From: a bacterium GBS-1
GTDB taxonomy: Bacteria > Synergistota > GBS-1
Direction of reading: 5' to 3'
NCBI GenBank assembly: GCA_001443005.1
Contig: LEKQ01000009.1
Location: forward strand, 1-64,000
DNA length: 64,000 nt
Shown in pieces: positions 1 through 64,000 of the stretch. The translations under genes were made by a program, and so were the position numbers. Below the pieces are notes generated by a model. The model did not search any database. It was given only the letters and a program-made list of their open reading frames with translations, and was not told the origin of the DNA. Each line of letters starts with the position of its first letter. Position 1 is the first letter of the stretch.

Positions 1-348
1 AAGCGTTATTATGGCGGATGTGATCGCCGTAAGCGTTATGCAAGTTTCTATCGTGCGAGAAAGTCCTTCTCTATCTTTGGTGCCGAAGTAATGAGAGACC
101 ATTATACTAGTGCTCATTGAGATAGCTGTGGAAAACACAAAGAGCATGAAAAGTATCGGAAAGGTGCTTCCCGCCGCTGCGAGAGCCCTATCACCGATAT
201 ATCTTCCCACGATGATGGAGTCAACGGTGTTATAAAGCTGGTGGGCCAAGTTTCCGATGAGCATGAGAATTGAGAATTCAACTATACTCTTCCAAGGCTT
301 TCCCACCGTCATATCTCTGGGTGCGAAAATCTGGGACATCTTAGCCAT
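1..348 (-). CDS. MATE family efflux transporter, N-terminal part (runs off window)
   Basis: A multidrug and toxin extrusion family exporter that would use a sodium or proton gradient to expel small molecules across the inner membrane. Only the first 116 codons are inside the window; the frame is open to base 1. The N-terminus has the family pattern GKPWKSIVEFSILMLIGN, then LYNTVDSIIVGRYIGD, a very typical MATE first-helix region. The ATG at 348-346 follows GGAAAGGA. It is divergent from the symporter at 634, and a direct repeat lies about 60 bases upstream of its start. Family assignment is firm; substrate cannot be told. Confidence 0.9.
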   Translation of the reverse strand, partial: MAKMSQIFAPRDMTVGKPWKSIVEFSILMLIGNLAHQLYNTVDSIIVGRYIGDRALAAAGSTFPILFMLFVFSTAISMSTSIMVSHYFGTKDREGLSRTIETCITLTAITSAIITL

Positions 349-408
349 ATTTCCTTTCCATCTCCCTCCCTAAAAGCTTTCCCAATGAGTGCCCTTTAGA
401 TCCAAGGT

Positions 409-427
409 GTTTACTAATAGTTTACTA
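409..427. promoter_or_regulatory. Direct repeat, candidate operator upstream of the MATE gene
   Basis: GTTTACTA occurs at 409-416 and again at 420-427, an 11-base period that would place both copies on the same DNA face. It lies in the divergent region between the MATE and symporter genes. No regulator gene is adjacent, so the operator role is inference only. Confidence 0.3.
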
Positions 428-493
428 CCATCTCCTTTAAGTTTGTACCTTTTCCCCTACTTTATATTGCTCTTTATCTTGCGAAGAAAGCGC

Positions 494-522
494 TTGACAG
501 GTTGTTTTATAAAATGTACCAT
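494..522 (+). promoter_or_regulatory. Sigma-70-type promoter for the symporter gene
   Basis: TTGACA at 494-499, 17-base spacer, TACCAT at 517-522 (4 of 6 to TATAAT). Transcription would start near 529 and leave a leader of about 105 bases before the symporter start at 634. Confidence 0.55.
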
Positions 523-633
523 GTTTTAGTAGATATCAGAATAAAGGAGGTGATGTATTAAGCTTGCTTTGTAGCAACATAACCGTCTAAGTTTAATTTG
601 TGGCTGATTCTTATCTTTAGGAGGTGAGCTTTC

Positions 634-2361
634 ATGCAGCCTAGGATGGTGCCTTTGGGGTGGGAGATGTTGGTGATAGTGGTTTTATCTATGGCGGTGA
701 TGGTCTGGATAGGTTGGATATCCTATAAGAAGAGGCTTGGGGTTACGATAAGCGACTTCTTTGCAGCTAGTAAAACTTTGGGGTATCTTGTTTTGGCCTT
801 GGCTCTGTTTGCTGATGCCTATAGCGGTAACTCCTTCGTCGGATATGCTGCTAATACCTATAGAGCTGGGGCTTGGTTTTTGGTTTATCCTCAGTTTATG
901 GTCGCTGGGCTTATAGGTGCCCTTATAATAGCTCCTCCTTTGATAAACTTGGGGAAGCGGTGGGGATATGTCTCTCCCTTTGATTACATAGAGCATCGTT
1001 TTGATTCAAAGCTCGTGGTCTTTTTAGCGTTGATTTTCATGATTTGGGGTACCTTCGTTCAATTCGCTGAGCAGTTCTTCGCTATGGGATATCTTGGAGA
1101 AGTTGCTTCTGGAGGAGTTGTTCCCTATCAGGTGGTTGTGGTGCTCTTCGCTTTGGTTATCCTAAGCTACGTTTGGTTAGGAGGTTTTAGGGGGACGGCA
1201 CTAACCGCCGCGGTTCAGGGCGCATTGATGCTCTTTTCTCTCATGATGATGCTCGTTTTGATAAACATAATGGGCGGTTTTAGCAAGAGCATAGATGTGG
1301 TCTGGCAAGCTGCCAATAAGAAGCTTCTGCTTCCATCTTCTACCACCATGATTACATGGTATAGCACCGTTATATTGATACTCTTAGGCTTACCCACCTA
1401 CGCTCACGTTTTGCAGTTCTACATGGGAGTCAAGGATATAGATAATCTAAAGAAGACCTTTAGACTTAAGGCTCCTTTCTTCGTCTTTGCTGCTCTTACC
1501 CTTTGGATGGTTGGTATGTTTGGAAGCGGCATTTTCCCCAATCTTCCCAAGGGAGCGACAGACAAGCTGGTTCCTTACCTCATGGGTGCGGTTACGCTCT
1601 CCCATCCGGCCGGTAGAACGATAGCATCCTTCATGGGGCTTGGTGTAATAATGGCTACCCTTTCTACGGCTGGCGCTGCGATAATGGTTCTATCCATGAT
1701 ACTATCTAAGGAGCTTTATAAGAGGTTTATAAATCCGCAGGCTACTGATGAGCAGGTTATAAGGGCAAGTAGATATTCGCTCATTTTATTAATAGTTCTT
1801 GCTCTCTTGATGACATTCAGACCTACCTTAACGATATGGCGCTGGACAGAGATAAAGTTTGAGATACTCCTCCAAGCTACTCCAGCTTTGATATTGGGGC
1901 TTTACTCCGCTAGGATTAAAAGGGTTCCAATAATGGTTGGGATGGTCCTGGGTGGGGTTTTGGCCGTAGCCTTGACGCTTACCGGTCACTCTAAGGTTTG
2001 GGGCATCCACGCTGGTATAATAGGATTTCTCGTTAACACCGCCGTAGTTCTCCTGGGGAGCTACGCCTCGGGTGAGAGTGATGAAACGAGAAGAGCTAAG
2101 GATATATTGAAGTACGCTGACAGGGAGATAACGAGTGATGGTAAGGAAGTAGAGTATATCCTTCCAGCCTATAGTAAGCCCTTCTGGGCAGGGCTCATAG
2201 TGGTCTTGCTTCTTTTAGTTCCTTGGTACGCTCCTCAGTCCTGGAACGCTCGCTCCGCTTTTGGACTTCCAATTTGGACTTGGGTAACTATATTTGCCCT
2301 AGCTCTGGAAACGCTCTTCGTCATATTTGGAACCTATACTTGGCGTAAGAAGGTGGGTTAA
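634..2361 (+). CDS. Sodium:solute symporter family protein (SSS, large)
   Basis: Membrane carrier of the sodium:solute symporter superfamily, predicted to import an organic solute with sodium. The 575-residue protein is almost entirely hydrophobic helices. Typical features are the FFAASKTLG segment after the first helix, then FADAYSGNSFVGY, and SPFDYIEHRF near residue 115. The ATG at 634 has an excellent SD (AGGAGGTGAGC at 621-631). It is followed by a small candidate ORF (2443-2535) and a strong terminator (2567-2604), so the transcription unit is probably just these two. The substrate cannot be read from sequence; a second SSS protein of a different subgroup lies at 8998-10380. Confidence 0.85.
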   Translation: MQPRMVPLGWEMLVIVVLSMAVMVWIGWISYKKRLGVTISDFFAASKTLGYLVLALALFADAYSGNSFVGYAANTYRAGAWFLVYPQFMVAGLIGALIIAPPLINLGKRWGYVSPFDYIEHRFDSKLVVFLALIFMIWGTFVQFAEQFFAMGYLGEVASGGVVPYQVVVVLFALVILSYVWLGGFRGTALTAAVQGALMLFSLMMMLVLINIMGGFSKSIDVVWQAANKKLLLPSSTTMITWYSTVILILLGLPTYAHVLQFYMGVKDIDNLKKTFRLKAPFFVFAALTLWMVGMFGSGIFPNLPKGATDKLVPYLMGAVTLSHPAGRTIASFMGLGVIMATLSTAGAAIMVLSMILSKELYKRFINPQATDEQVIRASRYSLILLIVLALLMTFRPTLTIWRWTEIKFEILLQATPALILGLYSARIKRVPIMVGMVLGGVLAVALTLTGHSKVWGIHAGIIGFLVNTAVVLLGSYASGESDETRRAKDILKYADREITSDGKEVEYILPAYSKPFWAGLIVVLLLLVPWYAPQSWNARSAFGLPIWTWVTIFALALETLFVIFGTYTWRKKVG

Positions 2362-2377
2362 GAAAGGTTTTAGGAGG

Positions 2378-2432
2378 CCGGAGACGCGATATATAATAAG
2401 GAAAACACCTGCCATCGCGTCTTTAACACCGG
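2378..2432 (+). other. RNA hairpin between symporter and small ORF
   Basis: AGACGCGAT (2382-2390) is perfectly complementary to ATCGCGTCT (2414-2422), a 9-bp stem with a 23-base loop. Flanking CCGG blocks at 2378-2381 and 2429-2432 could extend it across a small bulge. No T-run follows, so it is not a terminator. It sits just before a strong GAGGAGG at 2434-2440 and may control translation of the small ORF or protect the 3' end of the symporter message. Confidence 0.4.
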
Positions 2433-2442
2433 AGAGGAGGAT

Positions 2443-2535
2443 GTGAGGCTTCTTGTTGTGGCGGGGATAATGTTCGTGGGACTGCTCCCCCAGTGGCCTA
2501 CTTCGTGCCCTTATGAGATCTTCGAGGAGGATTAA
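2443..2535 (+). CDS. Candidate 30-residue hydrophobic small protein downstream of the symporter
   Basis: GTG at 2443 opens a 30-codon frame ending TAA at 2533-2535. The product starts MRLLVVAGIMFVGLLPQW, one possible short membrane segment, then a polar acidic end (EIFEED). It lies between the symporter and its terminator, so it would be co-transcribed. The SD (GAGGAGG, 2434-2440) is only 2 bases from the GTG, which is tight; an internal ATG at 2470 is the alternative. Small accessory proteins are encoded next to some SSS carriers, which makes this plausible, but I do not recognise the sequence itself. Confidence 0.35.
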   Translation: MRLLVVAGIMFVGLLPQWPTSCPYEIFEED

Positions 2536-2566
2536 AGATCTATAGTTTCCTTGCTTTAAGGTTCTG

Positions 2567-2604
2567 GCATCCTCCCGGAAGAGTCTCCCGGGAGGATGCT
2601 TTTT
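2567..2604 (+). terminator. Rho-independent terminator of the symporter unit
   Basis: GCATCCTCCCGG (2567-2578) pairs with CCGGGAGGATGC (2588-2599), a 12-bp GC-rich stem, followed by TTTTTG. Confidence 0.9.
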
Positions 2605-2663
2605 GATACGGCCTTTATGTGATATACTTATTTAAAAGGTTTACATTTTGGAGGAGATATAAG

Positions 2664-2975
2664 ATGAGAGAGCTTAGTGAGCTTGAGAGAAAGGTTCTTG
2701 ATGAGCTTAAGAAGGTAAAGGATCCTGAGACGGGAAGCGACATAGTCTCATTGGGATTGGTTTACGGTCTAACAGTTAAGGAGAGCTACGCTGAGGTTTG
2801 GGTTGAGTTCTCCAAGAGGCTTAGCGTGTGTCCCTTCTGCAAGGCTTTGGGATGGCTTTTGATAAGGAGGATATCAAGGGATATAATAAATAGGTTAAGG
2901 CAAGCGGGTTTTAGCGTGGTTAAGGTCGTGGACTCCCTTAATCCCAGCATCGAATATGGGGAGGAGGAAGAGTAG
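2664..2975 (+). CDS. MIP18/DUF59 family metal-sulfur cluster assembly factor
   Basis: Small cytoplasmic protein of the DUF59 (MIP18, SufT/PaaD-like) family, members of which help assemble or deliver iron-sulfur clusters. The signature DPETGSDIVSLGLVYGL is clear near the N-terminus, and a CPFCK motif lies mid-protein where many relatives have a single conserved Cys. I start it at ATG 2664 because GGAGGAG sits 8 bases upstream; an in-frame ATG at 2619 would add 15 unrelated residues and has no SD. Length is then 103 residues, normal for the family. The next gene, an Fe-S protein, starts immediately after its stop, so the two are probably translated together. Confidence 0.85.
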   Translation: MRELSELERKVLDELKKVKDPETGSDIVSLGLVYGLTVKESYAEVWVEFSKRLSVCPFCKALGWLLIRRISRDIINRLRQAGFSVVKVVDSLNPSIEYGEEEE

Positions 2976-4082
2976 ATGTCACCATCTAAGGTTTACTTCA
3001 TGGACTTGAGGGCATCGTCAGAAGAGAACCTTTTAAAGAAGTTTAATCGCCTGCTTAAAACTGCTCACCTTGTCAATCTACCGATTTCCGGTAGGACGGT
3101 GGCGATAAAGCTACACTTCGGTGAATTTGGGAACCTGGCCTATATAAGGCACAACTATGTGGCTGAGCTCGTCAGGCTGCTTAAGGAGATGGGAGGTAAG
3201 CCCTTCTTAACCGATACTAACACCCTCTATAAGGGAAGTAGATCCAACGCCATAGATCACCTTGAGACCGCCTTTAAAAACGGCTTTAATCCTATCACTG
3301 TTGGGTGCAACGTGATAATAGCCGATGGATTATGGGGGTTTGATCATAGGAAGATAGAGATAAACTTAAAGCACTTTTCCCATGCCCTTATAGCCTCGGC
3401 TGTAGCTGAGGCCGATGTCTTGATATCGATGAATCACTTTAAGGGGCATGAGCTCACCGGGTTTGGTGGAGCGATAAAGAACGTAGGTATGGGGTGTGCC
3501 TCTCGTGAGGGGAAAATTAAGATGCACACTGTCTCAAAGCCCAAGGTGAATGAGGATAAATGCATCTCCTGCGGTGAGTGCGTTAGGAGCTGCAACTACG
3601 GTGCCATTAAGTTCGGAGTTAACGAAAAGGCTAAAATAAACTACGACCTGTGCGTCGGGTGTGGGCAGTGCATAGTGGTCTGCCCATCCGAAGCTATAGA
3701 TATAGATTGGGATATGAGCGTTGAGGCCTGTGAGCGGATAGTGGAGTATGCCTATGCGGCTTTAAAGGGTAAGCCTGCTTTTCACTTAAACTTCATAACT
3801 GATGTTTCTCCCTTCTGCGATTGCTGGAGCTACAACGATGCTCCCATAGTTCCCAATATAGGGATACTTGCGTCCTTCGACCCCGTGGCCATAGATAGGG
3901 CTTCTGCTGACTTAGTGAATCAGGCTTCGGTTAACCCCTTTGGTCCCCTGGCTGAAAGGAATCCATCTCCCGGGGAGGATAAGTTCACGCTCATTCACCC
4001 TAAGACCAGTTGGAAGGCCATGCTCGATTACGCCGAAAAGATAGGTTTGGGAAGCCAAAGCTACGAGCTCGTTAAGATATGA
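2976..4082 (+). CDS. DUF362 domain protein with two 4Fe-4S ferredoxin motifs
   Basis: A 368-residue protein made of a DUF362 domain interrupted by a bacterial ferredoxin insert. The two cluster motifs are [11 protein letters not shown] (about 196-206) and [11 protein letters not shown] (about 226-236), each with a following Pro or equivalent region. DUF362 pieces include the [18 protein letters not shown] stretch before the clusters. Its biochemical role is unknown; proteins of this type are common in anaerobes and are presumed to carry electrons. It directly follows the DUF59 gene, which could serve its cluster loading. The last 11 bases overlap the end of the convergent chemoreceptor gene. 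Confidence 0.85.
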
Positions 4083-5772
4083 GCTTTTTGACCTTCCTTA
4101 TTATATCGTAGCGTTCATCCTTCGCTTCTATGAATCCTTGTATACCCTTCGGTTGCTTGAAGGATAGCAAAGCCTCCTTAAACCTCTCTATGAAGTCGTA
4201 AGGGAGGCTCTTAAGTAGGACTATGGCGTCTTTAGGTATATCCTTCACGGTGTTAAGTATAACTATGTCGCTTAAGTCTACCCCTTGGGAGACCATCTTC
4301 TCCACGGCTTCGTTATAGGTTGCTCCTGCATCGACCTCTCCTGAGAGAACCGCCCTTATCACGTTTTCATGGTTTCCCAAGAACAAAACCTCCTTGAAGT
4401 CTTTGTCAGGGTTAATTCCCTCTTGAAGCAGGGAGTATTTGGCGAAGAGGTATCCTGATGCGCTCTTTGGATCTACGAAGCCGAAGCGCTTTCCTTTAAG
4501 ATCCTTTAGGCTCCTTATGTTGGTCTTTTTCGAGGTTATTATATATCCGTCATAGCTCGCTCTTCCGTTAACTATTGGGGTTGCTATGGGGGTGATGTTA
4601 TCCAGTGTCTCCTTAGCAGAAACATAGGCGAAGGGAGAAAACCAGCCTCCATCCACTATCTCCTCCTTAAGGGCCTGTATCAGGGCGTCGTAGCTGTGAA
4701 CTATTACCATTCTCGGTTTGTAGCCTACCTTCTCGCAGGCCTGCTTTATTATCGGATAATACATCTCTCTTATGGTTTTCGGATTCATGAATGGATTGAC
4801 GCCAAAGAGGATCTCTTTCTCAGACTTTAAGCTTGATGCCTCCCTTTGTATATCATATAGAATTTGATTTAATGAGGATATCATCTTTAGGACTTCCTGA
4901 TTCTTCTCCTCCTGAGTCTTTACCACCTTTCCTATGCTCTTGGAGAGGTCGCTTGTCTCTCTTGAGGCCTCGAAGATCTCTCTCGATGAATCGTTGACGT
5001 TATCCGTTACTTTGAGCATCTCCTCAGAGAGGTTATAGAGGGTATCGGTCACCTCAAACACGCTTTCGAAGCTCGATGTGGTTGTGGAGATGAAGCCCAT
5101 AAACTCCTCGAAGGAGCCCTTTAACTTAGCAAACTCCTCGAAGGATTTACTGGTGATCTCAAAGGACTCCTTTATCGTACTTACTATCCCCTTTATCGTC
5201 TTCTCTATCTCCGCGTTGGCATCTCTCGTCCTTTCAGATAGCTTCCTTATCTCCTGAGATACAACTGCGAACCCCTTTCCCTTCTCCCCTGCTTTGACGG
5301 CCTCTATGGAGGCGTTTAGCGAAAGAAGGTTTATCTGCTTGGCAAACAGGTTCAGTGTTTTAGCTATTTCCGAAACCGATCCAGACTGCTTTATCAAGTT
5401 TTCGTTTATTTCTAAGACTTTCTTGAATATCTTCTCTTGCTCCTGTAGGGAGCTTCGCGCTGAAGATATGGAGGCGCTTAAGCTCTCACACGTTTTCTCA
5501 AGAGCTTTCGTAATATCTTTAGCTTTGTATATCTGTTCCTTTAACTTGTCTGATATCTCTACGAGTTTCTTTGAAGTTTCAACTATGGATGATGCGCTTT
5601 CAAAGCTTTTCATGCTTGTTTCCTCTACCTTTAAGAAGCTCTGCGTTATATCCTCAAAGACCTTTATGTTCTCACCTAACAGCCACGTGAGCTGAAAGAC
5701 CTCGAAGAACATGTTTTCGATAGTCTCAAGCAGCTTAGATGCGTTTTCTACCTTCACCCTCTTTCTCTCCAA
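4072..5772 (-). CDS. Soluble methyl-accepting chemotaxis protein fused to a PhnD-like substrate-binding domain
   Basis: Residues 1 to about 310 form a chemoreceptor signalling domain; its tip ([20 protein letters not shown], then [16 protein letters not shown]) would bind CheA/CheW. No signal peptide or membrane helix is visible, so it should be cytoplasmic. From about residue 319 (EILFGVNPF) to 540 it resembles the phosphate/phosphonate ABC binding protein PhnD ([54 protein letters not shown]). That domain normally sits outside the membrane, so here it would sample an internal ligand. Start is TTG 5772 behind GGGGGGTGAG. No che genes are adjacent. Confidence 0.85.
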
Positions 5773-5798
5773 GGCTTCTCACCCCCCTCTTAAAGATA

Positions 5799-5831
5799 GA
5801 AAGCCAGGCACACCCAGCGTGTCTGGCTTTC
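5799..5831 (-). promoter_or_regulatory. Leader hairpin just upstream of the MCP-PhnD ribosome binding site
   Basis: GAAAGCCAG (5799-5807) pairs with CTGGCTTTC (5823-5831), extended by ACAC/GTGT across a 2-base bulge. On the minus strand it is followed by TATCTTT and then the SD. It could act as an attenuator or mRNA stabiliser; no known riboswitch motif was recognised. Confidence 0.4.
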
Positions 5832-5915
5832 CCTTAAGCTCCGCCTTATATAGGTCTCGTATACAGATTAGCAAAGTGCCAGGAAGTAGTCAAGAGACGT
5901 TATATTCCTTTGACG

Positions 5916-5944
5916 CAAGTTAAAAATTGAGCTTAGACTATAAT
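5916..5944 (+). promoter_or_regulatory. Probable promoter of the AOR operon (perfect -10, weak -35)
   Basis: TATAAT at 5939-5944. The hexamer 17 bases before it (CAAGTT) is poor; a better TTGACG at 5910 would need a 23-base spacer. The -10 and its position before the AOR start at 6016 support it. Confidence 0.35.
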
Positions 5945-6015
5945 TGACGAAACTCTATATTGAATGTTAAACTAAGCTTGAATGTTAGTTGAATCTTTAA
6001 GGGAGGTGAGCTATT

Positions 6016-7860
6016 TTGGTTCCTCGGAGCTTTCCAGGGAAGGTTCTCCATGTGGATCTCTCGAAAAGAAGCTTCTGGGAGGAGGAGACTCCTGAGGCAT
6101 GGTATGAGAGCTACGTTGGTGGTGAGGGCTTTGGAGCCAGGTATCTTTACGATAACCTTAAGCCTCATATAGATCCCCTATCTGAAGATAATAAGCTCCT
6201 CTTTATAACCGGGCCCTTAACCGATACGCCCGCTCCGACCTCAGGAAGGACCGTTGTCATGTTTAAGTCTCCCTTGACCGGGACGATATTCGCTTCGAAC
6301 GTCGGTGGAGCCTTTGCCCCCCAGATCAAAAGGTGCGGCTACGATATGATAGTTATTCATGGTAAGGCGGAAAGACCTACCTATCTTTATATATCTGATG
6401 GCAAGGTGGATTTCCTCGATGCTAGCGATCTTATGGGGCTTTCGCCACGGAGGACTCAGGAGGAGATAAGGAGGAAGCACGGTGATAACGGTATCCAGGT
6501 GGCTGCGATAGGTGAAGCGGGGGAGAATCTCGTGAGGTTCTCCGCTATCATCGTTGATGGGCATAGGGCTGCTGGTCGTGGCGGTGGAGGGGCGGTGATG
6601 GGATCTAAGAATCTAAAGGCGATCGCCATCCGTGGCTCTCGCTTCAAGACGGAGCTCTCTGAGCCCGCGAGCTTCAAGGAGACCGTTAAAAAGGCTATGA
6701 GCGAGATATTCGAGGAGCCCTTCGTTAGGGATGAGCTCAGCAAGTTCGGGACCCCATCCTTCTTCGACGCCATGAACCTCACGGGCTTGGTCCCATTCTA
6801 TAACTGGAAGAGGAGTAAGCTACCGGAGTTCAACGATTACCTAGGGTATAAGGTCTATCATGATAAGCTTAAGGTTAAGTCCTATGCCTGCTTTAACTGT
6901 CCGATCGCTTGCGGAAGGCATACGGTTATACCCGAGGGGGATTACGAGGTTTTGGAAAGCGGAGGCCCTGAGTACGAAGCTTTAGCGGCCTTGGGAGCCA
7001 AGACTGGCGTTAAGGATATCTACGATGTTGCCGCTGCAAGCCATTTGGTTAACGAGCTTGGCCTCGATGTCATATCCACCGGTCAGGTTATAGCTACCGC
7101 TATGGAGTGGTATGAGAGGGGTATAGTTGATAAGGAGAGGGCCGATGGTCTTGAGCTTGTCTGGGGAAACGGTAAGGCAGTCGTTGAGCTCGTTAAGAGG
7201 ATAGGAAAAAGGGAGGGAGAGTTCGCTAAGCTGCTTGGAGAGGGGTCTTTAAGGGCCGGTCAAGCTTTGGGTGGAGAGGCGCTTTACTATGTTATGCACG
7301 TTAAGGGGCTTGAGATGGCAGCGGATGAGTTAAGAACAAGCAAGGGAGAGGCTTGGTCTCACATGGTTTCTCCGAGGGGAGCAGATCACTTAAGGCCGTG
7401 GGCCTCTATAGTGGATGCCTTCGGATACCTGAGCGAGGAGCTTGGCATAACTGAGAGGCCGGATCCCTTCAAGGAGGAGTTTAAATCCTGGGTTAAGCCT
7501 CTTGAGGAGCTATCGATGGCCACCAATCTTCTGGGCGTTTGCCTCTTCACCGTCATAACCTTGGCGGTTAGGGGCGAGACGTGGACCAAGCTTTTCAATT
7601 ACGCCACTGGGTTTAACTTTTCCATGAAGGATCTGTTTAAGGTGAGTGAAAGGGTGATAAATCTCGAGAGGATGTTTAATATAAGAGAGGGCTTCAAGAG
7701 GAAGGATGACTATCTGCCCAAGAGGTTCAGTCTGGAGCCTGGGGATGGAGCGGTTGTGGATCAAGATAAACTGCTTGACATAATCTATGATATAAAGGGA
7801 TGGGATAAGGAAGGAGTCCCAACCGAAGAAAAGCTTAAGGAGTTAGGTCTGGAGTGGTGA
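6016..7860 (+). CDS. Tungsten-dependent aldehyde:ferredoxin oxidoreductase family protein
   Basis: Cytoplasmic oxidoreductase of the AOR family, expected to bind tungsten or molybdenum bis-pyranopterin and one 4Fe-4S cluster and to oxidise aldehydes to acids with reduction of ferredoxin. The start of the protein (GKVLHVDLSKRSF), YVGGEGFGARYL near residue 35 and GRGGGGAVMGSKNLKAIA near 190 are classic. Cluster ligands are C292-x2-C295-x3-C299 and a distal Cys near 509 (GVCLF), matching the spacing known from Pyrococcus AOR. At 614 residues it is full length. TTG 6016 follows GGGAGGTGAG. The radical-SAM gene starts 5 bases downstream. The exact aldehyde substrate is not determinable. Confidence 0.92.
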   Translation: MVPRSFPGKVLHVDLSKRSFWEEETPEAWYESYVGGEGFGARYLYDNLKPHIDPLSEDNKLLFITGPLTDTPAPTSGRTVVMFKSPLTGTIFASNVGGAFAPQIKRCGYDMIVIHGKAERPTYLYISDGKVDFLDASDLMGLSPRRTQEEIRRKHGDNGIQVAAIGEAGENLVRFSAIIVDGHRAAGRGGGGAVMGSKNLKAIAIRGSRFKTELSEPASFKETVKKAMSEIFEEPFVRDELSKFGTPSFFDAMNLTGLVPFYNWKRSKLPEFNDYLGYKVYHDKLKVKSYACFNCPIACGRHTVIPEGDYEVLESGGPEYEALAALGAKTGVKDIYDVAAASHLVNELGLDVISTGQVIATAMEWYERGIVDKERADGLELVWGNGKAVVELVKRIGKREGEFAKLLGEGSLRAGQALGGEALYYVMHVKGLEMAADELRTSKGEAWSHMVSPRGADHLRPWASIVDAFGYLSEELGITERPDPFKEEFKSWVKPLEELSMATNLLGVCLFTVITLAVRGETWTKLFNYATGFNFSMKDLFKVSERVINLERMFNIREGFKRKDDYLPKRFSLEPGDGAVVDQDKLLDIIYDIKGWDKEGVPTEEKLKELGLEW

Positions 7861-7864
7861 ATTT

Positions 7865-8920
7865 TTGCGAATGTTAAAGGTAGGGGATTGGATCCTTAAC
7901 CTTAAAGAGGACTCTCACCCTCGTGAATTGATGATAGAGCTGACTACCGTTTGCAACTACTCTTGCCCTCATTGTTTCAGATTCTCCGTTCCCGGGTTTA
8001 AAGCTCAGCATATGGACTTTAGCCTCTTTGAGCTAATTTTGGAATCGATGGATAGAACCAGGGTGGAGAAAGCAACCTTTTCTGGATGGGGAGAACCTAC
8101 CCTTCACCCGAGTTTCCTTAAGATAATAAAACAGGTTAAAAGCAGGGGCAAAAGAATCGTACTGAACACTAACGGTTCTTCCCTTGTTGATATAGCTGAG
8201 GATTTGGTCTTTCTTGAAGTGGATGAGGTCGTAATTAGCCTTAGATCCTTCGAAGAAGATCAGGGTATAAGGCGCCTGAGGGAGGAGAAAATAGCTAAGG
8301 GGGCTAATAAACCGGTTGTTAAGGTTCTGTTTACTGTGACGAAGGATAACTTGGCTGAGATACCGAAGGCGGCTGACTTCGTGAAGGAGTTGGGCGTGAG
8401 GGAGGTATTCTTCAGTCACTATATCCCTTATCCTGGGGGATTGGAGGATCTTCCCTTGATCGATGATGAAGATATTGTAGACATTGATACGCTTTTAGAG
8501 AGCTTCTCACCTAAGATATTGGGGGCTGGTGCGCGCTTCGCCTATCCTGAGCTTTCACCGAACTTCGCGCGGGAGTGCCCCTTCGCCGCTAATAGAGCCC
8601 TATTTATAAGGTGCGATGGAGTTATAACCCCCTGCCTTTACCTCTCGAGATCCTGGAAGACCACGATATTCAAGAGATCAAGAGATATATTGGAGTTTCC
8701 CTTGGGTAACATGGCTGAGGATGATTTAATGGATCTTTGGCGAGGAAGCTATTCGGAGATGTTTTTTAGGCTATGCTTTAACCATCTTCCATCTTGCCTT
8801 GAGTGCCCCTTTAAGGAGGGGTGCAAGTTCACGCAAAGCAGTGAAATGGATTGCTGGGGGAACTCTCCAAACTGCGCTCACTGTCCATATTTACATAAGC
8901 TCGCCCTGTGTCCGTTATAA
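7865..8920 (+). CDS. Radical SAM/SPASM protein, probable tungsten-enzyme maturase
   Basis: A 351-residue radical SAM enzyme with CNYSCPHC (C30, C34, C37) binding the catalytic cluster, a GWGEPTLHP motif that contacts SAM, and a Cys-rich C-terminal part (CPFKEGC, CWGNSPNCAHC) typical of auxiliary-cluster SPASM domains. It starts 5 bases after the AOR stop, the usual arrangement for the co-factor modifying radical SAM proteins found beside tungsten oxidoreductases, so a role in maturing AOR or its cofactor is likely. Start may be TTG 7865 or ATG 7871. A strong terminator follows at 8960. Confidence 0.85.
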   Translation: MRMLKVGDWILNLKEDSHPRELMIELTTVCNYSCPHCFRFSVPGFKAQHMDFSLFELILESMDRTRVEKATFSGWGEPTLHPSFLKIIKQVKSRGKRIVLNTNGSSLVDIAEDLVFLEVDEVVISLRSFEEDQGIRRLREEKIAKGANKPVVKVLFTVTKDNLAEIPKAADFVKELGVREVFFSHYIPYPGGLEDLPLIDDEDIVDIDTLLESFSPKILGAGARFAYPELSPNFARECPFAANRALFIRCDGVITPCLYLSRSWKTTIFKRSRDILEFPLGNMAEDDLMDLWRGSYSEMFFRLCFNHLPSCLECPFKEGCKFTQSSEMDCWGNSPNCAHCPYLHKLALCPL

Positions 8921-8959
8921 AGTTAAAAATTTTGTATAAGGGAGTGTGAATGAGCTTTT

Positions 8960-8991
8960 AAGGGGTTAGAGGATATTTCCTCTAACCCCTT
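8960..8991. terminator. Bidirectional hairpin terminator between convergent genes
   Basis: AAGGGGTTAGAGGA (8960-8973) pairs perfectly with TCCTCTAACCCCTT (8978-8991) around a TATT loop. It lies between the radical-SAM gene (+) and the symporter gene (-). T-runs are weak on both sides. Confidence 0.75.
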
Positions 8992-8997
8992 CTTCGT

Positions 8998-10380
8998 TTA
9001 GGCTCTTTTTGTAGCGAGTGAAACTAGTATGAATGCGATTAAGGATATTAAAGCTGCGTATATCTCTACGGGGGCTCCGAAGAGCTCGACGCCAGTTAAG
9101 ATACCGTAAAGGGCTACTGCTGAGCCTATTAAGGTTGATGCTATTGCTCCCGCTTTATTGGCTCCCTTCCATAGTATTCCTCCGATTACTGGGATGAAGA
9201 CCCCCGCGGTATACATCGTGTAGGAGTATATAAGCGCATCTATTATTCCAGGGACGATCAAGGCTATTATCAACGATAGTATTCCCACTACGAAGGTGAA
9301 GACCCTTGAGAGGTTAAGAAGCTTTTTCTCCTCCTTTATCTCATCTACCTTGAAGGTCTCTATCCAGAGGTCCTTCACGATGTGCGAGGTTGCGGCGCTA
9401 AGTAGTGAATCAGCCGTTGACATTATCGCTGCAAGTATCGCTGCTAAAACTATCCCTCCCAAGACCGGCGGCATAAGGTTCTGAAGCACCCAAGGGACGG
9501 ACATCCTGCCCAATTCCTCGGTCGATAGGGCCTTGGCTCCCATTCCTATTATTGTTGGGAAAAAGCTGACTATAACGAGGATTATGCCTCCGAGGAGTGC
9601 ACCAATCCTTGCGGTTTTAGAATCCTTCGCGGCAAATAGTCTTTGATAGAAATCCTGTCCTATCAAGGTGTACATTATCGTTGGAAGAAGAAGCCACATT
9701 ATGTTAGCTGTTCCAAGTCCCCAGAAACTGAAGTAGCTATCAGAGACGCCCTTTGCTTTTAAGGCGGAGATAAGCTCTGTAAGTCCTCCGGTTTTGCTTA
9801 AAACGACAATGGATCCCATGATGACCCCTATCGAGGCTAAAGTGATCTGAAGAAAGTCCGTCAGACTCACGGCCCATAGCCCGCCTATCGTGGTGTATAT
9901 TATGAAAACAAGCGTCGCTAATATCGCACCAGTATTACCTTTAAGCCCCAGTATGCTTAAAGCGTTTCTCGCTGCAAGAACTTGGGCTGCTAATATGCCG
10001 ATCAGGGCAATTAGGGAGAGCAAGGTTCCCAGAACTCTGATCGTTTTCCCTCCATACCTCAGCTCGAGGTAGTCAGGTACGGTGTAGAGGGCTAAAGCTC
10101 TGAACTTTGGGGCTGTGGCAAAGGCTAGTAAGATCAACCCCACGCCGCAGGAGACACCATACCATGCTCCAGAAATTCCATACTTGAAGCCATATTCTCC
10201 CCCTCCCATGACCGCTCCTCCGCCGAAGTGCGTTGCCGCTAAGGTTGCAGCACAAAGCCATATTCCAAGCCTTCTTCCAGCGAGTAAAAAGTCGGTCATC
10301 CCCTTTATGTAGCGCTTACTCGCCCACCAGCCTACAAGTAACATTGCGAGCATATAAACGACGATGATAAATGTTATCAT
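8998..10380 (-). CDS. Sodium:solute symporter family protein (PanF/ProP-type SSS)
   Basis: A 460-residue sodium:solute symporter with about 13 hydrophobic segments. The N-terminus (MTDFLLAGRRLGIW after the first helix) and THFGGGAVMGGGEYGFKYG are typical of the SSS fold, as is the SLTDFLQITLASIG stretch. It would import an organic acid, amino acid or vitamin with sodium; the substrate is not predictable. ATG 10380 has SD AAGGGGGTG. A consensus-like promoter lies at 10414-10442. It is a single-gene unit, convergent with the AOR operon. It is shorter than the SSS protein at 634 and belongs to a different subgroup. Confidence 0.87.
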   Translation of the reverse strand: MITFIIVVYMLAMLLVGWWASKRYIKGMTDFLLAGRRLGIWLCAATLAATHFGGGAVMGGGEYGFKYGISGAWYGVSCGVGLILLAFATAPKFRALALYTVPDYLELRYGGKTIRVLGTLLSLIALIGILAAQVLAARNALSILGLKGNTGAILATLVFIIYTTIGGLWAVSLTDFLQITLASIGVIMGSIVVLSKTGGLTELISALKAKGVSDSYFSFWGLGTANIMWLLLPTIMYTLIGQDFYQRLFAAKDSKTARIGALLGGIILVIVSFFPTIIGMGAKALSTEELGRMSVPWVLQNLMPPVLGGIVLAAILAAIMSTADSLLSAATSHIVKDLWIETFKVDEIKEEKKLLNLSRVFTFVVGILSLIIALIVPGIIDALIYSYTMYTAGVFIPVIGGILWKGANKAGAIASTLIGSAVALYGILTGVELFGAPVEIYAALISLIAFILVSLATKRA

Positions 10381-10413
10381 TTTAACACCCCCTTTGTCTT
10401 TTTTTCGTCCAAT

Positions 10414-10442
10414 AGCATAAGATAAGAGCTTCTGAGTGTCAA
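10414..10442 (-). promoter_or_regulatory. Promoter of the minus-strand symporter
   Basis: On the minus strand TTGACA (10442-10437), 17-base spacer, TATGCT (10419-10414), about 35 bases upstream of the ATG at 10380. Confidence 0.6.
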
Positions 10443-10470
10443 CCGCTTTGAAGCAGATTTCGCCTTGATA

Positions 10471-10500
10471 TTGACAGAAATAGATCGATAGGTATATAAT
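10471..10500 (+). promoter_or_regulatory. Perfect-consensus promoter of the small secreted protein gene
   Basis: TTGACA (10471-10476), 18-base spacer, TATAAT (10495-10500). The predicted leader to the start at 10619 is about 110 bases and contains a short stem (AGGGC/GCCCT, about 10579-10598). Confidence 0.7.
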
Positions 10501-10618
10501 TCGATTAAGTTTTATAAATAGACGTATTATAATGAGATGAATTTTCGTTTTGTCTTTTCTTTTTGGTCAACTTAAATTAGGGCGCTTTCTTTGGCCCTTA
10601 AGAGGGGGGTAGATTGAG

Positions 10619-11047
10619 GTGAGGATGTTATTTGTATTAGCTTTTGTGGTTAGTCTGCTCCTTGCGGTTTCGGGGAGTCCTTTGGCGAAGGTGGGTGAGT
10701 GGCGGGCTTACGCTTACGGGGACGCTCTCCTTGAGGGTGAATCTTGGGAGCTTCATCTTCATGGTGAACTTGCGGCTTCCGGAGAGTATTACGTTTTTTA
10801 CGGTTCAGCTGGGTTCTTCGGGGATCAGCTTCCTCCCAAGGAGATAAGGAGGGCTGGGCCCTTTAAGGCGGAACTTGGAAAGGGTTACGTTTGCGTCTTT
10901 AAAGGAGCCGGTGTCCAGTGGAGTGAGCTTCAAGCGGGGAGCTTTGTACCCCGTGAGGGTAAGGCGGTGATCTACGTGAGAAATGAAAGATCCTTTCTTG
11001 ATAGGTTATTTTTGGGGGTGATGGTCACCGATCGATCCTCTCCTTGA
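10619..11047 (+). CDS. Small secreted protein of unknown function
   Basis: I do not recognise this 142-residue protein. It begins with a clear signal peptide (MRMLFVLAFVVSLLLAVSG, cleavage likely near SPLA), so the mature part of about 115 residues is exported. The mature region is rich in Gly, Tyr, Phe and beta-type segments (SGEYYVFYGSAGFFG; GKAVIYVRNERS), suggesting a compact beta domain. The start is GTG 10619 or ATG 10625; a GGGGGGT stretch lies upstream. It has its own consensus promoter and is followed within 30 bases by the promoter of the polysaccharide cluster, so it is probably monocistronic. Confidence 0.65.
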   Translation: MRMLFVLAFVVSLLLAVSGSPLAKVGEWRAYAYGDALLEGESWELHLHGELAASGEYYVFYGSAGFFGDQLPPKEIRRAGPFKAELGKGYVCVFKGAGVQWSELQAGSFVPREGKAVIYVRNERSFLDRLFLGVMVTDRSSP

Positions 11048-11072
11048 GGTCAGTTTTTTAAACGAAGGATCC

Positions 11073-11101
11073 TTGTCTTAACATCTCTTCTTTGTTATAA
11101 T
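11073..11101 (+). promoter_or_regulatory. Promoter of the surface-polysaccharide cluster
   Basis: TTGTCT (11073-11078), 17-base spacer, TATAAT (11096-11101), about 40 bases before the GTG at 11144. Confidence 0.65.
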
Positions 11102-11143
11102 TGCCTAAAGTTTAGGTGCTTTAGCTTTTAGGGGGTGTCTTAA

Positions 11144-12142
11144 GTGTATCTGGAGTGCCCGATCTGTCGGACGAGCGTCAAGGAGGATGATTTTAAGGAG
11201 CTTTACATCTCTCCCTTAAACGGGCAAGACTACAGGCGCTATGAGTGTCCAAGCTGCTTAACCTTCTGGTGGGAGCCCCTAAGAATGATTCCTGAGATGT
11301 ACGAGGGGGAGGTCTTTGAAAATTATGAAGCCTTTCACGTAGGGATGAGGTTTGAACCTGAGAATAACCATCGGGCATTTTTCGAGAATTTTCCCAAGGG
11401 TGTTAGGGGGAGGCTCCTTGATGTGGGGTGCGGCGATGGCCTCTTCCTTCTGCACGCTCGGGATCTGGGTTTTGATGTTTGGGGCGTGGATTTCGATGAA
11501 AGGAGCGTTAGCGCTGCAAGGAAACGCCTTGGTCTTGAGAGCCTTTACGCTATGACCTTTGAGGATTTCTATCGTTTTGCCATCGATCGAGGGTTGAACT
11601 TTGACGTCATAACTTTCTTCGAGGTGCTTGAGCATCAGGATAGGCCGAGGGAGTTTCTCGCCATGGTTAAGGGGCTTTTAAGGGAGGGGGGGTATATAGC
11701 AGGAAGCGTGCCAAACAGGGAAAGTCTCTTCGTTAAAAAGTTTCATAGAGATCCTAAGTGTTATATTGATTATCCTCCACATCACTTCCTAAGGTTTTCG
11801 CAGGCTTCTTTAAGAAGGGCTCTTGAGCTAAGCGGCTTTCGCGATCTTGAGGTCGTGCAACTGGACGTAGATCTTAAGGATCTCTTTTGGTTAACGGAGA
11901 GGGTGGTCTTCGGTGACCTCACGAGGCTTAAAAAGAGACTTTGGAGGGCGGTCGTCGGGGATGAGGGGTTAGCCATCCTGACGGTTAACGATATCAAGCG
12001 TTCGGTTAGCGGAGGCTTGGGAGTTCGCTTCCTTAAACTTTTAAGGCTTTTAAGGAACGCCGTAGTTTTACCTTTTGCGATACCCTATATTGGAAAGCTT
12101 AAGGGAAACGGCCTTAGCCTTTATTTTCAGGGGAGGGTTTAG
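11144..12142 (+). CDS. Zinc-ribbon class I SAM-dependent methyltransferase
   Basis: A 332-residue methyltransferase. The N-terminus carries two Cys pairs (CPIC at 5-8, CPSC at 35-38), a zinc-ribbon-like element. The Rossmann core follows with LLDVGCGDGLFLL (SAM-binding motif I), WGVDFDERSV (motif II) and DVITFFEVLEHQDRPREFL. Such proteins commonly methylate sugars in polysaccharide or O-antigen clusters, which fits its position as first gene before two glycosyltransferases and galE. GTG 11144 follows TAGGGGGTG. The acceptor is unknown; C-methylation of a nucleotide sugar is possible but not shown. Confidence 0.8.
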   Translation: MYLECPICRTSVKEDDFKELYISPLNGQDYRRYECPSCLTFWWEPLRMIPEMYEGEVFENYEAFHVGMRFEPENNHRAFFENFPKGVRGRLLDVGCGDGLFLLHARDLGFDVWGVDFDERSVSAARKRLGLESLYAMTFEDFYRFAIDRGLNFDVITFFEVLEHQDRPREFLAMVKGLLREGGYIAGSVPNRESLFVKKFHRDPKCYIDYPPHHFLRFSQASLRRALELSGFRDLEVVQLDVDLKDLFWLTERVVFGDLTRLKKRLWRAVVGDEGLAILTVNDIKRSVSGGLGVRFLKLLRLLRNAVVLPFAIPYIGKLKGNGLSLYFQGRV

Positions 12143-12143
12143 G

Positions 12144-13415
12144 GTGAAGCCTTCAAAGAGCGTTCTTTTTATGATTAATAATCTTGCTAAAGGTGGCGCT
12201 GAGAGGGTCGTTGAGAGACTGAGTAAAGGCTTTAAGGGTTATAGAAAGCTCGTCGTTACCCTTGAAAATGTCGTGGATTATCGCCCTGATGCTGAGGTGG
12301 TTTGCATAAACTCTCCCCCCGCTTTGAGCCTTCTTAGGAAGCTTGTTAATGCGCCCTTGAGGTACTTTAAGTTTCTTGCGGTTAAGAGGCGCTTTGCCCC
12401 CGACTACTCCATAAGCTTACTTGAGCCTTTAAACTTCTATAACCTGATAACGAGGGGTAAGGATAAGGTGATACTTAGCTTTCAGTCCTGCTATACTCAG
12501 GAATTTCTTAAAAGCCCCTTTTTGGGTAAGGGGATAACGAGGGGTTTTCTTAAGCTCGTTTATAAGATCTTGATAAGGGCTTTATACGGTCGGGCGGACG
12601 CTTTGGTTTCCTGCTCCTGGGGTGTGGCGAGGGACCTCGTTGAAAACTTCAAGCTCAGGGAGGATAAGCTCAAGGTCATATACAATCCTCTTATTCTTGA
12701 CGAGATAGGGGTTATGTCCTGTGAGCCTTTGGGGGAGCATGAGGGGATCTTTGAGGGTCCTGTTATCGTGAACGTTGGGAGGCTTAGTAAAGCGAAGGGG
12801 CAGTGGTATCTTCTTAGGGTTTTTAGGGAGCTTAAGATGGCTTTCCCTGATCTTAGGCTTCTTATTTTGGGTGAGGGTGAACTTAAGGGTTATTTGGTCA
12901 GTCTTTCTCGTGCTTTGGGTTTAAGGACCTTTCTTTGGGATGAGGGTAGTAGCGTTTCTGGTGGTTATGATGTTTACTTTTTGGGTTTTCAGAGGAACCC
13001 TTTTAAGTTTATGGTGAGGTCTAAGCTTTTTGCGTTTCCTTCTTTGTGGGAGGGTTTACCGAACGTTTTGATTGAGGCTATGGCTTGTGGTCTTCCTGTT
13101 ATTTCGGCTGATTGTAGGAGTGGTCCGAGGGAGATATTGGCGCCGGGCACGGACTTAGGTAGGCAGGCTGAGGGTGTTGAGTTTGCGCCCTATGGTGTTT
13201 TGATGCCTCCTTTTGATGGGGAGTTTAGGGGTTCTGAGGAGCCTTTGGATTTTAGGGAGAGGATGTGGGTTGAGGTTTTGGGTAGGTTGTTGATGGATGA
13301 GGCTTTAAGGAGGGGGTATTCTGAGAGGGGCAGGTTGAGGGCCAAGGATTTTGACATCGATAGTGTAGTTAGGCAGTGGGAGGAGCTTTTTGCATCGTTG
13401 GATGGGGAGCGTTAA
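12144..13415 (+). CDS. GT4-type glycosyltransferase (GT-B fold), first of a domain-sharing pair
   Basis: Cytoplasmic or membrane-associated glycosyltransferase expected to transfer a sugar from a nucleotide donor to a glycan or lipid acceptor. N-terminal half (INNLAKGGAERVVERL) is the acceptor-side Rossmann domain; the C-terminal donor domain starts at KVIYNPLIL and includes VNVGRLSKAKGQW and EGLPNVLIEAMACG with the two conserved Glu. GTG 12144 is chosen because GGGGAGGG lies about 8 bases upstream; the longer frame from 12075 lies inside the previous gene. From 12672 onward the DNA is nearly identical to the next gene: one base differs within the coding part, giving Ala versus Glu. The shared part looks T-rich at third positions compared with flanking genes. 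Confidence 0.87.
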   Translation: MKPSKSVLFMINNLAKGGAERVVERLSKGFKGYRKLVVTLENVVDYRPDAEVVCINSPPALSLLRKLVNAPLRYFKFLAVKRRFAPDYSISLLEPLNFYNLITRGKDKVILSFQSCYTQEFLKSPFLGKGITRGFLKLVYKILIRALYGRADALVSCSWGVARDLVENFKLREDKLKVIYNPLILDEIGVMSCEPLGEHEGIFEGPVIVNVGRLSKAKGQWYLLRVFRELKMAFPDLRLLILGEGELKGYLVSLSRALGLRTFLWDEGSSVSGGYDVYFLGFQRNPFKFMVRSKLFAFPSLWEGLPNVLIEAMACGLPVISADCRSGPREILAPGTDLGRQAEGVEFAPYGVLMPPFDGEFRGSEEPLDFRERMWVEVLGRLLMDEALRRGYSERGRLRAKDFDIDSVVRQWEELFASLDGER

Positions 13416-13487
13416 GATGCTTTACTTTTTGATAAACTCCCTTGGTGGCGGAGGTGCCGAGAGGGTTTCACTTAGACTTCTTTCTAT
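12672..13487 (+). repeat. Tandem duplicated block, copy 1 (glycosyltransferase donor domain plus next gene start)
   Basis: 816 bases that recur at 13891-14706 with a 1219-base offset. By eye only three positions differ: 12793 (C versus A), 13476 (A versus G) and 13483 (T versus C). The block begins exactly at the linker before the C-terminal GT-B domain, covers that domain and stop codon, and runs 71 bases into the next gene. Confidence 0.95.
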
Positions 13488-14634
13488 CCTTAACCCTGAG
13501 AGGGTCTTCCTTCTTGAGAGGGATGTCAGCTACGCCGTGGATAGGGGTAGGCTTGAGTTTCTTTCCGATCACACCATTAAAACGAGCCCTATCCTTAAGA
13601 CCCTCTTTATACCCCTTTACGCTCTAAGCCTTTCAAGGAGGATTAGCGAGGGGAGTGTTGTGCTTTCCTTTCTTGAGAGGGCTAACTTTGTGAACGTTGT
13701 GGCTCGCTTCCTTAAGGGGCATAGGGCGGTGATATCTGTGCATATGGATCCCTTAGCCGGGCATCAAGGTTTAAGGAGGCTTAACCTCACTTTAATTAGG
13801 TTACTTTATCCTAGGGCTGATCGCGTGGTTGCTGTTTCTGAGGGGGTGAGGTTGAGCCTTCTTAAGCTGGGCGTCCCGGAGGCGAAAACTAAGGTCATAT
13901 ACAATCCTCTTATTCTTGACGAGATAGGGGTTATGTCCTGTGAGCCTTTGGGGGAGCATGAGGGGATCTTTGAGGGTCCTGTTATCGTGAACGTTGGGAG
14001 GCTTAGTAAAGAGAAGGGGCAGTGGTATCTTCTTAGGGTTTTTAGGGAGCTTAAGATGGCTTTCCCTGATCTTAGGCTTCTTATTTTGGGTGAGGGTGAA
14101 CTTAAGGGTTATTTGGTCAGTCTTTCTCGTGCTTTGGGTTTAAGGACCTTTCTTTGGGATGAGGGTAGTAGCGTTTCTGGTGGTTATGATGTTTACTTTT
14201 TGGGTTTTCAGAGGAACCCTTTTAAGTTTATGGTGAGGTCTAAGCTTTTTGCGTTTCCTTCTTTGTGGGAGGGTTTACCGAACGTTTTGATTGAGGCTAT
14301 GGCTTGTGGTCTTCCTGTTATTTCGGCTGATTGTAGGAGTGGTCCGAGGGAGATATTGGCGCCGGGCACGGACTTAGGTAGGCAGGCTGAGGGTGTTGAG
14401 TTTGCGCCCTATGGTGTTTTGATGCCTCCTTTTGATGGGGAGTTTAGGGGTTCTGAGGAGCCTTTGGATTTTAGGGAGAGGATGTGGGTTGAGGTTTTGG
14501 GTAGGTTGTTGATGGATGAGGCTTTAAGGAGGGGGTATTCTGAGAGGGGCAGGTTGAGGGCCAAGGATTTTGACATCGATAGTGTAGTTAGGCAGTGGGA
14601 GGAGCTTTTTGCATCGTTGGATGGGGAGCGTTAA
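13417..14634 (+). CDS. GT4-type glycosyltransferase, second of the domain-sharing pair
   Basis: A 405-residue GT-B glycosyltransferase. The N-terminal domain (MLYFLINSLGGGGAERVSL) is only distantly similar to that of the preceding gene, while the C-terminal donor domain from residue 159 (KVIYNPLIL) onward is the same sequence apart from one residue. This implies two enzymes that use the same nucleotide sugar on different acceptors, or a very recent copy. ATG 13417 is chosen for the GGGGAG at 13404-13409; it lies 2 bases past the previous stop. Directly after its own stop the same N-terminal start is repeated as a truncated remnant. Confidence 0.87.
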   Translation: MLYFLINSLGGGGAERVSLRLLSILNPERVFLLERDVSYAVDRGRLEFLSDHTIKTSPILKTLFIPLYALSLSRRISEGSVVLSFLERANFVNVVARFLKGHRAVISVHMDPLAGHQGLRRLNLTLIRLLYPRADRVVAVSEGVRLSLLKLGVPEAKTKVIYNPLILDEIGVMSCEPLGEHEGIFEGPVIVNVGRLSKEKGQWYLLRVFRELKMAFPDLRLLILGEGELKGYLVSLSRALGLRTFLWDEGSSVSGGYDVYFLGFQRNPFKFMVRSKLFAFPSLWEGLPNVLIEAMACGLPVISADCRSGPREILAPGTDLGRQAEGVEFAPYGVLMPPFDGEFRGSEEPLDFRERMWVEVLGRLLMDEALRRGYSERGRLRAKDFDIDSVVRQWEELFASLDGER

Positions 14635-14706
14635 GATGCTTTACTTTTTGATAAACTCCCTTGGTGGCGGAGGTGCCGAGAGGGTTTCACTTAGGCTTCT
14701 TCCTAT
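13891..14706 (+). repeat. Tandem duplicated block, copy 2
   Basis: Second copy of the 12672-13487 block. It ends 71 bases into what would have been a third glycosyltransferase gene, after which homology stops just before galE. Confidence 0.95.
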
Positions 14707-14719
14707 TGAGGAAGTTTAA
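14636..14719 (+). pseudogene. Truncated remnant of a third glycosyltransferase gene
   Basis: ATG 14636 repeats the start of the gene at 13417 with two base changes, giving MLYFLINSLGGGGAERVSLR, then leaves the homology after about 23 codons and stops at TAA 14717-14719. It marks the downstream breakpoint of the tandem duplication. No function is expected. Confidence 0.85.
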
Positions 14720-14742
14720 AGAGGGATTTGGAGGATAGGCCT

Positions 14743-15738
14743 ATGGGAGTGATACTTATAACCGGAGGCTGCGGTTATATAGGGGCGCATGTGAACAAGG
14801 AGCTTAACAGGAGAGGGTATCGCACGCTTGTTTTTGATAACCTCTCCCGCGGGCACAGGGAGTTCGCTAAGTGGGGTGAGTTCGTTCTGGGAGACCTTCT
14901 TGATATTAAGCATCTTAGGCTCACCTTCAGACGCTATTCCATAGATGCGGTTATGCATTTCGCTGCGCTCACCTACGTAGACGAGTCGGTTAAAGACCCC
15001 CAAGCTTATTACCTTAATAACTTCAAAGGTACGCTTAATCTTCTTCAGGTTATGCTTGAAAGCGGCGTTAATCGATTTATATTTTCGTCTACCTGCGCGA
15101 TTTACGGAGTCCCCTTAGAGATTCCCATCACCGAGGAGCATCCTAAGTCCCCCATAAACCCCTATGGCAAGAGCAAGCTCATGGTTGAGGAGATCCTTAA
15201 GGACTATTCATCTGCCTATGGGCTGAGGTACGTTTCCTTAAGATACTTTAACGCGGCTGGTGCTGATCCTGAGTGTGAGATAGGTGAGTGGCAGGATCCC
15301 CCCGTGCGTCTTATCCCCAGTCTCCTTGATGTGGTTTACCATGAGGATAAGGTCTTTAGGATATTCGGGACGGACTATCCTACTAAGGATGGCACTTGCG
15401 TTAGGGACTTCATTCACGTTACTGATCTGGCTGAAGCGCACATATTGGCGCTTGAGTACCTGCTTAAGGGGGGCGAAAGCGAGGTCTTTAACCTTGGGAA
15501 CGGGAAGGGCTTCTCCGTTAGGGAAGTGATCGAAGTGGTTGAGATGGTTACGGGAAGAAAGGTAAGGGTCGTTGAGGACGTTAGAAGGCCGGGAGACCCT
15601 CCGGTTCTCGTTGGAAGCAGCGAAAAGGCGAGGGGGATTCTTGGGTGGAGCCCTAAATATAAGGATATCTCGGTTATTATTAAAACCGCCTGGGATTGGC
15701 ATAGAAGACTTTATGGAGAGCTTAAGAAGGATACTTGA
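14743..15738 (+). CDS. galE: UDP-glucose 4-epimerase
   Basis: Extended short-chain dehydrogenase that interconverts UDP-glucose and UDP-galactose (or the N-acetyl forms), supplying sugar donors for the neighbouring glycosyltransferases. The NAD-binding GGCGYIG is at the N-terminus. The catalytic Ser/Tyr/Lys are seen in FSSTCAIYG and NPYGKSK, with SLRYFNAAGA following. 331 residues is normal. ATG 14743 is chosen over the in-frame TTG 14728 because GGAGGA lies 7 bases upstream of the ATG. Last gene of the cluster; the next promoter overlaps its stop codon. Confidence 0.93.
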   Translation: MGVILITGGCGYIGAHVNKELNRRGYRTLVFDNLSRGHREFAKWGEFVLGDLLDIKHLRLTFRRYSIDAVMHFAALTYVDESVKDPQAYYLNNFKGTLNLLQVMLESGVNRFIFSSTCAIYGVPLEIPITEEHPKSPINPYGKSKLMVEEILKDYSSAYGLRYVSLRYFNAAGADPECEIGEWQDPPVRLIPSLLDVVYHEDKVFRIFGTDYPTKDGTCVRDFIHVTDLAEAHILALEYLLKGGESEVFNLGNGKGFSVREVIEVVEMVTGRKVRVVEDVRRPGDPPVLVGSSEKARGILGWSPKYKDISVIIKTAWDWHRRLYGELKKDT

Positions 15739-15764
15739 CAGCGGAAGCGCTTATATGATATATT
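15735..15764 (+). promoter_or_regulatory. Promoter of the LysW operon leader
   Basis: TTGACA (15735-15740, overlapping the galE stop), 18-base spacer, TATATT (15759-15764). Transcription would start near 15771, giving about 240 bases of leader before the first biosynthetic gene. Confidence 0.7.
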
Positions 15765-15797
15765 AGGTTCGAAATTGTATAGGAGGCGATTCCTGAA

Positions 15798-15911
15798 GTG
15801 AATAGATTAGGAACCCATCTTCCCAAGATATGCTTGAAGCGGAACAAGCAATTCAAGAAGCCTAAGCCGAGAGGCTGGGAAGGTGGGTTTTTTGCTTCAG
15901 CCTTAGGCTGA
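15798..15911 (+). CDS. Candidate Lys/Arg-rich leader peptide ahead of the LysW operon
   Basis: GTG 15798 opens a 37-codon frame ending TGA 15909-15911. AGGAGG lies at 15781-15786, 11 bases upstream, a slightly long spacing. Codons 3 to 25 encode nine Lys or Arg residues (R3, K10, K14, R15, K17, K20, K21, K23, R25), for example CLKRNKQFKKPKPR. The frame spans the 5' arms of overlapping hairpins that precede terminators. A leader peptide rich in the pathway's end products is what ribosome-stalling attenuation requires. A conserved small protein or untranslated RNA are the alternatives. Confidence 0.45.
   Translation: MNRLGTHLPKICLKRNKQFKKPKPRGWEGGFFASALG
15812..15889 (+). promoter_or_regulatory. 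Attenuator-like RNA structure (regions 1 and 2) with alternative pairing to the terminator
   Basis: AACCCATCTTCCCA (15812-15825, region 1) pairs with TGGGAAGGTGGGTT (15876-15889, region 2) with one G-U, enclosing two small hairpins (CTTGAA/TTCAAG and GCCT/AGGC), and is followed by TTTT. Region 2 (15876-15885) is also perfectly complementary to CACCTTCCCA at 15947-15956 (region 3), which itself forms the 5' part of the terminator at 15936-15973. Pairing 1:2 permits the terminator, 2:3 prevents it. A second 8-base match, AGCCTAAG (15859-15866) with CTTAGGCT (15902-15909), could oppose the middle terminator. No L-box or T-box motif is present. Confidence 0.65.
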
Positions 15912-15922
15912 AGCTGATTTTT
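15894..15922 (+). terminator. Terminator-like hairpin in the LysW leader (proximal)
   Basis: GCTTCAGCC (15894-15902), loop TTA, GGCTGAAGC (15906-15914), a perfect 9-bp stem, then TGATTTTT. It overlaps the end of the leader ORF. Confidence 0.7.
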
Positions 15923-15935
15923 AGGGGTTGTTTTT

Positions 15936-15973
15936 AAAGCCCCGCTCACCTTCCCAAAGGTGGGCGGGGCTTT
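15936..15973 (+). terminator. Terminator-like hairpin in the LysW leader (distal, regions 3 and 4)
   Basis: AAAGCCCCGCTCACC (15936-15950) pairs with GGTGGGCGGGGCTTT (15959-15973), 15 bp with one wobble. The tail after it (AACATTTTAAA) is only moderately T-rich. Confidence 0.7.
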
Positions 15974-16009
15974 AACATTTTAAACTCTTTCTTGAGGAGG
16001 GTGATTAAG

Positions 16010-16048
16010 TTGGGGAAGCGCAAACTTGGATGGTTTACTCTAGGTTAA
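16010..16048 (+). other. Mini-ORF with strong SD overlapping the start of the first ligase gene
   Basis: AGGAGGGTGATTAAG is followed by TTG 16010, which encodes [12 protein letters not shown] and stops at TAA 16046-16048, one frame away from the ligase gene. The residues RKLG look like the missing first beta strand of the ligase, so this is either the original start separated by a one-base deletion, or a coupling or regulatory ORF. Confidence 0.45.
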
Positions 16049-16866
16049 GGGTTGAGGAGAAGATGCTGATTGAGGCCTTCGAGAAGGAGGGGGTCTCCTT
16101 AAACCTCATCCACGAGGATAGCATTTTGCTCCCTCTTTTTAACGATGGAGAGTTTCCCATAAGGCCGCCGGCTGTGGTCTTAAACCGCGTGATATCTGCC
16201 TCGCATGCCTTCTATGTCTCTCGTGCCCTTGAAAGCAAGGGCATAAAGGTTGTAAGCTCCTCTAAAGCGATAGCTAACTGCTTAGATAAGGCTTTGACGA
16301 CCCTTCTTCTCGTCGAAAGCGGCGTTCCCGTTCCTCGCACCTATCTTGCATTTTCGCCGGATAAGGCGTTGGAGGCCATAGAGAGGGTGGGTTATCCTGC
16401 GGTGGTCAAGCCGGTCAACGGCTCTTGGGGGAGGCTTCTTGCTAAGGTCAACGATAGGGATGCTGCCGAAGCGGTCCTGGAGCATAAGTATACCCTTGGA
16501 AACGGGCTTCAGAAGATATTTTACGTTCAAGAATACGTCAATAAGCCTGGTAGGGATATAAGGAGCTTCGTCGTGGGGCGCAGGTGTATAGCTGCAATAT
16601 ACAGGGTTTCTCCTCACTGGATAACCAATACGGCTCGTGGAGGAGAGGCTCGCAACTGTCCCTTGACCCCCGAGCTTGTCGAGCTCTCGGAGAGGTCAGC
16701 GCGCGCGGTGGATGGCGAGATAGTTGCCATTGACCTCTTTGAGACTCCATCGGGGGAGCTTATTGTTAACGAGATAAATCACTCCCCTGAGTTCAGGAAT
16801 AGCATAGCTCCTACGGGGGTGGATATTCCGGGGGAGATAGTGAGGTATATAAAAAGCTTTCTTTAA
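16030..16866 (+). CDS. lysX: LysX-type ATP-grasp ligase (LysW--aminoadipate or LysW--glutamate ligase), first copy
   Basis: ATP-grasp enzyme that attaches alpha-aminoadipate (or glutamate) to the C-terminal Glu of the carrier LysW. Family signatures are [46 protein letters not shown] and the metal-binding [10 protein letters not shown] near the C-terminus. The open frame starts at ATG 16030 ([11 protein letters not shown]), a few residues short of the usual N-terminus, and the only strong SD serves TTG 16010 in another frame. Inserting one base near CTTGGATGG would give a standard N-terminus (RKLG-MVYSR). The gene may thus carry a frameshift, a sequencing error, or a true internal start. Substrate choice between Lys and Arg branches is not decided. 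Confidence 0.85.
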
Positions 16867-16881
16867 TGGGGGTGAATCTTT

Positions 16882-17052
16882 ATGATGGTTAAGTCTCGTT
16901 GTCCTGAATGTGATGCGCTTCTTGAACTGGAGGATCCTGAGATAGGGGAGATAGTTATATGCCCTGATTGCGGCGTTGAGCTTGAGGTCGTGAGCCTTAA
17001 CCCTCTGGAGCTCGAGGTCGCTCCCGAGGTTGAGGAAGATTGGGGGGAGTAG
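16882..17052 (+). CDS. lysW: LysW amino-group carrier protein
   Basis: A 56-residue acidic carrier protein whose C-terminal glutamate is joined to the amino group of aminoadipate or glutamate so that later enzymes act on a protein-bound intermediate. Diagnostic features are the zinc-binding pairs CPEC (7-10) and CPDC (27-30) and the C-terminal EDWGE. The strong GGGGGTGA precedes the ATG at 16882 (or the next codon, also ATG). It lies between two LysX-type ligases, and its last bases may overlap the start of the second. It defines the operon as a LysW-dependent pathway. Confidence 0.96.
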   Translation: MMVKSRCPECDALLELEDPEIGEIVICPDCGVELEVVSLNPLELEVAPEVEEDWGE

Positions 17053-17905
17053 CCTTGGGACGGATGGGAAGAAGGTTCTTTTGGTCTATACGATACTGAG
17101 GGATGAGGAGAGGATAATAGATAGCGCTTTAACTAAGAGAGGTATAAAGGTGGAAAAGGTCTTGGGGAACAAAACCTTATGGGAGTTGGGAAGCAGGATA
17201 GGTGAATTTAGTTTAGCCATAAATAGGACTTTAAGCGCTTCTCAAGCTACTTATATCTCCTTTCTGCTCGAGGGACAGGGAATTAGGGTTATAAACCCTT
17301 TTAGGACGTTGATAATATGCAATGACAAGGCGCTAACTACGGAGCTTTTGGCGAAGGAGGGGCTTCCTGTCCCTCGCACCTATCTTGCCTTTTCGCCAGA
17401 GAAGGCCTTTGAGGCTTTGGATAGGGTTGGTTATCCCGCGGTGGTCAAGCCGGTTAACGGCTCTTGGGGGAGGCTTCTTGCCAAGGTCAACGATAGGGAT
17501 ACCGCTGAGGCGATAATAAGCTACAGGTGGAATCTCGGAGGGATTCATCAGAAGGCCTTTTATGTTCAGGAGTACGTTAACAAGCCCGGCAGGGATATAA
17601 GGGTTCTGGTTATAGGTGGAAAGGTTAGATATGCGGTTTACAGGAACTCCTCGCACTGGGTTACCAACACCGCTCGTGGAGCTAGGGCCACCCCTTGTCC
17701 GATAAGCGAGGAGATAAAGAGGATATGTGAAAGGGTTGCATCGATAGTTGGTGGGGACTTCATCGCGCTTGATCTCTTCGAGAGCGAGAGGGGGGTATTG
17801 GTGAACGAGGTAAACTCCACGCCTGAGTTTGCGAGATCCTCTAGGGATGTAGGTGTAGATGTTGGAAAGCTCATCGCCGACTTCGTGGAGGAGGTGCTTT
17901 CGTGA
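17030..17905 (+). CDS. LysX/ArgX-type ATP-grasp ligase, second copy
   Basis: Paralogue of the gene at 16030 with the same ATP-grasp signatures: [46 protein letters not shown] and VNEVNSTPEF. Having two ligases around one LysW suggests separate charging with aminoadipate (lysine branch) and glutamate (arginine branch), as known in Sulfolobus; which is which cannot be read here. The natural N-terminus is KKVLLVYTILRDEER, but no good start is close: TTG 17030 overlaps lysW by 23 bases and has a weak SD, TTG 17081 would begin at MVYTILR, while GGGGGGAG points to TTG 17055 or ATG 17064 in another frame. Its stop overlaps the next start by 4 bases. Confidence 0.85.
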   Translation: MRKIGGSSLGTDGKKVLLVYTILRDEERIIDSALTKRGIKVEKVLGNKTLWELGSRIGEFSLAINRTLSASQATYISFLLEGQGIRVINPFRTLIICNDKALTTELLAKEGLPVPRTYLAFSPEKAFEALDRVGYPAVVKPVNGSWGRLLAKVNDRDTAEAIISYRWNLGGIHQKAFYVQEYVNKPGRDIRVLVIGGKVRYAVYRNSSHWVTNTARGARATPCPISEEIKRICERVASIVGGDFIALDLFESERGVLVNEVNSTPEFARSSRDVGVDVGKLIADFVEEVLS

Positions 17906-18930
17906 TTAAAGCCGTAGTCTTCGGAGGAAGAGGCTATACGGGAGGAGAGCTCTTAAGGATACTCTCCCTTCATGGCGGGATAGAGGTTGTAGCGGTTGCC
18001 TCGCAGGGAGCTGCGGGGGAGCCCATCTGGAGGTATCATCCTCACCTAAGGCCCTTCCTTAAGGGTAGCTTCGTTAGCTACGAGGAGGCCTTGGAGGGGG
18101 ATTTTGACATAGCTTTCATCGCACTCTCTCATGGGGAGGGAGCCGATCTAGTTAAGGAGATATACGATAGGGGGAAGAAAGTTGTGGACTTGAGCGCTAA
18201 CTTCAGGCTCAAGGATCCCAAAGATTATGAGAGGTGGTATTCTTGGAAGCATCCCTACCCGGAGCTCCTTAAGCTTTCGGTTTATGGACTTCCCGAGCTT
18301 CACAGGGAGGATCTAAAGGGATCCAGGCTTATCTCCGGTGTGGGGTGTAACGCTACGGCAATAAACCTGGCCCTCTTACCCTTAGCTAAAAGGTCACTTT
18401 TAGATAGCTTTCACGCGGATGTCAGGGTTGGGTCCTCGGCTGGTGGAGCTAAGCCCTCTGAAGGTGGGCACCACCCTGAAAGGAGCAGGGCCTTGAGGAT
18501 ATACGCTACCTATGAGCACAGGCATCTCGCTGAGGTCGTTCAGGAGACGGGGGTTGAGGGTGAGATAAGGATAACGGCGGTTGAGCTTGTCAGGGGTATA
18601 CAGGCGGTGATAAGGTGCGAGCTTAAGGAGGCTTTAAGCGAAAAGGAGATCCTTAGCATATACAGGGAGAGATACTCCTCTGAACCCTTCGTTGAGCTTT
18701 GTCCATTTAAACCTGAGCATCTTCGCTTCCCCGATCCTCGATGGGTTACGGGGAGCAATCTGTGCATGATAGGTATGAAGCTACACCCCAACGGTAGAAG
18801 CTTAACCTTGGTGAGCGTCATAGATAACCTCGTAAAGGGGGCCTCAGGTAGCGCGATTCAGGCGGCTAACGTGGCGTTAGGGCTTCCTGAGGATATGGGG
18901 TTAAGATTGGTTCCCGTCTATCCCGTTTAG
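17902..18930 (+). CDS. lysY: LysW-aminoadipyl/glutamyl phosphate reductase (LysY/ArgC family)
   Basis: NADPH-dependent reductase converting the LysW-bound acyl phosphate to the semialdehyde. It belongs to the N-acetyl-gamma-glutamyl-phosphate reductase family: FGGRGYTGGELLRIL binds the nucleotide, GVGCNATA holds the catalytic Cys near residue 150, and GGHHPERSRALRIY and HRHLAEV supply conserved His residues. 342 residues matches the family. GTG 17902 overlaps the previous stop (GTGA), implying translational coupling. Context with LysW, not sequence alone, favours the carrier-bound substrate over free N-acetylglutamyl phosphate. Confidence 0.92.
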   Translation: MIKAVVFGGRGYTGGELLRILSLHGGIEVVAVASQGAAGEPIWRYHPHLRPFLKGSFVSYEEALEGDFDIAFIALSHGEGADLVKEIYDRGKKVVDLSANFRLKDPKDYERWYSWKHPYPELLKLSVYGLPELHREDLKGSRLISGVGCNATAINLALLPLAKRSLLDSFHADVRVGSSAGGAKPSEGGHHPERSRALRIYATYEHRHLAEVVQETGVEGEIRITAVELVRGIQAVIRCELKEALSEKEILSIYRERYSSEPFVELCPFKPEHLRFPDPRWVTGSNLCMIGMKLHPNGRSLTLVSVIDNLVKGASGSAIQAANVALGLPEDMGLRLVPVYPV

Positions 18931-18942
18931 GGGGTGGTATAT

Positions 18943-19833
18943 TTGATAGTTTTGAAAATCGGAGGAAGTTTAAATGGTAACTTTAACAGCGTATGCGGTG
19001 ATATAAAGAGGCTTTATGATGCTGGGGAGAGGTTGGTAATAGTTCACGGTGGAGGGGAGACTACGAACGAGCTCTCTCGAAGGCTCGGCATAGAGGTTGA
19101 AAAGGTTACCTCTCCCTCGGGGTTTGAAAGTAGAAGGACCACCAAGGAGGTCCTTGAGGTTTTCGTTATGGCCTGCGCGGGTAAGGTAAACAGGTTTTTG
19201 GTTGCCGAGCTTCAAAGGGTGGGCGTTCAGGCTATAGGTCTTTGCGGTGCGGATGGTAGGCTAATAGAGGCGGAGAGGAAGGTTATAAAGGCTTTAACTC
19301 CCGAGGGAAAGGTGAGGATAATAAAGGATGATTACTCCGGGAAGATAACCCGTGTGAACTCTGAGCTCCTTGAGAGGCTATTAGATATGGGGTTAGTTCC
19401 GGTTGTTGCTCCCCTTGCATTAAGCCCTCTGGGTGAGCTCCTTAACGTGGATGGCGACACCTTAGCATCTAAGATAGCCTTGGCCTTAAGGAGCGAGAAT
19501 CTCGTTATCCTTTCCGACGTTCCAGGGCTTTTAAGGGATTTAAGCGATCCCGGGAGCCTGATTAAAGAGGTTTCCCTCGATATGGAGGAGGAGATGCTCG
19601 CTTTAGCTAAGGGGAGGATGAAGAAGAAGGTTATGGCTCTTTTTGAGGCTATGAAGGGAGGAGTTAAAAGGGGAGTAATAGCTTCAGGTTATGATGAGAG
19701 TCCGGTATTCTCAGCCCTTCAGGGTAAGGGGACCCTATTTAAGGGAGGGAGTGAGCCTGATCTTGGAGTTGATAGAGCTAGAAGAGAAATATGGAAGTGG
19801 AGTATATCCCAAGGTGCCCTTGAGGTTAGTTAG
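18943..19833 (+). CDS. lysZ: LysW-aminoadipate/glutamate kinase (LysZ/ArgB family)
   Basis: Amino-acid kinase family enzyme that phosphorylates the side-chain carboxylate of LysW-bound aminoadipate or glutamate. The N-terminus IVLKIGGSLNGN is the ATP-binding loop, VIVHGGGETTNELS the substrate loop, and NVDGDTLASKIALAL the conserved C-lobe motif; GRMKKKVMALFEA follows. I start at TTG 18943, 6 bases after GGGGGTGG; GTG 18934 in the same frame overlaps the SD. The product is 296 residues. The gene overlaps the aminotransferase frame downstream, a compact operon arrangement. Confidence 0.92.
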   Translation: MIVLKIGGSLNGNFNSVCGDIKRLYDAGERLVIVHGGGETTNELSRRLGIEVEKVTSPSGFESRRTTKEVLEVFVMACAGKVNRFLVAELQRVGVQAIGLCGADGRLIEAERKVIKALTPEGKVRIIKDDYSGKITRVNSELLERLLDMGLVPVVAPLALSPLGELLNVDGDTLASKIALALRSENLVILSDVPGLLRDLSDPGSLIKEVSLDMEEEMLALAKGRMKKKVMALFEAMKGGVKRGVIASGYDESPVFSALQGKGTLFKGGSEPDLGVDRARREIWKWSISQGALEVS

Positions 19834-20932
19834 GGGTGAGGGCGCTAAGGTTTGGGATTCCGAGGGTAAGGAGTATATAGACTGCGTTGGAGGGCACGGC
19901 GTTGGGGTTGTTGGGCACTCAAACCCCTACGTCCTCGATGCTATATTTAATCAGGCTAAAAAGTTAATAATATGCTCTGAGACCTTCTATCACGAGGAGA
20001 GGGCTCTACTTTATAAGGAGCTGCTTGAGGTTATGCCGGATTACATGGGTAGCGTCTTCCTCTGCAACAGCGGTGCCGAGGCCGTTGAGGCTGCCATAAA
20101 GTTCGCGAGGCTGCTTACGGGTAGAAAGAGGATCGTGGCTTTAAAGAGAGCATTTCACGGAAGGACCTTCGGTGCTTTAAGCGCTACCTGGAACCCGAAA
20201 TATCGTGAGCCCTTTGAGCCCTTGGTCCCGGAGTTCGTTCACGTTGACCCTGAGGATAAAGAGGGGCTAAGGAGTCTCATAAATGAGGAGGTAGCTGGCT
20301 TCATCTTTGAGGTGGTTCAAGGTGAGGGAGGAGTCTATCCCTTAAGTGAGGATTTTCTGAGGTTTGCTCAGGAGCTTTGCAGAAGAAGCGGGGCTCTCTT
20401 TATAGCCGATGAGATACAGACGGGCTTTTGTAGGACTGGAAGGTTCTTCGCCTTTCAGAGATATGGGCTTTCACCTGATATGGTTTGTTTAGCTAAGGGT
20501 ATGGCGGGAGGGCTTCCGATAGGTGCGGTTGTCTTGAGGGATTCTTTAGGCAAGCTTCCTCAGAGGGTTCATGGTTCTACCTTTGGGGGAAACCCCTTAT
20601 CTTGCGCTGCTGCGAGGGCATCTATAAGGTTCATGAAGGAGAACTCGCTTGATGAGAGAGCTGAAAGCTTAGGCAAACTCTTTCTCGAAGGGTTGAAAGC
20701 CATAGACTCTCCCTTGGTGAAGGATGTAAGGGGTTTGGGGTTGATGATAGGTATGGAGCTTAAAAGAAGGAGCGCTCCATACCTTAAGGCGTTGGCGGAG
20801 GAAGGGGTTTTGGCCCTTCAGGCTGGCCCAACGGTTATTAGGTTTCTTCCCCCGCTTATCATAAGCGAGGGGGAGGTAGATTTTGTGGTGGAGAAGGTCA
20901 GGAAGGTGCTTTCGAGGGATGAATCCGATTGA
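19751..20932 (+). CDS. lysJ: LysW-lysine/ornithine aminotransferase (LysJ/ArgD family)
   Basis: Class III PLP-dependent aminotransferase producing LysW-bound lysine or ornithine from the semialdehyde, with glutamate as donor. Seen motifs: ELEEKYGSGVYPKVPL, CNSGAEAVEAAIKFAR (cofactor phosphate loop), AFHGRTFGALS, ADEIQTGFCRTG, and LAKGMAGGLPIGA with the Schiff-base Lys. The start is uncertain: GTG 19751 (GGGAGGG just upstream) or TTG 19763 at better spacing; either way the gene overlaps lysZ by about 70-80 bases. The much longer frame from 19691 lies inside lysZ and is rejected. Confidence 0.9.
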   Translation: MSLILELIELEEKYGSGVYPKVPLRLVRGEGAKVWDSEGKEYIDCVGGHGVGVVGHSNPYVLDAIFNQAKKLIICSETFYHEERALLYKELLEVMPDYMGSVFLCNSGAEAVEAAIKFARLLTGRKRIVALKRAFHGRTFGALSATWNPKYREPFEPLVPEFVHVDPEDKEGLRSLINEEVAGFIFEVVQGEGGVYPLSEDFLRFAQELCRRSGALFIADEIQTGFCRTGRFFAFQRYGLSPDMVCLAKGMAGGLPIGAVVLRDSLGKLPQRVHGSTFGGNPLSCAAARASIRFMKENSLDERAESLGKLFLEGLKAIDSPLVKDVRGLGLMIGMELKRRSAPYLKALAEEGVLALQAGPTVIRFLPPLIISEGEVDFVVEKVRKVLSRDESD

Positions 20933-21956
20933 TCTTTTATACAGGATGGTTAAGATAAGGAGCTTTCCTGGAGAGGAGAGGGAGATAGCGGAGTTTCTGC
21001 TTGAGGCATCAAAGGGGATGAACTTCGATCACGCCTATATAGATGAGGTTGGAAACTTCGTGGCGATCAAAGGGAGGGGAGATAAGGAGATCTACCTTGT
21101 GGGGCATATGGATACTGCTTTGGGTTGGATAGAGCCGAGGATAGAGGGTGACCTCCTCTATGGGAGGGGAAGCGTGGATGCGAAGGGGCCATTGGCTGCC
21201 TTTATAGTTGCCGTTTCTGAGGCGGAGATCCCTGATTATTTAAGGGTGGTTGTGGTGGGAGCGGTTGAGGAGGAAGGACCTTCGACGGGCGCCCTTCACC
21301 TGCTTAAGAAGGTATCATCTTTTCCCTCTTACCTTATAATCGGTGAACCAAGTGGCGCCGATGGTGTGACGCTGGGATATAAAGGCTCTCTCTTCATAAG
21401 GAAGAGCTTCTTGTCTGATGTTTCCCACCCAGCCTCGGGTAACGATGGAGCTATAGAGGAAGGGCTAAGGAGCATAGAGAGGATAAGGAAGCTTTTAGAT
21501 GAGCTTAATCGCGGCAAGGAGGGGTCCATCGATAGAATCGATATGAAGGTAAGGGAGATAACCTCCTCAAGCGATGGTTTGACTGAGAAACTCGACCTTG
21601 GTGTATCTTTCAGACTCCCTCTTTGGATCGACCCGGACGAGCTTCTCTCCCTTTTAGGCGATGGATGGGTGGCGACCTTTAAGGCGAAGGCCTATAGATG
21701 CGATAGAAATAACCCCTTGGTTTCCGCCTTCAATAGAGCGATAAGGAGAAGGGGATTAACCCCTAAGCATAAGGTGAAGAGCGGGACCGCCGATATGAAC
21801 CTCCTTGCTCCCGTATGGGGTTGTCCCTCTGTGGCTTATGGTCCTGGCGATAGCTCCCTTGACCACACTCCCAGGGAGCACATAAGCTTGAAGGAGTATT
21901 TGCTTTCCATAGAGATATTGAAGGATGTATTGAGCTCCATTCCTCCCACCTTATAG
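20919..21956 (+). CDS. lysK: LysW-lysine/ornithine hydrolase (LysK, M20 family)
   Basis: Zinc-dependent M20 peptidase that releases lysine or ornithine from LysW, completing the cycle. Metal ligands are visible in VGHMDTALGW, GRGSVDAKGPLAAF, GAVEEEGPSTGA and IGEPSGADG; the final His lies in SLDHTPREHISLKEY. 345 residues is normal. ATG 20919 is chosen, overlapping the lysJ stop by 14 bases; the longer frame from 20883 lies inside lysJ. It is the last gene of the operon. Homocitrate synthase and the early lysine enzymes are not in this window, so it is open whether lysine, arginine or both are made. Confidence 0.9.
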   Translation: MNPIDLLYRMVKIRSFPGEEREIAEFLLEASKGMNFDHAYIDEVGNFVAIKGRGDKEIYLVGHMDTALGWIEPRIEGDLLYGRGSVDAKGPLAAFIVAVSEAEIPDYLRVVVVGAVEEEGPSTGALHLLKKVSSFPSYLIIGEPSGADGVTLGYKGSLFIRKSFLSDVSHPASGNDGAIEEGLRSIERIRKLLDELNRGKEGSIDRIDMKVREITSSSDGLTEKLDLGVSFRLPLWIDPDELLSLLGDGWVATFKAKAYRCDRNNPLVSAFNRAIRRRGLTPKHKVKSGTADMNLLAPVWGCPSVAYGPGDSSLDHTPREHISLKEYLLSIEILKDVLSSIPPTL

Positions 21957-21962
21957 ATAGAC

Positions 21963-21992
21963 GGGGTAGGGGATGTTTTCATCTCCTACCCC
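21963..21992 (+). terminator. Hairpin at the end of the LysW operon
   Basis: GGGGTAGGGGATG (21963-21975) pairs with CATCTCCTACCCC (21980-21992) around TTTT, one wobble. No T-run follows, so termination may be incomplete. Confidence 0.5.
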
Positions 21993-22009
21993 AAAGCCTC
22001 CTTCTGTGT

Positions 22010-22015
22010 TAAAAT
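22010..22015 (+). promoter_or_regulatory. -10 element placed for a leaderless message
   Basis: TAAAAT at 22010-22015 puts the transcription start at about 22022, the GTG/ATG start of the next gene. There is no SD upstream of that gene. Confidence 0.4.
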
Positions 22016-22021
22016 ATCTTC

Positions 22022-23107
22022 GTGATGTATAAGGTCTTTCAAGTGGTTGAATCCTTCGGTGGTGGTGTCTTTCAGTCTGTTAAACAGATATGTAATAACC
22101 TCCCCCGCGACCTCTTTAAGGTCTATCTTGTGTATTCCTTTAGGAGGGAGACTCCTCGCGATTGGGAGAGGCATTTTAAGGAGGATGTTGTCAAGATATA
22201 CCTGCCCATGACGAGGGAGATATCTCCGCTTAATGATCTTAGGGCCCTCTGGGGGCTTCTTAAGCTCATCAAGATGTATGACCCCGATATAGTTCACCTT
22301 CATTCATCGAAGGCTGGTTTCCTTGGGAGACTCGCTTGTTTCCTCGCTCGAAAGAGGGCAGTCTTTTACTCTCCCAGGGGCTTTTCCTTCCTCATGAGGG
22401 ATGTCTCTTCCTTCAAGAGGGCTTTATTCTTTCACCTTGAGAAGTTGGCATCCCTTTTCGGTGGAACCATTCTCGCTTGCTCTCCCGGGGAGTTTGAGGA
22501 GTCCTTAAAGCTGACCGATCGGGCCTTACTTTTGAACAACGCCATAGACCTAAGGGAGATAGACGATGTTAGCCCTCATAGGTTTGAGGATAGCGATAAG
22601 GTTAGGGTTGCCATCTCTGGAAGGGTCGCTTACGCCAGAGCTCCTTGGCTTTTCAGAAGGATAGCCCAGAGCCTTAGCTCTCCTAAAGTCGAGTTTCTCT
22701 GGATAGGTGGAGGAGAGTTAGAGGAGGAGCTTAAGGGTTCTCCCGTAAAGGTTCTGGGATGGCTTGATAGGAGGGAGGCTCTCTCCTATCTTAAGGGCAT
22801 AGATATCTACCTTCAGACATCTTTATGGGAGGGCATGCCTCTATCGGTCCTTGAGGCGATGGCCTGCGGTAAGCCCGTTGTGGCCACCAACGTAGTGGGA
22901 AACAGGGATGTGGTGGTTCACGGTGAGACTGGGTTTATAGGGAGGGATGAGGAGGAGCTCATCGCCTTCTTAAGGGAGCTTATAGATAAGCCTGAGCTTA
23001 GGCTCTCCATGGGATTAAGGGGGAGAAAGAGGGTTGAGGAGTTCTACTCCCTTGATGTTCTCATAAGGGATCTCACCTCTATCTATCTTAAGGGGGTGAG
23101 TGGATGA
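22022..23107 (+). CDS. GT4-family glycosyltransferase
   Basis: Glycosyltransferase of the group 1 type. Seen: VVESFGGGVFQSVKQ at the N-terminus, HLHSSKAGFLGRL and YSPRGFSFL (typical of enzymes in exopolysaccharide clusters), and SLWEGMPLSVLEAMACGKP with both conserved Glu in the donor domain. 361 residues. GTG 22022 or ATG 22025; no SD is visible and a -10 box lies 7 bases before, so translation may be leaderless. The next gene overlaps by 4 bases and encodes the lipid-linked initiating transferase, so the pair likely starts a surface glycan. Confidence 0.87.
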   Translation: MMYKVFQVVESFGGGVFQSVKQICNNLPRDLFKVYLVYSFRRETPRDWERHFKEDVVKIYLPMTREISPLNDLRALWGLLKLIKMYDPDIVHLHSSKAGFLGRLACFLARKRAVFYSPRGFSFLMRDVSSFKRALFFHLEKLASLFGGTILACSPGEFEESLKLTDRALLLNNAIDLREIDDVSPHRFEDSDKVRVAISGRVAYARAPWLFRRIAQSLSSPKVEFLWIGGGELEEELKGSPVKVLGWLDRREALSYLKGIDIYLQTSLWEGMPLSVLEAMACGKPVVATNVVGNRDVVVHGETGFIGRDEEELIAFLRELIDKPELRLSMGLRGRKRVEEFYSLDVLIRDLTSIYLKGVSG

Positions 23108-24507
23108 GGAACTTCACAGTGATCTTGTTTTTGATAGGGGATCTCTTTGCCATGACTCTATCATTCTTGTCGGGTTATCTTTTGAGGCACGAGCTTTTAA
23201 GCTTCTTATTTAAGGAAGCACCCGCTCCCTTAAGCCTTTACCTTGAGATACTTCCCTTCATCGCTTTGGTCTGGATACTGGCGATGGGAAGCGAAGGGCT
23301 ATACGTTGAGTCCTTTCTGGATCCCCTTGATGAGCTGTTTTATATAGCTAAGGCCACGCTTATAACTGCGCTTATATTCCTCTCCTTTAGCTTCCTGTAC
23401 AGGCTTCTTGAGTACTCTCGAGCGGTTGTCCTATTCTCCTTTTTGGTCTCTCTCCCGATACTCTTCTACGTTAGGTATTTTATAAGGTATTTGTCGCTTA
23501 GGTTAGGGTTGTTTGGCAGGAGGACCTTGATAGTTGGGGGAGGAGAGATGGGCAGGCTCATCCTCTCCAAGTTAAGGAAGTATCCCCTTTGGGGTTACAG
23601 GCCGATCGGTTTCCTAAGCGATGAGGAGGTCGGCGATGTAGACGGTTTGCCCGTTTTAGGTAGATTGAGTGATGCGGAAGCTTTGATCGAAAGCGGAAAT
23701 ATCGATATGGTCATAGTAGCTATTCCATCTCTACCGAGGGAGAGGCTCATGTCTTTGGCCTCAGGTTGTGGGCGTTTGGGCATCCCCGTGAAGATAATTC
23801 CCGATATCTATGGCTTATCCTCAGCTTCTGCTCGGCTTGATGAGGTTGAGGGGCTCTTTCTTATAGAGGTTAAGAGAAACCTCATAAGAGGTTGGAACGC
23901 GATTGTAAAGAGGGCCTTTGACCTTGCATTAGCCATTCCGGCCCTCATCGTCCTTTCCCCTCTTTTTCTTTTAATTTCCATTCTCATAAAGCTTGACTCT
24001 CCCGGACCGGTTTTTTACGTGGCTCCCCGCTTAGGAAAAGGGGGAAGCACCTTCCCCTGCTATAAGTTCAGGAGCATGTATCTTAACGCTGATGAGATAC
24101 TTGAAAAATATTTTAGTGAGAACCCATCCGCTCGCGAGGAGTGGGATAGGTTTGCTAAGCTTAGGGGGCACGATCCAAGGCTTACCCGGGTGGGGAGGTT
24201 CTTGAGGAAGTGGAGCTTGGATGAGCTCCCCCAGCTTTGGAACGTCCTAAGGGGAGATATGAGCATAGTTGGGCCACGCCCCTATCTGCCGAGGGAGAGG
24301 GATAAGATAGGTAGCTATTTTGAAGTTATACAGGAGGTTAAACCCGGTATTACCGGTCTCTGGCAGATAAGCGGGCGTAACCTTACCTCCTTTGAGGAGA
24401 GGTTACGCCTCGATGCCTATTACATTCAAAACTGGTCTTTATGGCTTGACACTAAGATAATCATAAGGACCCTATTGGTCGTTCTATCAGGCAAGGGCGC
24501 TTACTGA
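23104..24507 (+). CDS. Undecaprenyl-phosphate sugar phosphotransferase (polyprenyl glycosylphosphotransferase)
   Basis: Membrane enzyme that moves a sugar-1-phosphate from a UDP-sugar onto undecaprenyl phosphate, the first step of exopolysaccharide or O-antigen assembly. Four N-terminal membrane segments (about 1-125), a Rossmann-like CoA-binding domain (VGGGEMGRLILSKL, about 140-250), then the catalytic bacterial sugar transferase domain: KRAFDLALAIPALIVLSPLF, FRSMYLNADEILEKYF, SLDELPQLWNVLRGDMS, VGPRPYLPRE, and KPGITGLWQISGRN. 467 residues is the family size. ATG overlaps the previous stop. Convergent 7-base overlap with the protease gene. Confidence 0.92.
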   Translation: MRNFTVILFLIGDLFAMTLSFLSGYLLRHELLSFLFKEAPAPLSLYLEILPFIALVWILAMGSEGLYVESFLDPLDELFYIAKATLITALIFLSFSFLYRLLEYSRAVVLFSFLVSLPILFYVRYFIRYLSLRLGLFGRRTLIVGGGEMGRLILSKLRKYPLWGYRPIGFLSDEEVGDVDGLPVLGRLSDAEALIESGNIDMVIVAIPSLPRERLMSLASGCGRLGIPVKIIPDIYGLSSASARLDEVEGLFLIEVKRNLIRGWNAIVKRAFDLALAIPALIVLSPLFLLISILIKLDSPGPVFYVAPRLGKGGSTFPCYKFRSMYLNADEILEKYFSENPSAREEWDRFAKLRGHDPRLTRVGRFLRKWSLDELPQLWNVLRGDMSIVGPRPYLPRERDKIGSYFEVIQEVKPGITGLWQISGRNLTSFEERLRLDAYYIQNWSLWLDTKIIIRTLLVVLSGKGAY

Positions 24508-26681
24508 AGAGCCCTTCTTATCATCAAAGCCAAGGGAGCTAAAAGCAGTAGGTTAGATAGCCCGCCTGGTATCCTTGATGCTTGGCATCCTCCCAAAGAC
24601 CACCAGTCGCTTTCCTCCTTTCCGCTTCCCTTAAGGTATATGTAGCACAGGCTTTTTAATGGATCGTTGCTCTCGAGAATTATAAGGGCGTTAAGGGTTC
24701 CCTTCCTCTTAGGGGTGAAGTATACCTTCAAACTGGCTGATGCTCCGGGAGGAACCTCGAGATACGTTGGATTTATCAAGAAACTATCTAAGTCCTTTCC
24801 ATCTAAGCTAGCTTCCACTCTCAGAATCGCCGTTCCCACGTTTCTTATCGTTATCGTCTCCTCCTCGGTTTCGTTTACCTTTACCTCACCGAAGTCTATT
24901 TCCTCGTGGCTTATCTCCATCTTGGGCGTTTCTTCAATTTCACCGAGCTTAAGAACGCCATAGTTAACGGGAGAGAAATAGCCGTAGTCGTTACCGCTTA
25001 AATCCTCCGGCCATCTTATGTCGTCCCCATTCTTTTTAGCGTCGTATGCGAATATATAAAGGTGAAGCTTACTTCCTAAGTGTGCCTTCCACCTCGAGGT
25101 GTAATCTATCCTTATCTCATACTGAAGGCGTCCTTGTGATAAAGAAACCGCGAAGAGAACCTCATCTTGCGATAGGGTAGTAGGGAGGCTGTCAAGGCTC
25201 GGTATACCTGAAGTTCCCCAGATGGCCCTGAATAGCCCCTTCCAGCTTCCTCCCTCGTATCTTATCCAGTAGTTTCCTTCATCCCCTTTGGTTGATGGCC
25301 AGCTCCAGTCCTCATCGGTGTCGAAGTATATTCCGACCTTGTCTCCCTCATCTATGGTGGAATCATTAAAGTTATCTATTCCTATATAAAGATATCTCTC
25401 ATCGCACTTAAGGTATATCTTTACGTTGTCCCTTTCTATCTTGTAGGCATCGCTCCACTCATCATACCCTATATTTCCGTCGATGTTTGGCTCCCTTTCG
25501 CTTTGAGGAGCGGTTATCTTAGGAGCGGTGGCCTTAAGGTAGCTCTTTAGAAAGCTATCCCAATCGGAGTAAAGGAGGAAGTTCCTCCTCGTATCGCTGT
25601 AGAAGGGGTTGTACTCCCTTCCAGAGGGGAAGTATATGGATATCCCTGAGGCTCCGCTTAAGCTTGGAGAGTGATATTCCGAAAAGACCGCGCTTTCTAT
25701 GGCCGAAAGTAAATCTGCTGCCTTAGAGAGATTCACGTTCTGTGAAAGGAGCCTGACGAAGTTCGCCAGGTCTATCTGGTAGCCGCCACTGAAGGCTAAG
25801 GCTTGAGATCTAATTTCTTTGACCGAGCTCCAGCACTCCTTTAAGGATATCTCCTCGATAAGATCGTTAAGCGTGTTTAGCACGTTAAGCAGTTTACTCA
25901 TATCTATGGCTGAGAGGGTTACGGCGAGGGGGGAATTTTGGTAATAGTCTCTATATCTTTCTACAATTATCCGGCAAAGCTCCCTGGGAGTCATGGAGGG
26001 ATTGTATAATAAAGCGTTCATGATGCTATCGTAGGGAAAGCCATATCCGGGCACTACCTCCTCTGAGGCCACGAAGTAATCGGCTATATCGATGAGCTCT
26101 GTCATCACCTCTATCGTTCCCATGAGGCAAGCGTCCATCGCCACTATGGATAACCTCTTCCCGTTGAGCGCTTCCCTTAACTCATAGGCGTATAGGAAGT
26201 CTGGGCTTGTGTAATCATAACAAACCGCTTTTGTCGGTTCCTCATTTTTCGCTTTCCACCCCTGTCCATGGTTCCATATAACGAGTAGGTAGTTATCGGC
26301 AGGGTAGCTTCTCATAGCCCACTCGACGAAATCTCTTAAGCTCGCTGGATCTCCCATGTTAACCTCTCTTCCACCCTTACCGTCTCCCCAATCGGCTATT
26401 GCCTTATCTGGCGTGGGCGTCATACCTTTGGTTATGCGGAATCTGTGAGTTATCGTCCACCATCCATAGCTTAGATCCCAACCACCCCTATCAAGCTGAA
26501 CCAAGATATTGACGCTGCTACTTGACCCAACTGAAGATAGCTCCAGGAAGTCGCTTATAGCGTAGGGCTCAAGGTCGTTATCTGCTGCCATGTAGATCAT
26601 GACCGTCCAGTTCGCTCCCCAGGCAAGCGTGGGAAGCGAAAGCAAAGCGACCACTAAGGCAGTTACGAAAAGCCTTCTCAA
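24501..26681 (-). CDS. Secreted clostripain-like (C11) cysteine peptidase with C-terminal sorting tail
   Basis: Exported protease. Signal peptide: RRLFVTALVVALLSLPTLAWGA. The C11 domain follows: MIYMAADNDLEPYA, catalytic His in WNHGQGW, catalytic Cys in MDACLMG, SEEVVPGYGFPY. After about residue 390 a beta-rich domain resembles sugar-binding DOMON/CBM9 folds, then an ASH-type repeat (IDFGEVKVNETEEETITIRN). The end (LGGCQAS, hydrophobic stretch, RRALQ) looks like a Synergist/Myxo-type sorting signal. TTG 26681 gives AGGAGGTG good spacing; GTG 26690 overlaps the SD. It follows the pseudopilin gene closely, so they are probably one operon. Confidence 0.87.
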   Translation of the reverse strand: MRRLFVTALVVALLSLPTLAWGANWTVMIYMAADNDLEPYAISDFLELSSVGSSSSVNILVQLDRGGWDLSYGWWTITHRFRITKGMTPTPDKAIADWGDGKGGREVNMGDPASLRDFVEWAMRSYPADNYLLVIWNHGQGWKAKNEEPTKAVCYDYTSPDFLYAYELREALNGKRLSIVAMDACLMGTIEVMTELIDIADYFVASEEVVPGYGFPYDSIMNALLYNPSMTPRELCRIIVERYRDYYQNSPLAVTLSAIDMSKLLNVLNTLNDLIEEISLKECWSSVKEIRSQALAFSGGYQIDLANFVRLLSQNVNLSKAADLLSAIESAVFSEYHSPSLSGASGISIYFPSGREYNPFYSDTRRNFLLYSDWDSFLKSYLKATAPKITAPQSEREPNIDGNIGYDEWSDAYKIERDNVKIYLKCDERYLYIGIDNFNDSTIDEGDKVGIYFDTDEDWSWPSTKGDEGNYWIRYEGGSWKGLFRAIWGTSGIPSLDSLPTTLSQDEVLFAVSLSQGRLQYEIRIDYTSRWKAHLGSKLHLYIFAYDAKKNGDDIRWPEDLSGNDYGYFSPVNYGVLKLGEIEETPKMEISHEEIDFGEVKVNETEEETITIRNVGTAILRVEASLDGKDLDSFLINPTYLEVPPGASASLKVYFTPKRKGTLNALIILESNDPLKSLCYIYLKGSGKEESDWWSLGGCQASRIPGGLSNLLLLAPLALMIRRALQ

Positions 26682-26693
26682 AGAGAACACCTC

Positions 26694-27170
26694 CTAATAG
26701 GTGAGGATTAACCTTTTACAACTATTACCTTTGTATTTAATCTCCACCTCAACTCCATCGGGCTTGTCTCCCACTTTCTCCCATGAGTCGAGGTAGCTTT
26801 TGCCCTTGATGAACCTAAAACTTATGGTGAACTCCTTATCTTCAACGAGAAGAGTTCCATTTCTTAGCATCTTCCCATCCTTAAACTCATACTCCACCCT
26901 CTCTAAGCCGTTTTTGCCCATCTTAAGGAAGGATAATCTAGTCTTTTCCCCGACGAAGTTTAATCCTTTTTCCGTCTGAAAGGATGTCCTTAAGTCGGAA
27001 TAAAGCATCTCCAATACTCCCCTTATTATTTGGTTCTCTATCGTTGCGCTTTCAGAAAAGGCCCTCCCTCTTATAGTTCCCATAAGGAGTCCCAGGAGCG
27101 TTCCCCCTATGAGGGCCGCTATTGCCAAGGCCACGAGAAGCTCTATAAGCGTTAAACCCTTTCTCATCAT
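26694..27170 (-). CDS. Type IV pilin-like protein (pseudopilin, prepilin N-terminal motif)
   Basis: A 158-residue protein beginning MMRKGLTLIELLVALAIAAL: the short basic leader, Gly before the cleavage site, Glu5 and the hydrophobic helix typical of prepilin peptidase substrates. The remaining domain is GspJ/PulJ-like in size and may be a minor pseudopilin of a type II secretion or type IV pilus machine. It is immediately upstream of the secreted protease. No other secretion gene is in the window. The ATG has no SD; an extended -10 element is placed 6 bases before it, suggesting a leaderless message. Confidence 0.8.
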   Translation of the reverse strand: MMRKGLTLIELLVALAIAALIGGTLLGLLMGTIRGRAFSESATIENQIIRGVLEMLYSDLRTSFQTEKGLNFVGEKTRLSFLKMGKNGLERVEYEFKDGKMLRNGTLLVEDKEFTISFRFIKGKSYLDSWEKVGDKPDGVEVEIKYKGNSCKRLILTY

Positions 27171-27176
27171 ATGAAG

Positions 27177-27185
27177 ATTATATCA
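27177..27185 (-). promoter_or_regulatory. Extended -10 promoter, leaderless pilin message
   Basis: On the minus strand TGATATAAT (27185-27177). Its last base is separated by 6 bases from the A of the ATG at 27170, so transcription should begin at the start codon. Confidence 0.6.
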
Positions 27186-27367
27186 GAAAGGGGGTCTTAT
27201 TGCTTTAAGTTGAGACTCATGTCAAGAGAAACTTCTAAGCACGTTAGGAAGCCTGTTTGAAAAAGCTTTAAACATATGCCCGCCTTGAAGCGAGGAGCTA
27301 CCATTGCTTGTATTCGTGAACAAATATGTTTACAAAAAATTTATATATTTTGTTTCCAATCATTGTA

Positions 27368-27396
27368 TTGACAGGTAGTGGATAAAGTGTTATATT
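27368..27396 (+). promoter_or_regulatory. Strong promoter of the U32-like gene
   Basis: TTGACA (27368-27373), 17-base spacer, TATATT (27391-27396). The stretch 27186-27367 before it is AT-rich and holds nothing else I recognise. Confidence 0.75.
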
Positions 27397-27444
27397 AATG
27401 TTAGCATTTAGTATAGCCTTATGATTGTGGAGGAGGGAATGTTT

Positions 27445-28356
27445 ATGTTTGATCGGACGAGAGCGTTTTTGAGAAAGCTTGGTTTGCCTGGTTCCGATGC
27501 GTGGGATCTACCGACATCTAACATGAGGTTTCCCGATGGGGCGCACTTTCGCATTGAGGTTCCAACCGTTAACTCAGTTGAGGCCTTGAGGGCTCTTTTG
27601 GACACGGCTAAGGATTTGGGGATAACCATAAATCGCGTCGATGATACGTATGGTATGATGCGCTACACAGCGAAGGAGATAAAGGAGTTCGTCGCCATCT
27701 GTAAGGATAACGGTATTGAGTTGAACATGTCAGTGGGGCCAAGGGCTACATATGATACAAGCGCCACAGTTTTAAGCCCCCAGGGGGTTAGAATCGGTTA
27801 CAGGTTGAGAGGTACGGAGCAGCTTGTGAGGGCGATCGAGGACGTTTTGCGCGGTGTTGAGCTTGGCGTCAGAGGTATACTGGTTTACGATGAGGGTATG
27901 CTTTGGGTTCTGAACGAGATGAGGAAGGCAGGAGAGCTTCCTCAAAACGTCAAGTTCAAGGTTTCCGCTCACTGCGGTCATGCCAATCCTGCTTCCTTTA
28001 AGCTCCTTGAGCAGCTTGGTGCTGATTCTATAAACCCCGTGAGGGATATGCAGCTACCCATGATAGCCGCTTTAAGGCAAGCCGTTAAGGTTCCGCTTGA
28101 TGTTCATACCGATAATCCTCCCGGTTCTGGTGGATTTATAAGGACCTTTGAGGCGCCTGAGATGGTTAGAATAGCTGCCCCCATACATCTTAAGACGGGT
28201 AACTCCGTTGTTAGCGCTCACGGTATAAAGACGACTGCCCAGAACGGTAGAGATATGGCTTACCAGGCTGCTATAGTTGTGGAGTTTGTCAAGCGCTACT
28301 ATCCTGAGGCCGTACAGAGCAAACCCGGTGCTTCTGACATGGCGATCCCTGAGTAG
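27445..28356 (+). CDS. TIM-barrel protein resembling U32-type peptidases
   Basis: A 303-residue cytoplasmic protein that resembles proteins labelled U32 family peptidase in anaerobes; I am not certain of the enzymatic activity. Distinctive stretches are SDAWDLPTSNMRFPDGAHF, GPRATYDTSATVLSPQG, VSAHCGHANPASFKLLEQ and VPLDVHTDNPPGSGGF. A His-Cys-Gly-His stretch plus DVHTDNPP suggests a metal or substrate site in a barrel. ATG 27445 is chosen because GGAGGAGGG lies 7 bases upstream. It has its own strong promoter and terminator, so it is transcribed alone. Confidence 0.65.
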   Translation: MFDRTRAFLRKLGLPGSDAWDLPTSNMRFPDGAHFRIEVPTVNSVEALRALLDTAKDLGITINRVDDTYGMMRYTAKEIKEFVAICKDNGIELNMSVGPRATYDTSATVLSPQGVRIGYRLRGTEQLVRAIEDVLRGVELGVRGILVYDEGMLWVLNEMRKAGELPQNVKFKVSAHCGHANPASFKLLEQLGADSINPVRDMQLPMIAALRQAVKVPLDVHTDNPPGSGGFIRTFEAPEMVRIAAPIHLKTGNSVVSAHGIKTTAQNGRDMAYQAAIVVEFVKRYYPEAVQSKPGASDMAIPE

Positions 28357-28392
28357 GTTGGCTTTCAACGATTCGGTTGAGATATAGCCATT

Positions 28393-28450
28393 GAGGGGGT
28401 TAAAGGCGAGATCGGGTCTCCCCACCCCCTCCCCCCTCTTTTTATTTTTT
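28393..28450 (+). terminator. Terminator after the U32-like gene
   Basis: GAGGGGG (28393-28399) pairs with CCCCCTC (28425-28431), followed by a long T-rich tail (28439-28450). Confidence 0.65.
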
Positions 28451-28512
28451 AATGGTATAATAATTTTCATAAAGGGTGTGGAAAGTTGCTTTCAAGTAAG
28501 GAGGAGTGAAGG

Positions 28513-29619
28513 ATGGAAAGCTCTTTCGGTGAGGTTAAGGTTAGCGCGGAAGCTTTAAGGGAGTTCTGCGTGTCTCTTCTTTCTTCCTGCGGTGTTCCTG
28601 ACGAAGACGCTCGCCTTTTCGTAGATTCTCTGCTATTTTCTGAGATGAGGGGAGTTAAGTCTCATGGTATAGCTCGTCTTCCGATATATATAAAGAGAAT
28701 AAGGGTGGGACTCATGAACCCCAAGACGGAGATCAAGGAGATCTCCTCTAAGGGGGCCGTTTCTTTGGTTGATGCTGGAAACGGGCTTGCTCCCGTTGTA
28801 GGATGCTGGGCTGTCGATAGGTGCGTAGAGCTCGCTCGCCGTTATGGGATTGGAGTTGTTGGGGTTAGGAACTCTAACCACTTAGGTAGCCTAGCCTTTT
28901 ACGTTTTAAGGGCTACTAGCGCTCACATGATCGGTTTTGCCATATCCAACACCGCTCCGGCCATGGCTCCATGGGGTGGAAAGTCCCCCATGTTTGGTAC
29001 CAATCCGATAGCGGTTGGTATACCTGCGAAGGATGAGTTGCCCATAGTCCTTGACATGGCAACGAGCGTGGTTGCGAGGGGAAGGATAAGGATCGCTCTA
29101 TCTTGTGGGGAGAAGATCCCCTTGGGATGGGCTTTAGACGAAGATGGCTTACCGACTGACGACCCAGCTAAGGCTCTTAAAGGAACCCTCCTTCCCATTG
29201 GGGGGCCTAAGGGGTATGGGCTTGCCTTAGTTATAGATATCTTAAGCGGTCTTTTGACCGGGTCCTCTTTCTTGGAGGATGTGGGGGCGAACGATGACCT
29301 TTCCAAACCCATGAGGATAGGGCATCTTTTCGCGGCCTTGGATCCCGCCGTTTTCATCTCTGGCGACTTCGAAGGTCAGGTTGATGACTACATAAGGAGG
29401 GTAAAATCATCGCCTTGTAAGGAGGGGGAGAGGATATTCATGCCTGGTGAGATAGAGTTCTTGAAGATGCGCGAGGGTAAGGATATAAGTTTGCCATCTA
29501 ATCTGATCGATGAGCTTAAGAAGATAAGCGACGAGCTTGGGCTTACCTCTTACTTTGATGAGCTCTTGGCTCGGTCGGGAGCCAGGATTTGTTACGGCGC
29601 TCTTGAACAAGAGGATTAA
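28513..29619 (+). CDS. Malate/L-lactate dehydrogenase family oxidoreductase (Ldh2/MDH2 type)
   Basis: NAD(P)-dependent 2-hydroxyacid dehydrogenase of the LDH2/MDH2 (YlbC, ComC, AllD) family, unrelated to classical Rossmann malate dehydrogenases. Seen: EMRGVKSHGIARLP with the catalytic His, RNSNHLGSLAFYV, GTNPIAVGIPAKDELPIVLD, ATSVVARGRI and GPKGYGLALVIDILSGLLTGS. 368 residues is full length. SD AAGGAGGAGTGAAGG precedes the ATG. It opens an operon with a GntR regulator, fumarase subunits and malic enzyme, so malate to oxaloacetate is a sensible guess, but lactate, sulfolactate or other hydroxyacids are possible. Confidence 0.87.
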   Translation: MESSFGEVKVSAEALREFCVSLLSSCGVPDEDARLFVDSLLFSEMRGVKSHGIARLPIYIKRIRVGLMNPKTEIKEISSKGAVSLVDAGNGLAPVVGCWAVDRCVELARRYGIGVVGVRNSNHLGSLAFYVLRATSAHMIGFAISNTAPAMAPWGGKSPMFGTNPIAVGIPAKDELPIVLDMATSVVARGRIRIALSCGEKIPLGWALDEDGLPTDDPAKALKGTLLPIGGPKGYGLALVIDILSGLLTGSSFLEDVGANDDLSKPMRIGHLFAALDPAVFISGDFEGQVDDYIRRVKSSPCKEGERIFMPGEIEFLKMREGKDISLPSNLIDELKKISDELGLTSYFDELLARSGARICYGALEQED

Positions 29620-29660
29620 CCCTTAAGGATATATCAGGAGGGGGGATATGGGGGATCAAG

Positions 29661-30323
29661 ATGAGAAAGGGGAAGACTAAGTCCGCTAGTGGGGAAGCTC
29701 TCACCTTCGATCAGGTTTTCAACAAGGTCTATACCTCTTTGGTCACCGGGTATTTCCCCGAGGGAATGAGGCTCAGGGAAACGGAGCTCATGGAGAAGTT
29801 CGGCGTAAGCAGAAGGATAGCGAGGAAGGTCCTTGAGAGGCTGGCCTATGAGGGGCTCGCTGTTCTTGAAACGAGGAAGGGGGCTGTTATAGTCCCGGTT
29901 TCGAAGAGGACCATAACCGAGTGCTTTGAGGTTCGTGAGGGGCTTGAGGTAACAGCTGTAAGGCTCGCTTGCAGTAAAGCAAGCGACGAGGGTATAGCAG
30001 AGCTTGGTAGCATAGTTGAGGAGATGAAAGAGGCTTTAAAGAACTATGATTTCGTTAAATACTCGGAGCTGAACAGTAAGTTTCACGATAAGATAATACT
30101 TCTGGCCGATAACTCCGTCTTAAAGCAGCTTTATGAGCGTGCCAACGTTCACCTTATAAGATATAAGTTCCGATCTCTCCTTACCGCTGGAAGAGCTTTG
30201 GAGTCTCTGCGGGAGCACGAGAGGATCTGGTCTGCCATTAGAGAGAGGGACCTCACTAAGGCTGAGGAGGCCGTTAGGGAGCATATTCAGAATATCAAGA
30301 ATAACGTGCTTTCCTTTCTTTGA
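29661..30323 (+). CDS. GntR family transcriptional regulator (FadR/FCD type)
   Basis: DNA-binding regulator of 220 residues. The winged-helix N-domain shows GYFPEGMRLRETELMEKFGV and RIARKVLERLAYEGLAVLE; the C-terminal all-helical FCD domain (FEVREGLEVTAVRLA, then conserved NSKFHDKII with metal-binding His) senses a small acid. Placed second in the dicarboxylate operon, it probably controls these genes in response to fumarate, malate or a related acid. ATG 29661 follows GGGGGA at 5-base spacing. No operator could be assigned with confidence. Confidence 0.88.
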   Translation: MRKGKTKSASGEALTFDQVFNKVYTSLVTGYFPEGMRLRETELMEKFGVSRRIARKVLERLAYEGLAVLETRKGAVIVPVSKRTITECFEVREGLEVTAVRLACSKASDEGIAELGSIVEEMKEALKNYDFVKYSELNSKFHDKIILLADNSVLKQLYERANVHLIRYKFRSLLTAGRALESLREHERIWSAIRERDLTKAEEAVREHIQNIKNNVLSFL

Positions 30324-30341
30324 TTAAAAGGAGGGGTGCCT

Positions 30342-31190
30342 TTGGTTAGAGAGATTCATGTTGATCAAATAGTTTCCACTGTTGAGGGACTGTGCATCAA
30401 AGCGGCGAATATCTTGCCTCAAGATGTGATGGAGGCTCTTAGGCGCTCTTTGGAGAGGGAAGAGTCTCCTATGGGCAAGAATATAATCAACCTGCTCATA
30501 GAGAACGCTCAGGTGGCTTCAACTGAAGGCGTTCCAATATGTCAAGATACTGGCGTGACGGTCGTATTCGTTGAGTTGGGGCAAGACCTTCATATAGTCG
30601 GTGGTAATCTGTATGATGCGATAAATGAGGGTGTCAGGCGGGGTTACATAAACGGCTATCTTAGAAAGTCGGTGGTATCTGATCCGATCTTTGATCGCAA
30701 GAACACCGGCGATAACACCCCTGCGGTGATATATACCGATGTGGTCCCCGGCGATAGGCTTAAGATAACGGTCTTACCTAAGGGTGCTGGTAGCGAGAAC
30801 ATGGGAGCGGTTAAGATGCTCATACCTGCCGATGGTCCCCAGGGGATAAAGAGCTTCGTCGTTGAGACTGTTAAGGTTGCTGGGTCGAACCCTTGCCCTC
30901 CGATAATAATCGGTGTAGGAGTTGGTGGAACCATGGAGAAGGCAGCTCTTCTCTCTAAGAGAGCTTTGCTTCGTAAGGTTGGCGAGCCTCACCCCGATCC
31001 TAAGATCGCTAATCTGGAGAGGGAGATCTTGGAAGAGGTTAACAAGCTTGGAATAGGTCCTCAGGGGCTGGGCGGAAGAGTCACCGCTATGGCAGTTCAC
31101 ATTGAGCTTTGGCCAACTCACATAGCTTGCATGCCCGTGGCGGTTACCCTTCAGTGTCATGCCGCGAGGCACGCTGAGGCGGTTCTTTAG
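30342..31190 (+). CDS. fumA: Fumarate hydratase class I, alpha subunit (or L-tartrate dehydratase alpha)
   Basis: Iron-sulfur hydro-lyase subunit that interconverts fumarate and malate with the beta subunit encoded next. Cluster ligand candidates are Cys in VPICQDTGVTVVF, NPCPPIIIGVGVGG and IACMPVAVTLQCHAARH. Also visible: DPIFDRKNTGDNTPAV and GAGSENMGAVKML. 282 residues is the normal split-subunit size. TTG 30342 is preferred since GTG 30336 overlaps the AAGGAGGGG SD. Tartrate dehydratase is closely related and cannot be excluded, but the malic enzyme in the operon favours fumarate/malate. Confidence 0.9.
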   Translation: MVREIHVDQIVSTVEGLCIKAANILPQDVMEALRRSLEREESPMGKNIINLLIENAQVASTEGVPICQDTGVTVVFVELGQDLHIVGGNLYDAINEGVRRGYINGYLRKSVVSDPIFDRKNTGDNTPAVIYTDVVPGDRLKITVLPKGAGSENMGAVKMLIPADGPQGIKSFVVETVKVAGSNPCPPIIIGVGVGGTMEKAALLSKRALLRKVGEPHPDPKIANLEREILEEVNKLGIGPQGLGGRVTAMAVHIELWPTHIACMPVAVTLQCHAARHAEAVL

Positions 31191-31202
31191 GGGGTGGATG
31201 CT

Positions 31203-31754
31203 ATGGCTAAGAGGGTCTTAACTCCTTTGACTGATGATGTGGTTTTAAGCCTTAAGTCTGGGGATGAGGTTCTATTATCAGGAGTGGTTTATACCGCTAG
31301 GGATGCAGCTCACAAGCGCTTGGTGGAGATGATATCTAAGGGTGAGGCGCTTCCAATGGAGCTTAAAGGGCAAGTTATATACTACGTTGGTCCCTGTCCA
31401 CCGAAGCCGGGGCAGGTCATAGGTTCGGCTGGTCCCACGACGAGCGGTAGGATGGATCCTTATACGCCCATCCTGATAGAGCGGGGTTTAAAGGGCATGA
31501 TCGGTAAGGGATTAAGGAAGCCGGAGGTCATAGAGGCGATGAAGAAGTATAAGGCCGTCTATTTCTTGGCCATAGGTGGCCTTGGAGCTCTTCTTGCCAA
31601 GCGCATAAAAAAAGCCGAGGTGATAGCCTTTCCCGAACTTGGCCCTGAGGCCGTATATAAACTTGAGGTTGAGGATTTTCCCGTGATAGTTGGGATAGAC
31701 GCCTATGGCAATGACCTTTACGTTGAGGGCGTTAATAGATATAAAGTGATCTAA
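31203..31754 (+). CDS. fumB: Fumarate hydratase class I, beta subunit
   Basis: C-terminal type subunit of the two-subunit class I fumarase, about 183 residues. Seen: LKSGDEVLLSGVVYTARDAAHKR, YVGPCPPKPGQVIGSAGPTTS and GRMDPYTPILIERGLKGMIGKG, all diagnostic. ATG 31203 has GGGGGTGG 6 bases upstream; the in-frame GTG 31194 overlaps the SD. It follows the alpha subunit with a 12-base gap, and the malic enzyme gene starts 16 bases after its stop. Confidence 0.92.
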   Translation: MAKRVLTPLTDDVVLSLKSGDEVLLSGVVYTARDAAHKRLVEMISKGEALPMELKGQVIYYVGPCPPKPGQVIGSAGPTTSGRMDPYTPILIERGLKGMIGKGLRKPEVIEAMKKYKAVYFLAIGGLGALLAKRIKKAEVIAFPELGPEAVYKLEVEDFPVIVGIDAYGNDLYVEGVNRYKVI

Positions 31755-31770
31755 AGGGGGGGTTAAATTA

Positions 31771-33114
31771 ATGTTAACTAAGGAGGAGCTTTTGAAGAGA
31801 GCTAGCAAACCCGCTGAAGATGCTATGAAGCTTCACAAGTTTTACAAGGGCAAGATTCAAACGGGTTTAAGGTGCGTGGTAAGAAGCGTAGACGACTTCG
31901 CTATATGGTATACTCCGGGAGTTGCGGCTCCTTGCAAGGCCATACAGGCTAACAAGGAGCTAGTCTATGAGTACACTTGGAAGTGGAATGTGGTTGCGGT
32001 TGTTAGCGATGGCACAAGGGTTTTGGGACTCGGCGACATAGGGCCTGAGGCCGCTATGCCCGTTATGGAGGGGAAGTCGCTTTTGTTCAAGTACCTTGGG
32101 GGAGTTGACGCCGTTCCAATATGCCTTGACACCAAGGACCCTGACGAGTTCATAAAGACGGTTAAGTATCTTCAACCGTCCTTCGGTGGCATAAACCTCG
32201 AGGATATCGAACAACCCAAGTGCTTCTACATACTCGAGAGGCTTAGGAATGAGATGGAGATACCGGTTTGGCATGATGATCAACAGGGAACGGCTGCCGT
32301 GACCTTAGCTGGGCTTATAAACGCGGCCAAGATAGTGGGAAAGAGGATGCAGGATATGAAGATAGTGATAGTAGGTGCTGGTGCCGCTGGAATATGCACC
32401 GCTAGGCTGCTTATGGCTGGTGGGGTTCCCGGTGGTAACATAATCCTCTGCGATTCCAAGGGAACCCTTCATAAAGGTAGGGCTGACATAGAGAGAAACA
32501 GGGATAAGTTTAAGGAGAAGTGGGAGATGTGCGAGAAGACCAATGCCGAAGGTGTGGTTGGGGATGTGGCCATGGCCATGAGGGGCGCTGATGCCGTCAT
32601 AGCCCTATCTACTCCTGGCCCCGATACGATAAAGAAGGAGTGGGTTAAGGGTATGGCTAAGGATGCGATAGTTTTCGCCTGCGCTAACCCCATTCCTGAG
32701 ATATGGCCCTGGGATGCTAAAGAAGCTGGAGCCAAGGTGGTCGCTACCGGTAGGTCGGACTTCCCCAACCAGGTCAATAATTCTTTGGGATTCCCGGCCA
32801 TATTCCGCGGTGCCTTGGATGTTAGGGCGAAGACCATAACCGATGAGATGTGCATAGCTGCCGCTAACGCCTTAGCTGAGTATGTTGAGAAGAAGGGGCT
32901 TCTCTCTGAGGATTTCATACTCCCAACTATGGATATGTGGGAGGTTTACGTGGAGGAGGCTCAAGCGGTGGGGGCTAAGGCGATTGAACAGGGCGTTGCA
33001 AGGGTCAGCTTAAGTCGCGATGAGCTCTTTAAGAAAGCTGATGAGTCCATAAGGTCTGCAAGAGAGATGGTCAAGGTGCTTATGGAGTCTGGTGTGATTT
33101 CTCAAGCTCCGTAA
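31771..33114 (+). CDS. NAD(P)-dependent malic enzyme
   Basis: Converts malate to pyruvate and CO2 with reduction of NAD(P). Short bacterial type (447 residues) with no phosphotransacetylase extension. Seen: DDFAIWYTPGVAAPCKAI, GDIGPEAAMPVMEGKSLLFK, the metal-binding WHDDQQGTAAVTLAG, the dinucleotide fold IVGAGAAGICTARLL, and FACANPIPEIWP. Last gene of the operon; together with fumarase it channels fumarate through malate to pyruvate. A strong bidirectional terminator follows 9 bases after the stop. Confidence 0.93.
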   Translation: MLTKEELLKRASKPAEDAMKLHKFYKGKIQTGLRCVVRSVDDFAIWYTPGVAAPCKAIQANKELVYEYTWKWNVVAVVSDGTRVLGLGDIGPEAAMPVMEGKSLLFKYLGGVDAVPICLDTKDPDEFIKTVKYLQPSFGGINLEDIEQPKCFYILERLRNEMEIPVWHDDQQGTAAVTLAGLINAAKIVGKRMQDMKIVIVGAGAAGICTARLLMAGGVPGGNIILCDSKGTLHKGRADIERNRDKFKEKWEMCEKTNAEGVVGDVAMAMRGADAVIALSTPGPDTIKKEWVKGMAKDAIVFACANPIPEIWPWDAKEAGAKVVATGRSDFPNQVNNSLGFPAIFRGALDVRAKTITDEMCIAAANALAEYVEKKGLLSEDFILPTMDMWEVYVEEAQAVGAKAIEQGVARVSLSRDELFKKADESIRSAREMVKVLMESGVISQAP

Positions 33115-33122
33115 AGGGGGTG

Positions 33123-33155
33123 AAAAAAGGGGCACCTTAAGGTGCCCCTTTTTTT
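33123..33155. terminator. Bidirectional terminator between malic enzyme and chemoreceptor genes
   Basis: GGGGCACC TTAA GGTGCCCC hairpin flanked by A-run (33123-33128) and T-run (33149-33155), working on both strands for the convergent genes. Confidence 0.93.
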
Positions 33156-35157
33156 ATACCTTGAACCTCTTTACAAGCTTCAGGAAGTTTTCCGCTATCG
33201 AAGCGAGCTCTTGAGAGGCTGCGCTTACGCCTTGGCTTGAGTCTGCCTGTTTCCTTAGGGCCTTGTTCATCTCCTCTAAGCGCTCGGCTATCGTCGTTAC
33301 CGATCTCGTTGCCATATCCATGGCGCTACTTGCCTCCTCCGTGGACGCGCTCTGCTCCTCAGCTATGGCTGCCAAGTTCTCTATCTGTGAGCTCATCCCC
33401 TCTATCTCCTTAAGTATGCTTAAGAGCATGTCCCTGACTTTTGTGGAGCTTTCCATGGCGGTTTCTATGACCCTGGCTGTTTCGCTTGTTGCCAGACTCG
33501 CTCGCTCAGCTCCTTGCTGTATCTGGCCAAGTATCTGAGCTATCTTGCTTGTGGCCGATTTGCTTCCCTCAGCGAGCTTTCTTATCTCATCGGCAACTAC
33601 GGCGAAACCGCGCCCTGCCTCTCCAGCGCGCGCCGCTTCTATCGCTGCGTTTAGGGCTAACAAGTTGGTCTGCTCCGCTATCGAGCTTATGGTTTCAACT
33701 ATCTCACCGATGTTCTTGGCCATCTCCGCGAGCTCCCTTACCGCCTTTTCTGTATCCCTCGCCTTCTCCTTCGTCTGATTTATAACATCCGCTATAAGGT
33801 TTAATCCTTTCTCCCCTTCTTTCGCGCTCTTGTTAATCTCCCCTGCCCTTTCCGTTAAGTCCTGAGCGGATTTAGCTAAGTTCTGGGCGCTTGACGCTAT
33901 CTCCTCCGTGCTCGCCGTAACCTCCTCTATGGATGCTGAGGCATCTTGAGCGGATTTGTTTATCTCCTCCATCTGAGCTGAGAGTTCCTCGCTTGTGGCG
34001 CTTATTTCTTCCGCGTTCTGAGCTAAGCTCTCCACTGAGGAGCTTATCTGGTTTGCCCCCTCGAGTATAGCTTTCGCCAATTCCCACAAGTTCTCCTTCG
34101 CGCGCTCTAAAGCTTGAGCTATTTGAGCAACCTCATCTCTTCCAGATGCCTTGAAGCTAACCGTGAGATCTCCCTCGCCGAAGGAGGCCACAACTTGAGC
34201 TAGACCCCTTATGGGCTTCGATATCGATGAGCTAACGAATAGTATTATCAGCGCGATTACGCCTGTCATTATAGAGAGCATAAGTATAAGGGTATTGGTT
34301 ATGCTCTTAACCCTTCCGGTTATCTCTACTTCAGGAAGCTCTACGAGGAAAGCCCACCCCTTGGCATTTTGTATGGGTGAGTAAAATATAAGACTTACCG
34401 AGCCATCGGGAAGCGTTATCCGGGCCATGCCCGATTCTCCTCCGAGGATGCTCCTTGAGACCTCTTGAAGCCCCTTGAAGCCCGCCTTTGAAGCCTCCTT
34501 TATGTTTAGCTTCATTAAAAGCTCCTGTTTTGGGTGAGCCAAAACCGTTCCGCTTGAGTCAACTACCCAGGCAAAACCGTTCTTTCCGACCCTTACATCT
34601 TGAGCTATTCTGCTTATGGCTTCAAGCGTTATGGTTAGACCTAAAACCCCCAGGGTTTTCCCTTCCTTATCTTTCACGGCTGCTGCGATCACGAAGACGG
34701 GTCTATTGGTAGCCCTTGAAATCAAGGCGTCGCTTATGACTATCTCCTTTCCCTCTTGCATTATCTCGATGAAGTACTTCCTATCTTTTACGTTGACTAC
34801 GTTTCCTAAGGTAGTTGGTGCGCTTCCATCGGGGTAAGCTATGAAGGCCATCTCGATGTGGGGTTTATCTTTAAGTTGGAAAGGGAAGTACTCCTTCATC
34901 AGGTAATCCCAGCTTCCGCTCTTTAAGGCGTCTATGACTGCGTTGGTTTTAGCAAACGCCTTAACTTCCCTTATCATCCCTGATAGCCACTCATCTAGGA
35001 TGTCTGAGGCTTTTTGAGATATCTCTCCCAGATTTTCCCCCATCATGGAGGTTAAGGATGAGTTTAACCTGTTGAAGATTACGAATTCTATCACAACGGA
35101 AATGGCTATCAGAGGAACAAGTAGGAAGATAAGCATCTTACTTTTTAAACTTTTCAC
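33154..35157 (-). CDS. Methyl-accepting chemotaxis protein with periplasmic double Cache domain
   Basis: Transmembrane chemoreceptor, 667 residues: TM1 (about 8-30), a periplasmic dCache ligand domain to about 280 ([46 protein letters not shown]-like [25 protein letters not shown]), TM2 (about 290-310), a HAMP region ([20 protein letters not shown]), then the signalling hairpin with tip [20 protein letters not shown] and [18 protein letters not shown]. dCache domains of this type often bind amino acids or organic acids. GTG 35157 follows AAAAGGGGGGG. No che genes nearby. Confidence 0.93.
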
Positions 35158-35296
35158 AATTGCCCCCCCTTTTTTTTGAAATAGATTTTATTAACGTAAT
35201 TTTAGCTCATTTGGTGCTAAACTAAGCAAAGTTATTCTATCACGGGCCTATTTCTGTGTCAATGGAGTTTAAGTTGATCTTTAAAGATTGGTATTG

Positions 35297-35305
35297 TGAT
35301 ATAAT
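35297..35305 (+). promoter_or_regulatory. Extended -10 promoter of the HD-GYP gene
   Basis: TGATATAAT at 35297-35305; no good -35 at 17 bases. It lies upstream of the chosen GTG start at 35325 and downstream of the longest-frame ATG 35256, which supports the shorter protein. Confidence 0.6.
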
Positions 35306-35324
35306 GTCTAAGGGGGGAAAGAAA

Positions 35325-37319
35325 GTGAGTGAATGCCTTGCTTTTAGTGGAGGCTTTGATAAGTCGTATGATTTTTTAAATCTACTTAATGTTATAGTTC
35401 TGTCCCTCGATGTTGACGGAAGGGTGGTATTCATAAATCGCAAGGGGTGTGAGATTCTCGAGTGTAGCAAGGAGGATATCTTGGGCAAGGACTGGTTTGA
35501 TAACTTTATACCTAAGAGGGTAAGAGGCGAAGTTAAAGGGGTTTTTGAGATGATAATGAGGGGTGAGCTTAAGCCCGTTGAGTATTACGTTAATCCCGTT
35601 CTTACTAAGGGCGGAAAGGAGCGCGTAATATCTTGGCGAAATACGATTCTTTATGATGAGTCAGGGAAGATCGTTAGGGTTTTAAGCGTTGGTGAGGATA
35701 TAACCCAGCTTGAGCTTCAAAATAGAACCTTAAGGGTTCTTTACGAGTTAACGAGGGGGTTAGTTTCAGAAAAGCTGGAACCCTTAGCTCGGGCTCGCAA
35801 GGTGACCGAAATGTGCGTTAAGGAGTTTGGAGTAAGCTTGGCCTGGATAGGTCGAGCGGAGAGCGATGGTAGCGTTAGAATCCTCGCTTGGTATCCTGAA
35901 GATCACGACTACGTTAAGGATCTAATCATACGTTGGGATGACACCCCCTACGGCAGGGGATCTACGGGTAGGGCTATAAGTAAAAAAGAGGCGATAGTTA
36001 TAGAGGATGTAACTTTAAATGGGGGGTTCTCTCCATGGAGAGAAAAGGCCTTAGCCTTCAAGCTTAGGAGCGTAGCATCCTTCCCCATGATATTGAAGGA
36101 CGGGGTCTATGGAGTTTTGACGGTTTATAGCGACAGTGTTGGCTTTTTCAATGAGGATCTTAAGGAGATCTTTCAAGTGATGGCTAATATCGCTGCTTCG
36201 GCCCTGGAAAACGCCTTTCTATTTGAGGAGTCTCAGAAGAAGTTAAAGATGCTTCAGGCGCTGCGTAATATAGATTTGGCTATAACGGGAAGCTTGGATC
36301 CGAATCTTACTCTCAATGTTATTCTCAATGAGGTGATTCATGCGTTGGAAGTAGATGCGGCAACCTTCTTGAAGCTTAACACTTGGACGAAGGAGCTGGA
36401 GTATGTGGCTGGGAGGGGACTTATTGGTCATCGCATTAAGGATAGGGTTGTAAGACTCGGCGAGGGAATTGCGGGAAAATCTGCTTTAGAGAAGAGGATC
36501 CTTTGGTTAGAGAAGTTCGATGAGGCTGAACCGAGATTGGACGTGTTTGAGGAGGAGGGTTTCGTTAGCTACGTTGCTGCTCCCTTGATAAGTAAAGGGA
36601 GAATATTGGGTGTGCTAGAGCTTTTCGCCAGAAAGCCCTTGGAGATTAAGGAGGATTGGTTATCGTTTCTTGAGGCCTTGACTAATCAGCTTGCTATAGC
36701 TCTCGATAACCTGGAACTTTTGACGGATCTTGAGAAAGCGAACGTCAAGCTCTTTCAGGCCTACGAGTCTACCATAGAGGCTCTCGCCAAGGCTTTAGAG
36801 TTGAAGGATAGGGAGACCGAGGGGCACAGTGAGAGGGTAGTGGCCCTCACCTTAAAGATCGCTAAGAAGCTTGGCTTAGAGGGCGATGATCTTCTTAACA
36901 TTCGCAGGGGAGCCTTGCTTCACGACCTGGGAAAGCTAGCTATACCCGATAGCGTTCTTCTAAAGCCCGATAAGCTTACCGATGAGGAGTGGGAGATCAT
37001 GAAGAAGCATCCTGTATACGCTTTTGAACTTCTTTCGAAGATAGAGTATCTTCGACCTGCGCTAGATATACCCTACTATCACCATGAGAGATGGGATGGA
37101 AGCGGTTATCCTAAGGGTTTGAAGGGGGAGGAAATACCCTTGCCAGCGAGGATATTCGCCGTTGTCGACGTTTACGATGCCTTAACCCACGACAGGCCCT
37201 ATAGAAAGGCTTGGAGCGAGGAGGAGGCCATCGAGTATATAAAGAGGGAGTCAGGGAGGCTCTTTGATCCTAAGGTTGTTAAAGCCTTCCTCGAGGTTAT
37301 CGAGGAGAAAAGGAAGTAA
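35325..37319 (+). CDS. PAS-GAF-GAF-HD-GYP signalling protein, probable cyclic-di-GMP phosphodiesterase
   Basis: A 664-residue soluble sensor. A PAS domain (about 15-125, VDGRVVFINRKGCEILECSK), first GAF (about 135-300, WDDTPYGRGSTGRAI), second GAF (about 315-470, LGEGIAGKSALEKRILW), then HD-GYP (about 485-660) with HSERVVALTLKIA, LLHDLGKLAIPDSVLLKP, HHERWDGSGYPKGLKGEEIP and DVYDALTHDRPYRKAW. Metal-binding HD and the GYP motif are intact, so cyclic-di-GMP hydrolysis is likely. GTG 35325 is preferred: SD AGGGGGGAAAG and a promoter between it and the longer start. It is divergent from a chemoreceptor, hinting at linked motility control. Confidence 0.9.
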   Translation: MSECLAFSGGFDKSYDFLNLLNVIVLSLDVDGRVVFINRKGCEILECSKEDILGKDWFDNFIPKRVRGEVKGVFEMIMRGELKPVEYYVNPVLTKGGKERVISWRNTILYDESGKIVRVLSVGEDITQLELQNRTLRVLYELTRGLVSEKLEPLARARKVTEMCVKEFGVSLAWIGRAESDGSVRILAWYPEDHDYVKDLIIRWDDTPYGRGSTGRAISKKEAIVIEDVTLNGGFSPWREKALAFKLRSVASFPMILKDGVYGVLTVYSDSVGFFNEDLKEIFQVMANIAASALENAFLFEESQKKLKMLQALRNIDLAITGSLDPNLTLNVILNEVIHALEVDAATFLKLNTWTKELEYVAGRGLIGHRIKDRVVRLGEGIAGKSALEKRILWLEKFDEAEPRLDVFEEEGFVSYVAAPLISKGRILGVLELFARKPLEIKEDWLSFLEALTNQLAIALDNLELLTDLEKANVKLFQAYESTIEALAKALELKDRETEGHSERVVALTLKIAKKLGLEGDDLLNIRRGALLHDLGKLAIPDSVLLKPDKLTDEEWEIMKKHPVYAFELLSKIEYLRPALDIPYYHHERWDGSGYPKGLKGEEIPLPARIFAVVDVYDALTHDRPYRKAWSEEEAIEYIKRESGRLFDPKVVKAFLEVIEEKRK

Positions 37320-37345
37320 AAGGTTAGAAAGGAGGGTGATTGCCT

Positions 37346-38761
37346 ATGGCGGAGCTTCAAAAGCGGATCAGTTTCGCTGGTCTTGTTGCTCTGGGGGCTG
37401 CGGGAGTTATAGGAACTAGCTGGGTTTACACGAACAGCAGGTTCTTCGCAGCCTACGGAGCGGGAGGGGAGATATTTGGTTTCGTCGCGGCAACCTTCCT
37501 CGCCAGCTTAATCGCTTTAGCTTACGCTGAGCTGTCCACCATCTTCCCTAGAGCTGGTGGAGAAGTGGTTTACACCTACGTTGCCTTCGGTAAAACCACC
37601 TCCTTTATAGCAGGTTGGTCTTTGGTAGGTGCTTATTTGGCTTCTTTGGCCTTCTATGTGACAGCCTCAGGCTTGCTTCTGTCATGGATCTTTCCCCAGC
37701 TTGAGCAAGGTCCATATTACGTTATTGCTGGGACCAAGATACATTTGCCCGAGCTTATAATAGGTATCGCCATCACGCTATTGGTGTTTTTTGTGAATTA
37801 TTACGGAGTACATTTGGCATCTGGGCTTCAGTTGGTCATGTTCGGTATAATGATAACTTTAGGGGCGATCTTGGCTGTCGTCGGGTTCAGCCATGGGAAG
37901 TTATCGAACTTCTGGCCAGCCTGGGGAAAGGATATGGATCCTTTCTTCTCCACGATTAGGTTTGTCTTGCCAGCTATGACATATCTAACGGGGTTTGAGC
38001 TTGTTGCCGTGTTAGCTGAGGAAGCGAATATGCCTCAGAGGAAGATCGGTATAAGCGTTATCTTATCTGTTGTTTTAGCAGGGCTATTTTATACTGTGGT
38101 CTTACTATCTTCCGCTTGGATTATACCTTGGCAAGAGACCGCTAAACTGAAGCTGGGGACGATAGATGCCTTTAAGGTGGCTGGATTCCCTGCCTTGGGG
38201 TGGGGGGCCTATTTCATATCAGTTCTTGGTTTGGTCACAAGCTTCCTTGGGCTTTTCGCCGCTACGCCTAGATTGATACTATCCTTAGCGCGTGCGGGGA
38301 TACTTCCAAGCAGTTTTGCTAAGACGCATCCAAGATATGGGACGCCTACGAATGCCCTTTTCTTGACCCTCGCTTTCACTTTAGGTCTGGGTTGGTTAGG
38401 GAAGGGAGCTATAGTGTGGTTCTTAGATATGGGAGGATTCACAATAGCGATAGCGTGGGTGTTAGCCACCCTGTGCTTGGTTAAGATAAGGAAGGAATAC
38501 CCGCATCTTAAGGGTGCCTATAGGGCTTCGACTACGGCTTTGCCTTTAATCGGAGGGGTAGTTGCGATTATAATAGCTTTAGCTACTCTGATTCCTGGGA
38601 CATCTCTGTCTCTCGTGTGGCCTGAGGAGTACCTCATCTTGGGGGTTTGGGCTCTGGTAGGTGTGATACTTTACGCTATGGCTCCAAAGGGAGACAGGGA
38701 AAAGGAGCTAAGGAGCTTGTTGGGTGAGTATTATGATCTCATTAATAAGGCCAAGGCTTAA
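37346..38761 (+). CDS. APC superfamily amino acid permease
   Basis: A 471-residue transporter with about 12 membrane segments. Family marks: SFAGLVALGAAGVIGTSWVY at the first helix, FPRAGGEVVYTYVAFGKTTSF, FELVAVLAEEANMPQRKIG and FAATPRLILSLARAGILPS. It should import or exchange amino acids or small peptide-derived compounds. ATG 37346 or TTG 37340 (AAAGGAGGGTGA upstream). The downstream gene is a D-Ala-D-Ala dipeptidase, 15 bases away, so it may import the alanine-type products or other substrates; specificity is not readable. Confidence 0.87.
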   Translation: MAELQKRISFAGLVALGAAGVIGTSWVYTNSRFFAAYGAGGEIFGFVAATFLASLIALAYAELSTIFPRAGGEVVYTYVAFGKTTSFIAGWSLVGAYLASLAFYVTASGLLLSWIFPQLEQGPYYVIAGTKIHLPELIIGIAITLLVFFVNYYGVHLASGLQLVMFGIMITLGAILAVVGFSHGKLSNFWPAWGKDMDPFFSTIRFVLPAMTYLTGFELVAVLAEEANMPQRKIGISVILSVVLAGLFYTVVLLSSAWIIPWQETAKLKLGTIDAFKVAGFPALGWGAYFISVLGLVTSFLGLFAATPRLILSLARAGILPSSFAKTHPRYGTPTNALFLTLAFTLGLGWLGKGAIVWFLDMGGFTIAIAWVLATLCLVKIRKEYPHLKGAYRASTTALPLIGGVVAIIIALATLIPGTSLSLVWPEEYLILGVWALVGVILYAMAPKGDREKELRSLLGEYYDLINKAKA

Positions 38762-38776
38762 GGGGCTGAGGGTCGT

Positions 38777-39532
38777 ATGAAGGACTTTAAAAAGATCCCC
38801 ATATCTAATCCGATTGAGAGATGGGTCTGGGAAGAGGTGCGAAGAATACCCATAAGGGAAAACGGTGAGAGGTTAGTTCCGTTAAGCTTATACCCTGAGA
38901 GGATAATAGTCCATCCAGAGTACTTTATCCAAGGGATAAGAGGAGCCCTTCCTGAGTGCTACGTTAGGGAGAGCGTGTATGAGAAACTGGTTGAAGCAGC
39001 CGATCTTTTACCTCCGGGGTACAAGTTCGTCATCTTCGACGCTTGGAGGCCGATCCAAGTTCAGCAGTCTCTGTTTGATACATTGAAGGAGCGATTAAGA
39101 AGAGAGTATCCGTCTGAGTCGGAGGAGGAGATCGTTCGAAGAACCTTAACCTTCGTTGCCTTGCCCTCTAAGGATCCGTTGCGACCCTCCCCTCATAATA
39201 CCGGAGGGGCTGTTGACCTTACCATTGCGGATGATAGGGGGAGGCTCCTTAACATGGGCACGGAGTACGATGATCCGACGGAAAGATCGAGAACCACTTA
39301 TTTTGAGGAGCTCTTGGAAAGCGGTAAGAGGCTCTCAAGGGAGGAAGAGGAGGCCTTGGAGAATCGAAGGCTTCTTTTTAACCTTCTTGCCTCAGTGGGG
39401 TTCACGAACTACATCGATGAGTGGTGGCACTACGATTACGGTAATCAGAACTGGGCGTGGGTCGGTAAAAGGGAGCACGCGCTTTACGGTAGAGCTAAAC
39501 CTCCGTTCATGTGGAGAGATGATATAGAGTAA
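38777..39532 (+). CDS. D-alanyl-D-alanine dipeptidase (VanX/DdpX, peptidase M15D)
   Basis: Zinc dipeptidase that cleaves D-Ala-D-Ala. The M15D active-site motifs are intact: SPHNTGGAVDL (zinc His and Asp), and DEWWHYDYGN (catalytic Glu and zinc His); FDAWRPIQVQQSL holds the conserved Arg. 251 residues, no signal peptide, so cytoplasmic. No VanA/VanH partners are present, so a peptidoglycan-peptide scavenging role like DdpX is more likely than vancomycin resistance. It follows the APC permease and precedes D-amino-acid related genes. Confidence 0.9.
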   Translation: MKDFKKIPISNPIERWVWEEVRRIPIRENGERLVPLSLYPERIIVHPEYFIQGIRGALPECYVRESVYEKLVEAADLLPPGYKFVIFDAWRPIQVQQSLFDTLKERLRREYPSESEEEIVRRTLTFVALPSKDPLRPSPHNTGGAVDLTIADDRGRLLNMGTEYDDPTERSRTTYFEELLESGKRLSREEEEALENRRLLFNLLASVGFTNYIDEWWHYDYGNQNWAWVGKREHALYGRAKPPFMWRDDIE

Positions 39533-39550
39533 AATAATTTCTTAAGATTA

Positions 39551-39580
39551 TTGACAAGATAGAGTAGTCTCAATTACGAT
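39551..39580 (+). promoter_or_regulatory. Promoter of the YfcC/deacylase operon
   Basis: TTGACA (39551-39556), 18-base spacer, TACGAT (39575-39580), about 43 bases upstream of the ATG at 39624. Confidence 0.5.
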
Positions 39581-39623
39581 TATCTTAAAAAGCTTCTTAG
39601 CTTAGAAAGGAGGGAGAGCTTTT

Positions 39624-41003
39624 ATGAGAGTGCGCGTGCCCCATACCTTCGTTTTACTCTTTTCCTTGGTTATCATTGCAGCGATATTAACTTACGCTCT
39701 ACCCGCTGGAGAGTTTGACAGGGTAAAGGATCCGAAGACCAATAGGACGGTCGTGGTTCCTGGTACCTATAAACACGTTGATCCAAGTCCAGTTGGGCCT
39801 TTCAACGTCTTTATAGCTGTTCAGAAGGGGATGATCGATGCCGCTGAAGTTATATTCTTCGTCTTTATAGTTTACGCTGCCTTTTATACCGTGCTTAAGA
39901 CCGGTGCCTTACACTCCTTCATAGGCTTTCTGCTTAGGAAGCTCGAGGGCAAGGAGATAGTGATGATTCCAGTTTTTATGTACTTCTTCGCCACCTGCGG
40001 TTCGGTCTTTGGGATGTTTGAGGAGACCCTTGGTTTTATTCCACTTTTCGTTGGGCTTGCCATAGCCATGGGGTATGATGCTATCGTAGGTTTGAGCATG
40101 GTTTGCTTCGGTGTAGGAATGGGATTTGCTGCTGCTTTTATGAACCCCTTTACGGTTGGCTTGGCTCAGAAGTTTGCCGAATTACCGCTTTTTTCAGGAC
40201 TCGGTTTTAGAATAGTTAGCTGGTTCACCTTCGTTACCCTCGCCGTGTGGTGGACCATAAGGTACGCTAAGAGGATAAAGAAAGATCCCTCTAAAAGCTT
40301 CATGTATGGTGTGGATATGGGCATCCTGGCCTTGAAGCACGATGAGCTTATCGAAAGGGAGTTCACCGTGAGGGAGAAGCTCATCTTCGCCGTAGTTATC
40401 TCGACAATAGCTGTTCTTATCTGGGGGGTTATGAAGCTTGATTGGTATTTCAACGAAATGGCTGGGCTGTTTCTCTTGATGGGAGTCATTTGTGGGCTTA
40501 TAGCGGGCTTCACTCCAAATAAGCTGGCGGAAACCTTTCTTGAGGGAGCAAGGGATATAGTCTTTGGCGCCTTGGTCATCGGTCTTTCAAGGGCTATATT
40601 GGTAGTGCTAAGAGAGGGGCGCATAATTGATACGGTTATATATGGCTTATCTCAGCCTCTTGAGGGGCTCCCTCCTTGGATTGGGGCTGAGGGGATGCTG
40701 GTCGTTCAGACGATAATAAACTTCTTCATCCCCTCGGGTTCGGGTCAAGCTTCCGTTACTATGCCCATAATGGCTCCTTTATCTGATCTTCTTGGGATAA
40801 CCAGGCAAACTGCGGTTTTGGCCTTCCAATACGGTGATGGCTTCTCTAACCTTCTTTGGCCTACGACCCTTCTTCCCGTCATCTGTAGCATAGCTAAGGT
40901 TCCGATAGACAGATGGTGGAGGTTCTTCACTCCCTTCTTCTTGCTCATCTTCCCAGTTCAGATGCTTTTCTTAGCGATAGCCACCTTTATAGGTTATCAG
41001 TGA
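39624..41003 (+). CDS. YfcC family (AbgT/DcuC-like ion transporter superfamily) membrane transporter
   Basis: A 459-residue transporter with about 12 membrane segments. YfcC-type features: RVPHTFVLLFSLVIIAAILTY and ALPAGEFDR at the N-terminus, FFVFIVYAAFYTVLKTGAL, GFAAAFMNPFTVGLAQ and FIPSGSGQASVTMPIMAPLSD. Members are associated with uptake of basic amino acids, dipeptides or C4 acids. The next gene, 7 bases away, encodes a D-aminoacylase-type amidohydrolase, and the third an M20 amidohydrolase, so N-acylated or D-amino-acid compounds are likely substrates. ATG has SD AAAGGAGGGAGAG. Confidence 0.85.
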   Translation: MRVRVPHTFVLLFSLVIIAAILTYALPAGEFDRVKDPKTNRTVVVPGTYKHVDPSPVGPFNVFIAVQKGMIDAAEVIFFVFIVYAAFYTVLKTGALHSFIGFLLRKLEGKEIVMIPVFMYFFATCGSVFGMFEETLGFIPLFVGLAIAMGYDAIVGLSMVCFGVGMGFAAAFMNPFTVGLAQKFAELPLFSGLGFRIVSWFTFVTLAVWWTIRYAKRIKKDPSKSFMYGVDMGILALKHDELIEREFTVREKLIFAVVISTIAVLIWGVMKLDWYFNEMAGLFLLMGVICGLIAGFTPNKLAETFLEGARDIVFGALVIGLSRAILVVLREGRIIDTVIYGLSQPLEGLPPWIGAEGMLVVQTIINFFIPSGSGQASVTMPIMAPLSDLLGITRQTAVLAFQYGDGFSNLLWPTTLLPVICSIAKVPIDRWWRFFTPFFLLIFPVQMLFLAIATFIGYQ

Positions 41004-41010
41004 TCCGGTC

Positions 41011-42357
41011 ATGTTTGAGTCCGATCTTGTCATAAAAAGCGATAAGGTCTGGGATGGTGAGTCCCAGACCTTTAAAGAGGCTACTTTAGTTATAAATAAG
41101 GGAATTATAGAGAGGATAGAGGATCTTTACGCTCCTGTTAAAGGGAAAAGGGTCATAGACGCTTGTGGTTTGATCGTCTCACCTGGATTTATAGACATTC
41201 ACGCTCACGTTGAGGAGGACCCAAGCGATACCCTTACGATACAGAAGCTTCTTCTCCTTCAAGGCGTTACCACAGCGATATCTGGCAATTGCGGTTCGGG
41301 CCTTCTCTTAGATGATGTGGAAGGCTCGCTTAGGGAGAGGTTTATAAACCTATGCTTTCTAACCCCCCATGCGGCCCTAAGGAGGGCTGTGGGGATAGCT
41401 GATGTTTACGAGAGAGCGACCCCCTTGAAGATTAAAGCGATGAGAGAGCTTTTGCGATCGGAGCTTGAGAAGGGGGCTTTTGGGCTTTCCTTTGGGCTTG
41501 AATATACTCCTAACGTTTCGCAGGATGAGATATATGGGTTAGCTCAGGTTCTTAAGGGGTTTGATAGGAGATTTATTTCGATACATATAAGGCATGATGG
41601 TCCTAAATGCATCGATGCCCTTAAGGAGGCCATTGCCTTGGCGGAAGATCTGAGGCTAAGGGTTGAGATATCTCATCTTGGGAGTATGACCGCTTTTGGT
41701 TATGCTAAGGAGGCATTAAATATCATAGAAGATGCCGTCTTAAGGGGTGTCGATGTCAAGTTCGATAGCTACCCTTATTCTGCCTTCTGCACTCATATAG
41801 GTTCGGCGGTCTTCGATCCGGGGTTTGAGGAGAGATGGGGCAAGGGGTTAGATTTCATAGAGGTGGCAAGCGGGAAGTTCAAGGGCATGCGTCTAAATGA
41901 GGATCTCTTTAACCTTCTTAGAAAGGAAGCCCCAGAGACCTTGGTTGTGGCGCATGTTATGAATGAAGAGGAAATGAGACTTTGTCTTTCTCACCCTATG
42001 TGCGCTGTGGCATCGGATGGGGTCATAAAGGGAGGTTGGGGGCACCCTCGCGCTGCTGGCGCTTTCCCTCGAGGTTTGCTATGGCTTAGGGAGGCTGGTT
42101 ACCCTTGGGAGGAGGCGCTAAAGCACGTTGTAACTATTCCTAGGGAGAACGCCTTTCTCGAGGGAAGAGGAGAGTTAAAGGAAGGATCTTTCGCGGATGT
42201 GGTTATATTTGATCCCTTGCGTCTTTCAGATAGAGCTACCTTCAGTAATCCTACCCTTCCTCCTGATGGTATAAGGTACGTTATAGTAAACGGGGAGATA
42301 TCTGTTGAAGATGGCAAGATAATTGGCCCTTCGGTGGGGTTCATATTGAGGAGGTAA
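41011..42357 (+). CDS. N-acyl-D-amino-acid deacylase family amidohydrolase
   Basis: Metal-dependent amidohydrolase, 448 residues. The beta-strand-1 metal motif DIHAHVEEDP, GNCGSGLLL, the IHIRHDG and EISHLGSM stretches (metal His residues), and the C-terminal ENAFLEGRGELKEGSFADVV are typical of D-aminoacylase and related N-acyl-D-amino acid deacylases, although dihydroorotase-like relatives exist. It would release free (D-)amino acids from acylated forms in the cytoplasm. No strong SD before ATG 41011; translation may be coupled to the transporter. Gene order with transporter and M20 hydrolase supports a scavenging operon. Confidence 0.83.
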   Translation: MFESDLVIKSDKVWDGESQTFKEATLVINKGIIERIEDLYAPVKGKRVIDACGLIVSPGFIDIHAHVEEDPSDTLTIQKLLLLQGVTTAISGNCGSGLLLDDVEGSLRERFINLCFLTPHAALRRAVGIADVYERATPLKIKAMRELLRSELEKGAFGLSFGLEYTPNVSQDEIYGLAQVLKGFDRRFISIHIRHDGPKCIDALKEAIALAEDLRLRVEISHLGSMTAFGYAKEALNIIEDAVLRGVDVKFDSYPYSAFCTHIGSAVFDPGFEERWGKGLDFIEVASGKFKGMRLNEDLFNLLRKEAPETLVVAHVMNEEEMRLCLSHPMCAVASDGVIKGGWGHPRAAGAFPRGLLWLREAGYPWEEALKHVVTIPRENAFLEGRGELKEGSFADVVIFDPLRLSDRATFSNPTLPPDGIRYVIVNGEISVEDGKIIGPSVGFILRR

Positions 42358-42360
42358 GCG

Positions 42361-43569
42361 ATGCTAAAAGGGTATTATGAGGAGCTATTTCGCTTGCTTG
42401 ATGAGGCGGTTGACGAGAATGCAGGTGAAGCCATAGCCTTAAGCGATCGCTTGGCTGATAATCCTGAGGTTTCTGGCCAGGAAGAAAGCTCAAGCAAGAT
42501 GCACGCTGATCTTCTTAAGAAGCACGGCTTTGAGGTTGAGCTTCCCTTTTTGGATATACCTCACTCCTTCTGTGCGAGGATTAAGCGTGAAGGTAAGGCT
42601 AAGGTGGCTCTTTTAGTTGAGTATGACGCTCTTCCCGAGATAGGGCATGCCTGTGGGCATAACCTTCATGGTGCTATGTCTACCTTGGCTGGTGTAGCTA
42701 TCGCTCGCATCTTAAGGGATGGTAAAACGAAGGGGGAACTCCTCGTTATAGGAACTCCAGCGGAGGAGACGAACGGCGCTAAGGTCCTTATGGCCGATAA
42801 AGGGGTTTTCGATGATATTGACCTGGCCATGATGATTCACTCTGGAGGTGGGAAGTCCTTCGTCAAGTATCGCTCGCTTGCGCTGGATGCCCTTGAGTTT
42901 GAGTTTAGGGGGAAATCATCTCACGCCGCTTCTGCTCCATGGGAGGGCAGAAACGCCCTAAACGGCGTTCAGCTTTTCTTTCACGCTATAGATATGCTCA
43001 GGCAGCACGTTAGGCCTGAGGTAAGGATGCATGGGATAATAGTCAAGGGAGGGGATGCTCCCAACATAGTTCCGGAGAAGGCTATAGCGAGGTTTTACTT
43101 TAGGGCTCCATGGAGAAGCTATCTTAAGAAGCTCGTGGATCAGGTTTTGGATTGCGCTCGTGGAGCCGCTTTAGCTACCGCTACTGAGGTAGTATGGAGA
43201 AATTATGAGTATAGCTTCGACAATATGCTACCTAACAGCGTGGCTGAGGAGCTATTTGAAAGAGTGCTTCTTGATTTAGGCGTGACTTTATCTGAGCCTC
43301 CTGAGGCGATGGGATCTTCAGATATGGGAAACGTTAGTCAGAGGTGCCCTGCCTTGCAGCCCGTTTTAGACGTGACGGGAAGGGAGGTTCCCCTTCACAC
43401 TCGGGAGTTTGCGGAGCTTACCAAATCAAGGAAGGCTCACGAGAGCTTGATCATCGGAGCCAAGGCTTTGGCGAGAGCTACCTTGATCGTCTTTGAGGAT
43501 GATAAGCTAAGGGAGGAGATTAGGAAAGCCTTTCTTGAGGCTAAGGAGAGGGAGGCTAATATAGTTTAG
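42361..43569 (+). CDS. M20D family amidohydrolase/carboxypeptidase
   Basis: Metal-dependent aminoacylase-type hydrolase (402 residues) of the AbgA/AbgB-like M20D group. Visible metal sites: EYDALPEIGHACGHNLHG, GTPAEETNGAKV; the lid domain includes GKSSHAASAPWEGRNALNG, and near the C-terminus AMGSSDMGNVSQRCPALQPV. It would cleave amide-linked amino acids from acyl or peptide conjugates. ATG 42361 directly follows the preceding stop with GAGGAGG inside that gene. A bidirectional terminator ends the operon. Confidence 0.88.
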   Translation: MLKGYYEELFRLLDEAVDENAGEAIALSDRLADNPEVSGQEESSSKMHADLLKKHGFEVELPFLDIPHSFCARIKREGKAKVALLVEYDALPEIGHACGHNLHGAMSTLAGVAIARILRDGKTKGELLVIGTPAEETNGAKVLMADKGVFDDIDLAMMIHSGGGKSFVKYRSLALDALEFEFRGKSSHAASAPWEGRNALNGVQLFFHAIDMLRQHVRPEVRMHGIIVKGGDAPNIVPEKAIARFYFRAPWRSYLKKLVDQVLDCARGAALATATEVVWRNYEYSFDNMLPNSVAEELFERVLLDLGVTLSEPPEAMGSSDMGNVSQRCPALQPVLDVTGREVPLHTREFAELTKSRKAHESLIIGAKALARATLIVFEDDKLREEIRKAFLEAKEREANIV

Positions 43570-43592
43570 GGGGGCTTTCAAAGCCCCCCTAA
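43566..43592. terminator. Bidirectional terminator
   Basis: TTAGGGGGGCTTT (43566-43578) pairs with AAAGCCCCCCTAA (43580-43592) around a single C by inspection; the real loop will open a few pairs. TTGATTTT follows. It separates convergent genes. Confidence 0.88.
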
Positions 43593-43598
43593 TTGATT

Positions 43599-44648
43599 TT
43601 ACCCCTTAACCTTCTGAGCTAACTCTACGAGCTCAGGTGGGTTTATAACCTTTCCTCTATCGGTTATCTGAAGGTCATCTATCCATACTGACGAGTTGAG
43701 GCATATGCCATCAGTGTGGGAGGATGCTGGCACTCCGCCAGGGATATCTGGTACCAAGCGAGGACCTATGTTTCCTATGCCCCACTCGGTCGCTCCCCAC
43801 ACTCTTTCATCCTCAACGATGTCCCCCGTTAGCCTGGCTCCAGGGTTAAAGCCATATGAGATGTGCGCCATCTGATACATATTTGGGTCGTTGAAACTCC
43901 TAAGCCATCCCTCGAACTCCTGAGCATCCTTTCCTCCCTCTATCTTGACTATCCTTCCCCTTTCTATGGTGAGCTTTATCGGATCTCTGAGAAGCCCTAT
44001 CGGGGGGTAGACCGAGCCATCGAAGACTATCGTGCCGTTTATCGTCTCAAGCTTAGGCGTCCAGCTTATCTGTCCCGGGAGCATCCCATAGGTTCCCTTG
44101 GGGATATAGCCAGAGTGGACGATGGGAGGCCTTTGGGGATGGTTCTCAAACTCGACGTTCGTTCCAGCGGGTGTGGTTATCCTGACGCGCTTCCCCTTCA
44201 TCGTTATCTCCGCGACCTTCTTAAGGAATTGAGCTAACGTCTTTATCTCAACCCTGCCTAGGGTCCTTATCATCATATCCGGGTTCATTCCAACTAAGCA
44301 TATATATCTTAGATCTTTGTTTTCCGCGATTACCCTATCGAAGACGGTGGAGTAAAGGAGCCATTGATAGTTAAACTCTATCCAAACATCCACGTTGTTT
44401 AAAGCGCCTATGAGGGCCTTCTGGGGTAGATAGGGGTCTGCAGCCTTTCCAACGCCAAGGGGCGTTGATACCCATATCACTAAGGGCTTAGCTCCGGCCT
44501 CGAAGACCGCTCTTGCCGTTGCGTTTACCACAGCCTCACTGGATAGGGTATCGGCCGTTAAAGCTACAGTTTCTCCGGGTTGAACATCCATTATGTCTCT
44601 TATTAACTTCCTTGACGCTAAACCAAGCTCAAACTCGTAAGCTGTCAT
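43599..44648 (-). CDS. M29-like aminopeptidase family protein (copy distal to the OPT transporter)
   Basis: A 349-residue protein related to thermophilic M29 aminopeptidases, metal enzymes that trim N-terminal residues from short peptides. Recognisable parts are VQPGETVALTADTLSS at the N-terminus, GLLRDPIKLTIERGRIVKIEGG, AHISYGFNPGARLTG (family His) and VWGATEWGIGNIG, ending with HTDGICLNSSVWIDD. The full set of M29 metal ligands cannot be confirmed by eye. ATG 44648 is preferred over TTG 44669, which would overlap the OPT gene. It is paralogous to the gene at 46251 on the other side of the transporter. Confidence 0.78.
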   Translation of the reverse strand: MTAYEFELGLASRKLIRDIMDVQPGETVALTADTLSSEAVVNATARAVFEAGAKPLVIWVSTPLGVGKAADPYLPQKALIGALNNVDVWIEFNYQWLLYSTVFDRVIAENKDLRYICLVGMNPDMMIRTLGRVEIKTLAQFLKKVAEITMKGKRVRITTPAGTNVEFENHPQRPPIVHSGYIPKGTYGMLPGQISWTPKLETINGTIVFDGSVYPPIGLLRDPIKLTIERGRIVKIEGGKDAQEFEGWLRSFNDPNMYQMAHISYGFNPGARLTGDIVEDERVWGATEWGIGNIGPRLVPDIPGGVPASSHTDGICLNSSVWIDDLQITDRGKVINPPELVELAQKVKG

Positions 44649-44655
44649 CGCGCTC

Positions 44656-46236
44656 TCACTTCTTTCCAAGCCTTAAGGTTGACCTGAAGAAGCTCACTAA
44701 GGTCGCTCCCGCTATAAAGCCAGCTCCCAAGACGTAAAGCACGTTTTGTCCCTCATCCTTGAACTTGGCGATTACGGCGAGCCTCACGGCTAAAGCTGCA
44801 AGAACCGTGAACCCAGCTAAAGGGTACATTATGAGCAGTCCCGTTGCAAGAAGGATCCCTATCTGCCTATCAGGTCCACCTATGGCCTGAATTATCGCTC
44901 CGGGGATCGCCCATAGGATCAAGTATTTAGCTATCTGGGGGTTAGCCCCTGCCTCTATGGTCTTAACGTATACCCTATCGACGGGTGGGACAAGATCCTG
45001 GACGAGATAGGTCTTCGCCAAAATCGCTACCATTACAGCTGCGATGACGAGACCGGTGAGCTCAGCTATATACTGCTGTCTTCTTCCCTCGATCTCAAAG
45101 GCTTGATCCTTTCCATATCCCCTTATTATCCATCCCGCCTTAAGATCGTATCCCATATCGGCGAAGGCTGGTCCGGTTGAGGCTGTATATCCGACAAGCA
45201 GCCCTAAGGCTATGGGTGGAAATCCCATAAGCATACCTATGGTTAAAAATATCAAGGCGGTTGCGAAAGCCGGGAACCATCCGGCGTGCATCGCCGATAG
45301 GCCAACCATGAGCTCCGATACTAAAGCCGCTATCGCTGCGAATATTATCCACCAGATGAACATCGTTCCGGACATCTGAGTGTAGAGCCCTCCGAAGACC
45401 GCTATCAAGAGCCCGATGGCTATGTAAAGCAGGAAGCCCCAACCTAAGCCGTAGCCGATCATTCTATCTGGACGGGAGGGTTCATAATCCATGTGTTCCT
45501 TCTTCAAGCTCTCCTTCTTCTTGCTTAAGATCAGGATTATCTGAACCAAGGCGGTGACGCCAGCTCCTATCATTATCCCGTGAGGGATGTATAGCTTGTT
45601 TATGTCGATCCCAAAGAGCTTAACGGAGTACCCTCGTATTATTAAGCCTATCCCGAACATGGCCAAGGCCCATATATTTCCTATCCATGCAACACCTGCT
45701 ACATCAGCGGGTATGCCGAGGTAGGCGAGCGTTCCCCCTCCAATCATCCCATAGATGAGGTAAAGCGCTTTCTTGCCCTTCTGTGCAGCTGCGAGGATGG
45801 TTTCAGCGGTAGCGATTCCCGGAGGCCAGGCGCTTTTAGCTGGGAAAATCCTTGTGTCGAAGAGCCAGTATATTATCGTCATGTCTACCACAGCTCCTAA
45901 GAAGGCGCCTATTAGCATGGGCATAACCAGGTCTTGTCTCCCGAGCAGCCAGGGTATAGCTGCTGGAAGGAATATGGCGTTGGCAGCTCCAAAGGTAGCG
46001 CCAGATATCGTGGTTTGAACTAAGTTCTGTCTGTTTATATCCAAGAACCTTTGGAGAGCCATAATTGGTAACCTTGCAAGTATGATAGCCATTAAGGCGC
46101 CGATTATCGATGTGTTGGTTGATATCCCAAGACGCGTGATGAGCTCAAGCCCTATTATCGTTCCGAAAACCGCCATGGCTATGTTTAATATCAGTACGGA
46201 GGGCTCAAGCGCTGAGGGGTGTCTCTTTACTTCCAT
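44656..46236 (-). CDS. OPT family oligopeptide transporter
   Basis: A 526-residue membrane carrier with about 14 hydrophobic segments, of the bacterial OPT family (peptide or metal-chelate importers). Landmarks: GTIIGLELITRLGISTNTSI, TISGATFGAANAIFLPAAIP, PPGIATAETILAAAQKGKKA (NxxK-type OPT motif region), HGIMIGAGVTALVQ and LLVGYTASTGPAFADMGYD. SD AAAGGAGGG precedes ATG 46236. It is flanked in the same operon by two M29-like aminopeptidases, so uptake of short peptides followed by cytoplasmic hydrolysis is a coherent role. Confidence 0.88.
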   Translation of the reverse strand: MEVKRHPSALEPSVLILNIAMAVFGTIIGLELITRLGISTNTSIIGALMAIILARLPIMALQRFLDINRQNLVQTTISGATFGAANAIFLPAAIPWLLGRQDLVMPMLIGAFLGAVVDMTIIYWLFDTRIFPAKSAWPPGIATAETILAAAQKGKKALYLIYGMIGGGTLAYLGIPADVAGVAWIGNIWALAMFGIGLIIRGYSVKLFGIDINKLYIPHGIMIGAGVTALVQIILILSKKKESLKKEHMDYEPSRPDRMIGYGLGWGFLLYIAIGLLIAVFGGLYTQMSGTMFIWWIIFAAIAALVSELMVGLSAMHAGWFPAFATALIFLTIGMLMGFPPIALGLLVGYTASTGPAFADMGYDLKAGWIIRGYGKDQAFEIEGRRQQYIAELTGLVIAAVMVAILAKTYLVQDLVPPVDRVYVKTIEAGANPQIAKYLILWAIPGAIIQAIGGPDRQIGILLATGLLIMYPLAGFTVLAALAVRLAVIAKFKDEGQNVLYVLGAGFIAGATLVSFFRSTLRLGKK

Positions 46237-46250
46237 CTTTTTTCCCTCCT

Positions 46251-47219
46251 TTAAATAGCGAGCTTACCCTCTCTCAGGAGAGGTCTCCCATCGATCAGGA
46301 CTGTGGGGCTTTTAATGATGCCGTCGAGGTGGATTGAAGCTCTGATCTTGCCTCCGAAGTCGTAATTGCTTCCTAAAGCGATGTGGACCGTCCCTAAGAC
46401 CTTTTCATCCTCGAGTATGTTTCCGCTTATCCTCGCATTAGGGTTGGTCCCTATCCCCAACTCTCCTATCCTTCTTGACTCTGCGCCGTGCTCTTTAAGG
46501 ATCTCCCTTAGCCTTTCAGCTTCATCACCTCCCTCTATCTTCCTGACCGCTCCATCTTCGATGACGAGCCTTATCGGTGACTTGAGGACTCCTATTCCCG
46601 CCATTGAGCCATCTATCACAGCTACGCCGTTAACTTCCTCCTCGATGGGCGCGATGAAGGCCTCCGCTCCAGGAAGGTTTCCGCACTCCCCAGGTTTTCT
46701 ATATATGCCTGTGCTTCTTTTTGCCTTCCTCCCTTTAATCGATAAAGATAGGTTCGTTCCCAAGGGGCTCATTATTTCGACGACGCTTCCCTCATCGAGC
46801 AAATCCCCAATCCTGTTCGTTAAATTAAGCATCTCCTCATAGTTAGCGCTCATTGTTCTTATGAAGCTCTCCTCGGTTATGCCAGGAAGGGTTGCAACCC
46901 TCGTTCCATGTTCGCAGGCCTCCTTCTTAGCCATGGTGTGGGTTATCGATTTCGACGTGGGAGCTAAGACCACATCAGCGGTCTTCATGGCCTCCGCTAT
47001 AGGTAAAGGTGGTTCCTCACCGTGCATCTTTCTGGGGATAATCTCCACGTATATGGCTTCGGTTTTAAGCTCCTTGGCTTTCTCCCAGAGGTGCAAGCCT
47101 ATGTTTCTCCTTTCCTCATCGGTTATCACAAGGACGGTCTCCTCTTCCTTAACCCCCATGCACTCCCTTAAGGCTATCTCACAGGCATGAAAGAGCTTTT
47201 CGTCGATCTTGAGCTTCAA
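46251..47219 (-). CDS. M29-like aminopeptidase family protein (copy proximal to the OPT transporter)
   Basis: A 322-residue relative of M29 leucyl aminopeptidases. Seen: MGVKEEETVLVITDEERRNI, AEAMKTADVVLAPTSKSITHT, GVLKSPIRLVIEDGAVRKIEGG, ELGIGTNPNARISGNILEDE and HIALGSNYDFGGKIRASIHLDG, the last containing the conserved C-terminal His and Asp region. It would process imported peptides in the cytoplasm. TTG 47219 has GAGGGGTGATCC upstream. Neighbours are AroM upstream and OPT downstream, with gaps of 6 and 14 bases. Confidence 0.8.
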   Translation of the reverse strand: MKLKIDEKLFHACEIALRECMGVKEEETVLVITDEERRNIGLHLWEKAKELKTEAIYVEIIPRKMHGEEPPLPIAEAMKTADVVLAPTSKSITHTMAKKEACEHGTRVATLPGITEESFIRTMSANYEEMLNLTNRIGDLLDEGSVVEIMSPLGTNLSLSIKGRKAKRSTGIYRKPGECGNLPGAEAFIAPIEEEVNGVAVIDGSMAGIGVLKSPIRLVIEDGAVRKIEGGDEAERLREILKEHGAESRRIGELGIGTNPNARISGNILEDEKVLGTVHIALGSNYDFGGKIRASIHLDGIIKSPTVLIDGRPLLREGKLAI

Positions 47220-47225
47220 ATAGGA

Positions 47226-47885
47226 TCACCCCTCTGCTAATTCCCCTATTACCCTCGCCATGAGCGTTCTGGGAAGGATTACAGGTTTTCCCGTGAGGCT
47301 CGATAGGGTTCTTTTAACCTCAAGGCTGTAGCCTATGCAGTCTAAAACTATTAGATCACATTCTTTGAAGTCGGGCGCTACTTTCGCGAAGCTCTCCTTA
47401 GTGCTCTCGTAAGGTGAGAGGCTTCTTATAACAATCTCTTTAGCTTTTCCCCTCCACTTTTCAAGCGTCATCCCTTCTTGAGCTGGATCGGGTATGAGTA
47501 TGCCTAAGGTAGCGGCGTTTAGCGACTCAACCACCTTGGTGAGGATTAAGGATGGCTCAACGAGGAGCTTTCTTGAGGATAAACCTTCGAACTTGCCGGT
47601 GCAAAGAAGCCCTATCAGGTCCACCCTATCTTCGATCTCTCTTATTAGGAGCTTCAACCTATCTTCTATCTTATCTCTTCTTAGCTTGACCTGTCTTCCA
47701 TCCCTCAGCCTGCTTACCAGGACCTCGTCTTCCTCCCTCGGGTGAAGCGCTTCTATCTCCTCTTGGGAGAGCCCATCCAAAGCTCCAACCTCCAATATCT
47801 CCAAGTTTCCCAAGTAGGGCTTTATCTCTGGGACCACATCTACCCTCGGGGATTGCCCTATGGTCACTAAGGCAAGCCTTTTCAT
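47226..47885 (-). CDS. AroM family protein
   Basis: A 219-residue protein of the AroM family, whose biochemical function is unknown; the fold is thought to be related to Asp/Glu racemases. Visible: MKRLALVTIGQSPRVDVVPE at the N-terminus, LLCTGKFEGL with a Cys at the position of a racemase nucleophile, and LIVLDCIGYSLEVK with a second Cys. Two Cys in opposing halves are what a racemase-type active site needs, so an isomerase acting on amino-acid-like substrates is possible. It overlaps the DUF1177 gene by 4 bases, implying coupled expression. Confidence 0.82.
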   Translation of the reverse strand: MKRLALVTIGQSPRVDVVPEIKPYLGNLEILEVGALDGLSQEEIEALHPREEDEVLVSRLRDGRQVKLRRDKIEDRLKLLIREIEDRVDLIGLLCTGKFEGLSSRKLLVEPSLILTKVVESLNAATLGILIPDPAQEGMTLEKWRGKAKEIVIRSLSPYESTKESFAKVAPDFKECDLIVLDCIGYSLEVKRTLSSLTGKPVILPRTLMARVIGELAEG

Positions 47886-48817
47886 CCTGATCCTTCCCTT
47901 CCCTGAAGGTGGTTCATCGGACCGTAAAGCTCAACCAGTCTCTTAAACTCCTCCTCATCGTAGAACTTAACCTTTCCCCTCCCGAACTCCTTGGCTACCT
48001 CTATGCAAAACCTTCCGGCTAGTTCTATATCCACCGCCTGGCTCGCTCCAGTCGCGCATCCGGGAACGGGGACCTCCGCGGTTATGGCGACTCCAACCAC
48101 CGGAGCGTTCGTTGACGTCGCCGGCTGAAGGATGCTGTTTAAGTGATAAACTCCGTTACCATAGGGGGTTATATCCTGCATGGTTATGGGGACCACCGCG
48201 GGTAATCTTCCGGTGACATATTGCATAATGTTAAGAAGGTCGTCGCTGACCTTGAGTATCCACCCCTCCTTTACCGTTGGCGTTATCGCGAATCCTCTTG
48301 TGTTTATTATCCTGTTGCCTCTCGTGGTATCGATGGAGAGGATGGCATCCATCGCTGGGTCTACCTCGTACCTGTTCATCGTTGCCATGTCAACCGGTGA
48401 TCCCATGAAGGGGACGGGATCGTGAGGTTGCGTTGGCGCGTTTGGGCAGATGTGGGTTGCGATTATGACGTCTCCCTCAAGGCTGTCTCCGTTTCTAATC
48501 ATATCCCCGAGCTTGAAGGCTACCGCTATAGCGGCTATCGCACCATCGGCATCTGACACTAATCCTATCCTCTCAGGCCTCGCTCCTATGCCTCCTAGTC
48601 TACCTATTATCCCTAAGGTAGGAGCCCTTCCCCCCGAGGTCTTCCCTTTAGCTCCAGGAATTACCACCTTTATGAAGTCCGTCGTTCCCTTATCGCCCTT
48701 TATGGTCTTAACCTCTACGCTTTTAAGCCCTCTTCCTATCAGCGCCTCCCTTACCCTTTCACCGTTTACGTAAGCGCTATCAAGTAGGTCATAGGCCTCT
48801 ATAACCTGCTTTAACAA
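47882..48817 (-). CDS. DUF1177 domain protein
   Basis: A 311-residue cytoplasmic protein of unknown function in the DUF1177 family. Notable conserved-looking parts: GIIGRLGGIGARPERIGLVSDADGA style segments, IIATHICPNAPTQPHDPVPF with His and Cys, and VGVAITAEVPVPGCATGAS. The acidic/His-rich pattern would suit a metal-dependent hydrolase but that is inference. TTG 48817 follows GGGAGGTG. It sits in the operon between DUF917 and AroM with 4 to 7 base overlaps, an order I associate with peptide-catabolising anaerobes. Confidence 0.8.
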   Translation of the reverse strand: MLKQVIEAYDLLDSAYVNGERVREALIGRGLKSVEVKTIKGDKGTTDFIKVVIPGAKGKTSGGRAPTLGIIGRLGGIGARPERIGLVSDADGAIAAIAVAFKLGDMIRNGDSLEGDVIIATHICPNAPTQPHDPVPFMGSPVDMATMNRYEVDPAMDAILSIDTTRGNRIINTRGFAITPTVKEGWILKVSDDLLNIMQYVTGRLPAVVPITMQDITPYGNGVYHLNSILQPATSTNAPVVGVAITAEVPVPGCATGASQAVDIELAGRFCIEVAKEFGRGKVKFYDEEEFKRLVELYGPMNHLQGREGSG

Positions 48818-49902
48818 GATGTTTCACCTCCCAAAAGACTTTTGCCTATCACCCTTCCCGCCTCCTTAAGAAGCTCAAGGTCTTTAACCCCCTCGCCCAG
48901 TATTATCCTGCTTTTTGGGATCAAAAGAAGTATGACTTCCATTCCTTTCTTAGCCTCCGCTGATGTTAATGGGAGGGAGCTTTCAAGCTCTATCATGGAG
49001 ATAAGGTCGGGGAAGGTGCCAAATCGTTTTCCTTCAAGGTTTTCAAGCGTCATGAACTCGTTCCAGAAGGCAATTTCATAGCTATCTTTTTCTCCATCTA
49101 CCAGTATCTTTCCAAGGTCGAAGCCCCCCTTGGTCTCTAAGGATACCTCCCTTATCTTGCCCCTATCGACTATATTCCCTTCGCCAAAGTATTCTATGAG
49201 CTTCTCCGAAAGTTTATAAGGATTACCCTTGTATTTTTTCATAAGCATTCCGACCTCGATCGCCTGAGTTATGGCTCCAACTGCTCCATTTTTCCTAACG
49301 TAGTCTATGCCAACAGGGTTTCTAGCTACCGCAACCAGTCCTCCTGCCTGAACAGCAGCCTCCCTTACCATCCTCGATGCCTTCTCCAAGGAGCCCTTGA
49401 TCACGATCTCTATGTATCTTCCTTCTTCCTTATTCCCTCCAACAGCGCTTTGTATAGATGTATAATCCTTGACTTTGTGCAAACCCATCGCTCCCATGAC
49501 ACCCGTCGGGTGGGCTCTTCCATCGGCAGGGGCATCTACCATCGGTATGCCTAATATTGATGAGGCTATCCATCCGTTTATCGTTGAATACCCTCCGTTT
49601 TCCGAAGAGATGATCCCTTCGACCTTGAGGGAGTCCACCTCCATTAAAAGCTCAAAGGATTTAACCATATGAGATGGTAGGACGTACCTCTCCTTAGCTG
49701 CTGGGGCTCCAACCATTGAGGCTGTGACGATGTAACCGTCACTTGGGATGGAATCCAAGTCAACTATCTCTACATCTCCTAACTTCAAAGCCATCTTAGC
49801 GTGCTCAAGCCCCAGATTAAGATCTCCTCCACCGCCTCCTCCTAAAAAGGCTCCACCTAAAACTGCGCACTCAGCCATCTCTTCGTTTACCTTGAGCCTC
49901 AT
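48811..49902 (-). CDS. DUF917 family protein (S-methyl thiohydantoin desulfurase-like)
   Basis: A 363-residue protein of the DUF917 family, named for an S-methyl thiohydantoin desulfurase domain and often next to hydantoinase and racemase genes. Seen: GGAFLGGGGGGDLNLGLEHAK near the N-terminus, SENGGYSTINGWIASSILG, PMVDAPADGRAHPTGVMGA. ATG 49902 is chosen (GGGAGGGAG upstream); ATG 49917 lacks an SD. It overlaps the racemase gene by 4 bases. A role in handling cyclic amino-acid derivatives such as hydantoins is inference from family naming and context. Confidence 0.82.
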   Translation of the reverse strand: MRLKVNEEMAECAVLGGAFLGGGGGGDLNLGLEHAKMALKLGDVEIVDLDSIPSDGYIVTASMVGAPAAKERYVLPSHMVKSFELLMEVDSLKVEGIISSENGGYSTINGWIASSILGIPMVDAPADGRAHPTGVMGAMGLHKVKDYTSIQSAVGGNKEEGRYIEIVIKGSLEKASRMVREAAVQAGGLVAVARNPVGIDYVRKNGAVGAITQAIEVGMLMKKYKGNPYKLSEKLIEYFGEGNIVDRGKIREVSLETKGGFDLGKILVDGEKDSYEIAFWNEFMTLENLEGKRFGTFPDLISMIELESSLPLTSAEAKKGMEVILLLIPKSRIILGEGVKDLELLKEAGRVIGKSLLGGETSC

Positions 49903-50573
49903 CTTTCTCCCTCCCATGCTCTTTTTCTCCTAAGGGCGTGAAGGGTAACCGCTCCAGAGGCTATAACCGCATCTATCACCGGCAGTCCCACGTCCCTCTC
50001 TAAGATGGTAGCAAGCCCTATAGTGGAGTATCCCGTGCAGGCGAAGGCTATCACCTCGGCGCCCTTTTCCTTTAGTCTTTTTGCGGCTTCCCTTGCCCTT
50101 TCCTGCCCCCATTGCGTCATTAGATCTAGCGTGTTTTTGACCCCTTCAGGAGAGTCTTCAGCTATAAGATTCTCGCCCAAAACCTCCTTAAAGGCCCTGG
50201 GGGTCCTCTCCGTTAGATTGAGAACTCCAACCCTCCTGCCATAGGTTAAAGCCAAGCTCGCTGCTGCGCTTCCAGCCCCTATGACCGGTATCTTTAACAT
50301 CTCCCTCGCTTCCTTAACTGCCGGGTCTGCTGCGCAGCTTATAATTATCGCTTCAACCCCTTCTTTCTCTAACCTCTTGGCCAGATTAACTATCTTCGGT
50401 TTAGCGATCTCTTCGCTTTCTTCGTCATATATCCCCTTAGGTTGGTCCTCTATGCACCTGCTTAAGATTTCCAGTTCTGGAAAGGCTCGCTCCAATATCC
50501 TTCCATGAGAACTTAGAATCTCTTCGCTTTCCACGGTTAAAACCCTTATCAAACCCACCTTGTGTTTTTTCAA
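49899..50573 (-). CDS. Aspartate/glutamate/hydantoin racemase family protein
   Basis: A 224-residue cofactor-independent racemase-type enzyme with two matching Rossmann-like halves. The two catalytic Cys are in IIISCAADPAVKEAREM and VIAFACTGYSTIG. It likely interconverts D and L forms of amino acids or 5-substituted hydantoins. TTG 50573 has GGAGGTG 8 bases upstream. It is the first gene of the seven-gene minus-strand operon running to 43599 and would feed L-amino acids to catabolism. Confidence 0.85.
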   Translation of the reverse strand: MKKHKVGLIRVLTVESEEILSSHGRILERAFPELEILSRCIEDQPKGIYDEESEEIAKPKIVNLAKRLEKEGVEAIIISCAADPAVKEAREMLKIPVIGAGSAAASLALTYGRRVGVLNLTERTPRAFKEVLGENLIAEDSPEGVKNTLDLMTQWGQERAREAAKRLKEKGAEVIAFACTGYSTIGLATILERDVGLPVIDAVIASGAVTLHALRRKRAWEGER

Positions 50574-50602
50574 GGGCGAACACCTCCGATATTTTTATTT
50601 TA

Positions 50603-51748
50603 TCATAATGAATGCCCTTCTATGAAATCTCTAATAGTTCCAAATTGAAACTTAAGTAGCAATTTAAAGAGACCTTCGTTAAGCTTTGGATCTTTCTTGA
50701 AGTAAAGTAGGTGACTTTGGCAGTCGCAGTCGCTGCAACCGAACCCGGGTATAACGTCATCGGCTATGTCCTGAAGCTCCCTCGCTATCCGGCATTCCAT
50801 CCTAAGAGGGCTTCTTATGCTAAAGCTCCCTATAATATTCATATATTTCTTTATATGGTCTATGTGCCAGAAGGCTTTCCCTCCCTTCCTTAAGTGCCTT
50901 TTAATGCGAGAGGAGAGCTTCCTTAACCCTGAGCCCACATATATGTAAAACCCCTTTGGAAGAAGGAAGATTTTACCACTGGGTAAGCTTAAGCTCCTAT
51001 CCTCATCGTTAAATAGGGATATCAGGTATGCTCCCTTATCCTCAAGCAGGATTTTCGCTTCATCCCAGGGTATTTTCACCTCTTTCACTGAGCCCTCCTT
51101 TAGGTTCAAGCTTTCATCCCACTCTAAGGATATGGCTTCTATCAATATCCTATCCTTGGCGCTATATAAAGCTCTTGCAAAGTCCGGGTCTTTGTGAAAG
51201 TTGGGCACGAGGTACTTAACCGGTCTTTGAATGAGAAAGAGGACTCCTCCAAGGGCCTCGGTGCCCAGGGCTGAGAGGGTTTCGATGTGTCTTCTTCCCC
51301 TTTCAGTGGGTGCGTCGGGGAAGGATGCTACGCCCTCGTAAAAGAGCGTGCAGCTTTTCACCTCAAGGAGGAGGTGTCTTCCGCTCTCCTTTTCCTCAAG
51401 AAGGAAGTCGAACCTGGAGCTTCCATAGCTTACCTCTCTTCGCACGATGGTATACCCCTTAAGCGATGGGATGCTTTCGATAATAAGGGGTAAAAGTTCG
51501 TTCGATTTTATGGAGTCGATCATTATTGGCTTTCCCTCTAAATCAAGGGTTCCTACGGCCCTTAAGGGAAGCTTACCCTTCGGGTTCGGTACCACCATCA
51601 GGTCCTTTCCCGGTAAAAGTAGCTCCTCTAAACTGCCTGAGTTGGGAAGGTAGGCCTTAAGGGTGAGCCCCTCATCTTCAACAGCCAAGGTAAACCTGTT
51701 TAATCTGCTTAAGAATCTTACCCTCTTAACTTCCTCAAAGAGCCTCAT
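50603..51748 (-). CDS. SfsA-type nuclease domain fused to a GIY-YIG-like (DUF123) domain
   Basis: A 381-residue two-domain protein. Residues 1 to about 230 are SfsA: FLSRLNRFTLAVEDEGLTLKAYLPNSG-type N-terminus, then the nuclease-like RFDFLLEEKESGRHLLLEVK (Asp and Glu-x-Lys), and FPDAPTERGRRHIETL. Residues about 245-355 match the DUF123 GIY-YIG relative: KGFYIYVGSGLRKLSSRIKRH and HIDHIKKY, followed by a Cys cluster, FGCSDCDCQSHLLYF. SfsA has been described as a sugar-fermentation regulator and as a nuclease; DUF123 function is unknown. ATG has SD GAGGAGG. Single-gene unit. Confidence 0.85.
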   Translation of the reverse strand: MRLFEEVKRVRFLSRLNRFTLAVEDEGLTLKAYLPNSGSLEELLLPGKDLMVVPNPKGKLPLRAVGTLDLEGKPIMIDSIKSNELLPLIIESIPSLKGYTIVRREVSYGSSRFDFLLEEKESGRHLLLEVKSCTLFYEGVASFPDAPTERGRRHIETLSALGTEALGGVLFLIQRPVKYLVPNFHKDPDFARALYSAKDRILIEAISLEWDESLNLKEGSVKEVKIPWDEAKILLEDKGAYLISLFNDEDRSLSLPSGKIFLLPKGFYIYVGSGLRKLSSRIKRHLRKGGKAFWHIDHIKKYMNIIGSFSIRSPLRMECRIARELQDIADDVIPGFGCSDCDCQSHLLYFKKDPKLNEGLFKLLLKFQFGTIRDFIEGHSL

Positions 51749-51947
51749 TTAAATCCTCCTCTTACATACCACATCTTCGATCGATTTCCCTTATTATCCC
51801 TTTTTCTTTCGCTATTGAGTTCTGGAGTTATTAAACCTTGAGAAGGGAAGAGGGTGGGGTTTCAGATGAAAGTCAAGCGTGGCCCTCTTAAGTTGACAGC
51901 GAACTTTAGATCCTTGAAGTTTTACAAGACTATTGCTATTATGATTA

Positions 51948-51953
51948 TATAAT
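51948..51953 (+). promoter_or_regulatory. -10 element upstream of the chemoreceptor at 51984
   Basis: TATAAT at 51948-51953, 30 bases before the TTG start. No matching -35 at 16 to 18 bases. Confidence 0.35.
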
Positions 51954-51983
51954 TTCATCTTCGGAAAGGAGGTTGGACTTTCC

Positions 51984-53627
51984 TTGAGGCTAAAAGGTTT
52001 TTTAATACTGATTTTGGTAGGTCTTGTTCTGGAATTTTTAGTTGCATCTTATTGCTTAATGCGAGGGTCTTTAAGGGAAACTGGCTTTTTTATGGTTCTG
52101 GTCGCATCGGGCTTGGCGTTGGGTCTTTTGGGGGCTTTGGGGGGAGCGAGGGAGGTTATCTCCTTAGAGCAGATCGGGGAGTGCGCGAGGCTGTTTGGTA
52201 AGGGGGATATCGTCGGAGCGGATCTTTATTTAACGAGGAGGCGTGGAGTCCCATCGAAAGCGCGCGATTTGATGCTTCCCGCTTTAGATGCCTTCTTTAG
52301 GCTCATTGGTAGCGTTCAAAGAAGCTCAGAGGAGCTCAATCACTTCATAGCTCTTCTTGAGGATGGGATAGGGGTTCACAGGAAGGGGTTGAGAGAGATA
52401 TCTCATGCTATGAATGAGGTTGCTTCCGCTGCTGATGAGGAATCAGGGGTAGCTCAGAGGGTGGCCAACGGTATAGAGGCCCTAAACTCTTTAGCTCAGG
52501 AGATAGTGGGTGTGGCTTCGAAGGTTATGGGGTTAGCTCAGGATGCGGGTGTTTTGGCCTCTCAAGCTTTGGATAAGGTAGATTCTCTTCTAGGCGATAT
52601 CAGGCAGGTTGCATCCTCTAATGATGAAACGGCAGATAAAGTTTTAAAGCTTTCGGAGGAGATGGAGCAGATAAATCGCTTCGTTGAGACCCTGACGGAG
52701 ATAGCTGAGCAAACCAATTTGCTAGCCCTGAACGCTGCGATAGAGGCAGCACGTGCAGGAGAATCTGGACGTGGTTTTGCTGTTGTGGCTGAGGAGATAA
52801 GGAAGCTGGCTAATAGGTCTACCTCTTCTGCGCTGGAGATTGCGAACCTGGTGAAAGGCATAAGGGAGAGGGGTAAGGAGGCCTCTAACGATGTCGTTAA
52901 GGGGGCCGTCCTGGTTCGTGAAAATGTCAGGAAGGGAGAAGAAGTGGTATCAGCTATCAGGAGTTTCTCCGATGCCTTTTTAGAGGTTAGGGATTCTCTA
53001 GCCTTAATAAGCGATAGGGTGAAAGAACAGGTCGTTAAGATAGATGAGATAAGTCAGGAGGCGGGAAGGCTCGCCGCAGCCTCTCAGGAGACGGCAGCCA
53101 GTGTAGAGGAGATAACAGCTTCCGTGAGCGAGCAAAGCAGCGCAACCGAGGAGATGGAAAGATACGTAAAGAGGCTGGTTGATATGGCTACGCGCTTCAG
53201 GAATATAGCTGATCAATATACAAGGGGAACGTGGAGTGAAGATGCTAAGGAGCGCATGGCTAAGGAGAGCTTAGGTACACTTTTAAAGCTGGCTGAACTG
53301 CCTGAATTTAAAAGCTTGGATCTTAAGCGGCTTGTTCCCATATTTGATAACGCCTTCAAGGGGCATCCTTACATAAAGACGCCCCTTCTCGTTGGCTTAG
53401 ATGGAAAGATAATACACGCTGACTCTAGGCTCGATAGAAGCGTAGATTGGTCCTTTAGGTCTTGGTTTAAGGGAGCCTTGAAGGGTAGCCCCTTCGTTGG
53501 TGATACCTACGTTAGCCTTGGGACAAACAGGCCGGCCTTCGCGATTTCCTGCCCCGTTAAAAACGATAGGGGAGAGATAGTTGCGGTTTTGGCCGCTAAC
53601 GTGGATGATAGAGGAGTAGGAGCTTAA
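51984..53627 (+). CDS. Methyl-accepting chemotaxis protein with a C-terminal Cache-like domain
   Basis: A 547-residue chemoreceptor. Two hydrophobic helices (about 4-24 and 33-53) form an N-terminal membrane hairpin with almost no periplasmic part. The signalling domain has tip [20 protein letters not shown] and [18 protein letters not shown]. After about residue 430 a domain with [40 protein letters not shown] and [20 protein letters not shown] follows, the pattern of a Cache/PDC sensor. That fold is usually periplasmic and N-terminal; here it is cytoplasmic. TTG 51984 follows AAAGGAGG. Confidence 0.87.
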
Positions 53628-53633
53628 GGTAGT

Positions 53634-53668
53634 AAAGGGCCTCCCATCATCCGTAAGGGAGGCCCTTT
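53634..53668. terminator. Hairpin terminator between convergent genes
   Basis: AAAGGGCCTCCC (53634-53645) pairs with GGGAGGCCCTTT (53657-53668); usable on both strands, followed by ATGTTTAA. Confidence 0.8.
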
Positions 53669-53683
53669 ATGTTTAAGGTCATC

Positions 53684-54037
53684 TCAGGAACTTTCTAGGG
53701 CCCTTTTGATTGTCTGAAGGGCTTGTTCTGTGTCCATATTTCTTATATCGATGCCGATGTGCTTTGTTCTGTCGAACCCAGCCTTTTCAAAGGCATCTCT
53801 GAACATCTTAGCTTGCATCTTGGGATCGCATCCAGCTACATATAGCTTCTCTATATCCTCGTTAGCCTTAGATAGTATGGATAAGAAGATATCGCCATCA
53901 TCGGCACATAGTTGAGGGTGAAGGGCCACAAACTCCACTACCCCCTCCCTTCTTAGGGTGTTTAGTATTTCAAAAATGTTCATCTTTTGAAAAGATGGGC
54001 ATGTTCCTTGACACACGCACATCAACAATCCCTTCAT
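53684..54037 (-). CDS. Small HdrA-like Cys protein (heterodisulfide-reductase-type redox component)
   Basis: A 117-residue protein with MCVCQGTCPSF at the N-terminus and VAGCDPKMQAKMFRDAFEKA, GFDRTKHIGIDIRN later. The second stretch resembles the N-terminal region of HdrA (a Cys in a CSP/CDP motif followed by the AGL/GFD stretch), the electron-bifurcating flavoprotein, but the FAD domain is absent. A role as a small thiol/Fe-S electron-transfer partner of the ferredoxin encoded just upstream is inference. ATG follows GGAGGTGA located inside the ferredoxin gene end. Last gene of the four-gene operon. Confidence 0.6.
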   Translation of the reverse strand: MKGLLMCVCQGTCPSFQKMNIFEILNTLRREGVVEFVALHPQLCADDGDIFLSILSKANEDIEKLYVAGCDPKMQAKMFRDAFEKAGFDRTKHIGIDIRNMDTEQALQTIKRALESS

Positions 54038-54273
54038 CGAATCTCACCTCCAGTGATCTTAATCTTCTTCTTGTCATCGCCTACGAAGCTGATGGCACTT
54101 ACAGGGCAAGCGGCCTTTAGGCAACCTTTGCAGAAGTCCACACACCCCTCTGGGTTCACAACTTCGGGTTTTCCATCGCTTACCTCAAAGACGTCATGTG
54201 GGCAGAACTCAACACAAGCGAGACAACCTATACACTTCTCATAATCTATGACTGGATACCAGCTTTTAGACAT
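54034..54273 (-). CDS. 2x[4Fe-4S] ferredoxin-like protein
   Basis: A 79-residue ferredoxin with CIGCLACVEFCP and CVDFCKGCLKAACP, giving eight cluster-binding Cys; the second motif is slightly irregular. It would shuttle low-potential electrons to the HdrA-like protein encoded next, whose start overlaps its stop. ATG 54273 is chosen over GTG 54285 because GTGAGG is well placed; it lies 8 bases inside the end of the ArsR gene, so translation is probably coupled. Confidence 0.87.
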   Translation of the reverse strand: MSKSWYPVIDYEKCIGCLACVEFCPHDVFEVSDGKPEVVNPEGCVDFCKGCLKAACPVSAISFVGDDKKKIKITGGEIR

Positions 54274-54685
54274 TGGAGTCCTCACTTCCTATTCCCATTT
54301 CCTTTATTATTTCCAGCCAACGAGGATCCTTTACCCTTACGGTGCACTTGCCTTTCTCCCGCAGTGAGAGCCTTAACTTCAAAAGATGAAGCTCTCTTTC
54401 GATACAGGAGTCAGGTATGCTTAAAATCGCATCATGTATGCATCTTAAGAACTCGTCATCTGATGGTTTAACTGAGTAAAGTGTCCCTTTTCCTAACTTT
54501 TTCTCTTTTACCAATCCTTCTCTTTTAAGGTCGTTGAGATACTTAGAGATGTTGTAATGTGACTCTAAGAGGGCATCGGCTATCTCGCACACATAACACT
54601 CTTCACCTATCTTTAAAAGCAGGGTAAACACCTTTAGTCTCTTTTCCTGGGAGAGGGCCTTAAAAACCCTTTCATACCTCTCCAT
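54266..54685 (-). CDS. ArsR/SmtB-type transcriptional regulator
   Basis: A 139-residue winged-helix repressor. The helix-turn-helix is in KALSQEKRLKVFTLLLKI, CEIADALLESHYNISKYLND and LKREGLVKEKKLGKGTLYS. Cys residues in GEECYVCEIADAL and further down (FLRCIHDAI, DSCIERE) could sense metal, thiol or Fe-S state. It is second in an operon of redox genes and likely represses its own promoter, where a near-palindrome lies between -35 and -10. ATG 54685 has AAGGA 4 to 5 bases upstream. Confidence 0.87.
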   Translation of the reverse strand: MERYERVFKALSQEKRLKVFTLLLKIGEECYVCEIADALLESHYNISKYLNDLKREGLVKEKKLGKGTLYSVKPSDDEFLRCIHDAILSIPDSCIERELHLLKLRLSLREKGKCTVRVKDPRWLEIIKEMGIGSEDSNV

Positions 54686-54698
54686 GCGTCCTTAAAAA

Positions 54699-54968
54699 TC
54701 ACCTTGTTTCAATTATGAACCCCTCATCGTAGTCTATCGTTGCCTCGGAGAGCTTCTCGTAAGCTATAGGGTCGAGGAATAGTTTAAGTCCCTTTTGCTC
54801 TACCAGTACGTCTCCCTCCTCTCCTTCCTCAACTATCTTGAGGTGATAGTGTCCTCCGCAGCAACAAGATGATTCAGCGAGGTATATCCTTATCGCGAAA
54901 TCTTCCATATCGCTTTCTACAAGAAGCTTCTTAAACTCTTCTACCGCTCTGTCAGTTACCTTTAGCAT
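54699..54968 (-). CDS. HesB/IscA-like protein with unusual Cys cluster
   Basis: An 89-residue protein of the HesB/IscA iron-sulfur biosynthesis fold: VTDRAVEEFKKLLVES, KLFLDPIAYEKLSEATIDYD. Normal A-type carriers have one Cys mid-protein and CGCG near the end; here the only Cys are three in a row in SSCCCGGHYHL near the middle and the C-terminal pair is missing. It may therefore bind a metal or sulfur species differently. SD AAAAGGAGGGG precedes ATG 54968. First gene of the operon with ArsR, ferredoxin and HdrA-like proteins. Confidence 0.8.
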   Translation of the reverse strand: MLKVTDRAVEEFKKLLVESDMEDFAIRIYLAESSCCCGGHYHLKIVEEGEEGDVLVEQKGLKLFLDPIAYEKLSEATIDYDEGFIIETR

Positions 54969-55001
54969 CTTCTACCCCTCCTTTTATATGCCTAGTTAGA
55001 C

Positions 55002-55030
55002 AGTATAGCATATGAGCATATGATCGTCAA
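55002..55030 (-). promoter_or_regulatory. Promoter with embedded ArsR-type operator
   Basis: On the minus strand TTGACG (55030-55025), 17-base spacer, TATACT (55007-55002). The spacer holds CATATG twice (55009-55014 and 55017-55022), a near-perfect 14-base palindrome that a bound repressor would use to block RNA polymerase. Confidence 0.65.
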
Positions 55031-55169
55031 TGATGGTTTTAAAGTGCTCTAAAAGAGGAATGCTTTAATCGAAGCAAATTTCCTATTTATTTGTATTTAA
55101 AGTTTGAGGAAGCATAGTAAGACTAGAAGGTCTTCAGTTTTTAGATTGTAACGTTAAAGGTTTCCGTTC

Positions 55170-55198
55170 TTGAAAAGCTTTGATAAGTAGTGTAAAAT
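55170..55198 (+). promoter_or_regulatory. Promoter of the chemoreceptor at 55260
   Basis: TTGAAA (55170-55175), 17-base spacer, TAAAAT (55193-55198), about 60 bases before the GTG start. Confidence 0.55.
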
Positions 55199-55259
55199 TT
55201 ATTCTAAGGCATTTAAGGAATGGGTACGGTTTTGAATTTTTTTAAAGGGGGGGAAAGAG

Positions 55260-57233
55260 GTGAAGTCGCTTAAGCTTAAATACCTGCCCATAATTTTAAC
55301 TATAGTGCTTATTGTTGGGTTTACGGTTATTTATGTTTTAAATCAGAGGTTTTCACAGCGTATCTTTGATCAGTGGACTAAGAAGGTGCAGGAGTTAATA
55401 GCTTTTAATATTGGCAACTTAACTCGCACGACCAAGATTTTGGGCATAGTTGTTGATGACGTTCTAGTCGATAGGACTGCAATTGAGTTGTTTAAGAATA
55501 AGAACAGAGAGGGGCTTTATAACCATCTCAAAGAGGTCTTTGAAATGAACAAGAAGCGCGGTGTAAATCAGATGCACTTTATAAATGCTGATTTAACATC
55601 TTTTCTAAGATTTCACGCGCCGGGAAAGTACGGTGATAGCATCGCCTTCAGAAAGATGCTTAGAAGGGTTAAGGAGACGAAACAACCCTTGGAGGGTGTA
55701 GAGCCAGGCATGGCTGGTCTTGTTTTTCGTTCGATAGCTCCGATAATCGTCGATGGAGAGTTTATTGGCATCATTGAGGCAGGAATCATATATAATGAAG
55801 CATTCCTAAAAGAGTTGCGAAATTATCTTGAAGGCCCTGTTGAGCTTGCTGTTTTGTTCGATGAGAAAGGTAAACTGGAAAAGCCAAGGATTTTTAAGAG
55901 CGATGAGGGTTTTAACGTTATAGGGGAGGTCAACTTCGATAGATTTCTATCCGATGAGAACCACTACGAACTTAAAGGTGGACACCTATACGTATCGAGT
56001 CACTTTAAAGATATAGATAATCAGACGGTTGCGGTTTTGCTTTCTAAGGTTCCACTTACTAAGATCGTCGAATACGAGAAAAGGTCTGGTACCATCAGTA
56101 TCGCGGTTCAGATAGCGGTTGTTACAATTTTAGTTACTTTGGCATTGGTTCTGCTTAGGGGTGTTAACAAACAGATCTCTGCTGCCCAGGAGGGTATCTC
56201 TAGGTTTGAGAGAGGGGATCTGACGGTTAGGTTTGATGTAACTGTAGCGAACGAGGTGGGAGATCTCGTCAGGTCGCTATCGCGAGCGGTTGAGAAGCTT
56301 AAGGAAGTGTTTTCCAATGTTCAAAGTGCGCTTGTCTCAGTAAATCAATCTGTGGACACGTATACGACGGTTATTGATAATGTTAAGGATGTTGTTGAGA
56401 GGGCGAACTCTGCTGTTGGGCACGTTGTTTCGATGGCGGAAAGTGTTTCCGCTGCGGTGGAGGAGACGAACTCTGGTATAGAAGAGATTGCGGCAACAGC
56501 TCAGGATGTTGCTCAGAGCGCTCAGGAGATCTCCTCGCTTACAAGCTCGACCTTTGCCGAGATCAACAGCTCTTTGGGGCTTGTTAGGGATCTAGTTGAG
56601 AAGATAGAAGAGACGATAAAGTCGTCAGAGCGCTCCATGAAGGTGACTAACTCCCTCGTTAGCTACTCTGCGCAGATACAGAGTATAGTTGATGCGATAA
56701 ATTCGATAGCGGAGCAGACCAACTTGTTAGCCCTAAACGCAGCGATAGAAGCGGCGCGCGCTGGGGAAGCGGGGAGAGGATTCGCAGTCGTTGCTGATGA
56801 GATAAGAAAGTTGGCGGAGCAAAGCAGGAGTTCTACGAATGATATACGGAACATATTAAAGAGCATAAAGGATGGAGTGGAGCAAGTGGACGAGATGGTT
56901 AAGCAGAACGCAAGCGTCTTAAATATGTCGAGGGAGGGCGTTAAAAGAACGCAGGAGGCCTTTGAGAGGATTTACAAGCTTGCGGGGGAAATCAACTCTA
57001 AGGCGGAGTCCCTTGCGGCGGCGAGTCAAGAGCAGAGCGCGTCGACGGAGGAGATGAGTTCGGCTATGCAAAATGTGACGAATAGCGTGGGTGAGATAGT
57101 GCGGGAAATGAACGAATTGGTGGAGAATATGAGAAACCTGTCGAAGGTGATACCAGAACTTGAAAAAGCGAACAATGCGGTGGAAAGTGCTATATCGAAG
57201 TTTGAAGAGACAATGAGGTTCTTTAAGTTATAG
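55260..57233 (+). CDS. Methyl-accepting chemotaxis protein with periplasmic Cache_3-type sensor
   Basis: A 657-residue transmembrane chemoreceptor. TM1 about 9-28; periplasmic domain with [40 protein letters not shown] and [20 protein letters not shown], the pattern of double Cache type 3 sensors; TM2 about 280-300; HAMP ([20 protein letters not shown]); then the signalling hairpin with tip [20 protein letters not shown] and [21 protein letters not shown] 55260 follows AAAGGGGGGG. Transcribed alone with its own promoter and terminator. Ligand unknown. Confidence 0.92.
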
Positions 57234-57257
57234 GAATAATATTACAAGTTAAATGAG

Positions 57258-57292
57258 GCCCCTGTGTCTAAACAAGGGCACAGGGGCTTTTT
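57258..57292 (+). terminator. Rho-independent terminator after the chemoreceptor
   Basis: GCCCCTGTG (57258-57266) pairs with CACAGGGGC (57279-57287), followed by TTTTT. Confidence 0.92.
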
Positions 57293-57429
57293 ATCTCGAT
57301 TAAACCTTTGGTGTGGGAGGGCAAACTAGATAGGGTCGAAGGCCGTGAAGAGAGGCTGGGTCAGTAGAAGTGAGGTTTAATTAGCCTAAAATGGAGTTTA
57401 TAAGTCGGTTTTCTCTTTAAAAATATCTC

Positions 57430-57458
57430 TTGATTTTTTAAAGGGCATTGTGTATAAT
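57430..57458 (+). promoter_or_regulatory. Promoter of the carAB T-box transcript
   Basis: TTGATT (57430-57435), 17-base spacer, TATAAT (57453-57458). Start near 57465. The stretch 57293-57429 before it shows no gene. Confidence 0.7.
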
Positions 57459-57464
57459 ACATTA

Positions 57465-57754
57465 GAATAACTTAATAGGGTAAAGGCTGTGAAGGGGTGA
57501 AGTAGGCTTCACCTTGCCGACAGAGAGGGGGCGTCACGGGGCTGAGAGCGCTCCTCGGATTTAAGGGAAGCTGAAACGGGCCCCGGAGCTGAGGCTCGAA
57601 GAAAGGCTTCTTTAAAGCCAATGTAGAGCTTCCGGGTGGCTCCGTTAAAGGCCGCTGAGTGGGTAGGAGAAGGTATCTTTTCCTACCAAGAAGGGTGGCA
57701 CCGCGAGGCTCCAGAAGACGAGCCCCGCCCCTTAGCGAGGGGCGGGGCTTTTTT
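57465..57754 (+). promoter_or_regulatory. T-box leader of carAB, specifier reads CGG (Arg)
   Basis: A tRNA-sensing T-box riboswitch. Stem I: GGGG (57494-57497) pairs with CCCC (57581-57584); AGTA (57501-57504) faces GAAA; GGCTTC (57505-57510) pairs with GAAGCT (57567-57572). CAGAGAG (57521-57527) and GGCTGAGAGC (57540-57549) match the conserved mid-stem and distal-loop motifs. By analogy with the Bacillus glyQS leader, where GAAA precedes the specifier, GAAA at 57573-57576 puts CGG (57577-57579), an arginine codon, in that position. The T-box sequence GGGTGGCACCGCG is at 57693-57705; TGGC would pair with a tRNA ending GCCA. A terminator follows. Uncharged tRNA-Arg should switch carAB on. Confidence 0.88.
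57721..57754 (+). terminator. Regulated terminator of the T-box leader
   Basis: AGCCCCGCCCC (57721-57731) pairs with GGGGCGGGGCT (57739-57749), followed by six T residues. Mutually exclusive with the T-box antiterminator. Confidence 0.93.
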
Positions 57755-57770
57755 ACGGGGAGGTGTGAGG

Positions 57771-58892
57771 ATGAAGGCTCTCCTGGTTTTAGAGGATGGG
57801 ACCGCCTTTGAGGGGTGCTCTTTTACCGGTCGCGGTGAGGCAATTGGGGAGGTGGTATTTAATACCAGCATGACCGGATATCAGGAGATAATAACCGATC
57901 CATCCTATAAGGGGCAGATAGTTACGATGACCTATCCTCTAATTGGGAACTACGGCGTTAACGACGAGGATGTGGAGTCCTCTCGGATTCAGGTTGAGGG
58001 GTTGATAGTTAAGGAGTATTGCCCATTCCCAAGTAACTGGCGGTCCAAGAAGAGCTTAGCTGAGTATTTAGCCGAAGCTAAGGTTTTAGGGGTTGAGGGC
58101 GTAGATACAAGAGCCTTAACGAGAAGGATTCGTCTTTATGGTGCTATGAAGGGGATAGTTTCGACTGAGGATCTGGATCCCAGCTCTCTATTGGAGCGTC
58201 TTAGGTCCTTTCCGGGCATGGAAGGAAGGGATTTGGCCACACCCATATCTACGAAGAAGCCCTATCTCTGGCAGGGTGGGAAGATGAAGCCTGTAGATGA
58301 TCTTAAGCCTAGTATCTGGGTAGAAAGGGAAAAACCCTATAAGGTCGTGGTTTACGATGGTGGCGTTAAGTTCAATATACTAAGGGAGCTTGAAAGGAGA
58401 GGATGTGAGCTCCTGGTGGTTCCCATATGGACTAAAGCTTACGAGGTTTTATCCCTTAAGCCCACAGGTGTTTTCCTCTCTAACGGTCCCGGTGACCCTG
58501 CGGCGATCAAAGGGATAATAGGGGAGGTGCGCGAGCTTTTGGGCAAGATTCCCATCTTCGGGATATGTTTAGGGCATCAGATAATCGGCTTGGCCTTGGG
58601 AGGAAAGACCTTTAAGCTTAAGTTCGGGCATCGCGGAGCTAATCACCCGGTTAAAAACCTCGATAACGGTAGGGTTGAGATAACTTCGCAGAACCATGGT
58701 TTCTGCGTCGACGTGAATTCCTTGGCTGGTTCGGGTATGGAGGTAACCCATGTTAACTTGAATGACGGTACCTTAGAGGGGATGAGGCACGCGAAGCTTC
58801 CTTTATTCTCGGTTCAATATCATCCTGAAGCTAGTCCTGGTCCTCACGACTCGAAGTATCTGTTTGATGATTTCATTAAGCTGATGAGCTAA
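57771..58892 (+). CDS. carA: Carbamoyl-phosphate synthase small (glutaminase) subunit
   Basis: Hydrolyses glutamine and passes ammonia to CarB. 373 residues: N-terminal domain with LLVLEDGTAFEGCSFTG and TSMTGYQEIITDPSYKGQIV, C-terminal class I amidotransferase with the nucleophile Cys in FGICLGHQIIGLALGG and the His/Glu pair in VQYHPEASPGPHDS. ATG 57771 follows GGGGAGGTG; an open frame extends upstream to 57636 but runs through the T-box and is not coding. The Arg-type T-box points to the arginine pathway as the main control of carbamoyl phosphate here. Confidence 0.95.
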   Translation: MKALLVLEDGTAFEGCSFTGRGEAIGEVVFNTSMTGYQEIITDPSYKGQIVTMTYPLIGNYGVNDEDVESSRIQVEGLIVKEYCPFPSNWRSKKSLAEYLAEAKVLGVEGVDTRALTRRIRLYGAMKGIVSTEDLDPSSLLERLRSFPGMEGRDLATPISTKKPYLWQGGKMKPVDDLKPSIWVEREKPYKVVVYDGGVKFNILRELERRGCELLVVPIWTKAYEVLSLKPTGVFLSNGPGDPAAIKGIIGEVRELLGKIPIFGICLGHQIIGLALGGKTFKLKFGHRGANHPVKNLDNGRVEITSQNHGFCVDVNSLAGSGMEVTHVNLNDGTLEGMRHAKLPLFSVQYHPEASPGPHDSKYLFDDFIKLMS

Positions 58893-58907
58893 GGGGTGAA
58901 GGGTAGG

Positions 58908-61900
58908 ATGCCGAGGAGGAGCGATATAAGTAGGATCCTGATAATAGGGTCAGGGCCGATAGTTATAGGACAGGCCTGTGAGTTCGATTATTCAGGCAGT
59001 CAGGCGTGTAAGGCACTTAAGGAGGATGGCTTTGAGGTTATCCTGGTTAATAGTAATCCCGCCACGATAATGACCGATCCTGAAATGGCGGATCGCACTT
59101 ATATAGAGCCTATAGTTCCCGAAATTGTAGAGAGGATCATAGCTAAGGAGAGACCCGATGCTCTTTTGCCTACCTTAGGTGGACAGACCGCTTTGAACAC
59201 GGCTATAGCTTTAGCTGAGTCTGGGGTCCTTGATAAATATGGCGTTGAGATGATAGGTGTTTCAGTTGAGGCTATTAAAAAGGCTGAAAGCAGGGAGCTC
59301 TTTAAAAGGGCGATGGAGAAGATAGGGCTTAGGGTTCCAAAAAGCGAGATAGCGAGAAGCATAGAGGATGTTAGAAGGATAGCTGAGGAGATAGGCTTTC
59401 CCATAATCATAAGGCCGAGCTTTACCCTTGGTGGGACGGGTGGAGGCGTGGCTTATAACTGGAAAGAGCTCGAGGCTTTAGCGAGCGCCGGGCTTTCGGC
59501 GAGCATGGTTCACGAGGTGCTCTTAGAGGAGTCCGTTTTGGGGTGGAAGGAGTACGAGCTTGAGGTTATGAGGGATAAAAAGGATAACGTCGTTATCATA
59601 TGTTCCATAGAGAACTTTGATCCAATGGGGGTTCACACCGGCGATAGCATAACAGTTGCTCCCGCTCAGACGCTTAGCGATAAGGAGTATCAGAGGATGA
59701 GGGATGCAGCGATAGCTATAATAAGGGAGATAGGCGTTGAAACTGGCGGAAGCAATATTCAGTTTGCTGTAAACCCAGAAAATGGCGATATGGTCGTTAT
59801 AGAGATGAACCCCAGGGTATCTCGTAGCTCCGCTTTAGCCTCTAAGGCTACCGGCTTTCCTATAGCTAAGATTGCGGCGAAGCTCGCTGTGGGCTATACC
59901 CTTGATGAGATACCCAACGATATAACCAGGGAGACTTTGGCCTCTTTTGAGCCCACGATAGATTACTGCGTTGTTAAGATCCCGAGGTGGGATTTTAAGA
60001 AGTTTCCTGGCGCTAAGGATGAGCTTACCACTTCTATGCGCTCCGTAGGGGAGGTTATGGCGATAGGTAGGACCTTTAAGGAGGCCCTTCAGAAAGCCAT
60101 TCGCTCGCTAGAGATAGGAAGATCAGGTCTCGGAGCTGATGGCAAGGATCCTGAGGGCTTGACTGATGAGGAGATAAGGAGGAAACTTTCCCATCCTAAC
60201 TCCGAGCGCATATTCTACATAAAGTATGCCCTTCAGAGGGGCTTTTCCGTGGACGAGATATATAAACTTACAGGCATCGACCCCTGGTTTTTAAACAACA
60301 TAAGGCAGATAGCTTTACTTGAGGAGGAGCTTAAATCTTACGCATCGTGCTCCTTAAGCGAGGTTCCTGAGGAGTTGTTTAAGAAGGCGAAGTCCTATGG
60401 TTTCTCCGATAAACAGCTTGCCTATCTCTGGGGTAAGACCGAGGATGACGTGAGGAAAGAGAGAGAAAGAAGAAAGCTATTCCCTGTATACAAGCTCGTT
60501 GATACCTGTGCCGCTGAGTTTGAAGCCTATACTCCCTACTACTATTCAACCTATGAGGTTGAAAACGAGGGGAAGTCGTCTGATAAGAAAAAGGTTCTCA
60601 TATTGGGAGGAGGACCTAACAGGATAGGTCAGGGGATAGAGTTCGATTACTGTTGCGTCCACGCCTCCTTCGCCTTGAGGGAGGAGGGTATAGAGAGCGT
60701 AATAGTTAACAGTAATCCTGAAACGGTTAGCACGGATTATGATACATCAGATAGGCTTTACTTTGAGCCCTTGACGCTTGAGGATGTCCTTCATATAGTT
60801 CGCCAGGAGAGGCCTTGGGGGGTCATAGTCCAGTTTGGAGGACAGACCCCCCTTAATCTTGCCCTTCCGCTTTATAAGAGGGGAGTTCCAATAATAGGAA
60901 CGAGCCCGGTTGACATAGATAGGGCGGAGAACAGAGAGGAATTTAGAAGGCTCCTTGAAAAGCTTGGCTTGAAGCAGGCACCCAGTGGAACTGCCTTAAG
61001 CTTTGAGGAAGCCTTAAGGGTCGCTCGAGAGATCGGCTTTCCCGTCCTGGTGAGGCCATCCTACGTGCTCGGTGGTAGAGCTATGGAGATAGTTTACAAT
61101 GAGAGGAGCTTGAAAAAGTTTATAGATATGGCCATGGAAGTGGCTGGTAGGGCACCGATTCTCATAGATAAGTTCTTAGAGGGAGCCATTGAGGTGGATG
61201 TGGATGCCGTGGCGGATGGGGAGACCTGCGTCATAGCGGGAGTCATGGAGCATATAGAGGAAGCTGGGGTTCACTCCGGTGATAGCGCTTGCGTCATCCC
61301 TCCTTATACACTTCCAGAGCATATAGTTAATGAAATAAAGCGTCAGACCAAACTTTTAGCTAAGGAGCTCAACGTCATAGGTCTGATAAACGTTCAATTT
61401 GCAGTTAAAGGTGAAGAGATTTACGTTCTTGAGGTTAACCCTCGAGCGTCGCGAACGGTGCCCTTCGTGAGCAAAGCTACTGGCGTGCCGTGGGCTAAGA
61501 TAGCCACCAAGGTTATGATAGGTAAGAAGCTCAAGGATTTGGGCATAGTCGATGAGGTAAAGATAGAGCATGTGGCTGTCAAAGAGGCGGTTCTGCCCTT
61601 CTCGAGGTTTCCTGGAGTTGACCCGAAGTTGGGGCCGGAGATGCGCTCGACGGGGGAGGTTATGGGGATAGATTACAGCTATCCCATGGCTTACGCTAAG
61701 GCTCAGATGGGAGCGGGTATGAGGCTCCCAAGGGAGGGCAAAGTTTTAATCGGTGTTGATGAGGAACTGCTCTTGAGGGTGATACCCTTGCTTCAGAGGT
61801 TGATGAGCATGGGCTTTGGAGTATCGGCGCCATCTAACTTAGCTAATAATCTCAGGGGGAATGGAATTGCTTGTGAAAGCTTAAGGAACTTGGATAGCGT

Positions 61901-62132
61901 GAATCATGGTGAGTACTCACTGATATTAGGGATAGGATCCTCCGAGGAGTCATCTAAGGTGAGAAAACTCGCGATTCGCCTTAACCTGCCCTACGCTACG
62001 ACGATCGCTGGAGCCAAGGCTGTGATCGATGCGATTGAGGCTCTGAGAATGGAGGAAATCGATGTCAAGCCTCTTCAGGACTACTATCTTCGGCGTGCCC
62101 TTTATCGTAGAGCAGCCCAAAGGTGTGTATAA
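58908..62132 (+). CDS. carB: Carbamoyl-phosphate synthase large subunit
   Basis: Makes carbamoyl phosphate from bicarbonate, ATP and ammonia for arginine and pyrimidine synthesis. 1074 residues with the duplicated ATP-grasp halves: N-half [20 protein letters not shown] and [18 protein letters not shown]-half [20 protein letters not shown] and [17 protein letters not shown], and a C-terminal allosteric MGS-like domain. ATG 58908 is preferred over GTG 58896 for SD spacing and because the family begins MP-R-x-DI. It follows carA by 15 bases. Its stop codon overlaps the -10 box of the next gene. Confidence 0.95.
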
Positions 62133-62133
62133 T
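62128..62133 (+). promoter_or_regulatory. -10 element for a probable leaderless ndk message
   Basis: TATAAT at 62128-62133 overlaps the carB stop. Seven bases separate it from the ATG at 62141, and no SD lies in between, so transcription may start at or next to the start codon. Confidence 0.45.
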
Positions 62134-62140
62134 ATATAAC

Positions 62141-62614
62141 ATGGAATACACGTACATAGTGATTAAGCCTAATGCGGATGAGTTCGCGGAGAGAATAATA
62201 GGTGAACTTCCCTGTGAGGTTGAGGTCTTAGCATCTCACGTTATTCTTCCTCCCCAATTTTGGAGGAGCTTCTACGTGGTTCATAGGGGTAAAGCCTTCT
62301 TTGAGGATCTCGTTAGCTTCATGTCAGGGGGGAGGACGACTCACCTAGTTGGCTATGGTGAGGATGTCATAAGGAGGGTCAGGGAAGCGATAGGTGCAAC
62401 CGATCCCGCCAAGGCAGCGCCTAACACCATAAGGGCGAGGTACGGTAGAAGCGTAACTGAGAATGCCATTCATGCTTCTGATAGTCCAGCTTCTGCGAGA
62501 TTTGAGCTTTCTTGTGGCTTGACCGGACTCCTGGATTATGGTTATATAGATCTTAAGAGGTTCATTGAGCTAAAGGATAGATTTCTTAAAGACGAGGGGA
62601 TGGAAGATGAATAA
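62141..62614 (+). CDS. ndk: Divergent nucleoside diphosphate kinase
   Basis: Transfers the gamma phosphate of ATP to nucleoside diphosphates through a phospho-His. 157 residues. The catalytic His111 is in ENAIHASDSPASARFE and IGATDPAKAAPNTIRARYG is strongly conserved. The N-terminal half diverges from the norm: YIVIKPNADEF has Asn in place of the usual KPDA Asp, and the helix 2 region is unusual. ATG 62141 is the natural N-terminus; the frame from 62123 would add MCIIYN without an SD. The overlap with the next gene is 8 bases. Confidence 0.88.
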   Translation: MEYTYIVIKPNADEFAERIIGELPCEVEVLASHVILPPQFWRSFYVVHRGKAFFEDLVSFMSGGRTTHLVGYGEDVIRRVREAIGATDPAKAAPNTIRARYGRSVTENAIHASDSPASARFELSCGLTGLLDYGYIDLKRFIELKDRFLKDEGMEDE

Positions 62615-63935
62615 GCGGTTGATAGTCATAGGGGGGGTAGCGGCTGGTCCGTCGGCGGCCTTTAAGGCGAAGAGGACCAACCCTGAGCTAGAGGTTATCC
62701 TGTTCACCGATGAGGAGGACGTTTCCTACGGAGCTTGCGGCCTTCCCTACTTTATAAGCGGCAAGATATCCGATAGGGGCAAGTTGGTGGCTAGGGAACC
62801 AATCCACTTTAAGAAGGCGGGTATAGACCTTAAGCTTAAGTCTCACGTTGATGAGATAGATCTGGCGCGCTCCTTAGTTATTTCAGGGGGAGAGAAATTT
62901 AACTATGACTATCTGGTTATAGCTACCGGTGCAAGACCCATCGTTCCTCCGCTTGATGGAGTTAACCTTGAGGGAGTTTTCGTATTAAGAACCCTTAGGG
63001 ATGGAGAAAAGATATTAGATTATATAAAGAGAGAGAGTCCGAAAAAGGTGGCGATAGTCGGTGCAGGGTATATAGGGGTTGAGATGGCTGAGAGCTTCTA
63101 TTCCCTTGGCATGAAGGTTTTCCTGATTGAGCTCATGCCTCAGATACTTATAAATATGGATGAGGATATGGCTGGTATAGTTGAAAGATATCTTAGGGAG
63201 AAGGGGATTGAGGTTTTAACCTCCACCAAGGTCTTGGGCTTTGAGGGGGTAAAGAAGGTTGAAAGGGTGGTAGCCGATAAAGGTAAGATTGATGTGGATA
63301 TGGTTCTGCTCGCCATAGGGGTTAAGCCTAACTCCGAGATAGCTAAGGAGGCTGGCTTAGCCTTAGGTCCGAAGGGTGCTATAGATGTGAATGAGCTTTC
63401 TGAGACATCCGTCCCCGGCGTATATGCAGCAGGGGATTGTGCCGACGTGGTTCACCTAGTCACGGGTAAGAAGGCTTATATCCCATTAGGTAGCACGGCT
63501 AACAAGCAGGGTAGGGTTGCGGGAAGCAACGTTGCGGGAGAAAGGTCGGTTTTCCCAGGAGTTGTTGGGACGGCTATAGCTAAGGTGCTTGACCTCGAGA
63601 TAGCGCGGACGGGCTTAAGCTCGGCTGAGGCTAAGTCGGAAGGTTTTAGCTTTAAGGAGTCGGTGATAGAGTCTCATACGGTAGCTGGATACTACCCCGG
63701 TGGCTCATCGATAACCGTCAAGCTATTAGCTGAGGATAAAACGGGAAGGATTCTGGGTGGGCAGATAGTCGGTGGGCCTGGAAGCGGGATGAGGATAAAT
63801 CCGGTAGCGGTAGCAGTTTCAAAGGGCATGAAGGTTTGGGAGTTCGCCTACGTTGATTTGGCTTACGCTCCTCCCTTCGCTCCAGTATGGGATCCATTGC
63901 TTATTGCTGCTCAGAACCTGCTTAAGGAGTATTAG
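62607..63935 (+). CDS. CoA-disulfide reductase/NADH oxidase-like flavoprotein
   Basis: FAD- and NAD(P)H-dependent oxidoreductase of the single-cysteine disulfide reductase family (442 residues). FAD site: RLIVIGGVAAGPSAAFKAKR; redox-active Cys44 in SYGACGLPYF; NAD(P)H site: VAIVGAGYIGVEMAESF; second FAD contact: GVYAAGDCADVVH; C-terminal dimerisation domain with YAPPFAPVWDPL. It may reduce CoA disulfide or polysulfide, or reduce oxygen for protection. Its ATG overlaps the ndk end. NADH oxidase versus CoA-disulfide or polysulfide reductase cannot be decided. Confidence 0.88.
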   Translation: MNKRLIVIGGVAAGPSAAFKAKRTNPELEVILFTDEEDVSYGACGLPYFISGKISDRGKLVAREPIHFKKAGIDLKLKSHVDEIDLARSLVISGGEKFNYDYLVIATGARPIVPPLDGVNLEGVFVLRTLRDGEKILDYIKRESPKKVAIVGAGYIGVEMAESFYSLGMKVFLIELMPQILINMDEDMAGIVERYLREKGIEVLTSTKVLGFEGVKKVERVVADKGKIDVDMVLLAIGVKPNSEIAKEAGLALGPKGAIDVNELSETSVPGVYAAGDCADVVHLVTGKKAYIPLGSTANKQGRVAGSNVAGERSVFPGVVGTAIAKVLDLEIARTGLSSAEAKSEGFSFKESVIESHTVAGYYPGGSSITVKLLAEDKTGRILGGQIVGGPGSGMRINPVAVAVSKGMKVWEFAYVDLAYAPPFAPVWDPLLIAAQNLLKEY

Positions 63936-64000
63936 CTATCGCGTCGTAAACGAACTGTGCCAGCGATAGAAAGTCGAATACGGGTAAGCCTAGCTCCCTC
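63922..64000 (-). CDS. C-terminal end of a minus-strand gene (runs off window)
   Basis: The minus strand is open from 64000 to a TAA at 63924-63922, reading RELGLPVFDFLSLAQFVYDA near its end. The pattern of a LGLPVFDF strand followed by a final helix resembles the C-terminus of Asp/Glu racemase-type proteins, but 25 codons are too few for a firm call. It overlaps the flavoprotein end by 14 bases, convergent. Confidence 0.45.
   Translation of the reverse strand, partial: RELGLPVFDFLSLAQFVYDAIANTP

Follow-up and report, generated by a model that had tools for sequence, protein, structure and literature searches.

A tandem glycosyltransferase gene pair of a GBS-1 bacterium shares a near-identical C-terminal domain with a G+T-rich coding strand

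How do two adjacent glycosyltransferase genes come to carry practically the same C-terminal domain behind clearly diverged N-terminal domains? The question is raised by a 64,000-nucleotide stretch of a contig from a GBS-1 bacterium of the Synergistota (hereafter the window; own genome, G000), in which an initial annotation had described an 816-base repeat at an offset of 1219 bases with three differences. Direct sequence comparison of the two block copies (table 1) reproduced this repeat, with mismatches at 12793/14012 (C/A, copy 1/copy 2), 13476/14695 (A/G), and 13483/14702 (T/C). The first of these is the sole coding difference within the shared domain, giving Ala in copy 1 and Glu in copy 2 (GRLSKAKG/GRLSKEKG), and sequence identity drops to background on either side of both copies. 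The 5′ edge of the block coincides in frame with the first base of the Lys codon of the KVIYNP linker in both genes, as had been proposed for the border between the two domains. Coding sequence makes up 744 of the 816 bases (248 codons including the stop), and the copied tail noted beyond the stop of gene 1 was also recovered, although it measures 72 bases and not 71. A DNA search found these two as the only near-identical copies of the block in the whole genome, the next best matches being 74% (G002, a genome of a sister genus in the same family) and 72% (contig C2 of the own genome). No long inverted repeats were found at the block borders, neither G4 motifs nor the Chi octamer occur in the N or C domains, an Rfam search of positions 10500–16100 returned no match, and no further open reading frame of at least 80 amino acids lies within the C domain as a hidden overlapping gene. 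Nor do the copies resemble the template/variable repeat pair of a diversity-generating retroelement, since they differ at three sites only, of which one is coding (C/A), and not at many adenines.

Both proteins exceed the Pfam cut-offs for Glyco_transf_4 (PF13439) in the N-terminal half and Glycos_transf_1 (PF00534) in the C-terminal half, and both keep the EX7E motif (EGLPNVLIE). A confident AlphaFold2 model of the hybrid protein encoded by gene 2 (mean pLDDT 89, pTM 0.87) exhibits the two-Rossmann GT-B fold and, in fold comparison, matches the GT4 structures 6eji, 4xso, and 8dqd. Two Rossmann domains, the EX7E motif, the KVIYNP linker, and the PF13439/PF00534 combination are thus common to the gene pair and GT4 GT-B enzymes, the nearest of which are the PglJ/PglH-type proteins and RfaB by profile and WlaC/PglH (6eji), HepE (4xso), and PglA (8dqd) by fold. 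The best profile matches were PglJ-type, but the PglJ equivalog (GalNAc transferase), for which NCBIfam NF050063 demands at least 500 bits, was rejected at 155.6 and 167.3 bits, and no named equivalog was obtained. In GT-B enzymes the acceptor is bound by the N domain and the donor by the C domain, and we therefore infer two intact enzymes that would use the same nucleotide-sugar donor on different acceptors. Published GT-B chimeras, in which acceptor choice lies with the N domain and donor choice with the C domain, show that engineered swaps yield active enzymes (PMC10937113); unlike those, the present case is a natural hybrid in one adjacent gene pair, with predicted activity. Only GT4 membership and the neighboring galE suggest a surface-glycan product. 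Another tandem pair lies farther downstream in the window, where two LysX-type ATP-grasp ligase genes (16030–16866 and 17030–17905, both above the TIGR02144 cut-off) share a 144-base stretch of 88% identity and stand ahead of a lysine/arginine-type operon.

Table 1. Features of the glycosyltransferase (GT) locus, in window coordinates
Feature	Position	Strand	Remark
SAM-dependent methyltransferase gene, upstream	11144–12142	+	Orthologue, 47% identical, adjoins the single GT in G002
Glycosyltransferase gene 1 (N1 and shared C), GT4	12075–13415	+	Listed open reading frame; homologous part from about 12147
N1, acceptor-side domain	12147–12671	+	Shares 42% identity with the N domain of the GT found at this locus in G002
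C (donor) domain, copy 1, G+T-rich	12672–13415	+	Third-position G+T 0.87, GC skew 0.46
Block copy 1: C domain (12672–13415) and 72 bases into gene 2	12672–13487	+	Sequence comparison
Glycosyltransferase gene 2 (N2 and shared C)	13417–14634	+	Pfam; EX7E intact; AlphaFold2 model
N2 domain, fast-diverged	13417–13890	+	No relatives beyond roughly 35% identity among 151 genomes
Block copy 2	13891–14706	+	Sequence comparison
27-codon stub of gene 2 start (MLYFLINSLGGGGAERVSLRLLPIEEV*), putative recombination remnant	14636–14719	+	Matches gene 2 start
galE, UDP-glucose 4-epimerase	14728–15738	+	In G002 follows UDP-sugar dehydrogenase after the single GT

The two halves of these genes have contrasting histories. 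C1 and C2 are 99.6% identical while N1 and N2 share about 37%, and the other pairs within the family show 29–42% in the N and 59–65% in the C domain, which indicates that the C half was homogenized or moved recently. This agrees with the initial annotation on the recency of the copying and on one C-terminal donor domain joined to two different N domains; its description of the latter as unrelated-looking did not hold, since both match Glyco_transf_4, can be aligned at that 37%, and belong to a single clade of all four family genes in the N-domain tree, with moderate support (94/90). At E ≤ 1e-40 the shared C domain occurs, among 188 genomes of the phylum, only in the own genome (three genes) and in G002 (one). 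The third own gene (own3), on contig C2, has a C domain 65% identical to that of the pair and not duplicated, and the C-domain tree groups it with the G002 gene (80/94), gene 1 not being placed with G002. The G002 locus reads methyltransferase–GT–UDP-sugar dehydrogenase–galE, with a single GT that is closest to N1 in its N domain (N-tree support 89/83) and that carries Ala at the one coding difference of the block, like copy 1; the equivalent locus of a further genome, G003, is interrupted by contig ends. Gene-converted or recombination-made tandem pairs are recognized by a segment of near identity that has diverged sequence around it and is missing from the corresponding locus of a relative, as is the case here with G002, and we regard it as well supported that the pair is either a hybrid made by recombination or the outcome of recent homogenization of tandem paralogs. 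Because the single G002 gene resembles gene 1 and shares the Ala of copy 1 at the site of the Ala/Glu difference, the block probably originated from copy 1, which would keep the ancestral residue; the truncated stub of the gene 2 start standing after copy 2 indicates, in addition, a tract extending from C1 into the gene behind it. Both observations support the direction originally suggested, from copy 1 to copy 2.

A scheme accommodating these observations would begin with gene 1 (N1-C) as the ancestral family gene and gene 2 as its tandem paralog, whose N domain diverged or was replaced; N2 may even have been imported from elsewhere, given its long branch. Recombination at the conserved KVIYNP linker would then have joined N2 to the C domain and stop codon of gene 1 and to 72 bases from the start of the next gene. 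The event could have been an unequal crossover converting N1-C1-N2-C2 into N1-C1-N2-C1-N2-C2, after which the third gene was deleted except for the 27-codon stub, or a single template-switch or gene-conversion tract; the two routes both fit, and the order of steps is presumptive. A comparable architecture is found in the Campylobacter jejuni paralogs Tlp2, Tlp3, and Tlp4, whose C-terminal domains are identical while the N-terminal domains average about 30% identity, a pattern ascribed to domain duplication (PMC9769880), those proteins being chemoreceptors and the present ones glycosyltransferases.

Two other explanations of the repeat have to be weighed against recombination at the linker. The contig ends overlap by 77 bases, as is typical of a short-read k-mer assembler, and such assemblers can err in repeats longer than 700 bases, so that a single C domain might have been doubled in the contig. 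We give this very little probability: three fixed differences separate the copies, the reading frame is intact in both genes, the sequence in which the stub terminates ahead of galE is unique, and, N2 being unique with the C block on either side of it, the assembly graph would permit only the present order or a separate circle. Since the unique N2 joins C at its end and the tail of the C block at its start, an artefact appears unlikely from the sequence itself. The initial annotation had, furthermore, seen in the locus a recent or ongoing mechanism of domain swapping that would vary surface glycans. A programmed system of this sort would paste the C cassette repeatedly behind varied N domains, in the manner of phase or antigenic variation. 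An in-frame junction at the interdomain linker would suit such a system, and so would the composition of the C domain, whose coding-strand GC skew of 0.46 and 40 G-runs per kb resemble those of the recombining vls cassettes of Borrelia (skew 0.52 vs. 0.18 for the chromosome, PMC11499132; 27 G-runs per kb of coding strand, PMC3585125), RecA filaments being more stable on TGG-type, GT-rich DNA (PMC3763553). The likeness extends to own3, which is unskewed just as the non-varying vlsH is without the combined features (PMC11499132). It does not extend to the genomic organization, as no silent-cassette array with one expression site is seen here; AT skew is strongly negative, and G-runs, in excess in G000, are not raised in G002. 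The genome holds two near-identical copies, both in intact genes, and one distant paralog only; silent cassettes were not found, and the borders are devoid of long inverted repeats. The search for other N domains fused to this C domain, which the initial annotation had proposed, yielded none among the 188 phylum genomes, leaving a single case, and for that reason an ongoing swap system is unsupported and, in our estimation, quite improbable.

A second feature, absent from the initial annotation, concerns the C domain. Its coding strand is extremely G+T-rich, the third-position G+T content of 0.87 being at the top of about 360 own genes sampled, and the gene pair ranks first and second for this measure among 362 open reading frames in 462 kb of the own genome (the compositional background consisting of these sampled stretches and 421 kb of G002). 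Third-position GC skew reaches 0.66 and AT skew −0.81, compared with extremes of 0.36 and −0.60 elsewhere in the window, the latter in N2. In 100-codon windows the C domain attains 0.91–0.92, against 0.607 ± 0.054 (2265 windows, maximum 0.87) in genes of the leading type, a class defined heuristically by third-position G+T above 0.52. The best change-point falls at codon 191 (178–216) in gene 1, whose linker is at 177, and at codon 174 (126–201) in gene 2, whose linker is at 160. The single-copy gene of G002 (L030 2933–4177, minus strand) displays the same jump at codon 176, with the linker at 174, in a weaker form (likelihood gain 9.7, the shuffles reaching at most 9.2), and its C domain outranks every other window in the 374 open reading frames sampled there. 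Compared with the expectation for the same protein in leading-strand codons, total G+T is higher by 8.7 standard deviations in G000 and by 7.1 in G002. The third-position GC of the C domain follows its host in each case (0.49 in G000, 0.32 in G002), with the G+T excess in both. A skew common to all homologs was rejected, own3 and homologs from other families being normal, as was a general G+T gradient toward the 3′ ends of genes, none being present in the sampled genes. The 72-base tail copied along with the block is of ordinary composition without visible skew, which implies that the signature predates the duplication; this and the single-copy state of the skewed G002 gene indicate that the present duplication did not create it. 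This strand asymmetry, confined to one domain and present in two genera, is the more surprising part of the locus.

The base changes themselves help to choose among mutation, selection, and import. At fourfold sites, T occupies 70 of 100 positions in the C domain and 38 of 76 in N1, C occupies 8 of 100 and 23 of 76, and G stays level; the A-to-G shift is visible at twofold sites. Measured against own3, a comparator and not a proven ancestor, so that directions of change are presumed, codon positions 1 and 2 changed toward G/T 66 times and away 30 times in the C domain (61 and 62 in N1), with C-to-T at 21 vs. 9 and A-to-G at 28 vs. 12; in G002 the excess is weaker (59 vs. 40) and A-to-G is balanced. 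Because the bias reaches these amino-acid-changing positions, mutation is favored. Selection, whether through codon choice for translation or for DNA friendly to RecA or G-quadruplexes, could explain the enrichment of TGG-type triplets (z 3.8) and G-runs (z 3.1) over the same protein with leading-strand codons in the own genome, yet it appears unlikely in view of the bias at positions 1 and 2, of the rise of T at fourfold sites where G hardly changes or falls, and of G-runs that are not raised in G002 (z 0.9). That the C domain was imported from a strongly skewed donor and has not yet ameliorated would account for the sharp compositional border at the domain junction; we nevertheless consider it very unlikely, since protein identity between the C domains of G000 and G002 is just 65% and both lineages, each at its own GC level, retain the G+T excess, which amelioration should have erased. 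The sequence pattern suggests instead a segment-limited, strand-asymmetric mutational pressure on the C-domain DNA (coding-strand C to T and A to G) older than the duplication, such as deamination would be expected to exert on a coding strand that is exposed. Our preferred account, held with good confidence, is that recombination at the linker would have made the N1-C/N2-C hybrid pair and that, separately, this old pressure acted on the C-domain DNA before the copy was made.

A link between skew and recombination is suggestive only. Conceivably, though we hold this doubtful, the domain-sized segment has long been exposed repeatedly as single-stranded DNA in at least two genera, through recombination among paralogs or R-loops, leaving a domain-bounded deamination footprint at synonymous and amino-acid-changing sites alike; domain cassettes that recombine would then be recognizable by this footprint, a notion also hinted at by chemoreceptor signaling domains in the same genomes. 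After the glycosyltransferase pair, the next most skewed own gene encodes a chemoreceptor (contig C5, 136923–138998; L041 16923–18998) whose signaling domain reaches 0.85, and a second, unassembled copy of it is probable because matches of 97% and 99% occur at two contig ends (L155 1–157; L044 1–77). Its orthologs are high in third-position G+T in G002 and G003 (0.78) but not in G001 (0.61), and most other chemoreceptors are not high. In G002, another chemoreceptor gene (L165, G002:C2:70566–71711, minus strand) exhibits a jump from about 0.6 to 0.83 limited to the signaling domain, with no near-identical copy in that genome. A rule that every recent duplicate is skewed did not hold, most of the other repeats and contig-end overlaps being ordinary, and in G002 the glycosyltransferase and this C2 chemoreceptor domain show the skew in the absence of any near-identical copy. 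The 64-kb window itself holds four chemoreceptor genes (4072–5772, 33154–35157, 51984–53627, and 55260–57233).

The locus provides a clean natural case of a GT-B enzyme with recombined donor and acceptor domains. Should the compositional signature stem from recombination or from exposure of a strand, a single genome sequence could reveal recombining protein domains without population data.
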